Under the pieces are notes generated by a model that was not told the origin of the DNA, ran no database searches, and worked only from the letters and a program-made list of their open reading frames with translations. Positions 1 to 61,849 of a DNA stretch of 61,849 nucleotides are shown here, piece after piece; the stretch's first letter is position 1; each line of letters starts with the position of its first letter. This DNA is from Thermoplasmata archaeon (lineage in GTDB: Archaea; Thermoplasmatota; Thermoplasmata; Methanomassiliicoccales; Methanomethylophilaceae), in contig SUSY01000007.1 of NCBI GenBank assembly GCA_015063185.1, forward strand, positions 1 to 61,849. Reading direction: 5' to 3'. The translations under genes were made by a program, and so were the position numbers.

Positions 1-155
1 ATTCATCCGAAGTACATCCGAGGTATCGCATCGTACCGACCTTTCCATTTCTGATCCATCAGCTCATGCTTTATACTCTGACTCATTTTACAGGGTGAAC
101 CGCACTCTCAACGTCTAGAGAAGAACCAAAATTATGCTTAAACGAATCGACCAAT
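1..155. other. Left-edge intergenic stretch without a recognised gene
   Basis: No recognisable gene lies here. A 27-codon minus-strand reading frame (3-86, ATG to TGA) exists but matches nothing I know and has no clear ribosome binding site. The sequence holds short repeats of a CATCCGA-like word near positions 4-22. It is the 3' flank of the thiF-like gene. Confidence 0.4.
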
Positions 156-830
156 CTATCCGAAAATATGGTACTTTATGATCGAATTCTCAAGAAGATC
201 CAGGGTCAACAACTCGTCCCTCAATGCCTTGTCCGAACCCAGAAGAACCTTGATGACCTCGTTGGCTTGGATGGAACCGACGGTCGTGACAGATGTTGCT
301 ATCGAATCGTGCACCACTCCTTTAGTGGGTTTTGGATATATGTGTTCCAATCTGAGGGAATCCTCAGGCCTTATGACGGCCACCTGTCCGTGATATCCTT
401 CGACGGCAGCATGTACCAGGACGTTACCGCTATCTATGCACAGTTTGGATAGTACGAGACGGTCCACGGAACTGTCCAGACAATCCACGACCACGTCCGC
501 ACCATCCAGCAAGGGCACGTCGTCGATGCTTAAGAAACGGTCGTACGTCAGGACATCACAATCCGGATCCAAGGAATGGATCCATTGTCTGGCACTGTCC
601 ACCTTCTTCATACCCACCTTACCGGCATGGATGAACTGCCTGTTGAGATTGGATTCCGATACGATGTCCCCATCGATGAGTATGAACCTTCCGACACCAG
701 CGGATACCAGGTCCGCGATCACGATGGAGCCTAATCCCCCGCAACCGATGACGGCCACACATGAATCTAACAGGGCCCTCTGACCGTCGACACCTATCAA
801 TCCGATCTGTCTGTCGTATCTCTGGGTCAT
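156..830 (-). CDS. ThiF/MoeB/HesA-family E1-like adenylyltransferase
   Basis: 224-aa cytosolic enzyme expected to adenylate the C-terminal glycine of a ubiquitin-like sulfur carrier (MoaD/ThiS type) for sulfur transfer. Near the N-terminus is the Rossmann loop GCGGLGS, followed by an acidic DGD and the ES-NLNRQ segment typical of E1 enzymes, then VVDCLDS and VGSIQANEVIK. The zinc-binding CxxC pairs of MoeB are absent, as in compact archaeal members. The ATG at 830 was chosen because the motif MTQRYDRQIGLIG starts like family members; the longer frame upstream only overlaps pncC. It follows pncC after 1 nt, so it is the last gene of the lonB-nadM-pncC unit. Its stop is TAG, backed by an in-frame TAA after five more codons. 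A possible partner is the GG-ended protein at 38572-38757. Substrate unknown. Confidence 0.88.
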   Translation of the reverse strand: MTQRYDRQIGLIGVDGQRALLDSCVAVIGCGGLGSIVIADLVSAGVGRFILIDGDIVSESNLNRQFIHAGKVGMKKVDSARQWIHSLDPDCDVLTYDRFLSIDDVPLLDGADVVVDCLDSSVDRLVLSKLCIDSGNVLVHAAVEGYHGQVAVIRPEDSLRLEHIYPKPTKGVVHDSIATSVTTVGSIQANEVIKVLLGSDKALRDELLTLDLLENSIIKYHIFG

Positions 831-831
831 A

Positions 832-1314
832 TCAGTTCTCTTCCAGAAGGCGTATCGCATCGCGGAACATCGCATCGACGGATGCCTTACGGACCTCGTG
901 CCTCTCACCGAAGAAACGATTCGCGGAAGTGACGTGATTCCTGCCATCTGTGGCCGCTATGAACACAAGACCCACAGGCTTGTCGTATGTGGCACCGCCC
1001 GGTCCGGCGATGCCCGTGACCGCGACCGCTATATCGGAACCGTATGTCCGCAACGAACCCAATGCCATCTCCTTGGCACATTCCTCGCTGACCGCCCCGT
1101 GTGCTTCCAGGGTACCTTCGGACACACCGAGGATGGATACCTTGGACTCGTTGGAGTACGTGACAGCGGAACCCAAAAAATACTCGGACGAACCCGGAAT
1201 GGAAGTCACCATAGCGGATGCCAATCCTCCCGTGCATGATTCCGCGAAGGACAGTCTGAGACCCTTCTCCCTAAGGAGATGGATCAATCTGTGGATGTCA
1301 GTATCTGATGTCAT
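832..1314 (-). CDS. pncC: CinA C-terminal-domain protein, probable nicotinamide-nucleotide amidase
   Basis: 160-aa stand-alone CinA_C domain. Members such as PncC deamidate nicotinamide mononucleotide to nicotinate mononucleotide, feeding the NAD+ pyridine cycle. The family signature is clear: AESCTGGL near residue 24, GAVTYSNESK, the GAVSEECAKEMA segment, and AVTGIAGPGG followed by KPVGLV. The N-terminal MoCF-like domain of bacterial CinA is missing, as usual for the short form. The ATG at 1314 overlaps the end of nadM by 17 nt; the longer frame upstream only reads nadM out of frame. Its position beside nadM supports the NAD-salvage role over an uncharacterised CinA function. Stop TGA. Confidence 0.88.
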   Translation of the reverse strand: MTSDTDIHRLIHLLREKGLRLSFAESCTGGLASAMVTSIPGSSEYFLGSAVTYSNESKVSILGVSEGTLEAHGAVSEECAKEMALGSLRTYGSDIAVAVTGIAGPGGATYDKPVGLVFIAATDGRNHVTSANRFFGERHEVRKASVDAMFRDAIRLLEEN

Positions 1315-1825
1315 CGGATTCACCGATCTGCCTGACCCTGTCCACACCGCCGATGTCATCTATGACCTCGGCCACCCTCTTCGGCACCAGTTCCCTCCAA
1401 CCGTCCCCTTCGGCCATACGTCTCCTGACCTCCGTACCGGAATAATCATTCCTGTTGTACAACGGGGACGTTCTGACCTCGTATCCCGCCTCACGGAAGA
1501 GACGACGGGTCCCGGGATTGTTGCTATAGACGATGTCGAACGGCGGACACATGGATGTGACCTGCGCCACCCAGAGTGCGTACCTGTTGAGATCCTCGAC
1601 AGGTACTATATAGAAATTGGAGTACCCCTCCGCCCTAAGGGCCTCCGCTATCATGAGATAGCGTTCGCCCGCGGTGAAGGGGTTGTCCCCCATGTGGGAA
1701 AGCTGTGCACTGCCTATACCTATGGTCACATGGTCGCACTCCTGGAAGACCTTCCTGAGCACCTCCATATGACCGTTGTGGAAGGGTTGGAACCTTCCGA
1801 TGATCAATGCATCGTTTCCCGACAT
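1298..1825 (-). CDS. nadM: Archaeal nicotinamide-nucleotide adenylyltransferase
   Basis: 175 aa, the normal length for archaeal NMNAT. It joins NMN (or NaMN) and ATP to make NAD+ and pyrophosphate in the cytosol. The nucleotidyltransferase motif GRFQPFHNGH sits at residues 10-19 and its partner element (SGTEVRRRM) at about 130. The ATG at 1825 follows the lonB stop by 8 nt, so the two are almost surely co-transcribed; pncC follows by overlap. Together nadM and pncC form an NAD-salvage pair, while nadA further right provides the de novo entry step. Confidence 0.93.
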   Translation of the reverse strand: MSGNDALIIGRFQPFHNGHMEVLRKVFQECDHVTIGIGSAQLSHMGDNPFTAGERYLMIAEALRAEGYSNFYIVPVEDLNRYALWVAQVTSMCPPFDIVYSNNPGTRRLFREAGYEVRTSPLYNRNDYSGTEVRRRMAEGDGWRELVPKRVAEVIDDIGGVDRVRQIGESDDIRY

Positions 1826-1833
1826 GTCGGACC

Positions 1834-3900
1834 TCAGGCCACAGGGGCTGGAGTCTCGCCCTCTGTGACTGCTTCGTCATCCGCAGGGGGTGCGACGATG
1901 ACGGTGACCTCTTCGCTCTCATCCTCATGGATGATGTACTTCGCAGGAGGATCCAACTTCTCGAGGGTCGATCCGTTGGGGTTGAGCACTGCCAACTTGT
2001 CCATGTACTCCTGCTTCTTGGGGCAATCCGCGAAAGCGACCTCGATCACGTCACGGATGGTCTCGGCAAGGTAGATCTCGAGGGTCTCGTAGTACTTGGC
2101 CTCGATCATGACATCCTTGGCGTTGATCTTGGGGATGATCGCCGTGTGGATTCCGGACTCGGCTGCGGCCTCCAGCTTGGCGGTGATACCTCCGACGGGG
2201 AGGACCATGCCGCGGACGTTGAGGCTTCCGGTCATTGCAAGGTCCTGGTAGATCGGGACCTCGTCCAATGCGGAGAGGATCGCCGTGGTTATGGTGACGG
2301 ATGCACTGTCACCCTCCACACCGTCATATGTTCCTATGAACTGCAGGTGGATGTCCTTCTCTCCGAGTTCGGACACCGCATACTTCTTGACGACGGCGGA
2401 GATGTTCTCGACGGCCTCCTTCGCGATCTCACCGAGCTTTCCGGTTGCGACGATTCCACCCTTCTTGCTGGGGGAAGGAGTCACCTCCGCCACGATGGGC
2501 AGGACGATACCGGAGTACTCGGCCATGTTGGAACTTGCGTTGAGTGCGGCGAGACCGTTGATCTTTCCGACGGCGATACCCTCGGTGAGGAAGGTCTCGT
2601 ATGCCTTGTGACCCTCGACGGAACGGTCGGCGATCTGCTGCTCGAGCGAACGTGCGATCCTCCTTGCGAGGACGACGTCGTCACGGGTGACGAGGTCCCT
2701 TCCGTCCTGGACGGCCATGTCACCTGCGACACGGACGAGACCTCCGAGTTCCCTGAACCTGAGGGTGAGCTTGCCCTTCCTTCCGGAACGGCGCTGTGCC
2801 TCCCTGATGATCTCGGCTGTCGCATACTTGTCGAAGTGGGGGATCTTCTCGTCCTTCCTGACCTCCTGTGCGACGAACCTGACGATATCGTTGCGGTGCT
2901 CCTCGGTGTCGTCCATGGTGTTCCTCATGTAGACCTCGTAACCGTATCCTCTGATACGGGACCTTAGTGCGGGGTGCATACCCTGTATCGCATCGAGGTT
3001 ACCTGCACAGACGAGGACGAAATCGGTGGGGACCGGTTCGCTCTTGACGAGTGCTCCGGAGGAACGCTCGCTCTGACCGGTGATGCAGAGCTTCTTCTCC
3101 TGCATGGCGGTGAGCAAAGCCTGCTGGGATTCCATCCTGAGGAGATTGATCTCATCGATGAAGAGGACACCTTTGCTGGCCTTGTGGATGCATCCGGGTT
3201 CGAGCCTGTCGTGGGACGGGGTCTCGAGACCTCCGGACTGGAATGGATCGTGTCTGACGTCACCGAGGAGCGCTCCTGCGTGGGTTCCGGTGGCATCGAC
3301 GAACGGTGGCATATCTCCGGGAAGGTGACCGACGAGGAGCTTGGGTACGATCATGACCTCGTTCCTCTGACCGGGCGTCCTGTAGATCATGAAGAGGAAG
3401 AACCCGACCAACATGGCCATCCAAAGGAGAGTGGTGTTGCCTGAATACAGGAAGTAGATCAATCCGATGGCCGCCACTGCGAGGATGATGTACAACATCG
3501 TGTTGTTCTTCTTGTTCCTCTGAGCCGCTGCGATGGCCTTCTGTTCGTCCACGATCTGCTTACCCTTCCCTGCGGGAAGGACACGGATCCTGGGTTCGTT
3601 GAAATCCTCTGGATTGTGGTATGCGACCACATCCTGTAGGTCCTCCTTGGGGAGGAACTCCACCATCGAGTTGGCCAGCATGGACTTACCGGTACCGGGC
3701 TCTCCGATGAGCATGACGTGCCTCTTCTGGGATGCCGCCTTGTAGATGACGTCCCTGGCACGGTCCTGTCCGATGACCCTGTCGGCCATCTTGTCGGGGA
3801 TCTCAATCTCCTCCGTGGAACCGAACGTCTGCTCCTCGATCCACTCATCGAGAGGACCGGCGAGCTTGACCTGTTCCTTCTTTAACGTGTCATCACTCAT
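1834..3900 (-). CDS. lonB: Archaeal membrane-anchored Lon protease (LonB)
   Basis: 688-aa ATP-dependent serine protease of the archaeal LonB type, anchored on the cytoplasmic face of the membrane and degrading misfolded proteins. In order: Walker A GEPGTGKS at 66-73; two hydrophobic membrane segments at about 135-152 and 157-173 inserted within the AAA+ module; Walker B VLFIDE at 245-250; C-terminal peptidase domain with the catalytic dyad Ser in GDSAS (about 532) and Lys in GITAK (about 575). The 43-residue spacing equals that of bacterial Lon. The C-terminus ends in an acidic, proline-rich tail. A TATA-like palindrome lies about 40 nt upstream and a GGAG element just before the ATG. First gene of the lonB-nadM-pncC-thiF unit. 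Compare the protease-less paralogue at 29572-31095. Confidence 0.96.
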
Positions 3901-3933
3901 TATCTTTTGACTCCTACCGTCACTAATGCTCCG

Positions 3934-3946
3934 GCGTATATAACGC
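3934..3946 (-). promoter_or_regulatory. TATA-like promoter element of lonB
   Basis: The sequence GCGTTATATACGC (minus strand) lies about 40 nt before the lonB ATG and would start a short leader containing the GGAG element. It is itself an imperfect palindrome. A GCGCGCGTAA word lies 30 nt further upstream at about 3970. Confidence 0.5.
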
Positions 3947-4071
3947 TTTACAGAATATTACCTGATTTTGCGCGCGTAATACAACGCCGACAGAAGGGCA
4001 ATAAATCACAATTCCATAGTCTGGCACATCCATTCACCAACCATAAATACGCATGAGGTATGCGGAACATC

Positions 4072-6297
4072 ATGCTGGTTGATGAGCTCGACCTGTCGGA
4101 CGACATAAGGCAGGCACTCAGGGAACAGGGATTCGTGGAACTGCATCCACCTCAGGCGGAGGCGATACCCATCGCACTCACAGGAAGGAACGTCGTTGCC
4201 GCGATACCCACGGCCAGCGGGAAATCGCTGATCGGATATTGTACCGCCCTCAAAAGACTTGTGGAAGAGGGGAAACGTGTACTGTACATAGTCCCGTTGA
4301 AGGCATTGGCCGCCGAGAAGAAGGAGGATTTCGAGAGGTTCTCCTACCTGGGATTCAAGGTCGGTATGAGCACAGGGGACCTGGACTCCGATGACAGGCG
4401 CATGATGGACTGTGATGTCCTGGTGGCCACATCCGAGAAGGCGGATTCTTTGATGCGCCATGGCAGCACATGGATCAACAATGTCGGTCTCGTGATCGTG
4501 GACGAGGTCCACATGTTACATGACCCAGGCAGAGGGCCCACATTGGAGGTCGCCCTCACCAAGATGATCCGCAAGAACAAGGACATGCAGATCATCGCAT
4601 TGTCCGCCACCATATCCAACGCTATCGATCTGGCACAATGGTTGGACGCCGAACTGGTGAAGAGCGATTGGCGCCCCATCGAATTGAGGGAAGGCGTGTA
4701 TCACAAGGGCACGGTCACCTTCAGGGACGGAACGGAGCACAACGTACCGCAGATGAAGGAGGAGGTGTGGGCACTAGTCGCAGACATGGTAATGGACGGG
4801 GGTCAGTGTCTCGTGTTCGTCAACTCTCGCCGTTCCACGGAGGCATTGGCCGTCAGATATTCCAAGGATATGGCCAAACTAGCGAAGATGGAACTCACCG
4901 ACGAGGAGATCGATACGCTGGAAGGCAGTTCCGAAAGCACTGCAGTGGGTAGGAAACTGGCGTCGTGCGTCAAATGCGGCATAGCGTTCCACAATGCAGG
5001 ACTGGAATACGGGCAGAGGCAGTTCATCGAAAGGGAATTCAGATCGGGAAGGATCAAGTGCATAGTGGCCACACCGACCCTTGCCGCGGGGATAAACCTC
5101 CCTGCGAGGAGGGTCATAATCAGGGACACCACCCGTTTCGAAGCAGGCATAGGCAATGCCCCTATCGCGGTCATGGAGGTCAAACAGATGTGCGGTCGTG
5201 CCGGTAGGCCGGGATACGACCCATACGGTGAGGCGATCCTCATGGCCAAGAGCGATGACGATGCCACACACCTCATGGAGGATTACCTGGACTGCGATTC
5301 GGAGAAGATCATGTCGAAGCTCGGAGACGAGAAGACATTGAGAACGCATATACTGGGTCTTATCGCGACGGAGGATGTGTCGTCCATCGATGACATCATC
5401 GATTTCCTCAGGGAGACGTTCTACGGTTGCCAATCCAGCCTGTACGGCATAGAGGGTGCGGTGGAGAACGTGGTCGATTTCCTCGTGGAGGAGAAGATGA
5501 TCGCGGACGAGGATGAGGTACTGTCACCGTTGACATTCGGTAAGCGCGTATCCGATCTGTACATCGATCCGGAATCTGCCGTCATCCTCAGGGATGCGGT
5601 GGAACTCATCAAGGACACCACGGACGATCTCATGATATTGCATGCGGTAGCATCGACACCGGATGTACTGGGACTGTACCCCAAGAAGGCCGAGATGGAG
5701 ATGCTGTACGAATTGTTCGACAAATACGAAGGACAGTTCCTCATGGACGTGCCGGACGACATGGATTACGAGTTCGAGTACTTCCTAGGGGCATTGAAGG
5801 TCGCCCTCATGGCCAACGAATGGATCGACGAGAAGGAGGAGGACCTCATCACAGCGGAGATGGGCATCGGACCGGGGGACATCCGTAGCAGGGTGGACAG
5901 CATGGAATGGCTGATGTACGCCATGACCGAGATCGCCACCATATTCAGACATGAGGTCGTGAAGAGGATCAGACCTCTGCTCACACGTCTGAAGTATGGT
6001 GTGAGGCACGAACTCCTCGAACTGGTCTCCCTCAGAGGTATCGGAAGGGCGAAGGCCAGGACCCTATACGACAGAGGCGTCCGTAACAAGGAGAACATCA
6101 TGAGCACTGATGCCGGTACCATCGCTGCGATGCCCAGGATAGGTTCCGCATTGGCCAAGAGTCTGAAGGAACAGACCGGTTCGTGGAACGCTGCATCCAC
6201 ATACGTCGATACTCCCGTAAAGAAGGAAGAGGGGACCAAAGTGGAACCCCCAGTTCAGGACAAACGCCCCAAACAGGCCAAACTCTTCGACTTCTGA
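4072..6297 (+). CDS. hel308: Hel308/Hjm-type Ski2-like DNA helicase
   Basis: 741-aa superfamily 2 helicase, archaeal/metazoan Hel308 family: ATP-driven 3'-5' unwinding of stalled forks and D-loops. Visible are the Q-motif (HPPQAEAI), Walker A (PTASGKS, about 47-53), DEVH box (about 143-146), SATI, the TLAAGINLPARRVII segment, and motif VI QMCGRAGRPG. The C-terminal region carries the ratchet domain and a helix-hairpin-helix (LRGIGRAKARTLYDRG). The last residues QAKLFDF fit a PCNA-interacting peptide. I chose ATG 4072 because MLVDELDLS aligns with family starts and a GAGGT element precedes it by 12 nt; ATG 4060 in the same frame is possible. Divergent from lonB. Confidence 0.95.
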   Translation: MLVDELDLSDDIRQALREQGFVELHPPQAEAIPIALTGRNVVAAIPTASGKSLIGYCTALKRLVEEGKRVLYIVPLKALAAEKKEDFERFSYLGFKVGMSTGDLDSDDRRMMDCDVLVATSEKADSLMRHGSTWINNVGLVIVDEVHMLHDPGRGPTLEVALTKMIRKNKDMQIIALSATISNAIDLAQWLDAELVKSDWRPIELREGVYHKGTVTFRDGTEHNVPQMKEEVWALVADMVMDGGQCLVFVNSRRSTEALAVRYSKDMAKLAKMELTDEEIDTLEGSSESTAVGRKLASCVKCGIAFHNAGLEYGQRQFIEREFRSGRIKCIVATPTLAAGINLPARRVIIRDTTRFEAGIGNAPIAVMEVKQMCGRAGRPGYDPYGEAILMAKSDDDATHLMEDYLDCDSEKIMSKLGDEKTLRTHILGLIATEDVSSIDDIIDFLRETFYGCQSSLYGIEGAVENVVDFLVEEKMIADEDEVLSPLTFGKRVSDLYIDPESAVILRDAVELIKDTTDDLMILHAVASTPDVLGLYPKKAEMEMLYELFDKYEGQFLMDVPDDMDYEFEYFLGALKVALMANEWIDEKEEDLITAEMGIGPGDIRSRVDSMEWLMYAMTEIATIFRHEVVKRIRPLLTRLKYGVRHELLELVSLRGIGRAKARTLYDRGVRNKENIMSTDAGTIAAMPRIGSALAKSLKEQTGSWNAASTYVDTPVKKEEGTKVEPPVQDKRPKQAKLFDF

Positions 6298-6394
6298 CCA
6301 TAAAAAAACAGACCAGGTGAAACCCCGAATAATAGAATTCAGGGATCGTTTCGTGCGAGTAACGTCGTATGACCATCGGGCACCAGTTCACCTT

Positions 6395-6607
6395 TTAACG
6401 AAGAGGCCAATAGAAGGATTGCAATATCGCAGAATTATCTTCTTTGTCGGATTGGAAATGAAATGCATCCTTGTTACGGCAGAATTCATGGATCAATCTA
6501 CTCTTACCGACACGACGCCTTCCCTTAATGATCACAAAAGGATGTTCAACCTTCTCGAATTGATCCTCGAGAACGGACATCTCCTCGTCCCTGCCGATGA
6601 ACTCCAT
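6395..6607 (-). pseudogene. N-terminal stump of a DUF234-type archaeal ATPase
   Basis: Seventy codons encode the start of an archaeal AAA ATPase: FIGRDEEM, then the P-loop RRRVGKSRLIHEF, then a stop (TAA) after FYWPLR. Complete relatives, including the one at 27814-29160, run to about 450 aa with the same opening (FYGRERELRLLE and GRRRVGKTRLLREF). Walker B, the sensor region and the C-terminal DUF234 domain are missing, and nothing matching them was seen in the 100 bases before hel308 ends. This is most likely the remains of a deleted gene rather than a working small protein. Confidence 0.7.
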
Positions 6608-6666
6608 TGTCATGAAATGCATCACATCTGCATGATTTGGATTACAAAATTGTGAATAAATGGTTT

Positions 6667-6697
6667 GGATCCGACCCTCCGAAGAGGGTCGGGATCC
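6667..6697 (-). terminator. Strong hairpin downstream of the first SGNH surface-protein gene
   Basis: Arms GGATCC-GACCCTC and GAGGGTC-G-GGATCC pair over 13 bp with one bulged base and a four-base loop, starting 10 nt past the stop codon of the minus-strand gene that ends at 6707. A T-rich stretch follows on the minus strand. Confidence 0.7.
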
Positions 6698-6706
6698 GTT
6701 CTTCGC

Positions 6707-6749
6707 TCACCTCTTCAGCCTGAGGAGGAATCCACAGAGTCCGACGATG
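6707..6749. repeat. 43-bp sequence repeated exactly at 13725-13767
   Basis: The last 43 bases of this gene (ending in LLRLKR-stop) are identical, base for base, to 13725-13767 at the end of the decayed paralogue. After base 43 the two diverge abruptly, marking the edge of a deletion in the second copy. Indicates recent duplication or gene conversion. Confidence 0.85.
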
Positions 6750-9700
6750 ATGACGATGAACGCGATGATGGAGACGAGATAGTCGTTTCCTGCATCTTCA
6801 TCGTCCGCGACGGTACGCTCTCCAACGAACCAGTAGGAGAAGTGGGTGGTGTCGAAGGTGACCTCACCGGTATCTGCATCGTAGTATGCAGGATACTCCA
6901 CGGTCCTGTAGTTGGCATCATCGATCCAGAACACGGAGATGTTGTCCATCTTCTCTCCGACATCGGGCTGGTATGCGAAGGTGACGGTGACGGTGTTCTC
7001 TCCGAAGTCGGAGACGGTCTCTCCGCCTACGCTGAGGTTGAGGGAGATGATCTTCTTACCCTCTGCGTACTCCGCAACCCTTGCGGAAACGTCCTTGTTC
7101 TCGATGACCTTAACGGAGATCTCGACCTCTCCCTCGAGTCCGTCGAAGACGGTTGTGGGGATCTGGACGGACCAGTTGTCGGTCTTGACCTGGGCAACGT
7201 CCACATAATCGAATGCGGACTTGTCAACGGATATAGTACCCTCGGTCTCGATGACGGTCAGTTCGTACACTGCAGTGTAGACAGCATCATCCGTCGCTGC
7301 AACGACCTCGTTGTCCCAGCCTACGAACTTGTACTCGTAGTCGTAACCTCCCTCGGGGAGAGGGACGGCTTCGAGAGGGAACTTAGGAACGTCACCGTTA
7401 CGTACGTTCTCGACATAGGAACCAACAGCGGTGTTCCAGGTGATCTTATGGTAGACGTTATCGATGGACAACCACTCGCCAGCGGCCGCCTCGAACACTG
7501 CCTTATCAGGCACGAGACCTGCAAAAAGGGCGAGGGGATTGAATCCGGTAGCGATATTGATCTCGGTTCCGAACAAGGACGTGGTCGCATCGGACACATC
7601 CGCATATCCTACCTGATCGAGTCCTTCACAGAGCTCGTAGATGAACACGTCGTAGACGGCGTACAGTTTATCCAGGATATCTCCGGCGGGGATCGAGATG
7701 TCCTCGTCGATCTTCACATCCACGCCTCTGAACTCGTTGTACGAGCCGTAGACGATGATGGATGCATCAGGGTTGATCTCCTCAAGCATTCCGATGAGGT
7801 ATACGACGGATGCGTAGGATCCGATGTACTCATAGATGGCCCTGTCCAACACGATGGGGATGATGTCCGTGATGAACTCGTCACCGATTTCGGCCTTCTC
7901 GAGCGTCTCCATGATAGTGGGGGCTATTTTGTCCCTAATCTTGTTGATGAGCACAGGAAGGTCCTCTCCGAGGATATCCGAGTATGCGGCGTAATCCATC
8001 GGCTCCACTTCCGAAAGATCTTTGCTGTCGGAAAGCGCCATGAGTCCCATCATGAGAGCAGGGGTGTTTCCTGAATTGGATGCGATGTGGATGACATCTG
8101 CGCCCTTCAAGGATGCGATATCGGCCTCATCGAACTCACCGATCAGATCGTGGAGTGTCTTCGAAATATCATCGCCATCTGCATAGAACGATGAGAACAC
8201 GCCTCCGATGTACACGGACTCGTACTGGTCTGCAGGATCGAATCCCATGTACATGACGTCGTCACTGTAAGTGAGGTAATCGTCCGCGAGATCGTGCAGT
8301 ATTGCCCATCCCATGGATGCTGCGAGTGTTGCAGTGGAAACATAGCCATCGTAGGGCTTGTAACCTTTCTCGGTCATGACTTTGTTGAGCTCATCGAAGA
8401 ACACCTCGATGGCCTCGGTGAGATCATCCATAGCCTCGATCAGATAGGTCCTGTTGAGGTTGTCGAGCGGTGCCTCCATAAGGTGTGCTTCAATGGCGGA
8501 AGCAGTCTCCATGAGGGCACCGAAGGATTCGAGTTCATAGAGGAATCCCGGGGGAGCATAGTCGAGAAGCATATTGAGTCCGAAACCACCGAGCATTCCG
8601 AGTCCTGCACCGGAAAGTGCATCCTTCATGGACTGTATGATTACGGATTCTACATGTGTGATACTGGATGTGTTCTCCACAATCGAATTGAAGATGATCT
8701 TGTGACCCAACTCGCATGGGTGGGACATAAGGTTCTCCGCAGCCTGGGTGTTGAAGAACACGAACAGGATGGCCAACTCCTCGTTGCTGAATAGTGTGGT
8801 TGTCTCCCCACCCTCATCGGAAAAGACGACCTTGCATCCCGTCTCATCGCTGACGACGGAAACGTCCGCTCCATCAGCAGAATCTGCCTGGATCCTGAAC
8901 ATTGTTTCGACGAAATTATCGACAATCGAACGGGCAACAGGGATGAGTCCCGATGCTCCTGCGAAATCCATGTACTTTGCACCGAAGATGCAACTGAGGA
9001 GCTTGGTAAGATTGTCATCGACGTTGAGGTAATCATAGACACCCATGTACTCGTTGACGAATGGGGACATGTTGGTCTCGGAATTCGGAACGGAACTCAG
9101 ACCAAGCTCGGTCTTAATCTCCTCCATGGATTTACCCAACACCTTCTCCATAAGACAGACGAGTGAGTGGACAAATACTCTCTTGGCATCATCGCTGAGT
9201 TCGTGCTCCTCGTTGAGAGAGATTCCATATTCGTCGTAGAACATGGGCATAACCTCTACGATATCCACGTGCTGGGTATACGGTGCCCAGGGGGACAGGT
9301 ACTTGGTGTAACTGTTGGCGATACCGAGGATGGCATCGTAGATCTCTCCGAATGGGATCGGAGTACCCATGAGATCGAAGACAACGCCGGAGTAATTGTT
9401 GTATGCATCGAGGACGACTACGGATGCGGAGGGATTCTCCTGGTGGATCCACTCCATTATCGCATCGAAGTTGGAGCAGTGTGCGATGACTCCGAATGCA
9501 GCACAGTCTGCGAGATTTGCGATAAGTGGCAGGTAATCAGCTACAGCTTCCATCTCCTCACCGAGTTGTTCCATGAGCATGTCGGATACTAGGGTCTTCA
9601 CACCCTCCATCAACTCGATGTACTCGTCATCGAGGTAACAGTCATAATCCAATATGATCTTAGAATTAGACCCCGTCATCATGTTGAAGAACGGAAGCGA

Positions 9701-10282
9701 AAACGCATATCCAATATCATAGTGGTACTGATATGTGATCAGGTCCGCATCCCTGAGGTTCTTCTTGTAGTAGTCGATCATCTCCTGTTTGGTATCGATA
9801 CCGAGGGAGGGATCAATGGCATCTATGGCAAGTTCCAGCCTGTGGTCCAAAGAACCTTCGTCGATAAGAGTGTCACGGACGTAATCGTCATCTAGGAGAC
9901 TCCTCAACTCAGCGCTGCGGAGTCCGCTGATCGCCATCTGATAGAATTCCACATCAGTTACGTCCTTTCCGGAGAGCTCCGAGAGGAGTTCCTTGTCCTT
10001 CGCAAGCTCTGCGGTGTAACTGAATGAATCCTCCTGAAGGAATCCGAAACAGTTCTTGTAGACTCCGTCTGAGTCCTCATAATAATATCCAGCCGATCCG
10101 AAGGCATTCACCATCGAATCACCGAGGGACACATATGTGAATGCGTCATCGGACGATTCGGAAGCGAATGCTTCTTCTCCATTCCAATTGACAATTGCAG
10201 GGCTGAAAGCGCATAACAACATACAGGCCGAAATCAATACGGCCAGCGCCCTACCCCTCAAATCGCGTTGCGTACTTTTCAT
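6707..10282 (-). CDS. Exported SGNH/GDSL-like surface protein with InlB-type repeat and C-terminal anchor
   Basis: 1191 aa. Signal peptide/anchor at residues 10-32, then an SGNH-hydrolase-like domain: block I SLGDSM (GDS at 54-56) and a block V-like SHPCELGH near 520, which would supply the catalytic His. The usual GxND block is not obvious, so activity is uncertain. A second half (about 700-950) repeats the first in degenerate form; NPDASIIVYGSYNEFRG mirrors NPSASVVVLDAYNNYSG, but the second copy has no GDS. Then an InlB/Listeria-Bacteroides-type repeat (YKFVGWDNEV ... TAVYEL, about 985-1012), a beta domain, and a C-terminal membrane helix ending LLRLKR. The ATG at 10282 has GGAGGTT 6 nt upstream. 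Paralogue of 16141-18612 and of the decayed copy at 13725-14270. Acts outside the cell; substrate unknown. Confidence 0.8.
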   Translation of the reverse strand: MKSTQRDLRGRALAVLISACMLLCAFSPAIVNWNGEEAFASESSDDAFTYVSLGDSMVNAFGSAGYYYEDSDGVYKNCFGFLQEDSFSYTAELAKDKELLSELSGKDVTDVEFYQMAISGLRSAELRSLLDDDYVRDTLIDEGSLDHRLELAIDAIDPSLGIDTKQEMIDYYKKNLRDADLITYQYHYDIGYAFSLPFFNMMTGSNSKIILDYDCYLDDEYIELMEGVKTLVSDMLMEQLGEEMEAVADYLPLIANLADCAAFGVIAHCSNFDAIMEWIHQENPSASVVVLDAYNNYSGVVFDLMGTPIPFGEIYDAILGIANSYTKYLSPWAPYTQHVDIVEVMPMFYDEYGISLNEEHELSDDAKRVFVHSLVCLMEKVLGKSMEEIKTELGLSSVPNSETNMSPFVNEYMGVYDYLNVDDNLTKLLSCIFGAKYMDFAGASGLIPVARSIVDNFVETMFRIQADSADGADVSVVSDETGCKVVFSDEGGETTTLFSNEELAILFVFFNTQAAENLMSHPCELGHKIIFNSIVENTSSITHVESVIIQSMKDALSGAGLGMLGGFGLNMLLDYAPPGFLYELESFGALMETASAIEAHLMEAPLDNLNRTYLIEAMDDLTEAIEVFFDELNKVMTEKGYKPYDGYVSTATLAASMGWAILHDLADDYLTYSDDVMYMGFDPADQYESVYIGGVFSSFYADGDDISKTLHDLIGEFDEADIASLKGADVIHIASNSGNTPALMMGLMALSDSKDLSEVEPMDYAAYSDILGEDLPVLINKIRDKIAPTIMETLEKAEIGDEFITDIIPIVLDRAIYEYIGSYASVVYLIGMLEEINPDASIIVYGSYNEFRGVDVKIDEDISIPAGDILDKLYAVYDVFIYELCEGLDQVGYADVSDATTSLFGTEINIATGFNPLALFAGLVPDKAVFEAAAGEWLSIDNVYHKITWNTAVGSYVENVRNGDVPKFPLEAVPLPEGGYDYEYKFVGWDNEVVAATDDAVYTAVYELTVIETEGTISVDKSAFDYVDVAQVKTDNWSVQIPTTVFDGLEGEVEISVKVIENKDVSARVAEYAEGKKIISLNLSVGGETVSDFGENTVTVTFAYQPDVGEKMDNISVFWIDDANYRTVEYPAYYDADTGEVTFDTTHFSYWFVGERTVADDEDAGNDYLVSIIAFIVIIVGLCGFLLRLKR

Positions 10283-10288
10283 ACGTTT

Positions 10289-10342
10289 AACCTCCGCTCT
10301 TTGAGCATCTGGCACAGATATCCAATACAACTAATATATACC
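10289..10342 (-). promoter_or_regulatory. Promoter and conserved hairpin leader of the first SGNH gene
   Basis: A TATA box (TATATATTAG, 10331-10342) predicts a start near 10310, so the mRNA would begin at the small hairpin GCTC-AAA-GAGC (10296-10306), which directly abuts the ribosome binding site GGAGGTT (10289-10295). The same 13-nt core (TGCTCAAAGAGCG) is found at the equivalent place before the paralogue at 16141-18612. Confidence 0.6.
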
Positions 10343-10454
10343 TTATGACCGGAATTGTAGGAAATCCACAAGTGAACAATCGAGAGAAAATGGATAAAGA
10401 TGTTGATCCGACAGGCGATCCGACACATGCCGGACCACCCATCGGTTTAGGGTT

Positions 10455-11672
10455 TCATCCGAGAAGGATCTTCTTCACTGCGTCGATATCGTTGGCACAC
10501 CTGAAGATCGGATCGCTGTTCGCGATGATGGTATCGGGATCCTTCAGTGCGTTACCGGTACAGATACAGACGACACGCTCATCCTTGTCGATGATGCCCA
10601 TGTCGCGGAGCTTCTTGGCACCTGCGACGGATGCTGCGGATGCGGGCTCGACTCCGACACCCTCGCGCCTTCCAAGGAGCTTCTGTGCTGCGATGATCTC
10701 GTCATCGGTGACGGTGGTGGAGTATCCTCCGGTGTCGTATATAGCCTTGAGAGCCTTCCTTCCGCTGACGGGGTTTCCGATACGGATAGCGGTGGCAACG
10801 GTCTCGGGGTTCCTCTCGGGTTCGAAGTCGGTGTTCTTTCCGGAGAACGCCCTTGCAACGGGACTTGCACCCTCTGCCTGGATTCCGGTGAGCATAGGGA
10901 TCTTGTCGATCCATCCGATCTCCTCGAGCTCCTTGATGGCCTTGTAGACTGCCCAGATGTTGGCGGCGTTTCCGACAGGGACTATGATCCTGTCGGGAAC
11001 ATCGTACTGTAGCTGATCCATGATCTCGAAGAGCACGGACTTCTGTCCCTCGGGCCTATAGGGGTTGATGGAATTGAGGAGGTAGAGCTGCTTCTCCTCG
11101 GACATCCTCCTTGCGATGGCAAGTGCGTCATCGAAGTTACCGTCGATGGAGACGACCTTCGCCCCAAAGAACATGGCCTGTGCGAGCTTACCTGCCGCGA
11201 CCTTTCCCGATGGGAGGAACACTGCACAGTTGATACCTGCCTTGGATGCGTATGCTGCCAAGGATGCGGAGGTGTTTCCGGTGGATGCACATCCGACGAC
11301 CTTCGCTCCGAGCTCGACTGCGTGGGAGACTCCGACGGTCATTCCCCTGTCCTTGAAGGATCCTGTGGGATTGGCACCCTCGTACTTCACGTACATCTCC
11401 CTTATTCCGAACTCGTTCGCGAGAGCATCGGTCTTGTAGAGAGGGGTTCCGCCTTCCTTGATGGAGACGCGCTTGTCGAAATCCACTGGAAGGAAGGGGG
11501 CGTACCTCCAGACACCGATGGGCTCCTTGTGGAGATCGGTGGGTTTCATTCCCTTGAGCGGTTCCAGATCCATCTTGACGGTCAGAAGACCGCCGCATTT
11601 GGGACAGGTGTTGACGAAGGGGTCCTCGACGTCGCAACCGCAGTCCCAACAAACTACCTTGTGTGCTGCCAT
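10455..11672 (-). CDS. thrC: Threonine synthase
   Basis: 405-aa PLP enzyme converting O-phosphohomoserine to threonine. An N-terminal zinc ribbon (CWDCG ... CPKCGG, residues 8-26) precedes the fold, as in many archaeal threonine synthases. The PLP lysine is K107 in NPTGSFKDRG; the phosphate-binding GNAAN loop and the C-terminal EPASAASVAG are present. The ATG at 11672 follows the thrB stop by 2 nt, so the two last steps of threonine synthesis form an operon. The longer frame upstream lies inside thrB. No terminator is evident before the leader region of the neighbouring SGNH gene. Confidence 0.95.
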   Translation of the reverse strand: MAAHKVVCWDCGCDVEDPFVNTCPKCGGLLTVKMDLEPLKGMKPTDLHKEPIGVWRYAPFLPVDFDKRVSIKEGGTPLYKTDALANEFGIREMYVKYEGANPTGSFKDRGMTVGVSHAVELGAKVVGCASTGNTSASLAAYASKAGINCAVFLPSGKVAAGKLAQAMFFGAKVVSIDGNFDDALAIARRMSEEKQLYLLNSINPYRPEGQKSVLFEIMDQLQYDVPDRIIVPVGNAANIWAVYKAIKELEEIGWIDKIPMLTGIQAEGASPVARAFSGKNTDFEPERNPETVATAIRIGNPVSGRKALKAIYDTGGYSTTVTDDEIIAAQKLLGRREGVGVEPASAASVAGAKKLRDMGIIDKDERVVCICTGNALKDPDTIIANSDPIFRCANDIDAVKKILLG

Positions 11673-11674
11673 GT

Positions 11675-12604
11675 TCAAAGCCTCCTGCAACCGGATCCCC
11701 ATTCGGTGACCCAAGTGTCACAGTGCATGTTGTTCTGAGTGTACATCTCTCTGATGGCATCGGCGATCCTATCGCCGTTGCCGACGGATTTCTTGAAGAA
11801 GGAGATGATGCAGGGTCCGGATCCTCCAAGGAAGGATGCCACCGCACCGTTCTCCATAGCGATACGCTCCGCGTCCTTCAGATGGGGGACGAGGTGTGCC
11901 CTCGCGGGCTCGAAGACCGCATCCTTGACCGACCTACCTATGAGGTCGATGTCACCTGTGTGCATAGCGTGTACCATGGATGTAGCATTTCCGACGTGGA
12001 ACACCAGGTCCTTGACCTCCACCATCTTGGGGATGACCTTCCTGGACTCGGAGGTGGCGACCATGACATCCGGCATGACGACCACCACACCCAGATCCTC
12101 TGGTGGCTGGATGACCATGACCTCGAACGGGTCGTAGGACCTGATGATGGTGAATCCCCCAAGGATACAGGGTGCTACGTTGTCCGCGTGAAGACCTCCG
12201 GAGGTGCTTCCCTCTGCCTTCGCAGCACAGAGGACGACATCGGACGGAGAGAGCTTCTCACCGGTCATCATATGGGCGAGATATGCTCCGCCTGCTGCGG
12301 ATGCGCCGGATGAACCGATACCGCTGCAGGGTCTGATACCCTTCTTGATCTTGATCTCGATTCCGAAATCGGCTCCGACCATGTCTAGGACTGCCTGTGC
12401 CGCGATGGTGACGGAATTCTTCTCGGGTTCTGTAGGGATCCCTTCCGCACCGGGCCCCGTGATCTCTGTGATTACGAGACCTTTCTCGATCTTCCTTCCC
12501 ATGATGGTATCATATGGATTCTGTAAGGCCATTCCGAAGATGTCGAATCCGGGTCCGATGTTGGAGATCGTTGCCGGAGCTGCGATTGTGATCCACTCGT
12601 CCAT
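11675..12604 (-). CDS. thrB: Homoserine kinase (GHMP family)
   Basis: 309 aa. Phosphorylates homoserine with ATP to give the substrate of ThrC. GHMP features: N-terminal APATISNIGPGFD, the ATP loop PCSGIGSSGASAAGGA near residue 94, and the C-terminal GGSGPCIISF. The length is normal. A TATA-like CATAATTATA on the shared intergenic region lies about 40 nt upstream, giving a short leader. Divergent from nadA, whose promoter is in the same 101-bp gap. Confidence 0.95.
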   Translation of the reverse strand: MDEWITIAAPATISNIGPGFDIFGMALQNPYDTIMGRKIEKGLVITEITGPGAEGIPTEPEKNSVTIAAQAVLDMVGADFGIEIKIKKGIRPCSGIGSSGASAAGGAYLAHMMTGEKLSPSDVVLCAAKAEGSTSGGLHADNVAPCILGGFTIIRSYDPFEVMVIQPPEDLGVVVVMPDVMVATSESRKVIPKMVEVKDLVFHVGNATSMVHAMHTGDIDLIGRSVKDAVFEPARAHLVPHLKDAERIAMENGAVASFLGGSGPCIISFFKKSVGNGDRIADAIREMYTQNNMHCDTWVTEWGSGCRRL

Positions 12605-12663
12605 GAGTCCACGTTCCTATGTGGTTCTGTATCCCCTCTCCATAATTATAGTTGCGCGTACAC

Positions 12664-12686
12664 ATGCGCGCGTAAGCTATTTATCC
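12664..12686 (+). promoter_or_regulatory. nadA promoter with GCGCGCG box
   Basis: TATA element CTATTTATCC (12677-12686) is centred 25 nt before the nadA ATG, so the transcript is predicted to be leaderless. ATGCGCGCGTAAG sits immediately upstream in the place of the BRE. A near copy (ACACATGTGCGCGCG) precedes fbp. Confidence 0.6.
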
Positions 12687-12705
12687 AAATGGACATGCAC
12701 CCCGC

Positions 12706-13608
12706 ATGGAGACCGTAACGGAAAGGATCGCGAGACTCAAGAAGGAGAGGAACGCGATCATCTTGGCTCACAACTACACGAATCCCGAGATACAGGACAT
12801 CGCCGATTTCACCGGGGACTCACTGGGCTTATCCATCGAGGCATCAAAGACAGATGCGGATGTCATAGTGTTCTGTGGTGTCACATTCATGGGAGAGACC
12901 GCCAAGATCCTGTCTCCTGATAAGACCGTGCTTCTTCCACGCACGGATGCGATATGCGATATGGCGGCGATGTGCTCGCCGGAAGCACTCGCCAAGAGGA
13001 AAAAAGAACTTCCGAACCATGTCGTCATCGGATATGTGAACACCACTGGCCCGACCAAGGCGCTCATGGATGTCTGTTGTACATCCGGAAATGCCTTGAA
13101 GGTCGTCAAATCGTTGAAGGAGGATAAGATCCTCTTCGTTCCGGACAAGAACCTTGGTTCCTTCATCGCCAGGAACGTTCCGGAGAAGGAGATCGTCCTT
13201 TGGGATGGGTGCTGTCCGATCCATGATGCCTTGACGATTGAAGAGGTTGCCACATTGAAGGAAAGATACCCTAACGCATATTCGATGGCACACCCCGAGT
13301 GTAACGAGAGGATATTGGAGATGATGGATTTCATCGGATCCACCGAGGCCATGCTCAACCATTGCAGGACATCCGAACACAAGGAGTTCATCGTAGTCAC
13401 GGAGGTGGGAATGAAACACCGCTTGGAGACCGAATGTCCCGATATGACGTTCCACTTCCCCGAGAGTGCTGTCTGTCAGCCGATGAAGTACATCACGCTG
13501 GAGTCCATAGCTTCCTGCCTCGAGGACCTTTCCGGAGAGGTTATCCTTGATGACGACATCATCAGGGATGCCTATCAGCCTGTCAACAGGATGATCCAGA
13601 TCAGGTGA
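12706..13608 (+). CDS. nadA: Quinolinate synthase
   Basis: 300-aa [4Fe-4S] enzyme condensing iminoaspartate and dihydroxyacetone phosphate to quinolinate, the first committed part of de novo NAD+ synthesis. The three cluster cysteines are recognisable in DMAAMCSPE, DGCCPIHD and SAVCQPMK, spaced as in the family. NYTNPEIQDIAD opens the substrate domain. No nadB or nadC is next to it. It is followed by a clear terminator. Predicted leaderless from the TATA position. Together with nadM and pncC at the left edge the window covers both de novo and salvage NAD+ steps. Confidence 0.96.
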   Translation: METVTERIARLKKERNAIILAHNYTNPEIQDIADFTGDSLGLSIEASKTDADVIVFCGVTFMGETAKILSPDKTVLLPRTDAICDMAAMCSPEALAKRKKELPNHVVIGYVNTTGPTKALMDVCCTSGNALKVVKSLKEDKILFVPDKNLGSFIARNVPEKEIVLWDGCCPIHDALTIEEVATLKERYPNAYSMAHPECNERILEMMDFIGSTEAMLNHCRTSEHKEFIVVTEVGMKHRLETECPDMTFHFPESAVCQPMKYITLESIASCLEDLSGEVILDDDIIRDAYQPVNRMIQIR

Positions 13609-13616
13609 GTCCACCT

Positions 13617-13671
13617 TTCGTTTTTTAAATAAAGAAGGATCGGGTCGTCCGATTTCTCGGACTTCCCGATC
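13617..13671 (+). terminator. nadA terminator: T tract plus long hairpin
   Basis: Just past the nadA stop comes TCGTTTTTTAAAT, then a hairpin with outer arms GATCGGG/CCCGATC (7 bp), a 2x2 internal loop, inner arms GTCCGA/TCGGAC (6 bp) and a TTTC loop (13638-13671). The T tract precedes the hairpin, as in archaeal T-rich termination. Confidence 0.65.
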
Positions 13672-13690
13672 AGGAGATTAATTGGTTTCA

Positions 13691-13711
13691 TCCGGCCCGT
13701 TGCGGACCGGA
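13691..13711 (-). terminator. Hairpin after the decayed SGNH paralogue
   Basis: TCCGGCCCG and CGGACCGGA pair over 9 bp with one wobble position and a three-base loop, 14 nt past the old stop codon at 13725. It mirrors the terminator position of the intact paralogue. Confidence 0.4.
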
Positions 13712-13724
13712 CGTTGTTCCACGA

Positions 13725-14270
13725 TCACCTCTTCAGCCTGAGGAGGAATCCACAGAGTCCGACGATGGTGTCAGCGGCAGTGTACTCAATGTAGACCTCA
13801 TAGACTGCGGTGTAAGTGGCATTTCCACTCACTTTCACAATCTCCTTGTCCTAACCGGCAAAGCTGAATCCCTCGGGTGCATCATCTTCCTCTACAACGG
13901 GTGCGACAGGAAGGGTATTGTAGTGGACCATCTCGACAAAGATCTCATCGTAAGTGATCCAAGTGATCTCGTACGAGAGATTGTCCTTCTTGATCCACTC
14001 GGCAGCACCCTCTGTGAATACTTCCTCATCAGGAACGAGGTTCTGGGGAGCAAACAGATCGCCCAATAGAGTTATCGAATCTAAAGGATCGAGTTTACCA
14101 GAAACGAGGTCTGTGATGTCAAACACCTTACCAAACAAGGGCGTGGTGGCTTCAGATACATCTACGAATCCAATACTGTCGGACTCCTCTGCGATCTCAT
14201 AGATTATGACTAGGAATTTACGGAATCGTTCAGATCGTACCAAAAATCGTACGATCGTCGAAATCATCAT
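13725..14270 (-). pseudogene. Decayed C-terminal part of a third SGNH/InlB-repeat surface protein
   Basis: The reading frame aligns with residues from about 870 to the end of the protein encoded at 6707-10282: IGFVDVSEATTPLFG matches VGYADVSDATTSLFG, and the InlB-type repeat and the final LLRLKR are kept. The N-terminal SGNH part, signal peptide and promoter are gone. The Trp of the repeat's GW motif is a TAG codon (13851-13853), and the frame stays open beyond it to TGA at 13725. Between that point and the anchor the beta domain and most of the membrane helix are deleted; the last 43 bases are identical to the intact gene. TAG as pyrrolysine would bridge the gap, but the missing ends argue for a dead gene. 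Confidence 0.8.
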
Positions 14271-14350
14271 GTTCTATCGTCGAGTATTTACCATATATCT
14301 TAAGACGATTACGACATCTGACGAATGCAGAATTATGTAGAGAATTATGA

Positions 14351-14365
14351 GCGGCCAGAGGCCGC
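14351..14365 (-). terminator. Hairpin after the acyl-CoA synthetase gene
   Basis: GCGGCC-AGA-GGCCGC forms a perfect 6-bp GC-only stem, 20 nt past the stop of the minus-strand gene ending at 14385. It is flanked by a direct repeat of ATTATGAG. Confidence 0.5.
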
Positions 14366-14384
14366 CCATTATGAGGTAACGAGT

Positions 14385-16127
14385 TTACTCGTCGTAGGAC
14401 AACTTCGTGTAATCGAAGTCACGATAGATGTCCTCCAATGCACGGAAGTCGTTCTTTCCCATAGGTGTCAACGGGATCTCATCGACAGCGATGACCGCGA
14501 CCGGCCTTCCGCGCTCCTCCGCATGGAGGTTGCAATACTGGAAGACCTTCTTGCATGCCTCATCCTTATCGATTCCTTCCACGAGTTCCACTATGACAAT
14601 AGGCAGATTGCCTTGACCGTGCGCCCTGTCCCTGACACCGATAACGGCGCAGTTGCGGACATCCTCGAATGCCATGACGGCACTCTCCAAATTGACCGGG
14701 AACACCTTGTGACCGTCGAAACGTGTGATCATACGCTTCAACCTACCGATGATGAACAGGAACCCATCCTCATCCAAATAACCCAAATCACCGGAATGGA
14801 TCCAGACCTTACCATCATCATGCTTCCTCATGATGTTGGCCGTTTCCTCCGGATTGTTCCAGTATCCCTTCATCATGGACGGTCCGGTCACACAGACCTC
14901 ACCGATCTCGTTGTATCCCAACTCTTTGAATGTATCCGGTTCAAAGATTCCGACCGTGGTGGTGGGCGATGGAATGCCAACACTCCTGGGCTTATTGATG
15001 TCGTTAGCACAGAACGTCGCGGCTGCGGAGAGTTCGGACATACCATATCCCTGTGCGAGAGGATACCTGATGTTGTGATCGGCCATGAACTTGACGAGTT
15101 TCTCCTCGAGCCCCTCGTTCATTGTGTCCCCTCCGGAACCCAACGTGATAAGGAACGAAAGGTCCGCATGTTCCATCTCCTTGCTGTCCATGAGCATCTC
15201 GTAGAACGCGGGAGTACTGATCATGTGCTGTGGCCTGTACTTCTTAACCAATGCCCCGAACTGCAGAGGGTCGAACTTCGGTACGACTACCAATTCCTGG
15301 GACATACAGAACGGCATGTGCATTCCACACACGAGACCATATGACGAGAACACAGGAATGATTCCCAGGAACCTCTGCCTCGGAGAATACTCTAGACCCC
15401 AATTCTGGAAGTTCTGTGCAACCGAGTTCATGGAATCGTTGGTGATCATCACGCCCTTAGGGAATCCGGTGGTACCGCCGGTGTACGTGATGGCGACCAC
15501 CGCATCACCAACGTATGGTACGGGTTCTGCCATGACGCCCTTCCCTTTGGAGAGGAAGTCGTTCCATTTGACGATCTTGTCCCCATACGGTATCCTGAGT
15601 TTAAGCTTCAGATTCAATGCGACCTTCTTGATAAGAGGTAACGAACGGGTGGTTGGCAGGATAAGGAACATGTCCTGATCCAACTCGTTCAAGATTGGTG
15701 CCACCTTAGCGAACATGACATCGAGGATCATGGTGATCCTGGAACCGGACTCCTTGACCATCCTCTTGATGCTGTCCACATCCATCCTTGGGTCTATGGT
15801 GTTGGTGGTTGCACCCAATCTGTTCAATGCATAGATCGATGCGATACACTCCGGTACACCTACAGTGATGGCTGATATCATATCACCCTGTTTCACACCG
15901 ATTGCGTGGAACGCGTTGGAGTACTCCACGATGTTGTTGAACAGGGACCTGTATGTAATCTTCCTGCCGTAATAGTTGATGGCATTACCGCCAAGATTGT
16001 TCTCGTTGCTCTTCTTGAGGAACTCGTAGGCCGTACACCTATCGATTCCCACATCGACTGCTCCTTCGGGCAGATACTTCTTCCACACCTTCTCTACGGA
16101 GGGCAGACATTTCGTTTCTTCGGACAT
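14385..16127 (-). CDS. AMP-forming acyl-CoA synthetase/ligase
   Basis: 580-aa ANL-superfamily enzyme that activates a carboxylic acid to acyl-AMP and then, probably, acyl-CoA. Motifs in order: P-loop-like TYTGGTTGFPKG, the adenine motif QGYGMSELSAA, the hinge GDLGYLDEDGFLFIIGR, and the C-terminal catalytic Lys in PLTPMGKNDFRA. The length suits medium/long-chain or aryl ligases; the substrate cannot be read from sequence. No membrane segment or signal peptide. Its ATG lies 13 nt after the stop of the upstream SGNH surface-protein gene, so the two probably share a transcript that ends at the GC hairpin at 14351. Archaea lack ordinary fatty acid metabolism, so a diet-derived acid is a reasonable guess. 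Confidence 0.9.
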   Translation of the reverse strand: MSEETKCLPSVEKVWKKYLPEGAVDVGIDRCTAYEFLKKSNENNLGGNAINYYGRKITYRSLFNNIVEYSNAFHAIGVKQGDMISAITVGVPECIASIYALNRLGATTNTIDPRMDVDSIKRMVKESGSRITMILDVMFAKVAPILNELDQDMFLILPTTRSLPLIKKVALNLKLKLRIPYGDKIVKWNDFLSKGKGVMAEPVPYVGDAVVAITYTGGTTGFPKGVMITNDSMNSVAQNFQNWGLEYSPRQRFLGIIPVFSSYGLVCGMHMPFCMSQELVVVPKFDPLQFGALVKKYRPQHMISTPAFYEMLMDSKEMEHADLSFLITLGSGGDTMNEGLEEKLVKFMADHNIRYPLAQGYGMSELSAAATFCANDINKPRSVGIPSPTTTVGIFEPDTFKELGYNEIGEVCVTGPSMMKGYWNNPEETANIMRKHDDGKVWIHSGDLGYLDEDGFLFIIGRLKRMITRFDGHKVFPVNLESAVMAFEDVRNCAVIGVRDRAHGQGNLPIVIVELVEGIDKDEACKKVFQYCNLHAEERGRPVAVIAVDEIPLTPMGKNDFRALEDIYRDFDYTKLSYDE

Positions 16128-16140
16128 TTCTTCACCTCCG

Positions 16141-18612
16141 TTATTTCCTCATCCTGAAGAATATGGCGAGACCTGCGATCGCAACGACTGCCACACCGGC
16201 ACCTCCACCGATCAACAACCAGTTGGTCTCGGACTCGTCTTCATCATTGTCCCCACCAACGGCCTTCAGATCTTTGGTGAGCACTTCATTCACTTTTAAC
16301 TTGATATATTCCGTATCGGGCCTCAACTTGCTATCCTTACCTTCCTCATTGAAGATGCCAGCAATCGTCAGAACATTGAGATTCTTCGTCTCAATCCTGG
16401 AGGCCATATCAGACACGTCCACATAGACGACGTCCTCGATGGCATCGCAGTATTCTCTCAGAAGTACGTTGATAGCGGTCACGAGTATTCCGTAGTACTC
16501 GCCCAATGGGATTGATGGAATATCGCCCCCAATGTTCAAGGTGGTTCCCTCAAATGGATTGAACGCGCCGACGAAAAGGATGGTCGCATCCTCGTTGAGA
16601 TCCTTCACAAGGTCGACGACCTCGAATGTGCTGATCACCGTGCTCATGTACGTATATACAATCGAATCAACCAAATTCATGGCCATTTCGGACATGTTAC
16701 CCATTTCCATGGAGGTCAACAATTCCTTCACCACAGGTCCGATATTGGTCCTGAGATCGCCCAGGTATCCCGTGAGATCCTCTCCCAACAGGTCGGTGTA
16801 ACGTGAATATTTACTACCCTCGGGATCAAGATCGGCAAACAAACCCTTGATCACCTGATACGGATTACCGGAATCGACCTCGATGACGATCACGTTGTTG
16901 TTCTTCACCCTGTTGATGAGGTCATTGGCACAACCATCATCGAATTCCACCATCCCATCGGACTCCGTACCCCCGAGGAGGTCCACGATGTCCATCAGAC
17001 GGACCTGCGAGTCCAACAAATCGGAGACAAAGTTGGCGCTCACGTACTGGGTGGAACCCTTTCTGATGTATGTGGAATCCTTACCGTTGATGATGGCATC
17101 ATATATCTGGACATGTCCCTCGTTGGATGGATGACACATGAGCGCCTCTGCGTTCAGGAGGAACAAAGAGACCCACATCAGGGAAAGCTGAGCCTTACTG
17201 AACTCCATGTCATCGACCTTCACGGTACCGGCCACATCGTCGTACTGTACAGTGGCGCCATTGTGGATCAATTCCAGGACAGCAGCGGCGTTGGCCTCGA
17301 GATCGTCGAAATCTCCCTCGATGGAACCGGACATGAAGGTGTCGTAGTCGAATTCTGACGAATTGAATATAGCATGAAGGAAGGTGGTGAGACCATTATT
17401 CGCATCATATTCGTCGTAGATCTCGACGAGATCCTTGTAAGGAGTGTTCTTCAACTCCTCCTTCTCCCAGAGCAGGGTCGCATATACGGCCGACCTCTTG
17501 GTGTTGTCATCGAGATGGATGTCATTCAAATCCACATCCCTGAATTCGGTGGCAAACAAGGGAATCTCATCGTATATATCGACATGGTACACATCATCCG
17601 AGTACTGTGAGAAATGTTTGGTGTAACCGTTGGTAATCTCGAGGATGAGGCCATAGATCTTTCCCAATGGGACCGTTATATTCTCGTACACCAGATCCAT
17701 ATCACCGAAAGTGTTGTACGTATCTATGACTGCGATATGGACATCGGGATTGTTGGCGAGCATCCAACCGATGTTGGCATCGAAGTTATCGCAATAACTG
17801 ATGACGATGTAGAGGACTGCCTCCGCAATGGACCTTGCAAAATCGATGATAGGTTCATAATCGACATCAAGTGGTGACTCCTCCTCGATCATGTCGAGGA
17901 TCTCCGTGAATATGGATTCGATGTACGAGTCCATCTTATCTATCTGATCCTGGGAGAGGTAGGACTCGAAGGGCAACGCCTTTTTCTCATCAAGTCCTAT
18001 GAACTCCATGATGGTTTTGGATAGCACCAGGCCAAAATCATAGAAGTAGTTGTACGTGATGAAATCGGCTTCTTTTATCCTATCTTGGAAGTACTCCCTC
18101 ATACCCTGATACGTGGTCTCATAACCAACAGTATCCAATGCGGCAATGGCATCCTCGATCAGATCGAGGTTCTTACCAGCCTTGAAATCGACGTGATAGG
18201 TATCAGAGAAATCATCATAGAGCATCGACCTCAATTCAGGAGTACGCATTCCGCTGACTGCGAGCATGAAAGGATCATCGGAAACGTTATCGAAACGACT
18301 CTCCAGATACTGCTTCAGCATGTACGGGTACGTTCCGACGGTATCCATCATGAAACCTTTGCGGTTGTCATCCATACCATCGACATTGGGCGCATATCCA
18401 TCACCGTTGTCGAGAAAGTATTCGGCGAGACCGAAACCGTTGGACATGGAATCTCCAAGCGCGACATAGACGAACTCGTCATCTCCAGAAGCTGCACTGA
18501 GCCCGTCATCATTCGAACTTATAATCGCCGGGGAGAGAACACACAAAAGCATACATGCCGTAACGAATACTGCAAATGTTCCCACCCTCAAATCGCGCTG
18601 CATACCTGTCAT
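16141..18612 (-). CDS. Exported SGNH/GDSL-like surface protein, C-terminally anchored
   Basis: 823 aa, paralogue of the protein at 6707-10282. Signal peptide at residues 10-32 (FAVFVTACMLLCVLSP). SGNH-like domain with block I ALGDSM (GDS 53-55) and block V-like CHPSNEGH at about 495. The second half resembles the first without its GDS (NEDATILFVGAFNPFEG against NPDVHIAVIDTYNTFGD), again an internal duplication. It lacks the InlB-type repeat of the longer paralogue. An acidic linker precedes the C-terminal helix (LLIGGGAGVAVVAIAGLAIFF) and RMRK. ATG 18612 aligns with the paralogue's start and has GAGGGTT upstream. The acyl-CoA synthetase follows after 13 nt. Outside-facing; an esterase or acyl-hydrolase role is plausible but unproven. 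Confidence 0.8.
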   Translation of the reverse strand: MTGMQRDLRVGTFAVFVTACMLLCVLSPAIISSNDDGLSAASGDDEFVYVALGDSMSNGFGLAEYFLDNGDGYAPNVDGMDDNRKGFMMDTVGTYPYMLKQYLESRFDNVSDDPFMLAVSGMRTPELRSMLYDDFSDTYHVDFKAGKNLDLIEDAIAALDTVGYETTYQGMREYFQDRIKEADFITYNYFYDFGLVLSKTIMEFIGLDEKKALPFESYLSQDQIDKMDSYIESIFTEILDMIEEESPLDVDYEPIIDFARSIAEAVLYIVISYCDNFDANIGWMLANNPDVHIAVIDTYNTFGDMDLVYENITVPLGKIYGLILEITNGYTKHFSQYSDDVYHVDIYDEIPLFATEFRDVDLNDIHLDDNTKRSAVYATLLWEKEELKNTPYKDLVEIYDEYDANNGLTTFLHAIFNSSEFDYDTFMSGSIEGDFDDLEANAAAVLELIHNGATVQYDDVAGTVKVDDMEFSKAQLSLMWVSLFLLNAEALMCHPSNEGHVQIYDAIINGKDSTYIRKGSTQYVSANFVSDLLDSQVRLMDIVDLLGGTESDGMVEFDDGCANDLINRVKNNNVIVIEVDSGNPYQVIKGLFADLDPEGSKYSRYTDLLGEDLTGYLGDLRTNIGPVVKELLTSMEMGNMSEMAMNLVDSIVYTYMSTVISTFEVVDLVKDLNEDATILFVGAFNPFEGTTLNIGGDIPSIPLGEYYGILVTAINVLLREYCDAIEDVVYVDVSDMASRIETKNLNVLTIAGIFNEEGKDSKLRPDTEYIKLKVNEVLTKDLKAVGGDNDEDESETNWLLIGGGAGVAVVAIAGLAIFFRMRK

Positions 18613-18618
18613 GCGTAT

Positions 18619-18668
18619 AACCCTCGCTCTTTGAGCACGATGTCTATTACAGTACTGGTATATTATAG
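18619..18668 (-). promoter_or_regulatory. Promoter and conserved hairpin leader of the second SGNH gene
   Basis: TATA box CTATAATATACC (18657-18668) predicts a start near 18637, exactly where TGCTC-AAA-GAGC begins (18626-18637). The ribosome binding site GAGGGTT (18619-18625) abuts the hairpin. Over 27 nt this leader differs from the one before 10282 at only a few positions. Confidence 0.6.
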
Positions 18669-18803
18669 GGTTGGGCATCTGGATAACATGTTTTGACAAA
18701 AAACAACTATTTCCATCAGAAATAGGTCAAAAGCGACATTTTCCCACATACCCATATCACTTTTAGGAAATGATGGGGGCACATGCCAAAAATAACAACT
18801 ATC

Positions 18804-18827
18804 TCCTCGACCATGGGATGTCGAGGA
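18804..18827 (-). terminator. 8-bp hairpin downstream of the Hjc-like gene
   Basis: TCCTCGAC and GTCGAGGA pair perfectly around an eight-base loop (CATGGGAT), about 72 nt past the stop of the gene ending at 18899. It could be a terminator or a dyad operator; there is no T tract. The rest of 18669-18898 shows no gene. Confidence 0.35.
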
Positions 18828-18898
18828 TGCGTCGGATGATGGTTAACCTAGGCTGATCGATGATGAACCCTATGAGTGCTGACGACCCCTCACCCTTC

Positions 18899-19438
18899 TC
18901 AATCCATCATCGCATTGGCATATCTGAAGAAGTCCGAGAGCTTCATCCCCTCGTTCCAATTCATGATGTAGTTACCGCTGGGCCCTTTCGTCAGTTTGGG
19001 AAGACGACGTTGCAATAGGCCTGCGGAACCCTTCAGTTCGAAATCGCAGGGTATGCAGAACAGTCTCCACGGATCCCCTTTGACGGAATTGCCGCTCTTC
19101 TTCAGACGCATCGCATAGATCGGCAGGATCATGGACTTGGAGCACTCCTGCAGCATCCAATCAGCCTGCTCACCCAGTCTAGCACTTCTGCTGAAATGCA
19201 ACGTGTACTCCGCGGAGCTCTTCACCTCTATCGGGAACGAGAAGTCCCACCTGAGTGCGATGAGGTCCACACCGTGGGAACCTGCGGCACGGACCACCAT
19301 GAACGGCCTCTCCTTCATCGATAGGTAACTTTCCCTCTCCTCATCGGAGAATGTCTTGATCATCCTCTCGATGATCTTCTCATCTCCGGACAGGATGGAC
19401 TTCAGTTCACGCTCATAGAGATCCCCGTTGGTGGACAT
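18899..19438 (-). CDS. Hjc-like PD-(D/E)XK endonuclease (Holliday junction resolvase family)
   Basis: 179 aa. The N-terminal half fits archaeal Hjc: YERELKSIL with the helical Glu at residue 10, then VRAAGSHGVDLIAL carrying the metal-binding Asp, then the core FPIEVKSS (E-x-K). These residues would bind Mg2+ and cleave four-way junctions. It is longer than typical Hjc (about 125-140 aa): roughly 50 residues between and after the core are unfamiliar, including LKGSAGLLQRRLPKL and a C-terminal helix. Encoded alone, with aspS upstream on the same strand. Hel308, elsewhere in the window, is a known functional partner of Hjc in other archaea. Confidence 0.75.
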   Translation of the reverse strand: MSTNGDLYERELKSILSGDEKIIERMIKTFSDEERESYLSMKERPFMVVRAAGSHGVDLIALRWDFSFPIEVKSSAEYTLHFSRSARLGEQADWMLQECSKSMILPIYAMRLKKSGNSVKGDPWRLFCIPCDFELKGSAGLLQRRLPKLTKGPSGNYIMNWNEGMKLSDFFRYANAMMD

Positions 19439-19506
19439 CGTATGAATGATTCGATGAGAGATATATAAAATTGAAATCGGGGGGTGAGTGAAAGAGTGAA
19501 AGAATC

Positions 19507-19530
19507 GATGGGGCGGATCGCCGCCCCATC
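19507..19530 (-). terminator. aspS terminator hairpin
   Basis: GATGGGGCGG and CCGCCCCATC pair perfectly over 10 bp with a four-base loop, 6 nt after the aspS stop. On the minus strand ATTCTTTCACTC follows. Confidence 0.75.
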
Positions 19531-19535
19531 CGGTT

Positions 19536-20840
19536 TTAAGGTGCCAGTCTGGCAGGGTCCCTGGGGAAGAGGATGGCCTCCCTGATGTTGGAGAGGTCCA
19601 ACATCTTGACGAGCAACCTCTCTATTCCGATTCCCCATCCGCCATGCGGAGGCATTCCGTACTTGAACGCATCCAGGTAGAATCCGAAGTCCTTGGGGTC
19701 GAGTCCCTTCTTCTCCATCCTTGCCACGAGCTTGTCGTACCTGTGCTCCCTCTGTCCTCCGGAGGAAATCTCCTGACCGCGGTAGTCCAGGTCGAACGAG
19801 AAGGAGTAAGGCGTTCCGTCCTTCTCCATGATGTAGAAGGGTTTTGCCTCCTCGGGATACTCCGCGATGAAGTAGAGGTCGCATCCTTTGGCCGCCATGT
19901 GATCGCCGACGATCTTCTCACCCTCGGTTCCGAGGTCGTCGCCCTCCTTGAGGTCGAGTCCGCCGTCGTTGACGATCTTCAGGCACTCGCTGTACGTGAG
20001 GATCGGGTAGGGGCGTGCGGGGACGGTGATCTCCTTACCGAGGAGTGCCAGCTGTTTGGCGCCCTTCTCCTTTAGTCCCTTGAGGACGTGGTCGATGATC
20101 TCCTCGATCATGGCCATGACCTGCTCCTCGTTCTCGATCCAGCTCATCTCACCATCGAAGGAGATGAACTCGGTGACGTGACGGTTGGTGTTGGAGTGCT
20201 CCGCACGGAACGCGGGGCCGATCTCGAAGACCCTGTCCAATCCGGTGGACATGAGGATCTGCTTGTACAACTGAGGGGACTGTGCCAGATATGCATCCTT
20301 CTCGAAGTACTTGACCTTGAAGAGCTCCGCTCCGCCCTCTGCACCGGCCGCACCGATCTTAGGTGTGTAGACCTGAGTGAACCCGTTGGAACGTACTGCC
20401 TCCTCGATGAGCTCGACCATCATAGACTTGAGTTCGAAGATCGCCTTCACCTCAGGCTTCCTGACGTCCATGAACCTGTTGTTGAGACGGGTGTCCAACT
20501 CGGCACTGACCTTGTCGATGACACCGAGTGGCAATGGAACAGCGGCCTCGGACTCGAGTACGAACGCGGAAGGGATGATCTCCACTCCCAACTCGGTCTG
20601 GTTGCTCTCCTTGACCTCCCCGGTGACGGAGATGACGGACTCCCTGCTGAGCTTGGTGATGGATCCGAAGAGCTCGGGATCGATCTTCTTCTTGGGGAGC
20701 GTCAACTGGATGACGCCGTACCTGTCCCTGAGGGCGATGAAGGATATGCCCCCGAGGTTCCTGATGTCCTGTACCCATCCCTTGACGGTGACGACTCCGT
20801 CGCCGACCTTGACGGTGGATGAATCCCTGATTTCACACAT
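19536..20840 (-). CDS. aspS: Aspartyl-tRNA synthetase, archaeal type
   Basis: 434-aa class IIb synthetase. N-terminal OB-fold anticodon domain (GWVQDIRNLGGISFIALRD), then the catalytic domain with motif 2 FRAEHSNTNRH and motif 3 GIGIERL. The length is typical of archaeal AspRS, which often also charges tRNA-Asn. I chose the ATG at 20840 (MCEIRDS) because the TATA box (centre 20866) lies 26 nt upstream and GAGGAG precedes it; ATG 20852 would fall inside the promoter spacing. Followed by a strong terminator. Stop TAA. Confidence 0.95.
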   Translation of the reverse strand: MCEIRDSSTVKVGDGVVTVKGWVQDIRNLGGISFIALRDRYGVIQLTLPKKKIDPELFGSITKLSRESVISVTGEVKESNQTELGVEIIPSAFVLESEAAVPLPLGVIDKVSAELDTRLNNRFMDVRKPEVKAIFELKSMMVELIEEAVRSNGFTQVYTPKIGAAGAEGGAELFKVKYFEKDAYLAQSPQLYKQILMSTGLDRVFEIGPAFRAEHSNTNRHVTEFISFDGEMSWIENEEQVMAMIEEIIDHVLKGLKEKGAKQLALLGKEITVPARPYPILTYSECLKIVNDGGLDLKEGDDLGTEGEKIVGDHMAAKGCDLYFIAEYPEEAKPFYIMEKDGTPYSFSFDLDYRGQEISSGGQREHRYDKLVARMEKKGLDPKDFGFYLDAFKYGMPPHGGWGIGIERLLVKMLDLSNIREAILFPRDPARLAP

Positions 20841-20860
20841 GGGTCTCCTCATCGCGCCCG

Positions 20861-20871
20861 CGTATAAATAG
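20861..20871 (-). promoter_or_regulatory. aspS TATA box
   Basis: CTATTTATACG on the minus strand, centred 26 nt upstream of the ATG at 20840. GCGC-rich words flank it on both sides (CGTCGCGCTCA upstream, GCGGGCGCG downstream). It lies in the 51-bp gap after the Fic-like gene. Confidence 0.6.
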
Positions 20872-20891
20872 TGAGCGCGACGGAGGACGCA

Positions 20892-22037
20892 TCAAAAGAG
20901 ATTGTATCCGCCACGCAGATGCTTCAGGAAATCCTTGTACCTGTACCTGGTGTTACGTGTGTTACCCTTACGGTCCAATATACCCAGATCGACCAATGCG
21001 TTGAGCTTCGTGCGTATCGTCTGTTCCCTCACGTCCGGGGCCCAACTGCACGCCTCCGCTACGGTGAACTCATCGTCTATCTGTCTGGCACATCTTGCTA
21101 TGAGACACATGTAACCATCACCGCCATCCAACCTGTCCTTGGAACCCAGATCACGAAGGGCCAACCTGTAGGATTCGTGTATCCTCATGGCGACGTACAT
21201 CGACACGGGGAAATAATCCGACTCCGCTCTGGCATAGTTCAGTAACCTGTCATACGTCTCCCTGTCCGCATCGATCAGGTCATCGTACCTGCACAGTCCG
21301 ATGTTACGAAGACCCAGATCGTGTAGGACGATCTGGAACATGGTATGGGTCACACGATTGCTCCCATACTCGAACGGATTGATGCTGGAGAATTCGGACA
21401 CGAACATCATACCAGTGGACACGGGATCGTATGGGGAACTCTTCAACCAATCCATCAGGGAATCCAATTCTGTACGGATGTACTCGGGTGGACAGGCGAC
21501 CCTGACCACACCACCGTTCTCGTCCAACACCACATGCTTCTCGGACCTGATCTCCCCGGGTATGACCCTCTCGTCCACACCGTCCATGAGCATCCTGTGC
21601 AACTCTACGATCATCTCCGCATCCCAATCCTCGGACCTTCCGATACCGTATGCGAATGCGTGCATGTTGTTGTAGATCTCCTGTTTTGGACCTCCGACGG
21701 AATCGATCACCTTACCATCCAACGCGTTGTACGTATCAAGAAAATCGATCACATCATCGGACGTCACATCCGAACCGTCCCTCACCAACGCGGTCCTGAT
21801 GTTGGAGGCATAGGAATCCTTCATCGCGAGGACGTAATCGTCCGTGTTGAGGTGGATATCATCCAACAGACGGTCCATCTCCTTGATGTCCATTATCAAT
21901 CTCCTATAGGTGGGGGTGACAGCGATCGTTGGCGAGAAGGAATACTTACGTCTGTACTGGACCGGAAAGGAAGTCACCTGGTATCTGGACAGATCGCATT
22001 TCGGTTCGAAATCGAACCTACTCAGATTGAATCTCAT
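20892..22037 (-). CDS. Fic-fold protein with degenerate active site plus winged helix (copy 1)
   Basis: 381 aa. Fic/DOC fold with an N-terminal Fic_N-like segment, then the signature loop reading INPFEYGSNR at about 219-228 in place of HPFxxGNGR: the catalytic His is Asn (N220) and GNGR is GSNR. The upstream inhibitory-helix region reads ASNIRTAL, without the Glu of the S-x-x-x-E-G motif. The C-terminal 70 residues form a winged helix (VREQTIRTKLNALVDLGILDRKG). Active Fic enzymes transfer AMP to hydroxyl side chains; this one should not. The ATG overlaps the stop of copy 2 by 4 nt (ATGA), so translation is coupled. Role unknown; a nucleotide-sensing DNA-binding regulator is one possibility. 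Confidence 0.82.
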   Translation of the reverse strand: MRFNLSRFDFEPKCDLSRYQVTSFPVQYRRKYSFSPTIAVTPTYRRLIMDIKEMDRLLDDIHLNTDDYVLAMKDSYASNIRTALVRDGSDVTSDDVIDFLDTYNALDGKVIDSVGGPKQEIYNNMHAFAYGIGRSEDWDAEMIVELHRMLMDGVDERVIPGEIRSEKHVVLDENGGVVRVACPPEYIRTELDSLMDWLKSSPYDPVSTGMMFVSEFSSINPFEYGSNRVTHTMFQIVLHDLGLRNIGLCRYDDLIDADRETYDRLLNYARAESDYFPVSMYVAMRIHESYRLALRDLGSKDRLDGGDGYMCLIARCARQIDDEFTVAEACSWAPDVREQTIRTKLNALVDLGILDRKGNTRNTRYRYKDFLKHLRGGYNLF

Positions 22038-23197
22038 ATGAAACTGCCCCCATGGTCATCCAAAGGATTGGTGATATCGGAGAAGGGTTCGGTGAACCTA
22101 TAACGTGTGTTACGGGTGTTACCCTTACGACTCAGTACCCCGCGGTCCACGAGCGCGTTGAGCTTGCTGCGTACCGTCTGTTCCTTCACATCCGGAACCC
22201 ATGCACAACAATCTGCGACGGAGAACTCGGAACCGAGATCCTTCGCGTTCTGTGCTATGATCCTCATATGAGCATCCGCACCGGAAAGAACATTCCTCTC
22301 GGTCAACCTCTCGATGGCCTCGACATACGCATCATGGATGGATTCGCATATGTGGACAACCATAGGATAGTAGTTCTGTTCCCTGAGACAATAGGTCAAC
22401 AGACTCTGGAACCTATCACGGTTCTCATAGACCCAGACCTCGTACTTGGTGAAACCTATCTCCCTAAGGCCCATCGTATACATGATCAGTTGTGCCAGCG
22501 TTGAACCGGCACGATTGTTCCCATGTTTGAACGGACGGATACCCACGAACTCTATGAAGAAGATGACCGCCGTAACGATAGGATCGTACGGTGAACCTCT
22601 GACCCACTGTAACAGGGACTGCAACTCCACCTTGATGAACTCGGGGGGACAGGTTACGATCCTCGGTTGACCGCTGTCGTCCAATATGCTGAAGTTCTCG
22701 GTCCTGAGGACGCCGGGCTCTATCTCGGGAAGTACGCCCTCCATGAGCTTCGAATGGAGCCTGATCACACTGTCCACGTTCCATGACATGCGCCCTCCGC
22801 GGCTGGATGATATGAAGGTGCGGATGTAGTTCAGGATCTCCCTCTTCCTACCGTAGATGTCATGCACCTCCTCGGAACCCTCATGCAACAGACCTACGAG
22901 TTCCAGGACATCTACGATGTCCACCGCGGTACCGTCCTCATTCAATGTGCTGGCTATGTTCGCGGAATAGGCATCCCTCATCGATGAGACGTAATCACTG
23001 TCGCTAAGGATGATGTTGCCGAGGATACGATCCATCTCGATGATCTCTGTACGGACCTGTCTGTATCTCTCATCCACCACCAGCGATGGCGAGAAGGTGT
23101 ACTTACGACGATAGTGAACTGTTCCCGGTCCGACCCTGTATCTGGACAGGTCGGTGCGTGTCCCACGCCTTACCAAGGGTATGCCTCTGCGATCCAT
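22034..23197 (-). CDS. Fic-fold protein with degenerate active site plus winged helix (copy 2)
   Basis: 387 aa, tandem paralogue of the protein at 20892-22037 along its whole length. The Fic loop reads IRPFKHGNNR at about 220-229: catalytic His replaced by Arg (R221), GNGR changed to GNNR. The inhibitory-helix region reads SANIAST, again without Glu. The C-terminal winged helix (VKEQTVRSKLNALVDRGVLSRKG) is nearly identical in pattern to copy 1. The ATG at 23197 was chosen because the TATA box (GTTTTAATATTG, 23217-23228) is centred 25 nt upstream; the leaderless start also matches the N-terminal alignment with copy 1. First gene of a two-gene operon. Confidence 0.82.
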   Translation of the reverse strand: MDRRGIPLVRRGTRTDLSRYRVGPGTVHYRRKYTFSPSLVVDERYRQVRTEIIEMDRILGNIILSDSDYVSSMRDAYSANIASTLNEDGTAVDIVDVLELVGLLHEGSEEVHDIYGRKREILNYIRTFISSSRGGRMSWNVDSVIRLHSKLMEGVLPEIEPGVLRTENFSILDDSGQPRIVTCPPEFIKVELQSLLQWVRGSPYDPIVTAVIFFIEFVGIRPFKHGNNRAGSTLAQLIMYTMGLREIGFTKYEVWVYENRDRFQSLLTYCLREQNYYPMVVHICESIHDAYVEAIERLTERNVLSGADAHMRIIAQNAKDLGSEFSVADCCAWVPDVKEQTVRSKLNALVDRGVLSRKGNTRNTRYRFTEPFSDITNPLDDHGGSFI

Positions 23198-23479
23198 GAT
23201 GTCTCGATTGTTATACAATATTAAAACTATGTCATAGTGAAGCACGGTTTGTTACGTTTAACACAATAATGTTGTAGTCAAACATATGGATTATAGAATA
23301 GAATCCATAGATGGATTGTTATATCAGATAAAACAATTCATGGAACGACATTTTCGACGTTCGTCGTATACGATTACGTCAACTACACTCTTATTACACA
23401 TGTGCGCGCGTTTGTAGATAGGATACCTTATATTGTCGGAGACGTTAGGGGACTAGTAATTACCGTTGGTGATTCAACA
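23198..23479. promoter_or_regulatory. AT-rich divergent promoter region between the Fic pair and fbp
   Basis: 282 bp without a gene. It holds the minus-strand TATA box for the Fic pair (23217-23228) and a plus-strand TATA box for fbp (CCTTATATTG, 23426-23435) preceded by ACACATGTGCGCGCG (23397-23411). Between them are inverted repeats: ATGGATT/AATCCAT about 23286-23308 and ATTGTT/AAACAAT about 23316-23338. The fbp leader would be about 20-25 nt and carries GGTGAT 9 nt before the ATG. Operator function is inferred only. Confidence 0.5.
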
Positions 23480-24616
23480 ATGGCAGAAAAAGTTACGATT
23501 TCAGTCATCAAGGCCGATGTCGGTTCCGTTTGCGGACACACCAGGCCCCACCCCTCTATGATCGAGAAATGCAAGGAGACCCTTGCAGACGCCGCAAAGC
23601 AGGGAATCATCGAAGACTACTACGTCACCCGTGTCGGAGACGACATCAACCTGTTCATGTCCCACTACAAGGGAGAGAACAACGAGTCCGTCCACAAGCT
23701 CGGATGGGACTGCTTCACCGAGGCCACCAAGCTCGCAAAGCAGATGAAGTTGTACGGAGCAGGTCAGGACATCCTCACAGACGCATTCTCCGGAAACATC
23801 AAGGGTGCAGGACCCGGTTCCGCAGAGATGTCCTTCGAGGAGAGACCCGCAGAGCCCATCATCTTCTTCATGGCAGACAAGACCGAGCCCTCCGCATACT
23901 CCCTCCCCCTCACCAGGATCTTCCTCGACCCCTTCACCACCACCGGCCTCGTCATCGACGCCAAGGCCAAGCAGGGATTCGACGTCGAGATCCACGATGT
24001 CATGGACCACAAGAAGGTCGTCATGTCATCCCCCGAAGAGACCCTCAGCATCCTCTCGCTCCTCGGAGACACCTCCAGGTACGCCATCAAGAGGATCACC
24101 AGCCGCGCAGGAATCGGTCCCGCAGCAGTCGTCTCCACCGACAAGCTCAACATGACCGCAGGAAAGTACGTCGGAAAGGACGATCCTGTCTGTATCTGCC
24201 GTGCACAGAGCGGACTCCCATCCGTCGGAGAGTACCTCCAGGTCTTCATGAACACCATGCTGGTCGCAGGATGGATGAGGGGATCCCACTACGGTGCATT
24301 CTACCCCTGCTCCCCCGACTGCTCCACCCCCACCTACTTCGATGGACCTCCAAGAGTCTGCGCTCTCGGATTCCAGCTCTGCAACGGAAAGTTCCAGGGA
24401 CTCGAGCCCTACGGAACCGTCGGAGACCACCAGCCCGTCGACTTCTTCGCAGGCGACGAGTGGAACTACGTCCGCGACAGGGCGGTCAGGGCAAGCAAGT
24501 TCATGAGGTCCATGGGACCCTTCATGCCCGCAGTCCTTGGCCCCGAGGAGATGGAGTACACCTCCAGACCCGCAGTCCTGAAGGACCTCACCAAGAGGCT
24601 TGAGGACCTTGAGTGA
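23480..24616 (+). CDS. fbp: Archaeal fructose-1,6-bisphosphate aldolase/phosphatase
   Basis: 378-aa class V FBPase, the bifunctional archaeal enzyme that condenses triose phosphates to fructose 1,6-bisphosphate and dephosphorylates it, making gluconeogenesis one-way. Recognisable are the metal-binding KADVGSVCGHTRPHP start, the DDINLFMSH segment, the Schiff-base Lys region DPVCICRAQSG, and the Tyr-rich GDHQPVDFFAGDEW end. ATG 23480 (MAEKVTISVIK) fits the family start; the upstream in-frame codons lie in the promoter. Codon use is extreme (C-ending and AAG/GAG), suggesting very high expression. tpi overlaps its end, linking both gluconeogenic steps. Confidence 0.97.
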   Translation: MAEKVTISVIKADVGSVCGHTRPHPSMIEKCKETLADAAKQGIIEDYYVTRVGDDINLFMSHYKGENNESVHKLGWDCFTEATKLAKQMKLYGAGQDILTDAFSGNIKGAGPGSAEMSFEERPAEPIIFFMADKTEPSAYSLPLTRIFLDPFTTTGLVIDAKAKQGFDVEIHDVMDHKKVVMSSPEETLSILSLLGDTSRYAIKRITSRAGIGPAAVVSTDKLNMTAGKYVGKDDPVCICRAQSGLPSVGEYLQVFMNTMLVAGWMRGSHYGAFYPCSPDCSTPTYFDGPPRVCALGFQLCNGKFQGLEPYGTVGDHQPVDFFAGDEWNYVRDRAVRASKFMRSMGPFMPAVLGPEEMEYTSRPAVLKDLTKRLEDLE

Positions 24617-25286
24617 GCTGAAGACTCCCGTTGTGGTCATCAACTTCAAGGCCTACGCCGAGGTCGACGGTGTCAAAGCCGTTGAGCTCGCGAAGGTCTG
24701 CGAGGAGGTCACCAAGGAGACAGGTGTGTCCATCGCAGTCTGTCCCCCGGTGGCCGAACTCGGTGCCGTGGCAAGAGCAGTGGACATCCCGGTCCTTTCC
24801 CAGAACATCGACCCTCGCAAACCAGGATCCGCTACCGGATGGATGACACCCTCCATGGTGAACGCCGCCGGAGCGGTCGGATCCCTGATCAACCACTCCG
24901 AACACAGGTTCCAGGACGAGGACATCGAACAGTGCGTATCCATGTGCAGGGAACTGTCCATGGTTCCGCTGGTCTGTGCCGAGTCAGTCGACAAGGCAAA
25001 GAGGGTCGCGGTGTTCTCACCCGACTTCATCGCGGTCGAACCCCCGGAACTCATCGGAGGCGACGTCTCCGTCACAACCGCCAACCCAAAGATTGTCCAG
25101 GACACCGTCGAGGCCGTCAAGGCTGTCGATTCGAAGGTCAAGGTACTCTGTGGTGCAGGCGTGAAGACGGGAGAGGACGTCAAGAAGGCGATCGAATTGG
25201 GAGCGGAAGGTGTCCTTCTCGCGTCCGGCGTCGTCAAGTCCAAGGATCCGAAGGCCACATTGCTCGATCTGGTATCGGGCATCTAA
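24609..25286 (+). CDS. tpiA: Triosephosphate isomerase, archaeal type
   Basis: 225 aa, the short archaeal tetrameric TIM. It interconverts dihydroxyacetone phosphate and glyceraldehyde 3-phosphate. Catalytic residues: N and K in INFKAY (about 12 and 14), His in NHSEHR, Glu in CAESV; phosphate loop GAGVKTGED and the C-terminal ASGVVKS. No ATG is available near the expected start: TTG at 24609 is preceded by GAGG and overlaps the fbp stop by 8 nt, and TTG at 24600 would add three residues. Translational coupling to fbp is likely. Stop TAA. Confidence 0.94.
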   Translation: MSELKTPVVVINFKAYAEVDGVKAVELAKVCEEVTKETGVSIAVCPPVAELGAVARAVDIPVLSQNIDPRKPGSATGWMTPSMVNAAGAVGSLINHSEHRFQDEDIEQCVSMCRELSMVPLVCAESVDKAKRVAVFSPDFIAVEPPELIGGDVSVTTANPKIVQDTVEAVKAVDSKVKVLCGAGVKTGEDVKKAIELGAEGVLLASGVVKSKDPKATLLDLVSGI

Positions 25287-25306
25287 CCCATTACGGTTAA
25301 CAATCC

Positions 25307-25346
25307 GATTTAATACAACGCGCATGGGATCGTTTCCCATGCGCGT
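25307..25346 (+). promoter_or_regulatory. TATA box and 12-bp inverted repeat over the start of the phospholipase D-like gene
   Basis: TATA element GATTTAATAC (25307-25316) is centred 27 nt before ATG 25339. ACGCGCATGGGA (25318-25329) and TCCCATGCGCGT (25335-25346) are perfect 12-bp inverted arms with a five-base loop. The repeat spans both in-frame ATGs (25324 and 25339) and the predicted transcription start, so it can be an operator dyad or, in RNA, a hairpin hiding the start codon. Confidence 0.6.
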
Positions 25347-27279
25347 CAACCCCACCCTTCTGTTATTTTTGTTGCTGGCACTTCTACCGCTCATCGCTTC
25401 CGATTGTGACGGCACCATAGAACTGGACATGGTATGCCCCACTGACACCGAAGGATTCACCATCATCAATACCGGACCCACGACCGTGGACCTAAAAGGA
25501 TGGTCCATATCGGATGGCGAAGGTCGAATAACATTCACCGAGACACTGGAACTCGAAATAGGAGAATGTCTGAACATCATGTCCCAGACACCTTCGGATT
25601 GGATGCATCTGGACACGTTCGTGATCTATGGCGAACATGGGATCGTCAGTGACAGGTTCAATCTCAACGACAAGGGCGATGAGGTATACGTCATGGACAG
25701 CAAAGGTGACATCGCATATTCATTCTCCTATGGGGATTCACCTACATCGGACCCGTTCCAGAGGATACCCAAAGGACACGTTGCGTTGAGGAACCATGCG
25801 TACGGATACCCAGGTGAGACCGAGGAATGGATCCTGCATGTCCCAGGAAGGACGTTGTACCATTTCCAAAGGACGTACGAGGATTGTGAGGTTATCCCGT
25901 TCTCATTTCCCGAATCCGATGGAAAGGAGATCCTGGCACAGATACAGGATGCCCAAGATGTCATCAGGATCTCCATGTACACCTTCGACAACAAGGATGT
26001 TGCATCCGCCCTCAAGGACGCACTTGATAGAGGTGTCGATGTCAGGATGTTGATCGAGGGACAACCTGCGGGAGGCATAGATACAGATGAGATCAGGGTG
26101 CTCACCACACTTTGGAAATCAGGTGCGGACATCAGGATGATATGTTCGGATGGGTCGTACAAGAGGTACCAATATGTCCATAGCAAGTACGCGGTGATCG
26201 ATGATGACGTTACGATCATAACGTCCGAGAACTGGACCGACAGTGCTTTCTCAGGCAACAGAGGATGGGGCACATGCGTAATCGATGGGGATTGTGCCAA
26301 TTATATCTCCGATATATTCGATTCGGATTTCTGCGACAAGGGCGATCTGATACCCTTCAGGGAAAGATATGCCACCTCGCTACCGCATATTCTGGATCGG
26401 TACACACCGATCGATACGGAATTCAAAACGTACACAGCGGACATCTCCCCCGTGATCTGTCCGGACTACTCCTTCAAATCCATCAGGAATCTCATCATGT
26501 CCGCCGAGGAAAGGGTGTACAGCCAACAGCTCAACGTCCAATTCTCCTGGACCGAAGGGGGTGACAATCCCCTCCAATGGATGATCGAATTGGGTTCCGA
26601 AGGCATCGATTCCAGACTGTTGATGGATGTCACCTACGATAGCCCATATGATACGGACAACGATGACGGTTATGGGTTGTATACGTTGTACCGGAACGAT
26701 CCGAACATCGACGTACGTTACTTCCAATCGTACATATCAGGATTGATGCACAACAAGGGCATCATCGTCGATGACAGGGTATGGATAGGTTCCATGAACT
26801 GGACGGACAACTCGATCCAATCCAACAGGGAGATGTCCGTCATCATCCACTCCAAGGAGATATCCGACATGTATGCGGAACTGTTCCTCGAAGACTGGGG
26901 CATCGAGTTCGACGGTGAGGTGGACCTGATCATCAATATCCCAGAGGTGTCCTATGGCAAGACCGTCACATTGGATGCGTCCGGATCCTCCGTCCCCTTC
27001 GGTTCGACGTTCTCATGGGACCTGGACGATGACGATGAGGTGGAACGTTCCGGTACCATAGCGGAATGGAAGTTCTACAAGGACACCGAATGTACGCTCA
27101 CTGTCATGGATCCGGAAGGTAACGTCCATACCAAGGACTTCCAGATCACATTCGACGGTGATGGAGCGGATATCTATGACGATGAGGGGTTCGTATTGGA
27201 AGGTCCTGTGAAGTACATCCCTCTGATAGCGATAGTCCTGGGCATCATAGGAATAAGGAGGCTGAAGGACAGGTTCTGA
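25339..27279 (+). CDS. Exported lamin-tail/phospholipase D-like protein with PKD-like domain and C-terminal anchor
   Basis: 646 aa. Signal peptide LLLFLLLALLPLIAS, then a lamin-tail-like beta domain (GFTIINTGPTTVDLKGWSIS, about 30-150), then two phospholipase-D half-domains with HKD motifs HSKYAVIDDD (about 280, followed by ITSENWTD) and HNKGIIVDD (about 469, followed by IGSMNWTD). A PKD-like beta domain (VTLDASGSSVPFGSTFSWDLDDD) and a membrane helix close the protein. Both HKD motifs are intact, so phosphodiester cleavage of lipid or nucleic acid outside the cell is plausible. LTD-PLD fusions are usually secreted nucleases or phospholipases; which one cannot be told. ATG 25339 was chosen from TATA spacing and signal-peptide start. 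Confidence 0.85.
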   Translation: MRVNPTLLLFLLLALLPLIASDCDGTIELDMVCPTDTEGFTIINTGPTTVDLKGWSISDGEGRITFTETLELEIGECLNIMSQTPSDWMHLDTFVIYGEHGIVSDRFNLNDKGDEVYVMDSKGDIAYSFSYGDSPTSDPFQRIPKGHVALRNHAYGYPGETEEWILHVPGRTLYHFQRTYEDCEVIPFSFPESDGKEILAQIQDAQDVIRISMYTFDNKDVASALKDALDRGVDVRMLIEGQPAGGIDTDEIRVLTTLWKSGADIRMICSDGSYKRYQYVHSKYAVIDDDVTIITSENWTDSAFSGNRGWGTCVIDGDCANYISDIFDSDFCDKGDLIPFRERYATSLPHILDRYTPIDTEFKTYTADISPVICPDYSFKSIRNLIMSAEERVYSQQLNVQFSWTEGGDNPLQWMIELGSEGIDSRLLMDVTYDSPYDTDNDDGYGLYTLYRNDPNIDVRYFQSYISGLMHNKGIIVDDRVWIGSMNWTDNSIQSNREMSVIIHSKEISDMYAELFLEDWGIEFDGEVDLIINIPEVSYGKTVTLDASGSSVPFGSTFSWDLDDDDEVERSGTIAEWKFYKDTECTLTVMDPEGNVHTKDFQITFDGDGADIYDDEGFVLEGPVKYIPLIAIVLGIIGIRRLKDRF

Positions 27280-27369
27280 ATGCGAACGGGTCTTCGACGT
27301 TACCCACACGAAATGTCACGGGCCATGCGAACCGATAATACCATCCATGACATTCACCACAATGATCAG

Positions 27370-27807
27370 ATGATCAGACCCATGAGAGCCACGGACTGCG
27401 AAGAGCTCTACAACATCGCACTCCGTTCATTGAACGAGATATTCCTTCCGGAAGTGTTCTACGGATTCTTCAGCCAATGGCAGAGCGGTCAATTCATCTC
27501 CTGTGATTTCCTCGGAAAGCCCATTGGATTCATCTGTAGTACCAGATTGTATGACGGAGGTTGCAGGATCATGCTGTTCGCCATGGACACCAATGTACAG
27601 GGGCGTGGCAGAGGTACCGAACTGCTGAACGCGTTGATCGGACAGGCAAGGATGGAGAGGGTAAGATATCTGACATTGGAGGTACGTGCTGAGAACGCAC
27701 GTGCAAGGTCGTTCTACAAGAGACACGGGTTCATCGAATTGGAGACATTGCCTTGCTACTATAGCAACGGCGGCGATGCGATACGCATGGATCTGTTCCT
27801 CGCATGA
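27370..27807 (+). CDS. GNAT-family N-acetyltransferase (RimI-like)
   Basis: 145 aa. The acetyl-CoA pyrophosphate loop reads NVQGRGRGTELL, and the C-terminal ARSFYKRHGF is the classic end of RimI-type GNATs. It probably acetylates protein N-termini or a small amine. The reading frame is open back to 27280, but ATG 27370 (MIRPMRATD) fits the family start; a weak TATA (GATAATACC) lies 30 nt upstream. It follows the phospholipase D-like gene by 90 bp on the same strand and converges with the ATPase gene, 6 nt away. Confidence 0.88.
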   Translation: MIRPMRATDCEELYNIALRSLNEIFLPEVFYGFFSQWQSGQFISCDFLGKPIGFICSTRLYDGGCRIMLFAMDTNVQGRGRGTELLNALIGQARMERVRYLTLEVRAENARARSFYKRHGFIELETLPCYYSNGGDAIRMDLFLA

Positions 27808-27813
27808 TCAGAC

Positions 27814-29160
27814 CTAGGGATTCAGAATGTCATCGAGGGTGTACAGTTCCACGCCCTCGCACCCGGACAACGATTCGTTGAATCCCATCTTCGAATAGAT
27901 CACAGGATATGTCTCGTCATATCCCTTCACAAGAGAGATGCGGTGTATCAGAGTCTCGACCACATCCTTGCCGACAGGAGAGGACCTGAACTTACATTCA
28001 GCGAACCAACCGACCCTCTTCCCATCCGATTCCCGTGTGGAAATGAGATCTATCTCCTCCATCCTCTTCGTCGAGGGATCCGGACCCCACCATACTCCGA
28101 CCCTTCCCGGGTGGACCCTATGCAGGTGTTCCGCACATATCGATTCGAAGACATGTCCCATATCCGAATCGAAGGACGCGAGGATCCTATCGGCCAGATC
28201 CCCATAGGAATCGGGGCCTGTATCATCCAGGACAGGAAGGATCCTGGAGAACTGGAACCGGAGGAACGGATCGGAGATCATGTACAACGTATGTTTCCCG
28301 TCAGGATTATCGACGGGTCTACGCTTGACGATCAGATCGATGGATTCCAATCTCTTCAGATACTTAGATATCGTAGGGGCATCGAGATCAATCAAATCCG
28401 ACATCTCGTTTATACGGGTCCTTCCCGAAGCCACCGCACCCAATAACGAATAATATGTAGAGGGCCTCTCGAACTCCTCGATCAATGTCATGAGGTGCTC
28501 GTTCCTGAAGAATGAATCCTCGTTCAGGAACAGACGTATCAGATTGTCCTTCAATGACCGCATGGGATCGAAGAGACAGAGATACATAGGGATCCCACCG
28601 ACCATCCCATAGATTCTCAGAGCATCCTCACGGCAGAATCCGTTCAATATCTCCATGGAACCCCATACATCCAAAGGCAGCAATTTCAGAGAACCCGTAC
28701 GACGCCCATAAAGTGGACTCCTGTATCCGAGGACCTCATGTTCCATGATACTCATGGACGATCCGCAAAGGATAAGGAACAGTTTGGAATCGTCATGTAT
28801 GCGGTCTATGAACTCCTGAAGGACATCACCAACGTGACCGCTCCTATGCAGAAGACGAGGATACTCATCGATTATCAGGACAAATCTCCTGTCCCTGGAC
28901 CTCTCCTCGATGGTCGCCAATATAGATTCCAATGTAGCGGATACGTTTGCACCATACACCTTGGATGCCAATTCATCCATATTGGACTTCAAGTTCGTTG
29001 ACTTTGCCGTGAAGAATATGCCCTCACGACCCTTCAGGAATTCCCTGAGTAAGCGTGTCTTCCCAACACGCCTACGTCCATAGACGGGAATGAACTCGAA
29101 CCTGCCACTGTTGAACCTGTCTTCCAATAACCGGAGTTCCCTCTCCCTTCCATAGAACAT
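27814..29160 (-). CDS. Archaeal AAA ATPase, DUF234 family
   Basis: 448 aa. STAND-like archaeal ATPase: FYGRERELRLLE opening, Walker A GRRRVGKTRLL at about 27, Walker B VLIIDEYPRLL near 109, then a winged helix (ARTSRINEMSDLIDLDAPTISKYLKRL-type, interrupted in the middle of the protein) and the C-terminal DUF234 nuclease-like domain (WWGPDPSTKRMEEIDLIS, then WFAECKFRSSPVG). Such proteins multiply in archaeal genomes; function is unknown, though the C-terminal E-x-K pattern suggests a PD-(D/E)XK nuclease. A TATA box 26 nt before ATG 29160 supports that start. Stop TAG, with TGA two codons later. Confidence 0.85.
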   Translation of the reverse strand: MFYGRERELRLLEDRFNSGRFEFIPVYGRRRVGKTRLLREFLKGREGIFFTAKSTNLKSNMDELASKVYGANVSATLESILATIEERSRDRRFVLIIDEYPRLLHRSGHVGDVLQEFIDRIHDDSKLFLILCGSSMSIMEHEVLGYRSPLYGRRTGSLKLLPLDVWGSMEILNGFCREDALRIYGMVGGIPMYLCLFDPMRSLKDNLIRLFLNEDSFFRNEHLMTLIEEFERPSTYYSLLGAVASGRTRINEMSDLIDLDAPTISKYLKRLESIDLIVKRRPVDNPDGKHTLYMISDPFLRFQFSRILPVLDDTGPDSYGDLADRILASFDSDMGHVFESICAEHLHRVHPGRVGVWWGPDPSTKRMEEIDLISTRESDGKRVGWFAECKFRSSPVGKDVVETLIHRISLVKGYDETYPVIYSKMGFNESLSGCEGVELYTLDDILNP

Positions 29161-29571
29161 AATAATCAATCCCATTGGAAGGATAAATATGTTCTCATAA
29201 ATTGCATTACAATGAATTTCATTAAAATGCAATTTTTTACACCCATGAAGAAAGGAAAGTGATAATCGCGAAGGTCAGGCACACGATTGGGTCCAATCGA
29301 TGATCGCGATGAATCCTTCATCATCATATCAGATGTTCGGAAAATCGGGATTCGGACGATACAACCCGAATACACTCGGGATCGAACGTTTGCCACCCCC
29401 TCCGAATATGACGACCGACATTGTTCCTTTCCGACAAGGATCGTCAAAAAGGAACGGGATTGCCACAATATGATGGACATGTCTCCATCTTGGTCCTGAG
29501 AACTGCTGGCCCACACAAAACGTCGAAGATCCAGTAGAACAGAATAAGGAAAGGGGTTTAGAAAGAGCACA
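29161..29571. other. Intergenic region with TATA box and inverted repeats, no gene seen
   Basis: The right end of the ATPase promoter (GGATAAATATG, 29181-29191, centred 26 nt before its ATG) lies here. Further on are CGATTGG-GT-CCAATCG (29284-29299) and GTTCCTTT/AAAGGAAC (29423-29430 and 29448-29455). A 134-codon minus-strand frame crosses the region but has no recognisable domain and atypical codon use, so I do not call it. Confidence 0.5.
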
Positions 29572-31095
29572 TCAGCTATACATTGTGTCGCCGACGTGCT
29601 CGTTCTCCATATAGTAGGCGTTGGTCCTCTCCTTCTGTGCGGAGGAGATGTCCTTGTTGAGTCCCTTGGTGTAGGAACCGTAACGCTCCCTTATCTGGTC
29701 CTCTGCGGGCCTGGAACGCTTCAACGCACGCTTGATATGGTCCTCGGTGATGAACTCCGATCCCTCGATGACGGCAAGGTCACCGGCGGCACGGATGAGT
29801 CCGCCCAACTCCCTGAGCCTGAGCGTGAGGGAGTTCAACTGACCATCCGCCTTCGCCCTGGACCTACCCTCCGCGATGATCGCCTCTACCGCAGGGATGG
29901 TGGCCGGCGGGATACGTCCGTCCATCATGATCTCCTGTGCTACGAACTGTGCGTACTTGGCACGGTTGGTATCGTTATCGGGCATGGATGTGTCCACAAG
30001 GACCTCGTATCCCCCACCGACGATCCTGGACCTCAACGGGGACAGGATGTTCTCCAGGTCCTGGATGTTACATGCGGCGACGAGGATGAAGTCGCAGGGA
30101 ACGTCCTCCACCTTCACACTCGCTCCGGCGGACTGTGGGTTACGGCCCATGATGGGGAACTTCTTGTCCTGCATCGCAGTGAGGATGAACCTCTGCAACG
30201 AACCGAGGTGTGAGATCTCATCGACGAAGAGGACACCTTCGTGGGCCTCGTGGATGGAACCTGCGACCACCCTCTCGTATGCGGGGGACCCCAACTGTGC
30301 GTGTCCGCCGTACGGATCATGCCTCACATCTCCGAGGAGTTCGGTCTCTGAGGCACCGGTGGCGAGGACGAATGGGTCGCGGTCCAACTTGACCAGTACC
30401 TTCTGCTTGGAGTTCTTCTCCACCTCACGGCGCTTCTCCATCGCCTTCTGATCCAACACGCAGATCTTATCGCCGGCGGCCTCGAAGACGACTGTCTCCT
30501 CGGTCCCATCGGCAAGGGACCTGGTGGTGACCACACGGTCCTTGGGCTTCTGTGTCTGACCGAGCATGTCCAAAGCAGTACCCAACATCTCGTTGAATTG
30601 GAACATACCCCCTCCGGCGGTGTTGTCCGCCTTGCTCTTTCCACAGAAGGGACAGTTGCGTTCACTGTGGGATGAATACTTCCCGCAGGACCTGCACCTG
30701 TATCCGAGCTTCTCGGCAACGTTTCCGGGAGCCTTCTCGGGATCGATCAGTCTTCCGGATGCGCTCGCCTTGGACTCGTTCTCCCTGATGACCCTCTCGG
30801 CCTCTATTAGCTGAAGGAACGGCCTTTCAGGATTCTCAGGGTTCTCCGCGACACGGATCTCGGTCTCGGGTTTCTTGAGCTGCATTGAGATCGCACGTGC
30901 GATCATCGATTTTCCTGTACCCGGAGGACCGACAAGGAGGAGGTGCCTCCTCTGCTTGGCGGCGATACGGGCCAATTGGATCGCCTCCTCCTGTCCGAGG
31001 ACACGGTCGAGGGGATCCACGGGGATCGCGATATCCGCAGTGCTCTCAAGATCCTGGACATCGGCCCAGGTGTTGACTATCTTGTTCTCGGTCAT
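29572..31095 (-). CDS. LonB-like AAA+ ATPase with zinc ribbon and no protease domain
   Basis: 507 aa, paralogue of the ATPase half of LonB. Walker A GPPGTGKS at 56-63, Walker B VLFVDE at 288-293, and the shared GDVRHDP element. At the place where LonB carries its two membrane segments this protein has a zinc ribbon, CRSC-x10-CPFC (Cys 134, 137, 148, 151). It stops after the AAA+ lid with no Ser-Lys peptidase domain, so it should act as a soluble unfoldase or remodeller. The ATG lies 8 nt after the dnaG stop, so it is co-transcribed with dnaG; a role in replication or RNA processing machinery is inferred only. Stop TGA. Confidence 0.87.
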   Translation of the reverse strand: MTENKIVNTWADVQDLESTADIAIPVDPLDRVLGQEEAIQLARIAAKQRRHLLLVGPPGTGKSMIARAISMQLKKPETEIRVAENPENPERPFLQLIEAERVIRENESKASASGRLIDPEKAPGNVAEKLGYRCRSCGKYSSHSERNCPFCGKSKADNTAGGGMFQFNEMLGTALDMLGQTQKPKDRVVTTRSLADGTEETVVFEAAGDKICVLDQKAMEKRREVEKNSKQKVLVKLDRDPFVLATGASETELLGDVRHDPYGGHAQLGSPAYERVVAGSIHEAHEGVLFVDEISHLGSLQRFILTAMQDKKFPIMGRNPQSAGASVKVEDVPCDFILVAACNIQDLENILSPLRSRIVGGGYEVLVDTSMPDNDTNRAKYAQFVAQEIMMDGRIPPATIPAVEAIIAEGRSRAKADGQLNSLTLRLRELGGLIRAAGDLAVIEGSEFITEDHIKRALKRSRPAEDQIRERYGSYTKGLNKDISSAQKERTNAYYMENEHVGDTMYS

Positions 31096-31103
31096 CTTGA
31101 ATC

Positions 31104-32675
31104 TCAGTTGAGGTCCTCTTTGGTCCAGAGGGTGATACCGGCGGGCATCTTGGTGATGTTACCCTTCTTCACGCCGACAACGGTCTGGATGTTCTTCTCG
31201 GATGCAACCTCCACGATCCTCTGGGAGATGATTCCATCGAAGACGATGGTGGAGACGCTGATCTCCGCATCTGCGCGGAGGGTGTCCACGAGGTTCTTGA
31301 CAGGGAGCTCGAGGACGATGTTGCCATCCTTGTCAAGCACCTTGGCGTTGTGAGTGGATGCGATACCTGCGAGGATGTCGCGGTATGCGGTCTGTTCGGG
31401 GGAGAGGATCTTCTCCACCTTCTCCTTCTTGGCACGAGGCTCCTTCTTGGGCTTCTCGGCATCCTCGGACCTGTCCTTGGGCTTCCTTCCCCTGCGGGGC
31501 TTCTCGACCACGGGCTCCTCTGCGGGCTCCTCGACAATGGGTGCATCGACGGGTTCCTCTACTGCGGGGACATCGTCCTTAGGCTCGGAATCCTCCTTCT
31601 TGCGGAACCTCTCGACCGCCTCGTTGTTGAACCTGTTCTTCCTGGGCTCGCGGCGGGGCTCGTCCTCGTCGGTACCCCTGAGGGAACGCTCGCGGCGCGG
31701 TTCCTCGTCATCGGTTCCTCTCAGAGAACGCTCGCGGCGAGGCCTCTCGCGCCTCTCCTCGGAATCCTCGGAACGGCGCCTCTCGCGGCGGGGGCGCTCC
31801 TCCTCGACGACAGGTGCATCCTCATCGCCCTCCTTGGGAGCGAGTCCGTTCATCTCCATGTACTGGTCACCGGGGATCTTGTTGCGGAGGCACTTGACCA
31901 GCTGCTTCGCACTGAGCTCCTCGACCTCATGCGCACGGGGTGCCCTTGCGACGAAATCGATGTCCGCGACCTGGAAGAGCTCCCTGAGGATGAGCTCTCC
32001 TCCCCTGTCACCGTCGACGAATGCGGTGGAGACCTTCTCCTTGGAGAGTTCCTGGACGGTCTGGGGGATATTGGTTCCCTCAACTGCGATGGCGTTCTTG
32101 ATTCCCGCTTTCAGAAGTGCGATGACATCGGACCTTCCCTCGACGATGATGATGGCCTCGGAGTCCTTTACGTTGGGTCCTGCAGGGCAGCGGTCCTTAC
32201 CATAGGAGGTGATCTCGTCGATCTGGATGCTCTGCCTGAGCGTCTCTGTGATATCGGAACCGGTTCCCTTGGACTGCTTCATGAGGTCCGCGAGGAGCTC
32301 CTTAGCCCTCTCGACGACGAGTTCCCTCTTGGTCACACGGACATCCTCGATACCGAGGACCTTGATTCCCGCCTTGCAGGGACCGACACGGTCGACGGTC
32401 TCCAATGCGGATGCGAGGATGGCGGTCTCGACCTGATCGAGACTGGAGGAGACATAGACGATACCTTCGGACTTTCCACCCTTGGAGGTGACCTCGACCT
32501 CGATACGGCCGATCCTTCCGGACTTCTGGAGGTCCCTGAGGTCCAGATCGTCACCGAGCAGACCCTCGGTCTGTCCGAAGACCGCACCGACGACATCGGG
32601 TTTTTCGACGATACCGTCTGCGGTGAGCTTAGCTTTAACCAGATACTTCATTGCGTTTGGATCGATACTGTTCAT
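31104..32675 (-). CDS. dnaG: Archaeal DnaG-type primase
   Basis: 523 aa. Archaeal DnaG is a Toprim-domain RNA polymerase and a stable subunit of the exosome. The N-terminal TKYLVKAK-like segment and VVGAVFGQTEGLLG are family hallmarks; Toprim motifs are IIIVEGRSD (175-183) and DGDRGGE (221-227). Between Toprim and the conserved C-terminal domain (from about 430) is a 130-residue Arg/Glu/Pro-rich linker with two 14-residue tandem repeats (RRERSLRGTDDEEP and RRERSLRGTDEDEP, 313-340). Family members are usually about 410-450 aa; the excess is this linker. M1 is preferred because DPNAMKYLVKA aligns with family N-termini. Followed by the zinc-ribbon Lon-like ATPase. Confidence 0.94.
   Translation of the reverse strand: MNSIDPNAMKYLVKAKLTADGIVEKPDVVGAVFGQTEGLLGDDLDLRDLQKSGRIGRIEVEVTSKGGKSEGIVYVSSSLDQVETAILASALETVDRVGPCKAGIKVLGIEDVRVTKRELVVERAKELLADLMKQSKGTGSDITETLRQSIQIDEITSYGKDRCPAGPNVKDSEAIIIVEGRSDVIALLKAGIKNAIAVEGTNIPQTVQELSKEKVSTAFVDGDRGGELILRELFQVADIDFVARAPRAHEVEELSAKQLVKCLRNKIPGDQYMEMNGLAPKEGDEDAPVVEEERPRRERRRSEDSEERRERPRRERSLRGTDDEEPRRERSLRGTDEDEPRREPRKNRFNNEAVERFRKKEDSEPKDDVPAVEEPVDAPIVEEPAEEPVVEKPRRGRKPKDRSEDAEKPKKEPRAKKEKVEKILSPEQTAYRDILAGIASTHNAKVLDKDGNIVLELPVKNLVDTLRADAEISVSTIVFDGIISQRIVEVASEKNIQTVVGVKKGNITKMPAGITLWTKEDLN
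31656..31739 (-). repeat. Tandem 42-bp coding repeat inside dnaG
   Basis: Two adjacent 42-bp units encode RRERSLRGTDDEEP and RRERSLRGTDEDEP. They lie in the low-complexity linker between the Toprim and C-terminal domains. Confidence 0.8.
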
Positions 32676-32710
32676 TGTTGATTTCCCCTGATTGGGTTTC
32701 CAAGGGGACC

Positions 32711-32909
32711 TATACTATCTCTGCTCGATCCGTTATTTTCCTATAGCCTCCTGGCATCTAGGACACTCTTCTTTCCCGTGGATTTCCCATCCTTTGCTGC
32801 GGGCTCTTCGGCCGTTCGGCAGTCTTGCGGGTCATAGGACCTGTCGGGCACATCGGGCCCGGCGTGTGTGATTGTGATTGGTGATCAGTGAATCAAGGGA
32901 GATAGTATA
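32711..32909 (-). ncRNA. Candidate structured leader or small RNA upstream of dnaG
   Basis: No complete gene fits the 298-bp gap before dnaG. A TATA box (GTTTATATTTATA, 32937-32949) predicts a minus-strand transcript from about 32918. Its ends can pair: TATACTATCTC (32711-32721) and GAGATAGTATA (32899-32909) are exact complements over 11 bp, 178 nt apart. Inside are local hairpins such as GGTC-CTAT-GACC, GGC-CGAAGA-GCC and CCTA...GCC-AGGA-GGC...TAGG. I see no conserved cores of SRP RNA or RNase P RNA. A competing reading is a broken small zinc-ribbon gene (GWEIHGKEECPRCQE in one frame). Either way the gap is not ordinary spacer. Confidence 0.35.
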
Positions 32910-32973
32910 CTCTTCCCTCGAATCCCATATGTGTTTCTATAAATATAAACATTATCGATGAACGTTTTCGGTG

Positions 32974-35382
32974 TCACATCACCAGGTATTTTATCTCGCC
33001 TTCGAGTTTGAAAGCGGACTCCAAGGAGCGGTCGCATGTGAACATTATGACCTGTTGATCCTTGGCGAACTCCATGATCGCCCTACATGCACCCTGCTTC
33101 CTGTCCCTGTCGAAACGCACCAGGACATCGTCCATGATGAACGGGATACGCTCATCGGTAAGCTCCTTCGCGATGGCCATCTTGATGGACAACAACACCT
33201 GATCGCCCAATCCAGAACTCCATTCGGACAATGTCTTCCTACCCGTGCGGTCTTCGATGGTGAGATCGCTGCTCCTCGGGTCAGCGACGATCTGATAACG
33301 TCCGCCGGTCATCAGCGACAGATATCTGTTGGCTGTCCTGACCACCGTGGGTTGTAACCTGGAATAGAAATGGTCGCAACACTCGTTGATGATAGTGTCC
33401 GCGAGGGAGAGCACGGCCCACCTCTTGGAGGATTCCACATACCTCTCGTTCTGGACCGCACGCGCATACTTGAGATCGTCTATGCTGACATCACCGCGGA
33501 TCGCTGCCATCTCTGCGGTGACATGACCTATCTCCTGATTGATCTCATCGATCCTGTCCTTGAGAGCCTGCTCCTCCATCATGTCATCATCCTCGGAGAC
33601 CGCGATCTCCTTGGACATTATACCGTCAACCTTCACGGATGCGGATTCGACGGATTTGACCAACGCCTCCAACTTGATGTCCAGGGTCTTCAACTTCTCA
33701 CGGTCGTCACGCATCCTGAGCAGAGACTCCTCCCCACCGTACTTCTCCAATATGGCATGGTACTCGACCTCGGTCTGTTGCCTCTTGTCACTGAGACCGT
33801 CGGCTTCGGAGAACGACTCCACGATGTTGCGTGCGACACAGAACTGCGCGTACATCTCGTTGAGGTCACCGAACACGTTGCCCGTATCGATGCCCATGTC
33901 CCTGAGGACGGAGTATACGGAATCGTTTATGGCGGACCTCTCCTCCTCGAACGCGGATATACGTTCCCTGGAGAGATCGCGTCTGCGCATACGGTCGAAG
34001 ACCTTGTCCGCCTCCAACAGCATGTCCGCTGCCCTCTGTTTGGTGATGTTGTCGGGGAAACCCTTCTCCGGGATCCACGTGTTCCAATCTATATCGTCGA
34101 CATGGAAGTATGTGTCTATTATGGACGGTGCCACGTTCACGGCGATACCTGCGACCATGGATACGGATGCAAGGACCGGGGAGTCGATCAGCAGACCTGC
34201 GATGACCCCGGCTGCCGATACCAAGGTGTACGCCACCCTCTTGCCGCGAGTGAGGAGAGTCCTGAACTTGGCGGAGATGACCTTCTTCGACCTAGGGTTG
34301 ATGAGGATCTCATGAACGGATGGGTCGGACTCCATCTTGATTATATCAGACTCCGACAGCCCCAAGGATGCACACGATTCCCTCACGAACGCATCGTCGG
34401 TGGCCTCTGCCTTACGTAGGTCCTCCAACGCATTGGAGAGAATGTCCAAACGACTCTTGAGTCCCCAGACGTTCTCGATATCGTCCCTCATGGCCATGAT
34501 CCTCTCGGCCTGGACGGAATTCATCTGCCCATCCTTCTCCTCGGACTCATCCTCCAGATCGTCCAACAGGTTATCCAAGGTGGTCAGTTTGGACTTCAAC
34601 TGATCGTAACGCATGAGGTCCTCATCGGTGAGTACCTCCGAATACTCCAGAGCGAGACGCTCTGTCCTGAGCTGTTCGATCGTGGCGACATTGTCCTTCA
34701 GGGACTCCAACATGATCTCCTTGTTGCGCATGTAGTTGGCAGTGTCCTGCATATCATGTATGTAGACCAACTGCTCGTTGAGGTTCTCCAATCTGGACAC
34801 CATCTTGTTGTAACCGTCGATGGATTCCTGGAGTTCCGCGATCTCCTGATCGAGACGCCTGACCTCCTTCCTGTACTTACCTATGACCTTGGTGTCTGTC
34901 ACCCTCTCCTTGGTCATCAGGTTGTCCATCTCGGCCCTGATCAGCTTCGAAACCTCGGGAACGTTCTCCCCTCCGGGGACCGTCAGGAACCTCCTCTTGA
35001 GATCGCCCGTGGTGATCACCTTATCGTTGCCCAATTGCTCCAAATCCAATCCGAACAACGAACGATAGGTCTCGGAATCCAGACGGATCTCTGCGGACGG
35101 CAACAGCTTCCCATCCCTCTCGACCACCTTCCTCTGGTCTCTCTGCAGGACCCTGTACCCACCGTCGTCCATGACGACCTCGAGTGTTCCGCTGTCGCTC
35201 TTCTTGGCAATAGGGTACTTGGCATTCTTCCCGGGGAACAGTGTGGACCTCATGAACTCCGCGACGGTGGACTTCCCTGCTTCGTTATCCCCGTAGATCA
35301 GGACCATGTTCTGTCCGGAGAAGTCCTCGTGGAATCCGGTGATGGCACCGAACGATTGGATGTTGACACGACGGATCTTCAT
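32974..35382 (-). CDS. YhaN/Rad50-like AAA ATPase with coiled coils and membrane hairpin
   Basis: 802 aa. ABC-type ATPase split by long coiled coils. N-terminal Walker A GDNEAGKST at 31-39; C-terminal signature WSSGLGDQVLLS and Walker B PFIMDDVLVRFD (about 749), the DNEAGKST/DDVLVRFD pattern being that of the YhaN (AAA_27) branch rather than canonical Rad50. In the middle (about 380-420) are two hydrophobic segments (LVSAAGVIAGLLI and VLASVSMVAGIAVNVA) that look like a membrane hairpin, as in bacterial YhaN. No Rad50 zinc hook CxxC is seen. The ATG overlaps the stop of the YhaO-like gene (ATGA), so the two subunits are coupled. Probable membrane-associated DNA end-processing or sensing complex. 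Confidence 0.85.
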   Translation of the reverse strand: MKIRRVNIQSFGAITGFHEDFSGQNMVLIYGDNEAGKSTVAEFMRSTLFPGKNAKYPIAKKSDSGTLEVVMDDGGYRVLQRDQRKVVERDGKLLPSAEIRLDSETYRSLFGLDLEQLGNDKVITTGDLKRRFLTVPGGENVPEVSKLIRAEMDNLMTKERVTDTKVIGKYRKEVRRLDQEIAELQESIDGYNKMVSRLENLNEQLVYIHDMQDTANYMRNKEIMLESLKDNVATIEQLRTERLALEYSEVLTDEDLMRYDQLKSKLTTLDNLLDDLEDESEEKDGQMNSVQAERIMAMRDDIENVWGLKSRLDILSNALEDLRKAEATDDAFVRESCASLGLSESDIIKMESDPSVHEILINPRSKKVISAKFRTLLTRGKRVAYTLVSAAGVIAGLLIDSPVLASVSMVAGIAVNVAPSIIDTYFHVDDIDWNTWIPEKGFPDNITKQRAADMLLEADKVFDRMRRRDLSRERISAFEEERSAINDSVYSVLRDMGIDTGNVFGDLNEMYAQFCVARNIVESFSEADGLSDKRQQTEVEYHAILEKYGGEESLLRMRDDREKLKTLDIKLEALVKSVESASVKVDGIMSKEIAVSEDDDMMEEQALKDRIDEINQEIGHVTAEMAAIRGDVSIDDLKYARAVQNERYVESSKRWAVLSLADTIINECCDHFYSRLQPTVVRTANRYLSLMTGGRYQIVADPRSSDLTIEDRTGRKTLSEWSSGLGDQVLLSIKMAIAKELTDERIPFIMDDVLVRFDRDRKQGACRAIMEFAKDQQVIMFTCDRSLESAFKLEGEIKYLVM

Positions 35383-36584
35383 CTCTCGACACCTCCGATC
35401 ATCCTCTCGACCACGAGTTTCATGGCCTCGTCCGCCAATGCACGGAGCTCGTCGGGATCCATCTCCTCGAAGACGTGTCTGATGTACGCATTGGCCGCAT
35501 GTGTCGTGCATATGATGTCGATGAGTTCGGATGCGGACTTCTCCGACAACAGGGAGCCGTAATCGATCACGGCGGACACGAAGTCCCCTACCCTCGCCCT
35601 CTCCCTGAGGTCGAACGGTGGCATCGTATTGACCACCAGGCCCGTGCATCTGCATCCGGTGGTGGTCTCGATCATGTCCCTGATCTCCGCCGTATCGAGA
35701 CGCAGATCCCTGTTCAACGGTCCGGAACCGGTGACGGTCACACGGATCAATGCGCCCTCCTCTCTCTTCTCGATGATCTCGTTCATCAGATCGGTGAGAT
35801 TGGTATCCTCTTTGATGGTGACGTCGATGTCCTGCCATACCACGGATGCGGTCTCGAAGAACTCCGTCTTGACCACCTTGTCGTCCACGACGGTGACCAG
35901 ATATGCCCCCCTCGGACCGGACTCGGACGGGTCGCGACCCTGTGTGTTACCGGGATACACGATGTACGGGTCGGTGGACACGATCTCCGCCTTGTGTATG
36001 TGTCCCAATGCCCAATAGTCCACCCCGTTGTTCATCATCTCGTTGGACCTGACAGGGGAGTATCTGCTCTTCGGATCGCCGTTGACGTCACAATGCACCA
36101 CGCCTATGGTGAACCTATCCGACGAACCCCTTATGTGATCGGTCAGTTTCTCATACGTCTCCTTCTTGGAATGACTGATACCTACGAGCTCCACCACCGC
36201 CTCCGACTCGCTCGGAGGGTAGAGGAAGGTGTCCGCCGTATCACCGAACACGTGTGCGTTCTGGGGCAGAGGTATGGAATCCTCCCACTTCCTCTTGTAA
36301 TCATGATTGCCGTATGCGATGTAACATTGGGAATTGATCCTGGAGAGCGCATCGGCGAAGTAACTCCTGGTATAGGGGGTCTCGTTGGTCTCGTCGAAGA
36401 TGTCTCCCGCGAAGATGACAAAATCGACAGCCTCGCGGTTGGCCTTGTTGACTATGTTCTCCAGCGCCTGATAGGTCGCGGACACCATCCTCTTACCGAG
36501 ATCGGGATCGTCCGAGGATATACCGACGAAACGGCTCCCGAGGTGTAGGTCCGCACAATGGATGAAACGTACCGGCGCTGCCAT
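35379..36584 (-). CDS. YhaO/Mre11-like metallophosphoesterase
   Basis: 401 aa. Calcineurin-like nuclease of the SbcD/Mre11 superfamily with all metal motifs: FIHCADLHLGS (9-18), FAGDIFDE, YGNHDYK, VVHCDV, and WALGHIHK. The C-terminal region is unlike Mre11 capping domains and suits YhaO. Expected to be a Mn2+-dependent nuclease working with the ATPase encoded immediately downstream by a 4-nt overlap. The ATG at 36584 lies 60 nt past the mazG stop, with only a weak TATA-like sequence between, so mazG and the methyltransferase gene upstream may or may not share the transcript. Confidence 0.9.
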   Translation of the reverse strand: MAAPVRFIHCADLHLGSRFVGISSDDPDLGKRMVSATYQALENIVNKANREAVDFVIFAGDIFDETNETPYTRSYFADALSRINSQCYIAYGNHDYKRKWEDSIPLPQNAHVFGDTADTFLYPPSESEAVVELVGISHSKKETYEKLTDHIRGSSDRFTIGVVHCDVNGDPKSRYSPVRSNEMMNNGVDYWALGHIHKAEIVSTDPYIVYPGNTQGRDPSESGPRGAYLVTVVDDKVVKTEFFETASVVWQDIDVTIKEDTNLTDLMNEIIEKREEGALIRVTVTGSGPLNRDLRLDTAEIRDMIETTTGCRCTGLVVNTMPPFDLRERARVGDFVSAVIDYGSLLSEKSASELIDIICTTHAANAYIRHVFEEMDPDELRALADEAMKLVVERMIGGVER

Positions 36585-36644
36585 GGTATCGTCACCTATA
36601 CGTTATTACTAGAAATAGTACGCGACCGTCCTGCAGAAGATGGT

Positions 36645-36998
36645 TCACAGTTCCGAATACTTCTTGTTGGAGCCCCTCGCCCTGTCCACCGGATACTTCT
36701 CGGCGTTCTTGGATATCTTGGATCTCAAGGCTTCGCGGAGATCGATACCGTTCATCTGAGCGAACCTGAGGACGAAGAACAACACATCCGCCAACTCGTC
36801 GGACACCATCTCCCGGGATCCTTCGGATTCGACGAGCTGTCTGCTCTCGGATCCGTTCCTGAATCTGAAGAGGTCCAACAGTTCACCCGCTTCCGTACTT
36901 ATCCCGATGGCAAGATCCTTCGGGTTATGGTATTGGTCCCAATCCCTCTCCTCACAGAAGGATACCACCATACCGATCATATCGTCCAGGTCCGACAT
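36645..36998 (-). CDS. MazG-like nucleoside triphosphate pyrophosphohydrolase
   Basis: 117 aa, single MazG/dCTPase-like all-alpha domain that hydrolyses non-canonical or surplus dNTPs to monophosphates. The metal-binding helices show EAGELLDLFRF and, 30 residues later, ELADVLFFVLRFA, the E-x3-E and E-x2-D pattern of the family. ATG 36998 was picked because the longer frame lies wholly inside the upstream gene; it starts 4 nt after that gene's stop. Ends KYPVDRARGSNKKYSEL, typical of archaeal and bacterial YpjD-type members. Confidence 0.9.
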   Translation of the reverse strand: MSDLDDMIGMVVSFCEERDWDQYHNPKDLAIGISTEAGELLDLFRFRNGSESRQLVESEGSREMVSDELADVLFFVLRFAQMNGIDLREALRSKISKNAEKYPVDRARGSNKKYSEL

Positions 36999-37002
36999 GT
37001 CA

Positions 37003-38124
37003 TCAGACCTTCTTGGATGAACCGTAGTCCTCGGCAGCCCTGACAAGGGCATGGATGTTGGCAGGATGCGACATCGGAGGCACTTCGCACGACGTTCCCA
37101 GGACCATACCGTTCGGACTGTCGATACCGTCGATGACCTGCTTGCATGCGACATCGTACACCCTCTTCGGGTCTGGAAGGACGAAAAGCTTGGTATCCAC
37201 GGAGGGCATGATCGCCGCGATCCTGCCGAAGGTGTCCTTCAGTATCTGTGCAGGGAAGGATTCCCTCTCCCAGTATCCGATCTGCATGATGGTGAACGGG
37301 GTGAACACTATCCTTCCGGGGAACAGGTGGTAATCGTCCTTATGGTTACCACAGAAGTGATAGAAGATCTGCGGACCTGCCCCCTTGGTCAGACATCCTT
37401 TGACCAACTTGTTCAAAGCGGGCGGGGAGATCTCCTTGATCTTCTCGGGGGACATGGTGTCGCTGTTCTCCAACACCGCACCGGTGTTGAGCAATGCCAT
37501 ACCGTAACGTTTGGCGATGGATTCCGCACCCATGGTGGCGGTATCGATGTATGCGTCCACCAACTTCCTGCAGAGGTCCATCTCGGTCTCCGTCCACATG
37601 AAGAACTGTTCCAATCCGCACAGAGCGGCACCGGATCCGACCGGTTCGGGGACGTACGCCAAAGGCACGAACATGTCCGGGAACCTCTCCTTGGTGTAGT
37701 CCATTGCACCCGTGAGACGTGTGTACGTGTATCCTCTCTTGATCTCCTCCGAATCCGGGATGTGCAGGAGGTCCACATCCTCGGGCGTGTTGACAACCAC
37801 GTTATCGGCGACCGGGGCCATGTAGTCCATGGGCTTCAGACGGATCCCGAGCTCCGGAAGCCACGGATGTGCGAAATAGTACTTCGTCACAGGCAGGAGG
37901 TCGTACACCTCCTGTGCGAACGCCAGACAGTTCACTGCAAGCTTGGGCTTATCGTAGAAGTCACGGATGGAATATCCGCAACACACGGTGGAGTGGGAAA
38001 GCATCATCGGATCCACCGGGATCCTGTCCCTCTCCCCTCCGAGGAATATGGAATTGTATCTCCTCTTGGCCCTCCTGAGCCAATCACCGTTGATCGGCGG
38101 GAACTCGTAATCTGGCGTGTCCAT
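37003..38124 (-). CDS. UroD-fold corrinoid/CoM methyltransferase-family protein (MtaA/MtbA-like)
   Basis: 373 aa. Uroporphyrinogen-decarboxylase fold as in methylcobalamin:coenzyme M methyltransferases. The zinc ligands of that group are matched: H-x-C in FYHFCGNH (about 265) and a downstream Cys in GTSCEVPP (about 348). It is somewhat longer and clearly divergent from MtaA/MtbA, and no corrinoid protein or substrate methyltransferase is adjacent, so a role in methylotrophic methanogenesis is possible but unproven. mazG follows after 4 nt. A haem decarboxylase is unlikely because the zinc motif is present. Divergent from the Cys-rich gene at 38218. Confidence 0.8.
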   Translation of the reverse strand: MDTPDYEFPPINGDWLRRAKRRYNSIFLGGERDRIPVDPMMLSHSTVCCGYSIRDFYDKPKLAVNCLAFAQEVYDLLPVTKYYFAHPWLPELGIRLKPMDYMAPVADNVVVNTPEDVDLLHIPDSEEIKRGYTYTRLTGAMDYTKERFPDMFVPLAYVPEPVGSGAALCGLEQFFMWTETEMDLCRKLVDAYIDTATMGAESIAKRYGMALLNTGAVLENSDTMSPEKIKEISPPALNKLVKGCLTKGAGPQIFYHFCGNHKDDYHLFPGRIVFTPFTIMQIGYWERESFPAQILKDTFGRIAAIMPSVDTKLFVLPDPKRVYDVACKQVIDGIDSPNGMVLGTSCEVPPMSHPANIHALVRAAEDYGSSKKV

Positions 38125-38217
38125 ACTAACCTAATCGGTCTCGAGGTAGGTAAGTGTTCCTACGATACCGTGTCACCGAACACAATCAATTAATCCTCGC
38201 ATCGTGTCCTTGACTTC

Positions 38218-38568
38218 ATGGGACAGGAGAATCTTCTGAACATCGTGAGATCGGAGATATCCAAAGGATGGATCGGGAGCAACAGGAGGTGCAAGTACTA
38301 CCCTTGCCACTACGACGGACAGGACTGTACGTTCTGCTACTGTCCGTTCTACCCGTGCAACGACACCAGGTTCGGAAAGGATTTGGAACGCCCCAAACAG
38401 AACGATACCGTGTGGGCATGCGATACCTGCCTGATGATACATGACACCGACGTGTGCAAGTACATCGTATCCGAGATGAGGAGATTGGGGATAACCGAAC
38501 CGGACGACCCCAGGATCAAGGATATTTTCCCCGAAGCGGCCAGGATCTACTTGGACAAGGACCTCTGA
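38218..38568 (+). CDS. Cysteine-rich small-domain protein
   Basis: 116 aa with ten cysteines: C-x4-C-x6-CTFCYC-x3-PC in the N-terminal half, then CDTC and a later C. The opening NRRCKYYPCH and the TFCYCPFYPC block match the archaeal cysteine-rich small domain that is sometimes fused to cobinamide or cobalamin-related proteins (PF04071, from memory). Probably binds zinc or an iron-sulfur cluster. The function is unknown; a link to cobamide salvage would suit the methyltransferase gene diverging from it. Ends 3 nt from the convergent sulfur-carrier gene. Confidence 0.75.
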   Translation: MGQENLLNIVRSEISKGWIGSNRRCKYYPCHYDGQDCTFCYCPFYPCNDTRFGKDLERPKQNDTVWACDTCLMIHDTDVCKYIVSEMRRLGITEPDDPRIKDIFPEAARIYLDKDL

Positions 38569-38571
38569 GCA

Positions 38572-38757
38572 TCATCCGCCGGATGCCACGCGGATGGCAT
38601 CCACCTTCTCCCCGTCCCCGACCTCGGTGTCGGATGGTACGGGTACCCCTTCCATGATGAATATGTAGGCATCGGGATGGAGGTCGTTGGAACGCATGAT
38701 ATCCTCGATCCTGCCGTTCCCCTCCAGCTTCCCTCCGCCGACTGTGATGATCGCCAT
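38572..38757 (-). CDS. Ubiquitin-like small modifier/sulfur carrier (MoaD/ThiS type)
   Basis: 61 aa ending in VASGG. The short beta-grasp pattern (AIITVGGGKLEGNG ... DAYIFIMEGVPVPSDTEV ... GEKVDAIRVASGG) and the free C-terminal Gly-Gly are those of ThiS/MoaD and the archaeal SAMPs. The C-terminal glycine would be adenylated by an E1-like enzyme and then carry sulfur as thiocarboxylate or be conjugated to proteins. The only E1-like gene in the window is at 156-830. No moaE or thiG lies nearby. ATG 38757; stop TGA 3 nt from the convergent neighbour. Confidence 0.82.
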   Translation of the reverse strand: MAIITVGGGKLEGNGRIEDIMRSNDLHPDAYIFIMEGVPVPSDTEVGDGEKVDAIRVASGG

Positions 38758-38776
38758 GGTCAGGGGATTGCATATC

Positions 38777-38786
38777 TGTTATAAAC
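38777..38786 (+). promoter_or_regulatory. TATA box of the beta-helix surface protein gene
   Basis: TGTTATAAAC centred 27 nt before ATG 38808; a leaderless transcript is predicted. It overlaps the upstream side of the divergent sulfur-carrier gene's start. Confidence 0.6.
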
Positions 38787-38807
38787 GGATGATGCGATTG
38801 CGAACAC

Positions 38808-40550
38808 ATGCGATGGTTCCTCGCGATACTGGTCGCAACGATGCTTCTGATACCTTATGTTCCGGCGGATGCCTCCTCCGATGGCCCCATATGGATATCG
38901 TCCGTGGACGAGTTCCTCGACATCGGCATCGGATCGCCATCTGATGGAGATTACATCCTCACCGAGGACCTGATATTCCCGTCCACGCCCTCCCTGTCCG
39001 TATCGTTCTCCGTCGATAGTGACGCGGTCGTCGTATGGGTGACCGCTGACGGGTACGCCCCTACCGAAGATGTCGCATACCTCGAGGTCGTGATGAACGA
39101 TCAAATCGCAACGGTCAACGGTTCGACACCGAATGTCTCGTTCCCGTTATCCAAGGTTAACGAATGGAACCCGTTGTACGTGATGATGGACGGTATGGAG
39201 GGCACCGTGCTGATAGGTTCGGACACCATCATGTCGGAAGGTACCGTCGAGGTGCCCACAGGGTCCAATATGACAAGGAAGGACGTGGTGTTCACCGGCA
39301 CATTGGACGGGGCCGGACACAGGATCTCCGGAATCGTGATGAACGGCGAGAACGTGTGCATGTTCTCGGGTTCCGACGGTGCTACGTTCCGCAACATCGT
39401 CATAGAAGGGTCATTCTCGTCGTACATACACCATGATCTGGATGCGGGCATAGGTAGGATATCCTTCGACGAGACGTGTACGGCATCACCGTTGGTGGAG
39501 CGTGCGAAGGACACCGTGTTCGAGCGCATACATGTGGATTCCGACGTGATATCTTTCATGTACTCCACGTCGGAGGTGGGACAAGGTGCGCCGGAGGATC
39601 CCAGGCTATTGAGCACGGATTGTATCAGGGAATCCGTGAGCGGAGGTATCACGGCATACAGTTCCGGATGCGACTACATCGCATGTACCTCTGCAGGAAA
39701 GGTCGCATCGTGCATCGGATCCGTGGTTTCTATGGATGCCACGATCGAACCGTCCACCCTGGACACCTGTTCCGATACCGGACGTAACATATCCGGAACG
39801 TTGTCGGGAGGATTGTGCGCATCGTCCGAGAACGATCGGTTCGCATCATGCTCATCGATCGGAAGATCGTATACCGTGACGGTGGACGGCATGTCCATAG
39901 TACCGTATCCGACAACGGATTCTTTCGATTCGGTCGATAGGGTGCAATCATATTCCGTATCCGGCGGATTGGCGGGCAGGATGGTCGGCTCCCATGTACA
40001 CGGATGCGACGATTCCCATATCGGGGCATATGTGAACGAAGTGGAACTGAACGTTCCCGGGACATCTTCCGATGTACGTTTGTCCGGTTCCCTCACCGGT
40101 TCGTCCACGGATTGCGAGATAATGTCATGCAGGATATCGGGAGATATCGTCTCCGGGAATTCCATGGACGATACCATAGAAGATGTGTCCGACACCACAA
40201 CACTTCCGGACCGTTCGTTCAAGGTCACACTGGACAACGATGGATCGGTAATCTTCGAAGGAGTGGGCAAAGACGGCACGATCACCATGGACCACAAGGA
40301 CTCCGCACTGGATTGCATCATCGGGACCGATGCGACCGTAGAGCCCGACAACGGCAGTGCGTACATTGGTACGAACAGGATTGTGCTGAATCCGGAGTTC
40401 GATTGGGTACTCCACGACTACAAGGATATGTGTTTGGAGGTGAGGGCATCGGACGGACCGATGTCCCCCGACCTCATAGTGCTCATCGTGGCATGCGTCT
40501 GCGTGCTACCGCTGATTGTAGCCATCGCGATCTCACTCAGAAGATTTTGA
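38808..40550 (+). CDS. Exported beta-helix-like surface protein with C-terminal anchor
   Basis: 580 aa. Signal peptide FLAILVATMLLIPYVPADA, then a repetitive, Gly/Ser/Thr/Cys-rich exterior and a C-terminal helix (DLIVLIVACVCVLPLIVAIAI) with SLRRF inside. FTGTLDGAGHRISGIVM followed by ATFRNIVIEGSF is a GLUG/pectate-lyase-like beta-helix rung; similar rungs (VSGGITAYSSGCDYIACTS, LSGGLCASSENDRF, VSGGLAGRMVGSHVHGCD) recur every 60-90 residues. About a dozen cysteines suggest disulfides. Probably an adhesin or surface-coat component; no catalytic motif seen. Its 3' end overlaps the convergent P-type ATPase gene by 18 bp. Confidence 0.75.
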   Translation: MRWFLAILVATMLLIPYVPADASSDGPIWISSVDEFLDIGIGSPSDGDYILTEDLIFPSTPSLSVSFSVDSDAVVVWVTADGYAPTEDVAYLEVVMNDQIATVNGSTPNVSFPLSKVNEWNPLYVMMDGMEGTVLIGSDTIMSEGTVEVPTGSNMTRKDVVFTGTLDGAGHRISGIVMNGENVCMFSGSDGATFRNIVIEGSFSSYIHHDLDAGIGRISFDETCTASPLVERAKDTVFERIHVDSDVISFMYSTSEVGQGAPEDPRLLSTDCIRESVSGGITAYSSGCDYIACTSAGKVASCIGSVVSMDATIEPSTLDTCSDTGRNISGTLSGGLCASSENDRFASCSSIGRSYTVTVDGMSIVPYPTTDSFDSVDRVQSYSVSGGLAGRMVGSHVHGCDDSHIGAYVNEVELNVPGTSSDVRLSGSLTGSSTDCEIMSCRISGDIVSGNSMDDTIEDVSDTTTLPDRSFKVTLDNDGSVIFEGVGKDGTITMDHKDSALDCIIGTDATVEPDNGSAYIGTNRIVLNPEFDWVLHDYKDMCLEVRASDGPMSPDLIVLIVACVCVLPLIVAIAISLRRF

Positions 40551-43127
40551 CCTGTGGAGCTTCGCGTTCTCCTTCTCGTTGTTCTTCGCAAGTGTCTTGA
40601 GGTACCAACGCTCGAGGATGTCCTCCAGAAGTGTGAACTTGTTCAGCCTGAGGATGAGCTGTTGCAATATCAACCATACGACGGCGAGTCCGATCATCAG
40701 GAACTGTAACCATAACGGGATCATCGGGATGCTCATGAGCTCGCAGAACACGTCGATGTTGTAGGCCACGATGGATCCGACGGAAAGGAAGCACAAGAGT
40801 ACGATAGGCTTCCAATCCCTGTGGACCTCCCCATCGATGCTGAATATCTTGAACTGGGGATCGACGACCAACAACTGGAAGATACCGCAGAACGACAGGA
40901 ACAGGACGACGAGTCCACTGGTCGCCTGATCGACACCGTACGCGTCGTAACCTTCGAACGTGACGATCCCTTCGATGAACAGGTACTCGAACACAGCGAG
41001 AATGATCAATCCCATTATGGAGATGGTCAACGCGGTGGGCAATGCATACCTGAGGACCTTGGGCAACACCAAGTCGGAGTTGTCGGAGGGTTTGGCCCAG
41101 AACGACATGAAGAACGCGGACACACCCACGGCGAACAGGGAGTAGAACATGTTCTGCACAGGGTTGAAAGGTGCCTTGTTGAGGAAGATCAGGGTCATTG
41201 CGATGAGGACCGCAAGCACCAGATTCCTGGAGATATAGATCTTGAGGATATCCCTCATACCGGACACCGTCCTCTTTCCCTCGACCAATGCCTTGGGAAG
41301 AGCGGCGAAGTTATCCTTGACAAGGACCATCTCGGCGACACCGCGTGCCGCACCGGAGCCACTCTCGAGGGCGACACCCACATTGGCCTTCTTCAGAGAC
41401 TTGACATCGTTCACTCCGTCACCGACCATGGCGACGTACCTTCCGTTGGCCCTGAGCGTATCGATGACCTCCTCCTTCTGATCCGGCTTCATACGACCGA
41501 AGATATTGGTCTCCAGGATACAATCGGTGAACTCCTTGTTGGCGGACATGTACTCCGCAACGGCCTCCGTGGACTCCTTCCCGCTCACCTTGGATGCGTC
41601 CAATGCATCATGCGCATCCTTCCTCCTCTTGCTGAGCTCTGCAAGACGGTCCCCGGACACTATCTTCCTCTCCCCGGGGATGTTGGCGATAGTGAACAAT
41701 GCATCGACGGTAGCGGGATCGTCACCCGAGATGACCTTCAGGTCCATATTGTGCTTGAGGAACACATCGATGGTGTCCCTGCAATCATGTCTGACCTCAT
41801 CCTCTATGGCGAACACCGCAAGGGGTTTCAGATCAGGGATGCCGGATTCGGAATCGAGAGAGACGTTCTCTTTGGATTCGGTGAACAGGACTGTCCTGAG
41901 TCCCTTGGAGGAATACTCCTTGATGATTCCCTCGATACGGGGGGCATCGTCCAAATGCGGCCCGAGGGAGGAGAGCGCTCCCATGTAGAAGGAACGTGCC
42001 TTGCCGTTGACGACGATCTTGGCTGCACTGTACTTACGTTCGGACGAGAACCTGATCTCGTCGAACACCTGACATTTGATACCGGGATACCTCCCCTCGA
42101 GGGCCTCCACGGTACGGTTCTTCCCACCGACGCTACCGACATAGGATGCGATGGCGACCTCCACATCGGTGTCCTCGAAGAACACCGCGTCGTTGAACTT
42201 GAGCCTGTTGGTGGTGATGGTACCGGTCTTGTCCATGCAGACGGTATCGACATGACTGATGGACTCGACGGCACTGGAATCCTGCAGGAGAACACCGCTG
42301 TCCGCCATGCGGATCGCGGATATCATGTAGGATATGACGATGAGGAGGAAGAGCGCGATCGGAACGATCTCTAGGATGACGGCAACGGTCTCGATGATCT
42401 CTGCGATACCCTTACCGGTAACGAGGAACACGACTGCCGCTACGAGCGAATAGAGGATGGCGATTGCCATGAGCATGACCATGATGGTTGTGGTCTCCAT
42501 CTGGAGGGGGGTCTTCTTCTTGATGGGCTTCTGTGCGGAAGCGATGATCTTGGATGCGAAGGAGTTCTCTGCGAATGCATCCACCCTGTAGAGTCCGTCA
42601 CCCACGACGCTGTATGAACCGGAATATATGGTGTCCCCGACCTTCTTGCGAACGGTATGGGATTCACCTGTAAGGAGCGACTCGTCCATCTCCAGATAAC
42701 TTTCCTCAAGGAGCGTTCCGTCCACCAATGCCTGATCGCCTGCGGAGATGACGATGATATCGTCCTTGACGATCTGTTCCTGGGAAATGACGGAGGCTAC
42801 GCCGTCCCTGAGCACGGTGACCTTAGGGGTCATGAGCAGGGCGATCTTGTCGAGACGCCTCTTCGCCTTGCACTCCTGAACGGTGGAAATGACAACATTC
42901 ATCAGAATGATTCCTGTGACCGCCAAGGCATTGACCACACCCCTGTGGGGATCGGTGACGATGAGGGCCACGCCGAGAATCAGGAGAAGCAGGTTGAAAC
43001 CGGTACAGAGATTGTCGATCAGTATCTGCGGATAGGATTTCGTTACACGTTCGGTCTTCGAATTGACCTGCCCTGCCAGAGTCCTTTCCTCCACCTCTGC
43101 AGCGGTCAATCCCGTAATAGTCGCCAT
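40533..43127 (-). CDS. CtpE-like P-type cation-transporting ATPase
   Basis: 864-aa membrane pump. It opens like bacterial CtpE (GLTAAEVEERTLAGQVN), then two membrane helices, the actuator motif LLTGES, helices M3-M4, the phosphorylation site CMDKTGTIT, the hinge GDGVNDVKSLKKANVGVA, and about six C-terminal helices. CtpE proteins are linked to Ca2+ uptake. The M4 motif, usually PEGL, reads VPIAL here, with a Glu shifted upstream (ILEIVP), so the ion may differ. The C-terminal about 30 residues are basic and cytosolic. A TATA box 26 nt before ATG 43127 predicts a leaderless mRNA. Confidence 0.87.
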   Translation of the reverse strand: MATITGLTAAEVEERTLAGQVNSKTERVTKSYPQILIDNLCTGFNLLLLILGVALIVTDPHRGVVNALAVTGIILMNVVISTVQECKAKRRLDKIALLMTPKVTVLRDGVASVISQEQIVKDDIIVISAGDQALVDGTLLEESYLEMDESLLTGESHTVRKKVGDTIYSGSYSVVGDGLYRVDAFAENSFASKIIASAQKPIKKKTPLQMETTTIMVMLMAIAILYSLVAAVVFLVTGKGIAEIIETVAVILEIVPIALFLLIVISYMISAIRMADSGVLLQDSSAVESISHVDTVCMDKTGTITTNRLKFNDAVFFEDTDVEVAIASYVGSVGGKNRTVEALEGRYPGIKCQVFDEIRFSSERKYSAAKIVVNGKARSFYMGALSSLGPHLDDAPRIEGIIKEYSSKGLRTVLFTESKENVSLDSESGIPDLKPLAVFAIEDEVRHDCRDTIDVFLKHNMDLKVISGDDPATVDALFTIANIPGERKIVSGDRLAELSKRRKDAHDALDASKVSGKESTEAVAEYMSANKEFTDCILETNIFGRMKPDQKEEVIDTLRANGRYVAMVGDGVNDVKSLKKANVGVALESGSGAARGVAEMVLVKDNFAALPKALVEGKRTVSGMRDILKIYISRNLVLAVLIAMTLIFLNKAPFNPVQNMFYSLFAVGVSAFFMSFWAKPSDNSDLVLPKVLRYALPTALTISIMGLIILAVFEYLFIEGIVTFEGYDAYGVDQATSGLVVLFLSFCGIFQLLVVDPQFKIFSIDGEVHRDWKPIVLLCFLSVGSIVAYNIDVFCELMSIPMIPLWLQFLMIGLAVVWLILQQLILRLNKFTLLEDILERWYLKTLAKNNEKENAKLHRSKSSE

Positions 43128-43146
43128 GACCCCCGATTAGCCTTCT

Positions 43147-43172
43147 GGTATAAAAGCGGGCCACACGCGCGA
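43147..43172 (-). promoter_or_regulatory. Promoter of the P-type ATPase gene
   Basis: CGCTTTTATACC (43147-43158) centred 26 nt before the ATG, with AATCGCGCGTGTGG directly upstream (to 43172). Confidence 0.6.
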
Positions 43173-43200
43173 TTACAATCTTTTATAAAGAGAGAGGGTG

Positions 43201-46200
43201 TCAGGTGTAGTCCGCCTCCGGGACCTGACTGGTCTCCCTCTTGTAACGTTCGAGACGTCCCTCTATCTCGACCATGGGCATTATGTCGACCTGTATCGGT
43301 GCATCACCCTTGGTGACGTAATGGAGATATGCCTTCACGTTGTCCTTACCACGGGCCTGCATGACAGAGTGCGCATAGATGCTGACCTGCACCCTGTACT
43401 CCTGCATGTTACGGAGGTCGGATTCGGTCTTGTGGTCGTATATGGAGATGGTGTCGCCATCATCCACTATGAGGTCTATGATACCGTGAATCATCGTGTC
43501 ACCGACGGGGAGCGAACATGGCACCTCGGAGATCAGGGTGGCATCGCCGAACCCATCGAGGAGATGATTGATCCTGATGGCATCCTGGCACAGTTGATCG
43601 TAATCCATACCCTTGTCACCCGCATAGGCTTCCGCGAGTACCCTGGCATCGAGATCGTCACGTCTCCTCTTCACGAGCTTGTCGGCTATGAAATGGACCG
43701 CGTTACCGTACTCCTTACCGCCGTCATGTTCGGACGAACCGGGCTCCGCAGGGACGTACGTGATGAGGCTATGGACGTCCAGGCCCCTACGTCTGGTACT
43801 GTATTCCGGGATCGTCGGAGGCTCCGCATCCATCGCGGACATGACGTCCTTCGGCAACTCGTAACGTTCCGGCTTCGGATCGGTATCCCCATGGATGCCG
43901 CTGTATCTTTCGATGAAATGCTTCAGGAACTTGGACGTCCTCTTGCCGGCCTTACCGGTCAGGTACATGTACTGTTCCGCCCTGGACATGGCGACGAATA
44001 GCAGACGGCACTCCTCGCTGTGATCGCTGGTCTTGCATGCCGATATCGCACTGTACTTCCAATCTTTGACCCGACCGATACGGTCATCGCCCCTGTTGAC
44101 GAACATGATGTCAGACCTCAATCCGAACACCGGGTCATAGTGCAGTACGCTGTCGTGGTGTTCCTTCTTGGGCATGGAACCGACACCGCTGACGATCACT
44201 ATCGGATATTCCAGCCCTTTCGATTTATGCATGGTCTGGACGATCACCGCGTCCTTTCCGAGCACGGCGTCTATCGGATACTTCGTACCGTTCTCGATGT
44301 CATCCTCGATGAGGCGTATCATATCGGAGATGGTCATCAATGACGAGTTGAAGGATGAGGATATGGCCGCGATGATGGCCTGAGCGGCATCCGAATGCTC
44401 ATCGTTGTCTCCGATCCTATGGAAAGCGAATATGGATGTCAGGAGGTCGTTGGGGCGCTTCCTCTTGGCGGCTAGGAACGCACGTTCCTGTGCCAGATAT
44501 CTGGGTATCGCATCCAATATGTCATGGCCGTTATTGACCTCGGAGAACATTCCTTTGATCTGGGACAATGAATACCCCTCGTGAACGAGGATAGTGGATA
44601 TCCCACGACGGTCGTCCTTGTCGTTGACGAACCTCAACCAAGCCAGTGCCAGCTTGCCGGGGAGAGAGGACATGATCTCCATATCGGACTGTAGGAACGC
44701 CGGGATCCCTGCGGCCCTCAACCTGTCATAGACGCATACACAATCCTTGACGGTCTGGAACAGTATCGCAATATCGCCGTATCTGGGTTGGCGGAACGTG
44801 TCATCGTCCTTGATCAGATAATTGCCGCTTCCAACGTACTCCGAGACCTTGTTGACGATCGCTTCATACTCGTCCTCCTTGTCCTTCGCCACATACATGC
44901 CGAATCCGGAATTCTCCTGGAACACCTCATCCTTCTTGGCCGTCAACGGGATGACATCGGGGGAACCCTCGCTCGGGGATCCGTCCGCCTCCAATGCGGC
45001 GAACGCCCAATCGAGGATGGTGCTATGGCTCCTGTAATTCTCCTCCAGAGGGATGACTGACACATCGATGTCACGACCCATCGTGACGCGTGCTGTCCCA
45101 TCGGAGTTCAGTTCGTGGGATGATGCCCTCACCCTCTGTTGGAATTCGGTGATGTTGTCGATGGATGCGAACCTGAATCCGTAGATCCCCTGCTTCCAAT
45201 CGCCTACGACACAGATGTTGTCACGTTCCAACAACATGAGACATACCTTGACCTGCATCGCATTCGTATCCTGGAACTCGTCCACGATGAGATGTTCCAC
45301 AGAGTACAACGATCTGGAACGCTCATCGGTGTAAAGGATGCAGAATGCGAACAATGCAGCCAATCCGAACGTCAACCTGTTGTCCGATACGGACTTGCGT
45401 ATGTATTCGTAATAGACATGGTTGAGGAAATGTAACAGAAGGTCCCTATCACCGTCCACGAGATTGTCGATGAACTCCTCGGAATACGGATGTGGTCCTT
45501 TCTTGATGCCATGCAACCTATGGATCTCATCGGAGAATTGAGGGTCGTCTATGATTCCGGTCTCGAGGTACTTGACCAGTTTCTTGTGTATGGCATCGCT
45601 CTCGTTGGCAGCCCTCAACTTGGTGTACATCATGCCTTCCTGCCCCCTGAGGCGTGAGAGACCGTCGGAGAACCAATCCCCATCGGCGACAGGGATGATA
45701 CCCGTGGACATCAGCCTGTTGATCATATCGAATATGTCATCCACGGAGCCGGATAACAACGAAGGTATGTCCTCGATCGTGTTCCCCGATTGATCCTTCT
45801 TCACATACAGATACCCATAACGATCGATGAATGACGTATAGAACCTTCTGAAATGATCCCTGTTGAGGGTCTCGTTCTGTGACAGTCTCGCATTCCTCGT
45901 CAATGTCACATCCTTGAATCCGAAGAACTGACTCACGAACTCCGGTGCGTCCAGTACGATGCGGAGACACAACGAATCGAAAGTGGATGCTCTGACCTCG
46001 TTCAATGCCTGGGTGAACGCCAACAACCCCTTCTCATCGAGAGGGACCACGTCCTTGTCCTCTTCTGGATCCAACGGTTCTCCCCTATCGATCTTGCCGG
46101 TGACGCGGATGCGTTTGGTCATGGTGGAACGGATACGTCCCCTCATTTCCTGGGCCGCATTGTTGGTGAAGGTGACCATCAATACCTTCCTCGGATTTGC

Positions 46201-46326
46201 ACCACCCTCGATCAGATTCATGTACCTCTGTACGACCGTTGCGGTCTTTCCGGTACCCGGGCCCGCATCCACCAACAGCGGGTGTTCAAGATGTTCCGCG
46301 ATCTCCTTCTGACGCTCATTCATCAT
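43201..46326 (-). CDS. AddA/UvrD-like helicase-nuclease
   Basis: 1041 aa. SF1A helicase with Walker A DAGPGTGKTA (20-29), FTNNAAQEMR, Walker B LIVDEFQDTN (about 350), GDWKQGIYGFR, and motif VI region FVAMSRAEQYMYLTG. The C-terminal domain is a RecB-like PD-(D/E)XK nuclease: GNAVHFIADKL, then GIIDLIVDDG and IYDHKTE (about 963). This is the architecture of AddA, which resects double-strand ends with AddB. It overlaps the upstream addB-like gene by 11 nt (or 8 nt if the second ATG is used), so the two are made together. AddAB is mainly bacterial. Confidence 0.9.
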   Translation of the reverse strand: MMNERQKEIAEHLEHPLLVDAGPGTGKTATVVQRYMNLIEGGANPRKVLMVTFTNNAAQEMRGRIRSTMTKRIRVTGKIDRGEPLDPEEDKDVVPLDEKGLLAFTQALNEVRASTFDSLCLRIVLDAPEFVSQFFGFKDVTLTRNARLSQNETLNRDHFRRFYTSFIDRYGYLYVKKDQSGNTIEDIPSLLSGSVDDIFDMINRLMSTGIIPVADGDWFSDGLSRLRGQEGMMYTKLRAANESDAIHKKLVKYLETGIIDDPQFSDEIHRLHGIKKGPHPYSEEFIDNLVDGDRDLLLHFLNHVYYEYIRKSVSDNRLTFGLAALFAFCILYTDERSRSLYSVEHLIVDEFQDTNAMQVKVCLMLLERDNICVVGDWKQGIYGFRFASIDNITEFQQRVRASSHELNSDGTARVTMGRDIDVSVIPLEENYRSHSTILDWAFAALEADGSPSEGSPDVIPLTAKKDEVFQENSGFGMYVAKDKEDEYEAIVNKVSEYVGSGNYLIKDDDTFRQPRYGDIAILFQTVKDCVCVYDRLRAAGIPAFLQSDMEIMSSLPGKLALAWLRFVNDKDDRRGISTILVHEGYSLSQIKGMFSEVNNGHDILDAIPRYLAQERAFLAAKRKRPNDLLTSIFAFHRIGDNDEHSDAAQAIIAAISSSFNSSLMTISDMIRLIEDDIENGTKYPIDAVLGKDAVIVQTMHKSKGLEYPIVIVSGVGSMPKKEHHDSVLHYDPVFGLRSDIMFVNRGDDRIGRVKDWKYSAISACKTSDHSEECRLLFVAMSRAEQYMYLTGKAGKRTSKFLKHFIERYSGIHGDTDPKPERYELPKDVMSAMDAEPPTIPEYSTRRRGLDVHSLITYVPAEPGSSEHDGGKEYGNAVHFIADKLVKRRRDDLDARVLAEAYAGDKGMDYDQLCQDAIRINHLLDGFGDATLISEVPCSLPVGDTMIHGIIDLIVDDGDTISIYDHKTESDLRNMQEYRVQVSIYAHSVMQARGKDNVKAYLHYVTKGDAPIQVDIMPMVEIEGRLERYKRETSQVPEADYT

Positions 46327-48973
46327 CGGAATCCACCTCCGTCATGGGTTCGACCGTGCACATATCCTTGTACCCACAGTTGGAACACTCCCTGCACGGT
46401 CTTGCTGGGAACGAACCTTCTCCCCCTTCGAAGAAGTCCTTGGCTATCCTCTCATAGTCCTTCCTGACCATCTCACGTAATCTTACCAACGTGTCCTCGG
46501 ACACGCATACGCGTTCGTCATCGGCCTGGACCACCTCACGGTCGAAGAGGGACGATATCTCCTTGATGAGGGTCGATGCCGTTCCCTTTGAATATCCCAT
46601 ATTGACCAGGACATCGGACAGATTCGAGTCGTCCTTCCAGAACCCTTGGTCGGGATTGTCACGAAGCATCTCCCTCATCTCGTTGGCACACTTCTTATAG
46701 TTCCTCTTATCGAACGTTTTGCTGCTGACCATCATGTCCATGTCGTTGTCTTCCACATGAACGGATGTGTAACAATCCTGGATGTCCATCATTCCGGATG
46801 TGAGCCCCATCCTGTACAGCTCTTTGGTAGAGAAGTATTGGAACACCTTCGGGGTGTCGCCCTTGCTCCTTGCGAGTGCGAGATAGAACAGTGGTTGAAG
46901 GTCGTAACCGTACTTCAGGACCTTCCTCTTCGAGGGATCCTCGTTGAAGTTCATGGCATCGTTCATCGTTTCCGGTGACTTCTTAGTACCAGTCTTGTAG
47001 TCGAGGATGAACCTGTCCGTGTATAGGTCCATGTCACCCTCCATCCTGTTGTCGGAATCCAGGATCTTCTTCTCGGTGTACTCGCTGACATCCTCGAGAC
47101 CGTACAGTTCGAAGAACATGTTAGGTTCGATCTTATCGGACGAACGCCTCCTCATACCGGCCGGACCGAGGTTCTTGGATGCCACCATCTCATCGACGGC
47201 CCTACAGGAAAGACGTATCTTCGCACGTTCCACTTCCGCCGCTTCCTCGGATTGTAGGGGAGCACATATGTCTGCGATCATGTCCGCATAGTATTCCGGA
47301 GGGTGTTCCGCTGCCTTCTCTGGATACGATATGCGGAACTCCGCGTAATCGTGGACCATGGTACCGACCAGGAGATTCTCGTTCTCCGCGGACGGTGCCA
47401 ATGTCCTGAACACATAACTTCTGGGACAGGAGTAATACGCGTTGTATGCGCTCGGCGACAGGTATCTGGGCATGTTCGCGGAGTTGTCCACATCCATGCA
47501 GTCATGGTCCACACCGCGATCCCTCATATCGATGTGCCAGGCACCACGCGTTATCGTATTGCACACATCGGAGAAATCGGTGACGAGCCTGCCATCCATG
47601 CAACGTTCGAAATGCATGCAGGGTATTGCGGCCTTACCCCCTTTGGTAGCGTTCGCGAAATGGTATCTGACACTACCCTGTTGGATGAGTACGCAGAACC
47701 TCGTATCGTTCCTATACGACTCCTCCCTCCTGAGATCCGTCTTAAGGGAATCCATTCCCTTCAGTTCCCTGTTCCAATCCACACCCAATCCGGCATAGAT
47801 CACGATGGGCCTGTCCACGTACATCGAGTTCTTACAATCCGCGATGAGTACGCCTTCCTTCTCGTCCTGAGGGATCTGTTCGTTGTGCGGAAGGTTGCCG
47901 ATGTTGTTGACGGCATAGACCAAATCCTCCAATATGGAATCGGTGACCCTCTTATCAGCACAATCCATCTGTGCCAGCAATATACGGATGTTGGCCCTTT
48001 CCGGACCGGGTACGCAACGGGCGCATATGTCCGAGAACGTAAGGTCTGATACATCGCGCATGCAGGTCAACAACTCCACGGTATGTTCATCCTTCACCGT
48101 ACCTGATTCGAAGAACCTGTGCAACGAGTATTCATCATGCCTCTGTTGGAGACGTCCGCGATACGAGGATATCAGACTCCTAACATCCCTCACCCTAACA
48201 GTGCGATACGATAGAGCCAGACGTATGAATTGAAGGTAATTCCTGATGGAATGGAGGTCCTTCACGGAAAGTGAGTTGATGAACGGTACCTGAACCCTGT
48301 ATAATGCCGAACGCACGGCATCCGCGATCGGTCCAGAGGAATCCAGGACAATCGCGACATCCTTCGGATTGGAGCGTACGGCGATGTCCACAGCACAGTC
48401 CGCGATCTGCTTGTCGTTGCCCAGTAGCCTGACCTCCTCGATCTCGTAATCGGTATATCTAACGATGGGGATGTCATCAAAATCGCTGGGTAACATCTTC
48501 TTATCCATATTGTCGAAGAGGTTGTCCTCCACACCTATCGCAGCAATTCGGGAATACGGTGCATAGATGGGAGGTTTCGTTGCCTCATAGATATCGATCA
48601 ATCTCTCCAAGGTCATGTACTTCACATATTCGTCCCACACCTTGGCGGACCTCTTTCCGAGATATGCCCTCACATCGGATATGAAACGCTGCATGCGCCT
48701 GATGTTCTCTATCTCCGCATGAACGAACCTGATATCATAACCCGTACTATCGGCGACCCTCCTGACGAGCTCGATGTCTCCGATCATTGGTTCATCTATG
48801 AAATCCACCAACTTCTCCCTCGCGAATTCCCTCATGGTGTATGCGAACTTACCCAACCTTGCACGGTCCACCCTGTTGTTGAGTGCAAGTGCCAGTGGTG
48901 CATCGTTGCATAGTACGAGGTCATAATCCCTGACCTCATCGTAGAGTTCATCGATGGATTTCGCGGAGTGCAT
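46316..48973 (-). CDS. AddB-like helicase/nuclease with iron-sulfur cluster motif
   Basis: 885 aa. The N-terminal half resembles an inactivated helicase (no intact Walker A). The C-terminal half is a Cas4/AddB-type nuclease: first Cys in YSCPRSYVFR (about 515), then GDMDLYTDRFILDYKTG (about 650-665) with the D and DxK metal residues, and the Cys trio CRECSNCGYKDMC near 858-868. One distant plus three clustered cysteines are the [4Fe-4S] signature of AddB and Cas4. It should pair with the AddA-like product downstream. ATG 48973 has a TATA box centred 26 nt upstream. Confidence 0.85.
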   Translation of the reverse strand: MHSAKSIDELYDEVRDYDLVLCNDAPLALALNNRVDRARLGKFAYTMREFAREKLVDFIDEPMIGDIELVRRVADSTGYDIRFVHAEIENIRRMQRFISDVRAYLGKRSAKVWDEYVKYMTLERLIDIYEATKPPIYAPYSRIAAIGVEDNLFDNMDKKMLPSDFDDIPIVRYTDYEIEEVRLLGNDKQIADCAVDIAVRSNPKDVAIVLDSSGPIADAVRSALYRVQVPFINSLSVKDLHSIRNYLQFIRLALSYRTVRVRDVRSLISSYRGRLQQRHDEYSLHRFFESGTVKDEHTVELLTCMRDVSDLTFSDICARCVPGPERANIRILLAQMDCADKRVTDSILEDLVYAVNNIGNLPHNEQIPQDEKEGVLIADCKNSMYVDRPIVIYAGLGVDWNRELKGMDSLKTDLRREESYRNDTRFCVLIQQGSVRYHFANATKGGKAAIPCMHFERCMDGRLVTDFSDVCNTITRGAWHIDMRDRGVDHDCMDVDNSANMPRYLSPSAYNAYYSCPRSYVFRTLAPSAENENLLVGTMVHDYAEFRISYPEKAAEHPPEYYADMIADICAPLQSEEAAEVERAKIRLSCRAVDEMVASKNLGPAGMRRRSSDKIEPNMFFELYGLEDVSEYTEKKILDSDNRMEGDMDLYTDRFILDYKTGTKKSPETMNDAMNFNEDPSKRKVLKYGYDLQPLFYLALARSKGDTPKVFQYFSTKELYRMGLTSGMMDIQDCYTSVHVEDNDMDMMVSSKTFDKRNYKKCANEMREMLRDNPDQGFWKDDSNLSDVLVNMGYSKGTASTLIKEISSLFDREVVQADDERVCVSEDTLVRLREMVRKDYERIAKDFFEGGEGSFPARPCRECSNCGYKDMCTVEPMTEVDSDDE

Positions 48974-48993
48974 GTTTGCTGACCATTTTCATG

Positions 48994-49004
48994 CGTATTA
49001 AAAC
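48994..49004 (-). promoter_or_regulatory. TATA box of the addB-addA unit
   Basis: GTTTTAATACG on the minus strand, centred 26 nt before ATG 48973; leaderless start predicted. The divergent gene at 49087 has its own AATTTAAAAC-like element at about 49056. Confidence 0.6.
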
Positions 49005-49086
49005 CCTATGTCGAATCGGGAATCCACCTACAAATGTCCGAACACACATGAAAATAATTTAAAACGGACAGAGAGGTACCATCCGC

Positions 49087-49638
49087 ATGGGCGAGGAGGT
49101 GTTCGTAGTACAGGTCGTCTCCGACGGGGATTATGGTTTCCCTTTGGATAGAGTTTGTGAGATCGGTATCTGTAAGGTGGACTTGGACACGGCCATAGTC
49201 GATAGCGTCTACTCCGCACGGGTCTTACTCGAACCGGGATCGTTCACCAAGAAACAGAGGGCCTATTTTGAGAAGACCTCCGGAGAACCGGTGGAGGTAT
49301 TGTTGAACGGCACCCCGTTGAACGACATCGTCACCGATGTGAAGGAGTTGCTCGAAGGGAAGACTGTAACATCTTTTGATGTGTCGTTCACCATCAAGAA
49401 GTTCCTGATCAACGAGCCCTGGGACATATCCAAGGAGATGACCATTATGGCATCCGGCGGAAGGGGGATACCGCCATCCGCATTGGGCGATGATCCGAAG
49501 AACGAGAACCTGGCCATCACACATGCCTATGACCTGTTGTTCCCCGACGATTCCATGGGCATCGGGAATGGACGCTCCGCTCTGGACATCGCATTGAAAT
49601 CGTCCTTCCTGATGTTGAAGGCCAGAGGAAGATGCTGA
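49087..49638 (+). CDS. DnaQ/RNase T-fold protein with altered active site
   Basis: 183 aa. Overall pattern of a DEDD 3'-5' exonuclease: beta strand VFVVQVVSDGDYGFPLDRVCEIGI, the VTSFDVSFTIKKFL segment equivalent to the HNA-x-FD-x2-FL motif, and ITHAYDLLFP near the place of the third motif. The first motif lacks a clear D-x-E-T-x-G and the second lacks the leading His-Asn, so catalysis is doubtful. It lies divergent to the addB-addA pair and abuts the convergent zinc-ribbon membrane gene with no gap. An RNA/DNA-binding or inactive role is possible. Confidence 0.55.
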   Translation: MGEEVFVVQVVSDGDYGFPLDRVCEIGICKVDLDTAIVDSVYSARVLLEPGSFTKKQRAYFEKTSGEPVEVLLNGTPLNDIVTDVKELLEGKTVTSFDVSFTIKKFLINEPWDISKEMTIMASGGRGIPPSALGDDPKNENLAITHAYDLLFPDDSMGIGNGRSALDIALKSSFLMLKARGRC

Positions 49639-50058
49639 TCAGATCACGAACAATGATCTTACCATCGCATCGAAAGCCTGCAGAAGATATGTTCCGATGA
49701 ACATTATCACCATGAACACCGTCAATACCACGGAGAATACGCCCGATATACTGGCAGATATGCTCGTGACCAACATCACGATCGCGGTCATCATGACGAC
49801 ACCCATGCAAAGAAACATCAGACCCTTGCGGTAATCCTTCTGGTAGAAATGTCCCAAGCCCATGAGTCCAACGGCCCCGGGAATCAGTGCCAGCATAGCG
49901 ATGGCACGTCTGTTGACTGACTTTACGGAAGGTGCCCTGCCCTCGTCGATCGGCTTCCTACCGGAAGCCTCAGGAGGAATGTCCCTGTAACATCTGGGAC
50001 AATTGACACTGAACTCCGGTACCAGTTCCTTGCAATACGGACATCTCCTATCCGCCAT
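49639..50058 (-). CDS. Zinc-ribbon TM2-like small membrane protein
   Basis: 139 aa. N-terminal zinc ribbon CPYC-x11-CPRC (residues 6-23), a short basic linker, and three to four hydrophobic segments. The first pair around LIPGAVGLMGLGHFYQKDYRKGLMF is a TM2 domain. Such proteins are common in archaea and of unknown function. ATG 50058 is preferred; the upstream extension overlaps the thioesterase stop (50063), leaving a 4-nt gap, so they are co-transcribed. Confidence 0.75.
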   Translation of the reverse strand: MADRRCPYCKELVPEFSVNCPRCYRDIPPEASGRKPIDEGRAPSVKSVNRRAIAMLALIPGAVGLMGLGHFYQKDYRKGLMFLCMGVVMMTAIVMLVTSISASISGVFSVVLTVFMVIMFIGTYLLQAFDAMVRSLFVI

Positions 50059-50062
50059 ACGA

Positions 50063-50485
50063 TCACTTCCTGACCTTGAAAGCAGTGAAGACACCTGATG
50101 CGATCAACTTCCCCTCCGAATAGACGCGAACATCCTGTACATCCAATGAACGGGAGGAATTGATCCTCGTGGATACCGCCTCTACGGAATCCGAGATTAA
50201 GGGGCGGTGATAGGTTATGTTACCGCTCTGACCTACGGCATCGGATTCCACATTGGCGGCTATCGCCGCAGCGTGATCCGCCAAGGTATAGATCACACCC
50301 CCATGACCGACACCGTTGCTGTTCCTGAACTCCGACCTGAGGGTCATACGCATCCTCACTTCCGAAGGAGTCACGGAAACCAGTTCGATACCCAGATGGT
50401 TGATGAAGGGTGCGGTCATCATGTCAGCGATCCTGCCCTTGTACTGTTCCAAGGACGGATCGATATCTCCGGGACATTCTGCCAT
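50063..50485 (-). CDS. Hot-dog fold thioesterase (PaaI family)
   Basis: 140 aa. The PaaI signature NSNGVGHGGVIYTLADHAAA contains the conserved Asn/His-Gly-Gly and the catalytic acidic residue region. It likely hydrolyses an acyl- or aryl-CoA thioester. ATG 50485 was chosen because the TATA box (CTTTAATATG, 50507-50516) is centred 27 nt upstream; a GTG at 50500 in the same frame would leave too short a spacing. Followed after 4 nt by the TM2-like gene. A link with the acyl-CoA synthetase at 14385 is only conceptual. Confidence 0.9.
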   Translation of the reverse strand: MAECPGDIDPSLEQYKGRIADMMTAPFINHLGIELVSVTPSEVRMRMTLRSEFRNSNGVGHGGVIYTLADHAAAIAANVESDAVGQSGNITYHRPLISDSVEAVSTRINSSRSLDVQDVRVYSEGKLIASGVFTAFKVRK

Positions 50486-50574
50486 GATATCCTTGAACAC
50501 TTGTTCATATTAAAGACTAACAAATTCACAACACATCCCCCATTTCCTATATACAAGCAGATGGATATGAAATC

Positions 50575-51954
50575 ATGACATTCCACAGATGTGCTATCTG
50601 TACGACCATCTATGATGAGTCCAGCACCCCTTTCGACTCACTTCCCGAGAGTTGGAGGTGCCCTGTATGCATGGCACCCAAATCCGCATTCATCACCGTT
50701 CAAACCGAATGGGAGAAGGAAGAACCCAAGAAATTGGACCAGTCATACGATGATTCGCTCACGATCACCGATGACGGACCCATGGACTACATCCATGAGA
50801 TCTCCGTATCGGGTATATCGCCCGCCGAGGCCATGGACACCCTTCGTCCGGTGAAGGGATTCAAAGACATCCTGATCGCCGGTGCACAACTCCATAGGAT
50901 GCCCAGGGAGAAATCCGAGAGCGTGGACACCTCGGTGACCATCGGAAAGAAGGCCAAGGTCCCAATGAGATTGGAGACTCCGATCTACGTATCGCACATG
51001 AGCTTCGGTGCGTTGTCCAAACCGGCCAAGGTCTCCTTGTCGAAAGGTTCTGCGATGGTGGGTTCCGCCATGTGCAGCGGAGAAGGGGGTGTCCTTCCCG
51101 AAGAGATGGCCGCCGCTCACAAGTACATATTCGAGTACATCCCCAACAGGTACAGCTGTACCGAGGAGACCTTCCAGAACTGTGATGCCGTGGAGATCAA
51201 GGTCGGACAGGCCACCAAACCCGGAATGGGCGGACATCTACCCGGAAAGAAGGTCACAGAGGAGATCGCGAGGATCCGCGGTAAGCCCGTCGGAGAGGAC
51301 ATACTGTCCCCTTCCAGATACCCGGGTATCGAAACGGCCGAGGACATGGGGTATCTGGTGGAATACCTCAGGGAAATGACCGGTGGAAAGCCGATCGGAA
51401 TAAAGATCGCCGCAGGTGACATCGAGAAGGACCTGGAGTTCATATCCAAGACAGGATGCGATTTCATCACGATCGATGGAAGGGGCGGAGCCACCGGTTC
51501 ATCCCCCGCGTTCCTCAAGGCGGACACTTCCGTCCCAACGGTGTTCGCATTGGCTCGTGCCCGTAAGTACATGGACAAACACGGAATGGAACAGGAATTG
51601 GTCATGACCGGTGGATTCAGGACATCTGGTGATGTCTTCAAGGCGATAGCGATGGGAGCGGATGCCGTAGCGATGGCTTCCGCACCGTTGATGGCATTGG
51701 GATGTCAGAGGTACCGCATCTGTGATTCCGGCAGATGCCCTATGGGTATCGCGACACACGATCCGGAACTCACATCCAGGATCGATGTGGATATCGGATC
51801 ACAGAGGGTCGCCAACTTCATGAGGGTGATCACCGAGGAGATCGCCACGTTCCTCAGGATAACGGGACACGAGAAATTGGATGAACTCTCCCCGGACGAC
51901 ATATTCACGACGGACAGGGACATCCACGAATGGTGTGGCATAAGACACGCATAA
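50575..51954 (+). CDS. gltB: Archaeal-type glutamate synthase with N-terminal rubredoxin-like domain
   Basis: 459 aa. N-terminal rubredoxin-like iron site (CAICTTIYDE ... CPVC, residues 6-32) fused to the FMN-binding glutamate synthase domain: ETPIYVSHMSFGALS, the GEGGVLPEE loop, GHLPGKKVTEEIA, FITIDGRGGATGSSP, and the cluster region CQRYRICDSGRCPMGIATHDP (3Fe-4S cysteines). It transfers ammonia to 2-oxoglutarate using reduced carrier electrons; the amidotransferase domain is absent and may be a separate gene elsewhere. The fused rubredoxin suggests the electron route. Stop TAA followed by strong hairpins. Confidence 0.9.
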   Translation: MTFHRCAICTTIYDESSTPFDSLPESWRCPVCMAPKSAFITVQTEWEKEEPKKLDQSYDDSLTITDDGPMDYIHEISVSGISPAEAMDTLRPVKGFKDILIAGAQLHRMPREKSESVDTSVTIGKKAKVPMRLETPIYVSHMSFGALSKPAKVSLSKGSAMVGSAMCSGEGGVLPEEMAAAHKYIFEYIPNRYSCTEETFQNCDAVEIKVGQATKPGMGGHLPGKKVTEEIARIRGKPVGEDILSPSRYPGIETAEDMGYLVEYLREMTGGKPIGIKIAAGDIEKDLEFISKTGCDFITIDGRGGATGSSPAFLKADTSVPTVFALARARKYMDKHGMEQELVMTGGFRTSGDVFKAIAMGADAVAMASAPLMALGCQRYRICDSGRCPMGIATHDPELTSRIDVDIGSQRVANFMRVITEEIATFLRITGHEKLDELSPDDIFTTDRDIHEWCGIRHA

Positions 51955-51960
51955 CATCAG

Positions 51961-51990
51961 AAATGGGTGCCCACCCATTTCGGGCACCCA
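51961..51990 (+). terminator. gltB terminator with two alternative hairpins
   Basis: TGGGTGCCC (51964-51972) pairs with GGGCACCCA (51982-51990) over 9 bp. Alternatively AAATGGGT (51961-51968) pairs with ACCCATTT (51973-51980) around GCCC. The structures exclude each other. They lie 7 nt past the gltB stop. Confidence 0.65.
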
Positions 51991-52068
51991 TCCACATTAA
52001 CCACCTACCCACATGATTACAATATCTGTAAATACAGGTAGACCGATGATTCGTTCAGAGGTACTTTT

Positions 52069-52587
52069 ATGGCCAACAGTATGGAATTGAAAGGTTGGAG
52101 CGACCTCCTCGTCACCGGAGTGCTCATGACGGTCATCGGACTTCTCATGATCATCTTCAAAGCAGGATCGCTCGACATCATCCTCATCGTGTTCGGAGTC
52201 CTCCTTCTGGTAGGTGGAGCCGTCAACGCGTTCATGGGGATCAGGACCGGTTCTACACCGGACATCGTATCCGGAGCGATCAAGATCGTCCTCGGTATCG
52301 CAATGATCATCCTCACCGCCACCGTCAGGGACATCCTCATGGCGATCCTAGCCATCGGACTTATCATCGTTGGAGTTTCCAACATCCTCACCGGGGTCAA
52401 GAGTGGACTCGACATCAAGGAGAGGATCCTGCCCCTCATCGTGGGAGTTGCATTCCTCCTCGTCGGAATATACGCAATCATGAACCTCAACAGCACCGCT
52501 GATGTAGTCATGATCGTGATCGGAGTCATCACACTCCTTGGCGGACTTATCGATATCTTTGACGCATATAGGCTTAAAACCCTATAG
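52069..52587 (+). CDS. DUF308/HdeD-like membrane protein
   Basis: 172 aa, almost entirely six hydrophobic helices in three similar pairs (LLVTGVLMTVIGLLMII ... IVFGVLLLVGGAVNAFMG; IKIVLGIAMIILTA ... IGLIIVGVSNILTGV; LIVGVAFLLVGIYAI ... VIGVITLLGGLIDIFDAY). This is the DUF308 fold of HdeD-like proteins, linked to acid or membrane stress in bacteria. GAGGT precedes the ATG by 8 nt. Stop TAG, with TAA eight codons later. No operon partner. Confidence 0.85.
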   Translation: MANSMELKGWSDLLVTGVLMTVIGLLMIIFKAGSLDIILIVFGVLLLVGGAVNAFMGIRTGSTPDIVSGAIKIVLGIAMIILTATVRDILMAILAIGLIIVGVSNILTGVKSGLDIKERILPLIVGVAFLLVGIYAIMNLNSTADVVMIVIGVITLLGGLIDIFDAYRLKTL

Positions 52588-52668
52588 TTCACAGGTAAAC
52601 AAACTTTTTAAAACTTTTTCCTTCAAAGTACCAAAAATACATCATTTTACAATTACATAAAATACAAT

Positions 52669-52679
52669 GCTTTATATTC
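52669..52679 (+). promoter_or_regulatory. TATA box of the winged-helix gene
   Basis: GCTTTATATTC centred 27 nt before ATG 52701, in a very AT-rich stretch (52590-52700). A leaderless transcript is predicted. Confidence 0.65.
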
Positions 52680-52700
52680 TAGATAGGACATTGTATAAAC

Positions 52701-53024
52701 ATGCTGACAGAGAAGTCCTCCAGAGCTCTTGAAACAGAGAGACTGCTGAACAACAGGTACACGGTTAAGTGCCTCAGCTATATCGCAGAAAAGTCCGAGA
52801 TCAAAAAGACCGAACTCCTCAAGTTCTGTAATGCGAACGCTCTTTCCAATCTTCTTAAAGATGCAGAAGCCGCAAAACTTGTCGAGATCAGGGAGGAGAA
52901 ACACCCCCAGACCGTCTACAAGATCACCCTCACCAAGAAGGGTGAGACTGTCGTCGATATGTTCAAGGATATCGAGGACATGATGATTGGAACCGACGCG
53001 AATGGAAACAAACTGGATGGCTGA
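52701..53024 (+). CDS. Small winged-helix transcriptional regulator
   Basis: 107 aa. Winged helix-turn-helix resembling archaeal PadR/MarR-like or ArnR-type regulators: KCLSYIAEKSEIKKTELLKFCN, recognition helix ANALSNLLKDAEAAKLVEI, wing EEKHPQTVYKITLTKKGETVV, and a C-terminal helix (DMFKDIEDMM) probably for dimerisation. No ligand domain. Transcribed alone from its own TATA box and ending in a hairpin. The DUF308 gene upstream is a possible target, by position only. Confidence 0.8.
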   Translation: MLTEKSSRALETERLLNNRYTVKCLSYIAEKSEIKKTELLKFCNANALSNLLKDAEAAKLVEIREEKHPQTVYKITLTKKGETVVDMFKDIEDMMIGTDANGNKLDG

Positions 53025-53033
53025 AAGCCATCC
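53015..53033 (+). terminator. Terminator hairpin overlapping the winged-helix stop codon
   Basis: GGATGGC and GCCATCC pair perfectly over 7 bp with a five-base loop that contains the TGA stop. It may serve both strands, because the convergent gene ends at 53048. Confidence 0.6.
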
Positions 53034-53047
53034 ACTTCCCAACCATT

Positions 53048-53395
53048 TTAGAGCTTCTTGACGACCACTTTCACGTTCGAAAGGGCATCCATACCATCCA
53101 TCTCACCTTTGAGTTCATGGATACGATCCTCCATGACCTTCTGTTCGCACTGCATCGCCATTACGCGTGCACGGATCTCCCTATACACCGGACGTACATC
53201 CACATGACCGTTCTCATCCATCGTAACGGCGGACTCGTCCAACAGTTCGGTGAGATAACGGAGGTTGGCGATGTCCCTCTCGAGATCGATCAGTCTATCC
53301 TTAAGGATGGAACATTCCACGAGCTTTCCGACGGCTTCCCTGCGGACCTCCTCCTCTGTCGGGAGGATCTGATAGTTGTCTTCCTCATCTGACAT
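53048..53395 (-). CDS. Small acidic coiled-coil protein (prefoldin-like length)
   Basis: 115 aa, mostly two long amphipathic helices separated by a short beta-like stretch (TMDENGHVDVRPVY). Heptads run through EEEVRREAVGKLVECSILKDRL and REIRARVMAMQCEQKVMEDRIHELKGEM. The helix-beta-helix layout and size recall a prefoldin beta or GimC-like subunit, but I cannot match it with confidence. It starts 10 nt after the prenyltransferase gene and is probably its operon partner. Stop TAA. Confidence 0.65.
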   Translation of the reverse strand: MSDEEDNYQILPTEEEVRREAVGKLVECSILKDRLIDLERDIANLRYLTELLDESAVTMDENGHVDVRPVYREIRARVMAMQCEQKVMEDRIHELKGEMDGMDALSNVKVVVKKL

Positions 53396-53405
53396 ACGAT
53401 TCGCC

Positions 53406-54227
53406 TCAAACAGGGATCACACCCAAGATGAATGCCAACAATCCCAACATCATGGCCTTCTTTGCAGCCCTCTGTGCTTTATGTGGGTCCGAGAACACGA
53501 TGAACGCACAATAGAGGAAGACGACATCGGCCAGAACGACGGTGTAATACAGGAAAGAGTACGAATTCCAGATAATAGGGGGTATACTGAGTGCTGGCCC
53601 TACAATGTAACATAACGATGCGATTATGGCGGCGTTCCTGTCACCTATCTTCATCGGAAGGGTGAACCTGTCTCCCTCGTCACTGTCCTTGTCCTCAATG
53701 TCCTTTGAGATCTCCCTTCCTATGGATACGAACATGGCCATGAGTGCTACGATGACGTTTCCCTGTACGTTACCGACGACAGCTCCTCCAAGTAGGAAAA
53801 GCATCCCGGTCATCACCGCGATGGTGACGTTACCGACGAATCCCCTCTGCTTGAGGAACATCTCATACGACACCATGAGGACCACAGCGATCAGGACTAT
53901 GAGTACACATGCCACATCGAACGTGAACAGGGACACCATCACAGAAAGACCCAACATGAACATCCCGACATCCTTGGCCTGTTTACGTGACAATCTTCCG
54001 GACGGTACGGGACGTTCGGGATGTGCCGTCCTGTCGATATCCGCATCGATGTAGTCGTTGAGAGAATTGCCGCCTGCGATGAAAGTGAACACGATTACAG
54101 CCGAAAGCAGAAGATTCGGCCAATGGGTGAGGATGTCGGTACCGGCCACCATGAAACTCGCCACCGATACACCCACGATACCCATTATCGCATTACCTGT
54201 CCTGAACAGCTGCAGATACTTGTTCAT
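53406..54227 (-). CDS. UbiA-family prenyltransferase, probable digeranylgeranylglyceryl phosphate synthase
   Basis: 273-aa integral membrane enzyme. The first Mg2+/diphosphate motif is NDYIDADIDRTAHPERPVPSG and the second is KDIEDKDSDEGD; about eight hydrophobic helices surround them. The N-D-x-x-D-x3-D plus PxRPxxxG pattern is that of archaeal DGGGP synthases, which add the second geranylgeranyl chain to the ether-lipid precursor. Length and basic C-terminal linker fit. Other UbiA enzymes (menaquinone, haem O) are less likely in a methanogen. Promoter region lies in the 55-bp gap to the next gene. Confidence 0.85.
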   Translation of the reverse strand: MNKYLQLFRTGNAIMGIVGVSVASFMVAGTDILTHWPNLLLSAVIVFTFIAGGNSLNDYIDADIDRTAHPERPVPSGRLSRKQAKDVGMFMLGLSVMVSLFTFDVACVLIVLIAVVLMVSYEMFLKQRGFVGNVTIAVMTGMLFLLGGAVVGNVQGNVIVALMAMFVSIGREISKDIEDKDSDEGDRFTLPMKIGDRNAAIIASLCYIVGPALSIPPIIWNSYSFLYYTVVLADVVFLYCAFIVFSDPHKAQRAAKKAMMLGLLAFILGVIPV

Positions 54228-54282
54228 CGACGGTGAATCCCCCTCCGTTTATATTCGGGTTTTGATTGCCGAAGGGATACGG

Positions 54283-54927
54283 TCAGAGACGACCGTCATT
54301 CTCATCATCAAGACCAAGATGTCCCTTGGCCGCACTGTGTGCCTCTGCGAGTGCGGGATCGATGGTGGGGTTCTTGCCCTTGCGAAGGACGAAGAATATT
54401 ATCAATCCGATGATTGCGACAGCTGCGGCGACGACAGGTGTGAGCCAGTAGAGACCGAATATTATCATGATGGGAATCGTGGCGAATATTCCCATAAATC
54501 CGAATGTGAACAGGATGAGATACGCTACCTTGCCCCTCTCACTGAACACGAGGGACTTGTATTCCACATAGTCGTTGTATGTGAAGATTCCAAGGGACTT
54601 GTATTGCTTGGCACGCTCTAGGTCTCTCTTCCTGTTCTTCGCATCGAGAAGAGCATCCATGTACCAGACATCAGAATTGGTCGAATCGATCGCCATGACC
54701 TTGTTCAGAAGGGTCTGTGCCGTGTACAGATCCTTGTCGTAGATGTAACTCTTGGCCAATGCCAATGAATTTTTGACCTCCGAAGAACGGTCCACGGAGA
54801 CCTTGACCTTGGATACCTTATCGTTCAGGACCTTGTTACCACAATAGACGCAGAATCCAGATTCCAGATTCTCGTCCATATTCACTTCTCCACCACAGTG
54901 TGGACATCTACATGCTATCAATGCCAT
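54283..54927 (-). CDS. Zinc-ribbon, TPR-like membrane protein
   Basis: 214 aa. Starts with a zinc ribbon CPHCGG-x13-CVYCGN (8-29), then a helical TPR-like region (SLALAKSYIYDKDLYTAQTLLNKVMAID ... VWYMDALLDAKNR), then two membrane helices (LILFTFGFMGIFATIPIMIIFG and PVVAAAVAIIGLIIFFVL) and a polar tail. The tail would be cytosolic. Same general design as the TM2-like protein at 49639. Function unknown; archaeal double-zinc-ribbon membrane proteins of this type are common but uncharacterised. Confidence 0.75.
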   Translation of the reverse strand: MALIACRCPHCGGEVNMDENLESGFCVYCGNKVLNDKVSKVKVSVDRSSEVKNSLALAKSYIYDKDLYTAQTLLNKVMAIDSTNSDVWYMDALLDAKNRKRDLERAKQYKSLGIFTYNDYVEYKSLVFSERGKVAYLILFTFGFMGIFATIPIMIIFGLYWLTPVVAAAVAIIGLIIFFVLRKGKNPTIDPALAEAHSAAKGHLGLDDENDGRL

Positions 54928-55027
54928 CTGTTCCCTCGTACCATGTTACGAGGTACAACTATGTAAACCCTAGTGGGAAAGTAGGGTAGTTTACCCGACA
55001 AACTGTTCGTTCGTCGGACATATGGAT

Positions 55028-55065
55028 ATGGGCTATAGGCCTCCCCGGAGGGAGGCGGAACCCAT
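55028..55065 (-). terminator. Two-part hairpin directly after the bile salt hydrolase gene
   Basis: Inner arms GCCTCCC/GGGAGGC (7 bp, loop CGGA, 55039-55056) inside outer arms ATGGG/CCCAT (55028-55032 and 55061-55065). It begins immediately after the stop codon at 55066. Confidence 0.65.
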
Positions 55066-56040
55066 TCAGTTCTGCATCAGTATGTGTTGCCCGTTGACCA
55101 ACACGAACTCCTTCAACTTCTCCGTATCGAGATTCACATGATGCATGTCCACCCCACAGATCTGACTGTTGTCATATGTCCTATAGTAGTAAATGCCGTT
55201 GTCAAGGTCACAGCACGATGTATACTGGGTCATCTCATACTTACCATGACCCAGATCACAACATCCCCTGACCTGCTTGACCGAATCCATGATGTGGAAG
55301 AACTGGGTCAGTTCGGAATCGTCGTTCCCGTCAGCAACGGAGTTCATCTTGGTGAACACCGCCCTCACGAATCTGGATGTGGAAGAAAGATCACCGGGAA
55401 GTCCGATGGCCCCCATCCCTCTGCTATAATGTGCCAGCTCCACATCGGGACACATCCTGTTGTCCTGTGCCTTGGATGTCAACCCCATGTAGTTGGCCAG
55501 GTTGTACATGTGATACGGGAACTTCGGATTGTTGGTCATCACTCCGACATGGTTGTCGTAGACCTTCATACCTGATTTCGTCTGCTCGACAACGATGGAT
55601 CCGTTCTTGTCGGCGATCATCCAATGCAACGGTGATGAAGGGAGGTCCTTGGAGAACGTCTCGTTGGTGATGTTCGTATGTGCCACCAACCTCTTGGCCT
55701 CGCCTACGTCCTTGCACCTTCCAAGCACCCATGGGATGAATTCGAAGGAGGCGATGTTGTCCTTATCCTTTATTCTGTCGTTGTACACCGCATTGCCCGG
55801 GAAGTTCAAACCTGCGATCCCCAATCCCTTGTCGTTCATCGCATCGAAGTACAACGGATACCCATCCGATACCATCGCCATACCTATGATGGCATAATGC
55901 CCTCTGTCCAATATCCCGTTCCTGTATCTGAATTCATAATCGCGTGGTGTCACAACGACCTTCTGTCCATAGGACACCTCGTAATCCAAATTGCGTCCGA
56001 AGAAGTGATCCTTCTTCCCATATGTCGCTGCCATACACAT
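55066..56040 (-). CDS. Bile salt hydrolase / choloylglycine hydrolase family
   Basis: 324-aa Ntn hydrolase that cleaves amide bonds of conjugated bile acids or penicillin V-like amides. After Met removal Cys2 is the nucleophile. The family's active-site set is in place: Cys2, Arg16 and Asp19 in GRNLDYE, Asn79 in LNFPGN, Asn170/171 in MTNNP, and Arg223 in STSRFVRA. Length matches BSH (about 315-330). No signal peptide, so it is intracellular as in gut bacteria. Single gene, short upstream leader with GGTAGG. BSH is known from gut methanogens (Methanobrevibacter smithii and host-associated Methanomassiliicoccales), which points to an animal-gut host. Penicillin V acylase cannot be excluded by sequence alone. 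Confidence 0.9.
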   Translation of the reverse strand: MCMAATYGKKDHFFGRNLDYEVSYGQKVVVTPRDYEFRYRNGILDRGHYAIIGMAMVSDGYPLYFDAMNDKGLGIAGLNFPGNAVYNDRIKDKDNIASFEFIPWVLGRCKDVGEAKRLVAHTNITNETFSKDLPSSPLHWMIADKNGSIVVEQTKSGMKVYDNHVGVMTNNPKFPYHMYNLANYMGLTSKAQDNRMCPDVELAHYSRGMGAIGLPGDLSSTSRFVRAVFTKMNSVADGNDDSELTQFFHIMDSVKQVRGCCDLGHGKYEMTQYTSCCDLDNGIYYYRTYDNSQICGVDMHHVNLDTEKLKEFVLVNGQHILMQN

Positions 56041-56241
56041 TTTGATGGTTCCTACCTTTCGGCAACGTCCCATCTGTATGGAGGTTGATAAGGCCCAAAC
56101 GGACTAACAATCGGATGGTACGAACAAAGGAAACCGTGGTTCCGATAACGGATATAACGGAAGTCCGACGGACATTCGATGCCATGTGCCAAAAATATGA
56201 ATAAGGTGTTTGGAAGTGGTTTGAGATAGACGGTCGAACAA

Positions 56242-56415
56242 TCAGCTCTTCTTCTTGAGGAACACGAATGCTCCGATACCACCTGCTACCGCTACGACGG
56301 CGACGACGATCAGAACGATCGCCCAGACAGGGAATCCACCGTCATCGGGATCGTCCGGTATCGGAGACCCTACTTGCTCCGATCGAACAGGGTCGTACTC
56401 TGCAATCTTGTACTA
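56242..56415 (-). pseudogene. C-terminal anchor remnant of a degraded surface protein
   Basis: 56 codons read a Pro/Asp-rich spacer (SPIPDDPDDGG), a Val/Ala/Ile-rich membrane helix (WAIVLIVVVAVVAVAGG) and KKKS-stop, the usual end of the surface proteins here. Upstream the same frame meets TAG (56413-56415) and soon TGA, and no start codon or signal peptide remains. A second frame from about 56420 to 56530 reads protein-like residues (WLEMNVVAWDISVQDM) and has another TAG, suggesting frameshifts. The rest of 56041-56241 shows no gene. Confidence 0.55.
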
Positions 56416-56594
56416 CGTCCGATGATCGACATGGACAAATCATGTCCTGCACACTTATGTCCCAGGCTACCACATTCATCTCCAGCCATACGCAAGAATG
56501 CTCGATTATGCCGTCCTACACCACATAATGGAAGCGACATCGACGAATACGAACATCTATCATCTCGGTTCATATGAGCCTCTCCGAACGGGGA

Positions 56595-56613
56595 GTGGGC
56601 ACTAAGTGCCCAC
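56595..56613 (-). terminator. Terminator hairpin of the MBG-repeat gene
   Basis: GTGGGCAC-TAA-GTGCCCAC, a perfect 8-bp stem with a three-base loop, begins 2 nt after the stop codon of the gene ending at 56615. Confidence 0.7.
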
Positions 56614-56614
56614 A

Positions 56615-59600
56615 TCACTTCTTGCTCATCAGATATGATATCGGCAGATATGCCGCCAATCCGGTGATCATTATGGACACGACCACCAGCCCCATACCGA
56701 TATCGAAGTGGATCACCCCTTCCAGGATGAGTGCCGTGAACAATGTCACAAGGAGCGGTACCAACATGACGGCCCAATGACGGAATCCGAATCCGAACAG
56801 ATATGTCACGGGCAGGTATGCGGCCAGGACAGCGATGGTCAACACCAACAGCACCAACCATACGTTGATGCCGGGCCACTGGTCCACGGGTTCCGCCAGG
56901 ATCTCTACGATCATGGACGAATCACCGTCGATCATGTAGTGCAGATCGTCAAGAACGATCACGACCACATACTTTCCGACATCCCTGAACACGACAGGAC
57001 TTCCGTTCAGGTCATAGTACTCCAGATGATACGGGATGAGCGTACCGTCAGCGGAACGTACGATCACTTCGACATCTTGTACCTCACCGTTGTACACGAA
57101 GACAGTGTCTCCCCATATCACGGGCACGTACTCCGGCAGATCGAACAGGGACCAGGGCACATTCGCGACACCCATGAAGTTTCCTGTTCCGATGATGGAG
57201 AGGATGTAGTCTCCGATATCGACAGCGGAATCGTCCACCACATCATAGGTGACGTTCATTCCGTCGATGGTCACGGATACGATCGCCTGAGTCTGCAAGG
57301 TACCGTCGTAGTACAACTGAGGTCCGAGCTCGACAACCGCATCCGTGATGTCCTTGGGATCCACTATCAACATACCGATATCCTCGATGATGTAGTAGTT
57401 GGACTCCTTGGCGGTACCGTCCCAGACCAGTACGTACTCGTTCGTCACATGACCCGCGTCCGTGATGCTTCCGGGCAGGGTGAAAGTACAGGTCTCGCCG
57501 TTGACCAGGCCATCGATCGTTCCCTTCGCATTCAACGGAGTACCGTCATACTCCTTCCTGGCATCCTCGGTGTGGATCATCAATGCCTTCTTGGTGATGG
57601 TCCATTCCTTCTCCACATGTCCGGAGTAGTCACCGTATGCATCGATCCTCAGGGTGTAGATTCCCGCATCCGTTCCAGTGTTTCCGGATATGTCGTATGT
57701 GAGGATGAGGAATCCGTCGACGATGACGGAAGCGATGAGCTTCGTCTGTTCCATACCGTTGTACACCAACAAGTCTCCCAAAGTGACCTCCGCAGAGGAG
57801 ATGTCCCTGGGTATGATGGTGAGGACTCCGGGTATGACGATGAGATCGTAGTTGTCTCCCATATCCATCTCGTAGACATCGTGGATGAGGATGTCTCCAT
57901 AGAACACTCCCTCGTACTGAGCGATGTGGATACCTGTAGCGGTATACGTGAAGTGTGCCACATGGTGTCCGTCGATAAGTCCCTCGACAGTGTATCCCGT
58001 AAGTGTGTGTCCGGACCTGTTGTACTCCCTGACACCGGACTCACCGGTTACGGTCAGAGTCTTCTTCTGGATTATCCAGGTCTTGGTGATGGATCCGACA
58101 TAGTTTCCGGGATCGGTCGCTGTGATCACGATCGTGTGGGTTCCGGCATTGGCGGCGATGTGACCGGATACGGAATAATCTCCGGAGGAGAGGATGTTTC
58201 CGTCTGCCATCACATAGCTTACGGTCTGGTCCGCACCGTTGTAGATGTACGATCCGGATACCGACAGCATACTCTCGGAAAATGCCTTCTTCTCGATGAT
58301 GAGGGTACCTTCCCTGATGGTGATGTCATAGTTGTCGGAGACATCCACGTTACCGACCATGATCCTGACGGTTCCGCCGAAGGTACCGAGGTACTCCCCT
58401 GCGGACGTTCCAGTGACATAGTAGGTGAGTCCGTCGAACCTGTGTCCGTCAACGAGACTGGATGCCTCGATGGAGGTCAAAGTGTGAGCGGCACCGTCGT
58501 AGGTGACGGTATCCGATGCACCGGTAAGGATGACTGCTCTCTTCGTGACCGTGAGGGTTCCGAGATCGTAGTGTATCTCATAGTTGGACGATACCGATCC
58601 GTCCTTCCATACGATACTGACCTCGTTGACGACGCTTCCAACATCGGTGACGGTACCGATGGGGCTAAATGACCTGATATCATCCATCACGAATCCCGTG
58701 ACGGTCGCATTGGAAGTCAACGGTGTTCCGTCATAGACCTTGTCGGCACTGCCGGATACGATGTACAATGCCCTCTTCTCGATCGTCCATGAAACAGAGA
58801 TGGAACCGCTGTAGTTTCCTCCGTCGGTGGCCGTAAGGGTCAGAGTATGAGTGCCTGCATTGGTCATCACGTTTCCTGCAACGGTGTAATCACCGGTAAC
58901 GATCGGATATGCTCCTCCGACCTCGTACGATACAGCCTTCGGGGTTCCGTCATACACGTATGTTCCGGAAACGGTGAGGAACTCATCGGACAATGCCCTC
59001 TTCTCGATGGACCATACGATATCATTCACGGTTCCGGTGAAGTTTCCGGTTCCGGTAACGGTGAGTTTGTACTCGCCCGCATTGGTCTGGATGTGTCCCG
59101 TAAGGACGTACGTGTTGACCGTGAGGTCACCGACTTTGACCGATACGACGGACTGAACCTGTGCGTTTCCGTCATATACGTTGCTCGGACCCAACACGAC
59201 AGTCGCTCCGGAGATACCTCTCTGGGTAACCTCCAAGGTCCCGATGTCCTCGACGATGTTGTAGTTCGAGGGGTTGGCAGTCACCCAGATGAGCTCGTAT
59301 CCGTTCCTGACGGAACCTACATCGGTGATTGCACCGGTGGTACGGAAGATGATACTGTTGGCAGCATCCTTCAATCCGTCGATCGAGCCGTTCTTGGTGA
59401 ACTCGGTACCGTCATAGATGTGCTCATCGCTGGGCGTGGTGACCATAAGGTCAGCCTTCAGGATACTCCAGGACACGCTCTTCTGACCGGTGAAGTTGTT
59501 ATTTCCACTGACGATCAGAGTGTATGTACCGGCGTTCTTGGCGGTAGCTCCCGCAACGGTGTACATGTTGACCGTGAGGTCACCAACCTTGACGGAATCT

Positions 59601-61849
59601 ATCTTCTGAGTCTGGTTCTGACCGTTGTATGTCAGAACTGAGCCCAAGGTGATGGTCGCGTCCGAGATGTCCATCGGCAGGATGTAGATGTATCCCTCGA
59701 CAGTCGTGATATCATAGTTATCAGTGACATCGACATTTCCGAATATCACCTTTGCAGTACCGGAGAATGCTCCACCGTGGTTGATTGCGGTGGTACCTTT
59801 CGCCACATACTGCAGACCGTCGATCGCATGACCACTCACGATGTTGGACACCGTGTACTCGGTGATGCTCTGTTCGGCACCGTTGTAGGTGACTGTTCCG
59901 GACTTTCCGGTAATGGTGATGCTTCTCTTTCCGATAGTCCAGGTCTTGGTGATCAAACCGCTGTAATCTCCGGAATCCTTTGCCGTGATCGTTATGGTGT
60001 AAGTTTTTGCATCGGTTCCGAAGTGTCCGGTGACGTCGAAGTCCTCGGGGAACAGGATGTCTCCATCCTCCATGGCGAAGTCCACGAACTGTTCGTGTCC
60101 GTTGTAGACGTAGGTTCCGCTGACGGTCAACATATCGTCCGTGAATGGCTTCTTGGTGATCACGACGGATCCGGACACGTATGTCACGGTGTAGTTGGAG
60201 GTCACATCGTCGTTACCGGAAACGATCTTCAGATCACCGGTGAACGAACCCTTATGGGTACCGCTGCTGAGCTTCCTGGCATAGTACTGCAAGGAGCTCT
60301 CGACATATCCGTCACCAACCGCGAGTTCGGATACGGTATACGTAGTGACCTCATGGAGGATTCCGTCATAGACGTGTTCCGATGAACCTCCGGTGACGGT
60401 GATAGACATGGGCGTGATATACCAGACCTTGGAAACTAATCCTGTGTAGTTTCCGGAACCTCTGACCTCCATGTAATATGCTCCGACATTTGTCTTGACG
60501 TTTCCGCTCACGGTGCAGTACGTTGTGATGTCCGCCTCACCATGCTTCAATGTGTACGTGGGACTCTGTTCGGAACCGTTGTACACATGGGAATTATCGT
60601 TCCACTGCAACATTGTGGACTCCAACAGCTTGGGTGTGATGACAAGGACTCCGGTATGACATGTGATATCGTAGTTGGCATTGACACCGTCGCTGTCTGC
60701 AGTAGCGGTCAGAATGTAACTTCCTACATTCTCGCCAGCGACACGGGTGATATTGTAGCTCAACTCCTCGTTACCTATCGCTCCGGTGACCTTCGCAGTG
60801 AAGGAAGTCGGATCATTGGTACTGTAGATCTTGGACGTATCGTACACATCGATGGATGCGGCCTTCTTGGTGATTGTGATCGTAGCGGATCCCTTAACAT
60901 CCGTATGGTTCGCCGCTTCCACATAGTAGTAGATGGTGTAGATACCGGCATTGACCTTCGAAATAGTTGTAACACTACCACCCGTGTAATTAGAATCGGT
61001 GAGTTCCGTCTCGGAATAGTAGATCGTGTAGGTATCGGCCGCATTCAGGTACACATGCAACTCGATGCTGTGACCGTTTCCGTCATATGTTCCGGAATAA
61101 TCCACCTTGGACACGACAAGATTCTGGTCGGCGATGACCCATGTGAAATCGAGACCCGTGGTCGGCAGCACATAGTTACCTGCTTTGGTTCCCGACAGTC
61201 CGGAAACGATGACGTGATAACTGTTCGCTGACGTAGCGGTCAGGACACTGTCGTTTCTGTAAGCAACGGACACGTCATCGCCCGTCACGATTCCTGACAA
61301 CAGGACAGAGACGGACTTCTCGCTACCATCATAACGGAATGCGCTGTCGGATAATGTGAGACCGACAAGTTTCATCTCGATGGACCAATCTATGGTCTTA
61401 TCATCGGTATTACCATCGGCCCACGAATATCCTGCCTTGAGAGATACGGTCGCAGTGTACGATCCTGCATAGATCTGGATTCCGTTCATCACGGTGTATC
61501 CCTCATTGGGGAGGACTCCGTAACGCTCGGTACCGTTGTAGATGATACCGTGAACGGGTGTGGGATCTGCAAGCACGATCTTCTTGACGGTCAATTCTCC
61601 CGTCTGATAGATTATGTTGTAGTTGGACGAGGAATATCCGCTGACCGAGATGACATAGGACTCCGCATATGCGGATCCGGGAGTGTACGCACATGTGAAC
61701 ACGGGCGACCCGGAAAGATCGGACACATCATCGTCGAACGCGAATCCGTCGAACCTTGCGGTGTATTCGGGTGCCTCAGCCTTGAATCTAACGTTCTTGT
61801 TCTGAGCGGAGATCTTCAGATCCCTCTTCTCGATGGTGAATGTGCCTCC
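56615..61849 (-). CDS. Giant MBG-repeat surface protein, 5' end outside the window
   Basis: The frame is open to the window edge: at least 1744 aa, start not seen. It is made of about 19 MBG/YDG-type Ig-like repeats of roughly 80 aa, each with a Y-[ND]-G core (VYDGTPLTSN, TYNGAEQSITEY, IYNGADQTVSY, EYDGTPLNAKG) and an ending such as LTVTKR or LIIEKK. The C-terminus is not a single anchor but three membrane helices. The first and third carry similar words (AAYLPVTYL and AAYLPISYL). Such proteins are large cell-surface adhesins or stalks; this lineage is rich in them. No catalytic domain is seen in the visible part. Stop TGA, followed by a hairpin. Confidence 0.88.
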   Translation of the reverse strand, partial: GGTFTIEKRDLKISAQNKNVRFKAEAPEYTARFDGFAFDDDVSDLSGSPVFTCAYTPGSAYAESYVISVSGYSSSNYNIIYQTGELTVKKIVLADPTPVHGIIYNGTERYGVLPNEGYTVMNGIQIYAGSYTATVSLKAGYSWADGNTDDKTIDWSIEMKLVGLTLSDSAFRYDGSEKSVSVLLSGIVTGDDVSVAYRNDSVLTATSANSYHVIVSGLSGTKAGNYVLPTTGLDFTWVIADQNLVVSKVDYSGTYDGNGHSIELHVYLNAADTYTIYYSETELTDSNYTGGSVTTISKVNAGIYTIYYYVEAANHTDVKGSATITITKKAASIDVYDTSKIYSTNDPTSFTAKVTGAIGNEELSYNITRVAGENVGSYILTATADSDGVNANYDITCHTGVLVITPKLLESTMLQWNDNSHVYNGSEQSPTYTLKHGEADITTYCTVSGNVKTNVGAYYMEVRGSGNYTGLVSKVWYITPMSITVTGGSSEHVYDGILHEVTTYTVSELAVGDGYVESSLQYYARKLSSGTHKGSFTGDLKIVSGNDDVTSNYTVTYVSGSVVITKKPFTDDMLTVSGTYVYNGHEQFVDFAMEDGDILFPEDFDVTGHFGTDAKTYTITITAKDSGDYSGLITKTWTIGKRSITITGKSGTVTYNGAEQSITEYTVSNIVSGHAIDGLQYVAKGTTAINHGGAFSGTAKVIFGNVDVTDNYDITTVEGYIYILPMDISDATITLGSVLTYNGQNQTQKIDSVKVGDLTVNMYTVAGATAKNAGTYTLIVSGNNNFTGQKSVSWSILKADLMVTTPSDEHIYDGTEFTKNGSIDGLKDAANSIIFRTTGAITDVGSVRNGYELIWVTANPSNYNIVEDIGTLEVTQRGISGATVVLGPSNVYDGNAQVQSVVSVKVGDLTVNTYVLTGHIQTNAGEYKLTVTGTGNFTGTVNDIVWSIEKRALSDEFLTVSGTYVYDGTPKAVSYEVGGAYPIVTGDYTVAGNVMTNAGTHTLTLTATDGGNYSGSISVSWTIEKRALYIVSGSADKVYDGTPLTSNATVTGFVMDDIRSFSPIGTVTDVGSVVNEVSIVWKDGSVSSNYEIHYDLGTLTVTKRAVILTGASDTVTYDGAAHTLTSIEASSLVDGHRFDGLTYYVTGTSAGEYLGTFGGTVRIMVGNVDVSDNYDITIREGTLIIEKKAFSESMLSVSGSYIYNGADQTVSYVMADGNILSSGDYSVSGHIAANAGTHTIVITATDPGNYVGSITKTWIIQKKTLTVTGESGVREYNRSGHTLTGYTVEGLIDGHHVAHFTYTATGIHIAQYEGVFYGDILIHDVYEMDMGDNYDLIVIPGVLTIIPRDISSAEVTLGDLLVYNGMEQTKLIASVIVDGFLILTYDISGNTGTDAGIYTLRIDAYGDYSGHVEKEWTITKKALMIHTEDARKEYDGTPLNAKGTIDGLVNGETCTFTLPGSITDAGHVTNEYVLVWDGTAKESNYYIIEDIGMLIVDPKDITDAVVELGPQLYYDGTLQTQAIVSVTIDGMNVTYDVVDDSAVDIGDYILSIIGTGNFMGVANVPWSLFDLPEYVPVIWGDTVFVYNGEVQDVEVIVRSADGTLIPYHLEYYDLNGSPVVFRDVGKYVVVIVLDDLHYMIDGDSSMIVEILAEPVDQWPGINVWLVLLVLTIAVLAAYLPVTYLFGFGFRHWAVMLVPLLVTLFTALILEGVIHFDIGMGLVVVSIMITGLAAYLPISYLMSKK

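Follow-up and report, generated by a model that had tools for sequence, protein, structure and literature searches.

A conserved tandem pair of Fic-fold, winged-helix proteins with degenerate active sites in a gut methanogen of the Methanomassiliicoccales

Introduction

What do the Fic fold and an attached winged helix do once the chemistry of AMPylation is gone? The question is raised by two overlapping genes, hereafter A and B, in a Thermoplasmata archaeon of the family Methanomethylophilaceae. They lie in the 61,849-nucleotide stretch of DNA analyzed here (contig SUSY01000007.1, hereafter the window). Pseudoenzymes are well studied for kinases; to our knowledge, few Fic proteins act without catalysis. 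Among the known non-catalytic cases BepC has been tested. The locus has a probably co-translated degenerate pair, and the genus also includes single-copy relatives whose motifs are intact. The pair is thus a natural experiment on the role of the fold and the winged helix, and lets one ask why so many Fic proteins bear a DNA-binding domain. The frequency of such domains was noted in 2009, when the fused helix-turn-helix domains were proposed to regulate fic expression (PMC2686095). The original prediction, made from the window's sequence, held that both proteins had lost the catalytic His and the inhibitory Glu under selection for a non-AMPylating role, for example as a paired nucleotide-sensing transcription regulator or an antitoxin-like complex.

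Results and Discussion

Two overlapping genes encode Fic-fold proteins with C-terminal winged helices

Genes A and B are intact open frames on the minus strand (Table 1), and the coordinates, loops and ATGA stop/start overlap first described for them were borne out. The overlap likely couples their translation. Both proteins belong to the Fic fold family, scoring 42.8 (A) and 36.5 (B) bits against the Pfam Fic profile (PF02661; cut-off, 24 bits). AlphaFold2 models (pLDDT of 83.3 for A and 88.5 for B) show a Fic fold and then a C-terminal helix-helix-helix-beta-hairpin. Their top Foldseek matches (probability 1.00) were the Fic crystal structures of SoFic (3EQX and 3ZEC), Dde_2494 (4RGL), CbFic2 (8CIL) and MmFic (7CB8), with alignments to the first three proteins that covered 346-382 columns. 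As in SoFic, a winged helix follows the Fic domain; it is modeled confidently in B and with low confidence at its start in A (residues 318-334). The view that the rest of the fold and the winged helix are well kept agrees with the models and the structural matches, apart from this poorly modeled segment. The winged helices are predicted to bind DNA, their recognition helix and wing carrying 9 Lys and Arg against 3-4 Asp and Glu.

Table 1. Positions of the features discussed, in the window unless a contig is named.
Feature	Position	Strand	Description
Gene A	22034..23197	-	387 aa; Fic fold and C-terminal winged helix; loop RPFKHGNNRAGS
Gene B	20892..22037	-	381 aa; Fic fold and C-terminal winged helix; loop NPFEYGSNRVTH
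A/B overlap	22034..22037	-	ATGA stop/start, 4 nt; same overlap in sister at L077:1168-1171
A, degenerate FIC motif	22502..22537	-	Residues 221-232; H to R, D/E to H, G to N, second R to S; same as sister over RPFKHGNNR
B, degenerate FIC motif	21345..21380	-	Residues 220-231; H to N, D/E to Y, N to S, G to N, second R to H; sister, HPFEHGGNRVRH
A, inhibitory-helix position	22931..22948	-	Residues 84-89, TLNEDG; canonical S-x-x-x-E-G (alignment)
B, inhibitory-helix position	21774..21791	-	Residues 83-88, ALVRDG; sister, SLVKEG (alignment)
A, winged helix	22082..22246	-	Residues 318-372; wing RKGNTRNTRYR (alignment, AlphaFold2 model)
B, winged helix	20928..21089	-	Identical wing RKGNTRNTRYR (alignment, AlphaFold2 model)
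AT-rich region upstream of A	23207..23341	.	Short inverted repeats at 23207-23219, 23226-23238, 23285-23309 and 23311-23341
Sister A orthologue	L077:5-1171		76% identity to A; dN/dS 0.12
Sister B orthologue	L077:1168-2313		71% identity to B; dN/dS 0.14
Sister, aspS side	L077:2367-4317	-	Glycosyltransferase/VTT-type sequence
Sister, fbp side	L079:2570-3224	+	Membrane-protein gene, YczE-like by eye
Other Fic gene of the genome	G000:C13:33524-33838 (L001)	-	HPFEDGNGR and SSQMEG
Large secreted protein	6707-10330	-	GDSM motif
Large secreted protein	16141-18699	-	GDSM motif
G070:C66	L228:332-1189	-	286 aa; active-site elements deleted in frame
G112:C111	L226:7424-8668	-	FIC loop QPFQGDNTMFN
G103:C60	L231:5421-6500	+	Flap hairpin deleted in frame
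G109:C23	L227:3736-4044	+	103-aa open frame

The active sites of both proteins are degenerate

The FIC loops read RPFKHGNNR in A and NPFEYGSNR in B. As first noted, neither has the catalytic His (Arg in A, Asn in B), which is 100% conserved among the canonical homologues compared. The losses are wider: relative to HxFx(D/E)GNGRxxR, the metal-site Asp/Glu is missing, along with the second Gly and second Arg, from A, B and both proteins of the sister-species pair described below, and B of the window has also lost the motif Asn. The changes common to all four proteins and absent from canonical ones are the loss of the acidic metal position, G228 to Asn, and the losses of R232 and H215 (A numbering). 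Four loop residues, the Pro, the Phe and the first Gly and Arg, are retained throughout. Hence neither RPFKHGNNRAGS nor NPFEYGSNRVTH has the catalytic His, acidic metal ligand and two Arg of a Fic AMP-transferase, the acidic residue being the one that coordinates Mg2+ (PMC7842960). These losses make it very unlikely that either protein AMPylates by the known mechanism.

In class II and III Fic proteins, the second Arg of the motif is the partner of the inhibitory Glu. Class II proteins have the signature (S/T)xxxE(G/N), its Glu facing that Arg; the aligned positions read TLNEDG in A and ALVRDG in B, with Glu replaced by Asp in both, and the second Arg is Ser or His, respectively. The reported absence of S-x-x-x-E-G applies to this aligned position and not to all of A, which has an SKLMEG string in a different helix.

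A sister species carries the same pair under purifying selection

A close relative was found only in a Candidatus Methanomethylophilaceae metagenome-assembled genome (MAG) from sheep colon, as the same tandem pair. Sister A has the loop (RPFKHGNNR) and inhibitory position (TLNEDG) of A, while sister B retains the His and the inhibitory Glu (HPFEHGGNR and SLVKEG), so that the B loops of the two species differ at 3 of 9 positions. The interspecies dN/dS values of A and B (Table 1), obtained at dS of ~1.4-1.5, against 0.085 for a partial aspS from the same two species, place both genes under purifying selection. Taken together, the sequences indicate that the degenerate pair is real, conserved and unusual.

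Homologues of the A/B type occur in 33 of the 102 genomes of the family, in single copy in all but the two pair-bearing species, and are ~31-36% identical to A and B where full-length. In the order Methanomassiliicoccales, 47 of 147 genomes had a match and only the window genome and its sister had two; a 390-genome sample of the phylum added three genomes with two matches, their copies on different contigs. No other tandem degenerate pair was found in either set. No viral relatives of the pair were found, and the canonical homologues have no fixed partner gene beside them, their neighbors recurring only where few genomes share synteny. The single-copy proteins, such as those of the congeners G005 and G002, are direct, full-length homologues of A and B but differ in genomic place and in having HPFx(D/E)GNGRxGR and SxxxEG intact in nearly all cases.

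The family tree joined A, B and the sister pair in one clade (support 100/100; stem of 1.61 changes per site) adjoining single-copy canonical proteins spread across the order, and the A-B split predates that of the two species. The trees were compatible both with descent of the pair from the single copy that is syntenic in G002 and G005 and with another origin. In the simplest reading of two species, the metal site, second Gly and second Arg of the motif would have been lost first, in the common ancestor of A and B, suggesting that ATP handling and its brake were dismantled before the His was. Because sister B keeps the His, its loss from B of the window would be late; in A it probably preceded the species split. 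The two His substitutions are thus separate, and not one coordinated event.

Constraint has shifted towards the winged helix

A and B are 64% identical in the winged helix and 41% in the core; among 220 canonical pairs with a similar overall divergence, none shows so large a difference (mean, -0.03). Between the species, constraint in B is strongest on the winged helix (4 changes in 53 positions, p=7e-5). In A, the flap and degenerate loop are the most constrained (8 of 75, p=0.0024), closely followed by the winged helix (7 of 53, p=0.056). All four proteins share the wing RKGNTRNTRYR without a single difference, yet encode it with differing synonymous codons, which rules out recent gene conversion as the source of the shared wing. 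Neither in A nor in B did the winged helix and the active site differ significantly in how many strongly conserved columns they retain (p ~0.3), so the argument rests on the comparison of the A and B paralogues. This shift, seen in four sequences, favors a DNA-linked role for A and B.

The pair is an insertion between two housekeeping genes

In the genomes G002, G004 and G005, aspS and fbp are adjacent and divergent, with a spacer of only ~135-170 bp. The A/B pair is an insertion between them, at a site that is empty in the congeners and larger in the sister. As in the window, aspS follows the pair on the same strand in the sister, but there ~2.3 kb of other genes intervene; on the fbp side of the sister a membrane-protein gene precedes the contig end. 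The site thus resembles a hot spot for insertions. No defense genes were recognized beside the pair.

The AT-rich region upstream of A contains short inverted repeats. In the 200 bp upstream, the best repeat was reached in 3.3% of dinucleotide shuffles and the number of repeats in 0.1%, a count in which overlapping centers enter more than once. The sister contig starts at its A gene, so the repeats are those of the window. Modestly in excess of chance, they are possible operators, a suggestive reading only. A regulon search with the half-site GATTGTTATACAAT was abandoned as not specific (13 matches against 1 for the reversed control in this genome, and 12 against 3 in a pair-less congener). 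The only other Fic protein of the genome is canonical and belongs to a different, very distant subfamily. Elsewhere, the window encodes a further two secreted proteins of very large size, which start with signal regions that resemble each other and end in a membrane anchor; by eye they look like paralogous surface GDSL/SGNH hydrolases.

A and B may work through DNA binding and dimerization

We infer that A and B are translated together and, instead of AMPylating, act as a pair by binding DNA and dimerizing, a reading to which we assign a probability of about one half. The two genes would go back to one tandem duplication, in which a single-copy Methanomassiliicoccales gene for a Fic-winged-helix protein, class II-like in having an inhibitory helix, was copied. 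The early losses in their common ancestor would have left no ATP handling and no partner for the inhibitory Glu, and the loss of the His would have followed in each gene. Made together through the ATGA overlap, A and B would most likely associate as a heterodimer, or as mixed dimers, and so offer DNA a pair of near-identical winged helices, while the Fic domain would persist as a body for dimerization or ligand binding. Such a regulator could act, perhaps, on its own promoter at 23198-23400. Selection for a non-AMPylating role, as originally proposed, is well supported by the low dN/dS and by the recurrence of the degenerate, overlapping pair in the sister; the nucleotide sensing and the antitoxin function offered as examples are not supported. 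More generally, the pair suggests that members of an AMPylating enzyme family can become gene regulators or scaffolds.

The domain order and fold of A and B are those of SoFic (Shewanella oneidensis SO_4266; PDB 3EQX, 3ZCN and 3ZEC) and of further class II Fic proteins that end in a winged helix. The FIC motif of SoFic is intact. SoFic also has the inhibitory Glu (its E73G mutant is 3ZEC), whereas A and B lack it and are paired by overlap. CbFic2 of Coxiella burnetii (PDB 8CIL) likewise joins a Fic domain to a two-stranded winged helix, and this class II protein binds DNA, which induces its dimerization (PMC10628234). Unlike the degenerate pair, CbFic2 is catalytically active (HPFDDGNGRIGR and TSAIEG) and is not paired. 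That a Fic domain can function independently of its motif is known from BepC (PMC7842960).

It is unlikely, in our estimate, that the altered loop changed the reaction instead of abolishing it, as in Fic-fold proteins other than AMPylases, leaving the pair an enzyme with A or B possibly its catalytic half. The best argument for altered chemistry is that the flap and loop of A are as conserved as its winged helix, which could also reflect a retained ligand pocket. The four loop residues kept in all four proteins, the His and SxxxEG of sister B, and the Fic2 protein of Campylobacter fetus, which has a degenerate motif and is nonetheless toxic but depends on a His that it has kept (PMC5651007), also fit an enzyme. 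Against it, the metal-, base- and phosphate-handling residues were lost together, the loop of A offers no replacement acid/base at the His position, and the B loop varies between sister species in a manner unlike that of an active site.

An antitoxin-like partner or decoy, in which the pair blocks or scaffolds a target or another Fic protein and uses the winged helix only for autoregulation, has a similarly low likelihood. One precedent is BepC of Bartonella, whose Fic domain acts on its target independently of the motif; BepC keeps the His and changes only the acidic residue (PMC7842960). AvrB, another protein of the Fic/Fido fold, has no FIC motif (PMC2686095). Both are, however, host-targeted effectors of another architecture. 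Closer in layout are the two fic genes of one C. fetus module, whose products bind each other and in which Fic1 neutralizes the neighboring Fic2 (PMC5651007); there Fic1 is canonical and Fic2 keeps its His, whereas A and B are both degenerate. The place of the island, at a site unoccupied in congeners and enlarged in the sister, would also suit accessory cargo. A plausible toxin is nonetheless wanting, and the operon has none. In FicTA modules an active Fic toxin is joined by a small SxxxE(G/N) antitoxin, but here both products are full-length degenerate Fic proteins and no small antitoxin frame was recognized in the operon. The other Fic protein of the genome, of another subfamily and with its own SSQMEG, should need no inhibitor. 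Finally, the part most conserved between A and B is the winged helix and not a Fic surface.

Less probable still is a modified SoFic-type anti-phage system. Both proteins match the PADLOC SoFic profile (E-values of 1.9e-22 for A and 5.2e-22 for B) and lie in an accessory island between housekeeping genes, but that profile, which has no stated cut-off, matches the architecture, the catalytic residues of SoFic are missing, and the neighborhood is free of recognized defense genes. Plain decay of a duplicated gene could account for several active-site losses and for a B His lost only in the window species, but we rejected it as very improbable: the frames are open and the overlap kept in two species at dS ~1.5, purifying selection argues against decay as far as two species allow, the sister has a degenerate pair rather than intact motifs facing frameshifts here, and decay would not have spared the winged helix.

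Active sites have degenerated elsewhere in the family

Apart from the pair, three degenerate homologues were found in the family, each a single MAG sequence. In G070 the inhibitory helix, flap and FIC loop are deleted in frame; 14 of 15 conserved winged-helix positions are kept, against 3 of 20 in the active site (p=4e-6). This protein nests inside a canonical clade (98/87), apart from the pair, and its degeneration is therefore independent, a parallel that favors the reading of the pair given above. A wider proposal is that the Fic-winged-helix AMPylase of the Methanomassiliicoccales was converted more than once into non-catalytic DNA binders, the pair serving as an obligately heterodimeric regulator that detects a ligand in what was once its ATP pocket; we regard this as tentative and rather doubtful. 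The very divergent G112 protein has a recognizable winged helix (11 of 15 positions kept, against 6 of 20 in the active site, p=0.018) and a very long branch of unsure placement. Its position beside the pair in the enlarged tree, where it also split A from B at the drawn root, was set aside as a long-branch effect. G103 has lost the flap hairpin and had its second motif Arg replaced, yet keeps the His (HPFDNGNGRTGM).

Milder changes were seen in a clade of genus g10 (L055, L062 and L021, from G024, G014 and G033), whose loops HPFRNGNGR, HPFRSGNGR and HPFRNSNGR keep the His and have Asn or Ser as the acidic metal residue, similar in kind to the Lys of BepC. The match of the short G109 frame to the Fic family is confined to the C-terminal part, winged helix included; the frame is either a remnant or a stand-alone domain.

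Follow-up and report, generated by a model that had tools for sequence, protein, structure and literature searches.

The window studied here, by which we mean the whole 61,849-nt stretch of DNA and not the feature within it, carries on its minus strand the gene order mre11, rad50, a 298-nt gap and dnaG, and the question raised by this locus is what the gap does. It spans positions 32676-32973 and is bounded by rad50, whose end lies at 32974, and by dnaG, whose start lies at 32675, both on the minus strand. The gene that it precedes (dnaG, 31104-32675, minus strand) matches the NCBIfam model NF003108 for DNA primase DnaG with 514.7 bits at a cut-off of 300. Its product has a charged, repeat-bearing insert (PRRERSLRGTDDEE PRRERSLRGTDEDE) between the conserved halves, and the length of this insert differs among relatives. 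Whether DnaG serves as a primase or as a subunit of the exosome is disputed, so that what a leader of its gene senses would show which of these roles the cell regulates. To our knowledge, conserved structured leaders are known for few archaeal mRNAs. On balance, we propose that the dnaG mRNA begins with a structured untranslated leader, encoded by the gap, that controls dnaG in cis. As far as sequence can tell, such a leader probably sets the amount of DnaG that is made.

Known RNA families and coding potential

Searching Rfam 15 at the gathering score returned no family for the window or for ten relatives, and at a permissive threshold the window gave chance-level matches only. Archaeal SRP RNA and RNase P RNA resemble the dnaG leader in being ~200-300 nt long with both ends joined by a helix. 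They differ from it in that the leader has no Rfam match and that genuine copies of both RNAs are found elsewhere in the same genome. Archaeal SRP RNA (RF01857) has no match in the gap, the genome's own copy lying at C51:63426-63735 (144.8 bits), and archaeal RNase P RNA (RF00373) likewise has none there and is matched on contigs C52 and C14. This agrees with an earlier note on this DNA, which had seen neither RNA in the gap. The two RNase P RNA matches of the assembly (C52:30947-31242 and C14:3360-3653) agree at only 246 of 305 aligned columns. This may reflect a duplicated RNase P RNA gene or an origin of the 5.9-kb contig C14 in a different species.

The earlier note also considered the region to be possibly coding. 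This idea was abandoned, as the longest open stretches average 64.8 aa compared with 59.1 aa in shuffled sequences, which is near the shuffle level, and the alignment contains many frame-breaking indels and no conserved frame.

Promoter and position of the leader

Within the gap, the TATA-like sequence TTTATATTTATA (32949-32938, minus strand) is followed by ~250 nt of leader. This TATA box had been noticed before, and it recurs among relatives. A scan for DnaG yielded 58 loci from which 48 leaders were extracted, and 47 of these have a TATA-like element no more than 55 nt before the 5' arm (median of 27 nt from TATA start to arm), with promoters called by the TATA consensus only and the start site deduced. 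A second TATA box at -62 to -22, between the helix described below and dnaG, was found in none of the 48, so that leader and gene show the promoter pattern by which a cis-acting leader is recognized. From the short distance between the TATA box and the 5' arm, the transcript should begin at about this arm. Together with the lack of a visible promoter between the helix and dnaG, this makes the element most likely the 5' leader of the dnaG mRNA, and we consider it very probable that we are dealing with a dnaG leader rather than with a separate RNA. At 17 of 46 loci rad50 was not found upstream, and the leader is still with dnaG there.

A long-range helix predicted to close the leader

Two 11-nt segments of the gap, TATACTATCTC (32711-32721) and GAGATAGTATA (32899-32909), are exact complements. 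The earlier note was correct about their complementarity and slightly off about their spacing, which is 177 nt and not 178 nt. Eleven nucleotides is the longest perfect inverted repeat in the gap with arms at least 60 nt apart, compared with a mean of 7.0 in dinucleotide shuffles, and none of 200 shuffles had a repeat of at least 11. A repeat search lengthens the arms to 29 nt, with 72% of positions complementary (32693-32721 with 32899-32927), and the minimum free energy fold adds an outer and an inner helix to the 11-nt stem. All parts lie on the minus strand. The outer 5' arm UUCGAGGG (32915-32922) pairs with the outer 3' arm CCCUUGGA (32699-32706) in the fold, the 5' arm being assigned also from the a x a' swap test given below. 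The 11-nt 5' arm UAUACUAUCUC (32899-32909) pairs with the 11-nt 3' arm GAGAUAGUAUA (32711-32721), as judged for both arms from sequence, fold and shuffles and for the 5' arm also from the whole-strand swap test. The inner 5' arm CUUGAUUC (32890-32897) pairs with the inner 3' arm GGAUCGAG (32724-32731) in the fold, with the b x b' swap test as further evidence for the 5' arm.

Inside the closing helix, a single-stranded UCAC cluster, UUCACUGAUCACCAAUCACAAUCAC (32868-32891, minus strand), identified by YCAY counts and conservation in the alignment, is followed on its 3' side by hairpin P3 (32845-32861, ends approximate, minus strand), which is predicted by the fold and has an equivalent in related groups with changes on both sides of pairs. 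A few nucleotides separate the end of the closed helix from the ribosome-binding site, around which short hairpins are recurrent among relatives. In the window, a possible hairpin UCCCC ... AGGGGA (32684-32708, minus strand), read from the sequence, would join the region of the outer 3' arm to a purine-rich stretch before the start codon, and might thereby compete with the closing helix.

The fold of the whole gap is only slightly more stable than those of shuffles (z -1.67), with 10 of 200 shuffles equally or more stable. As a single sequence thus barely exceeds its shuffles, the case for a structured RNA rests on comparison with relatives.

Distribution of the leader

Conservation of the gap among relatives, on which the earlier note had made its reading depend, is found at several depths. 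The gap is matched in 6 of 6 genomes of the window's genus, and a sequence profile of the leader matches 79 of 147 genomes of the Methanomassiliicoccales, in single copy in each. In 77 of the 79, the match is directly followed by dnaG on the same contig and strand, and the other 2 matches lie at contig ends. Counting these two, all 79 matches are upstream of the same gene, a constancy of position that is another mark of a cis-acting leader. No copy away from dnaG was found in the 79 genomes with profile matches. The 5' profile has a weak second match in the window's own genome (C23:19790-19833, 11 bits, E 0.42), which is probably due to chance.

Among the 147 genomes of the order, profile matches are confined to family f1. 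When the dnaG upstream regions of families f2 to f6 were inspected, they showed the same layout with different sequences; the helix is formed, for example, by GGAAAAACAG with CUGUUUUUCC in f3, by CGAAACGACU with AGUCGUUUUCG in f5 and by GGAAAAGCGGCU with AGUCGUUUUUCU in f6. In all 48 extracted leaders the elements follow in the order TATA box, 5' arm, second arm, UCAC cluster, hairpin, variable interior, 3' arms, ribosome-binding site and dnaG. The arrangement is also present outside the order, within the same class or phylum, in about a dozen families (f8, f18, f22, f23, f27, f28, f29, f30, f36, f39 and f42). No leader was found in 9 of 9 sampled genomes of f26, in which dnaG is intact, nor in the samples of f24, f25 and f31. 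One of the loci (L060) lies on a contig that is filed under an uncultured Clostridia genome and encodes an archaeal DnaG; it is probably a misbinned archaeal contig.

We found no description of an archaeal dnaG leader in the open-access literature. To judge from that search, the element is an undescribed family of structured mRNA leader that is tied to one gene and old within the phylum.

Compensatory changes in the closing helix

RNAalifold found no consensus pairs on a MAFFT alignment of all 48 leaders and none on the 5' domain, because MAFFT misaligns the variable arms. We therefore used alignment-free swap tests, in which the pairing energy of the native 5' and 3' strands is compared with that of strands exchanged between species, phylogeny being ignored. 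With whole strands of 19 leaders below 65% identity, native pairs averaged -26.5 kcal/mol and swapped pairs -22.0 kcal/mol (z -5.2), and none of 20,000 permutations reached the native value, kinship being ignored. The inner arms (b x b') gave z -3.2 on the 19 divergent leaders and z -6.2 on all 48. The outer arms (a x a') gave z -4.2 on the 48 leaders but z -1.0 on the 19 divergent ones.

Across the phylum, RNAduplex z-scores over long segments had a median of -1.3 in the order and of 0.0 in f26. We judged this measure too blunt and replaced it by a test of contiguous helices, in which the native helix exceeded all 20 between-family swaps in 24 of 75 genomes, where 3.6 would be expected with kinship ignored. 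Two better-aligned groups showed pair changes on both sides at 7 of 16 and 9 of 34 pairs, located in the outer helix, P3 and interior hairpins, and RNAalifold gave weak covariation terms on two sub-alignments. These comparisons indicate that the secondary structure of the leader is kept by compensatory changes. Both the long stem that the earlier note had proposed to close the leader into one domain and the covariation expected of it are thus upheld.

A competing hairpin at the 5' arm

The 5' arm can alternatively form a local hairpin, GAGGGA ... UCCCUU (32890-32922, minus strand), that is mutually exclusive with the closing helix. The segment folds at -15.2 kcal/mol (window z -2.9), and the local hairpin of the 5' arm comes to -12.9 kcal/mol in the window. 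Within the order, the hairpin has a mean z of -1.4 in 42 sequences, and its sequence varies between families while its pairing is kept. Inside f1, independent a x b and b' x a' swap tests were not significant (local hairpin z -1.2). As both cores are nearly constant there, a swap test in f1 cannot reveal the hairpin, and we retested it between families. In that test, 3 of 20,000 permutations reached the native mean, with anchors that were picked by hand after the helices had been seen. The modelled folds and these swaps support two mutually exclusive structures within the order, in line with the GGGA...TCCC hairpin described in the earlier note.

Leaders outside the order mostly lack the local hairpin (mean z -0.37), which, like the absence of a leader from f26 despite an intact dnaG, counts against our preferred model of a two-state cis-acting leader. 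The two-state design is thus not universal. The closing helix is the old core of the leader, and the switch-like hairpin a feature of the order.

The UCAC cluster and a proposed mechanism

The interior is the least conserved part of the leader, with only the arms and the UCAC cluster as common elements. The cluster forms the most conserved columns in both leader alignments, and YCAY occurs on average 3.67 times per 36 nt, compared with 0.64 in shuffled leaders, and at least twice in each of the 48. Many families have an A-rich 5' arm.

In the mechanism that we propose, transcription would start a short way before the 5' arm. In a closed state, pairing of this arm with the strand ~190 nt downstream would make the leader a single domain, with the ribosome-binding site just beyond its end. 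In an open state, the 5' arm would fold on itself and free the 3' arm, which could then cover the ribosome-binding site or, in relatives where this arm is U-rich, be offered to the termination factor aCPSF1. The open state would therefore lower dnaG expression. Whether the leader switches between these two states we judge to be evenly balanced. In structure predictions for 38 leaders, forming the closing helix makes the ribosome-binding site more accessible in 14 and less accessible in 2 and leaves it as it was in the others, a modest effect. As for aCPSF1, its two KH domains bind U-tracts (PMC8716108), and a run of at least four U is found in the 3' arm region of 35 of the 48 relatives but not in the window's leader or its genus. 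Termination by aCPSF1 is consequently not the mechanism here and is part of the story at most; universal termination at the U-run was dropped as a general mechanism.

The most likely trigger would be binding of DnaG or its exosome to the single-stranded A-rich or UCAC-rich part of the leader, resulting in negative feedback. The N-terminal domain of archaeal DnaG binds RNA and prefers poly(A) (PMC4227792), and this preference together with the A-rich 5' arm of many families makes such feedback the favoured trigger, although we advance feedback by DnaG or the exosome only tentatively. A bolder and rather improbable version is that the leader is an ancient, phylum-wide RNA device that senses the exosome, with DnaG and its exosome partners reading the A-rich and UCAC-rich single strands and a leader fragment perhaps persisting as a stable RNA on the complex. 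If this were true, the mRNA of a single exosome subunit would tell the cell how much capacity for RNA decay it has.

Parallels to this putative autoregulation exist in bacteria. The rne and pnp 5' regions of E. coli are autoregulatory mRNA leaders of RNA-decay enzymes, and like the dnaG leader they are long structured 5' regions before an RNA-processing gene whose product could bind them. The dnaG leader differs in being archaeal, in its unrelated sequence and in a long-range closing helix that begins with the first bases of the transcript. The trp leader, a protein-responsive bacterial attenuator that is bound by TRAP, and other bacterial attenuators resemble it in having hairpins that exclude one another and short repeats clustered in an unpaired stretch. 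In contrast to these, the repeats of the dnaG leader are UCAC or UCAU, transcription is archaeal, no terminator hairpin was seen and the U-run occurs in part of the relatives.

Other candidates for the regulator and for the element

The role of regulator might fall to another protein than DnaG, for instance one with a KH domain (aCPSF1, Rrp4 or an rRNA maturation factor) that would read the UCAC/UCAU cluster. No sequence feature of the leader is better conserved than the YCAY repeats. KH domains read about four single-stranded nucleotides, and Era recognizes GAUCA at the 16S rRNA 3' end (PMC10582724). Two KH domains are present in aCPSF1, although their targets are U-tracts (PMC8716108), and no specificity of an archaeal KH domain for UCAC was found in the literature searched. 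We regard such a regulator as possible rather than probable.

It is unlikely that the element is a separate small RNA gene acting in trans, perhaps complexed with DnaG or the exosome, whose 3' end would lie at the U-rich arm with partial read-through into dnaG. Paired transcript ends are a trait of many stable RNAs, and with the 5' arm at the predicted start site the closing helix would pair both ends of this RNA. The U-run in the 3' arm of most relatives and the combination of low sequence conservation with high architectural conservation would also suit it. However, without a promoter between the helix and its start codon dnaG needs the same transcript, the element is never found apart from dnaG in the genomes matched by the profile, and the window's genus lacks the U-run at which this RNA would end.

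A riboswitch, in which a small molecule would bind the interior of the leader and set the switch without a protein, appears very unlikely. It would account for the mutually exclusive pairings and for the conserved unpaired stretches, but the interior differs greatly among groups of one order and shrinks in f23. As a ligand pocket is expected to be the best conserved part of a riboswitch, this variability argues against one; no conserved ligand-binding core was seen and, at the sensitivity of the profile, no copies lie before metabolic genes. Scarcely credible is a DNA element (an operator or a promoter-proximal protein site) with an accidental helix and no role as RNA. The UCAC repeats could also be read as a DNA repeat near the promoter, but compensatory pairing between arms 150-200 nt apart and the order TATA box, arm, interior, arm and start codon kept across families speak against it.

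A minimal form of the leader and an insert domain

The cis-acting leader that we favour is practical to test, owing to its single-copy tie to one gene and to its short form in f23 (about 120-145 nt), and the arms, the UCAC cluster and the U-rich 3' arm are direct targets for mutation. In f23 the helix, formed for example by GGGAAAAAUGGUCAUCC and GGAUGACUAUUUUUCCC, starts 116-143 nt upstream of dnaG. Six loci of this family (L158, L163, L165, L167, L170 and L173) carry a minimal leader with a helix of 15-20 bp around a short interior with UCAC/UCAU repeats, and this minimal leader is the best candidate for structure probing. Three other loci (L047, L051 and L055) share a near-identical interior block upstream of dnaG, CATCATTGCCGACAATCCGATGAGGACACTGCGGCAGAAAAACAGTCGATA, that was not seen in other groups and is, to judge from its sequence, a separately conserved insert domain of the leader.
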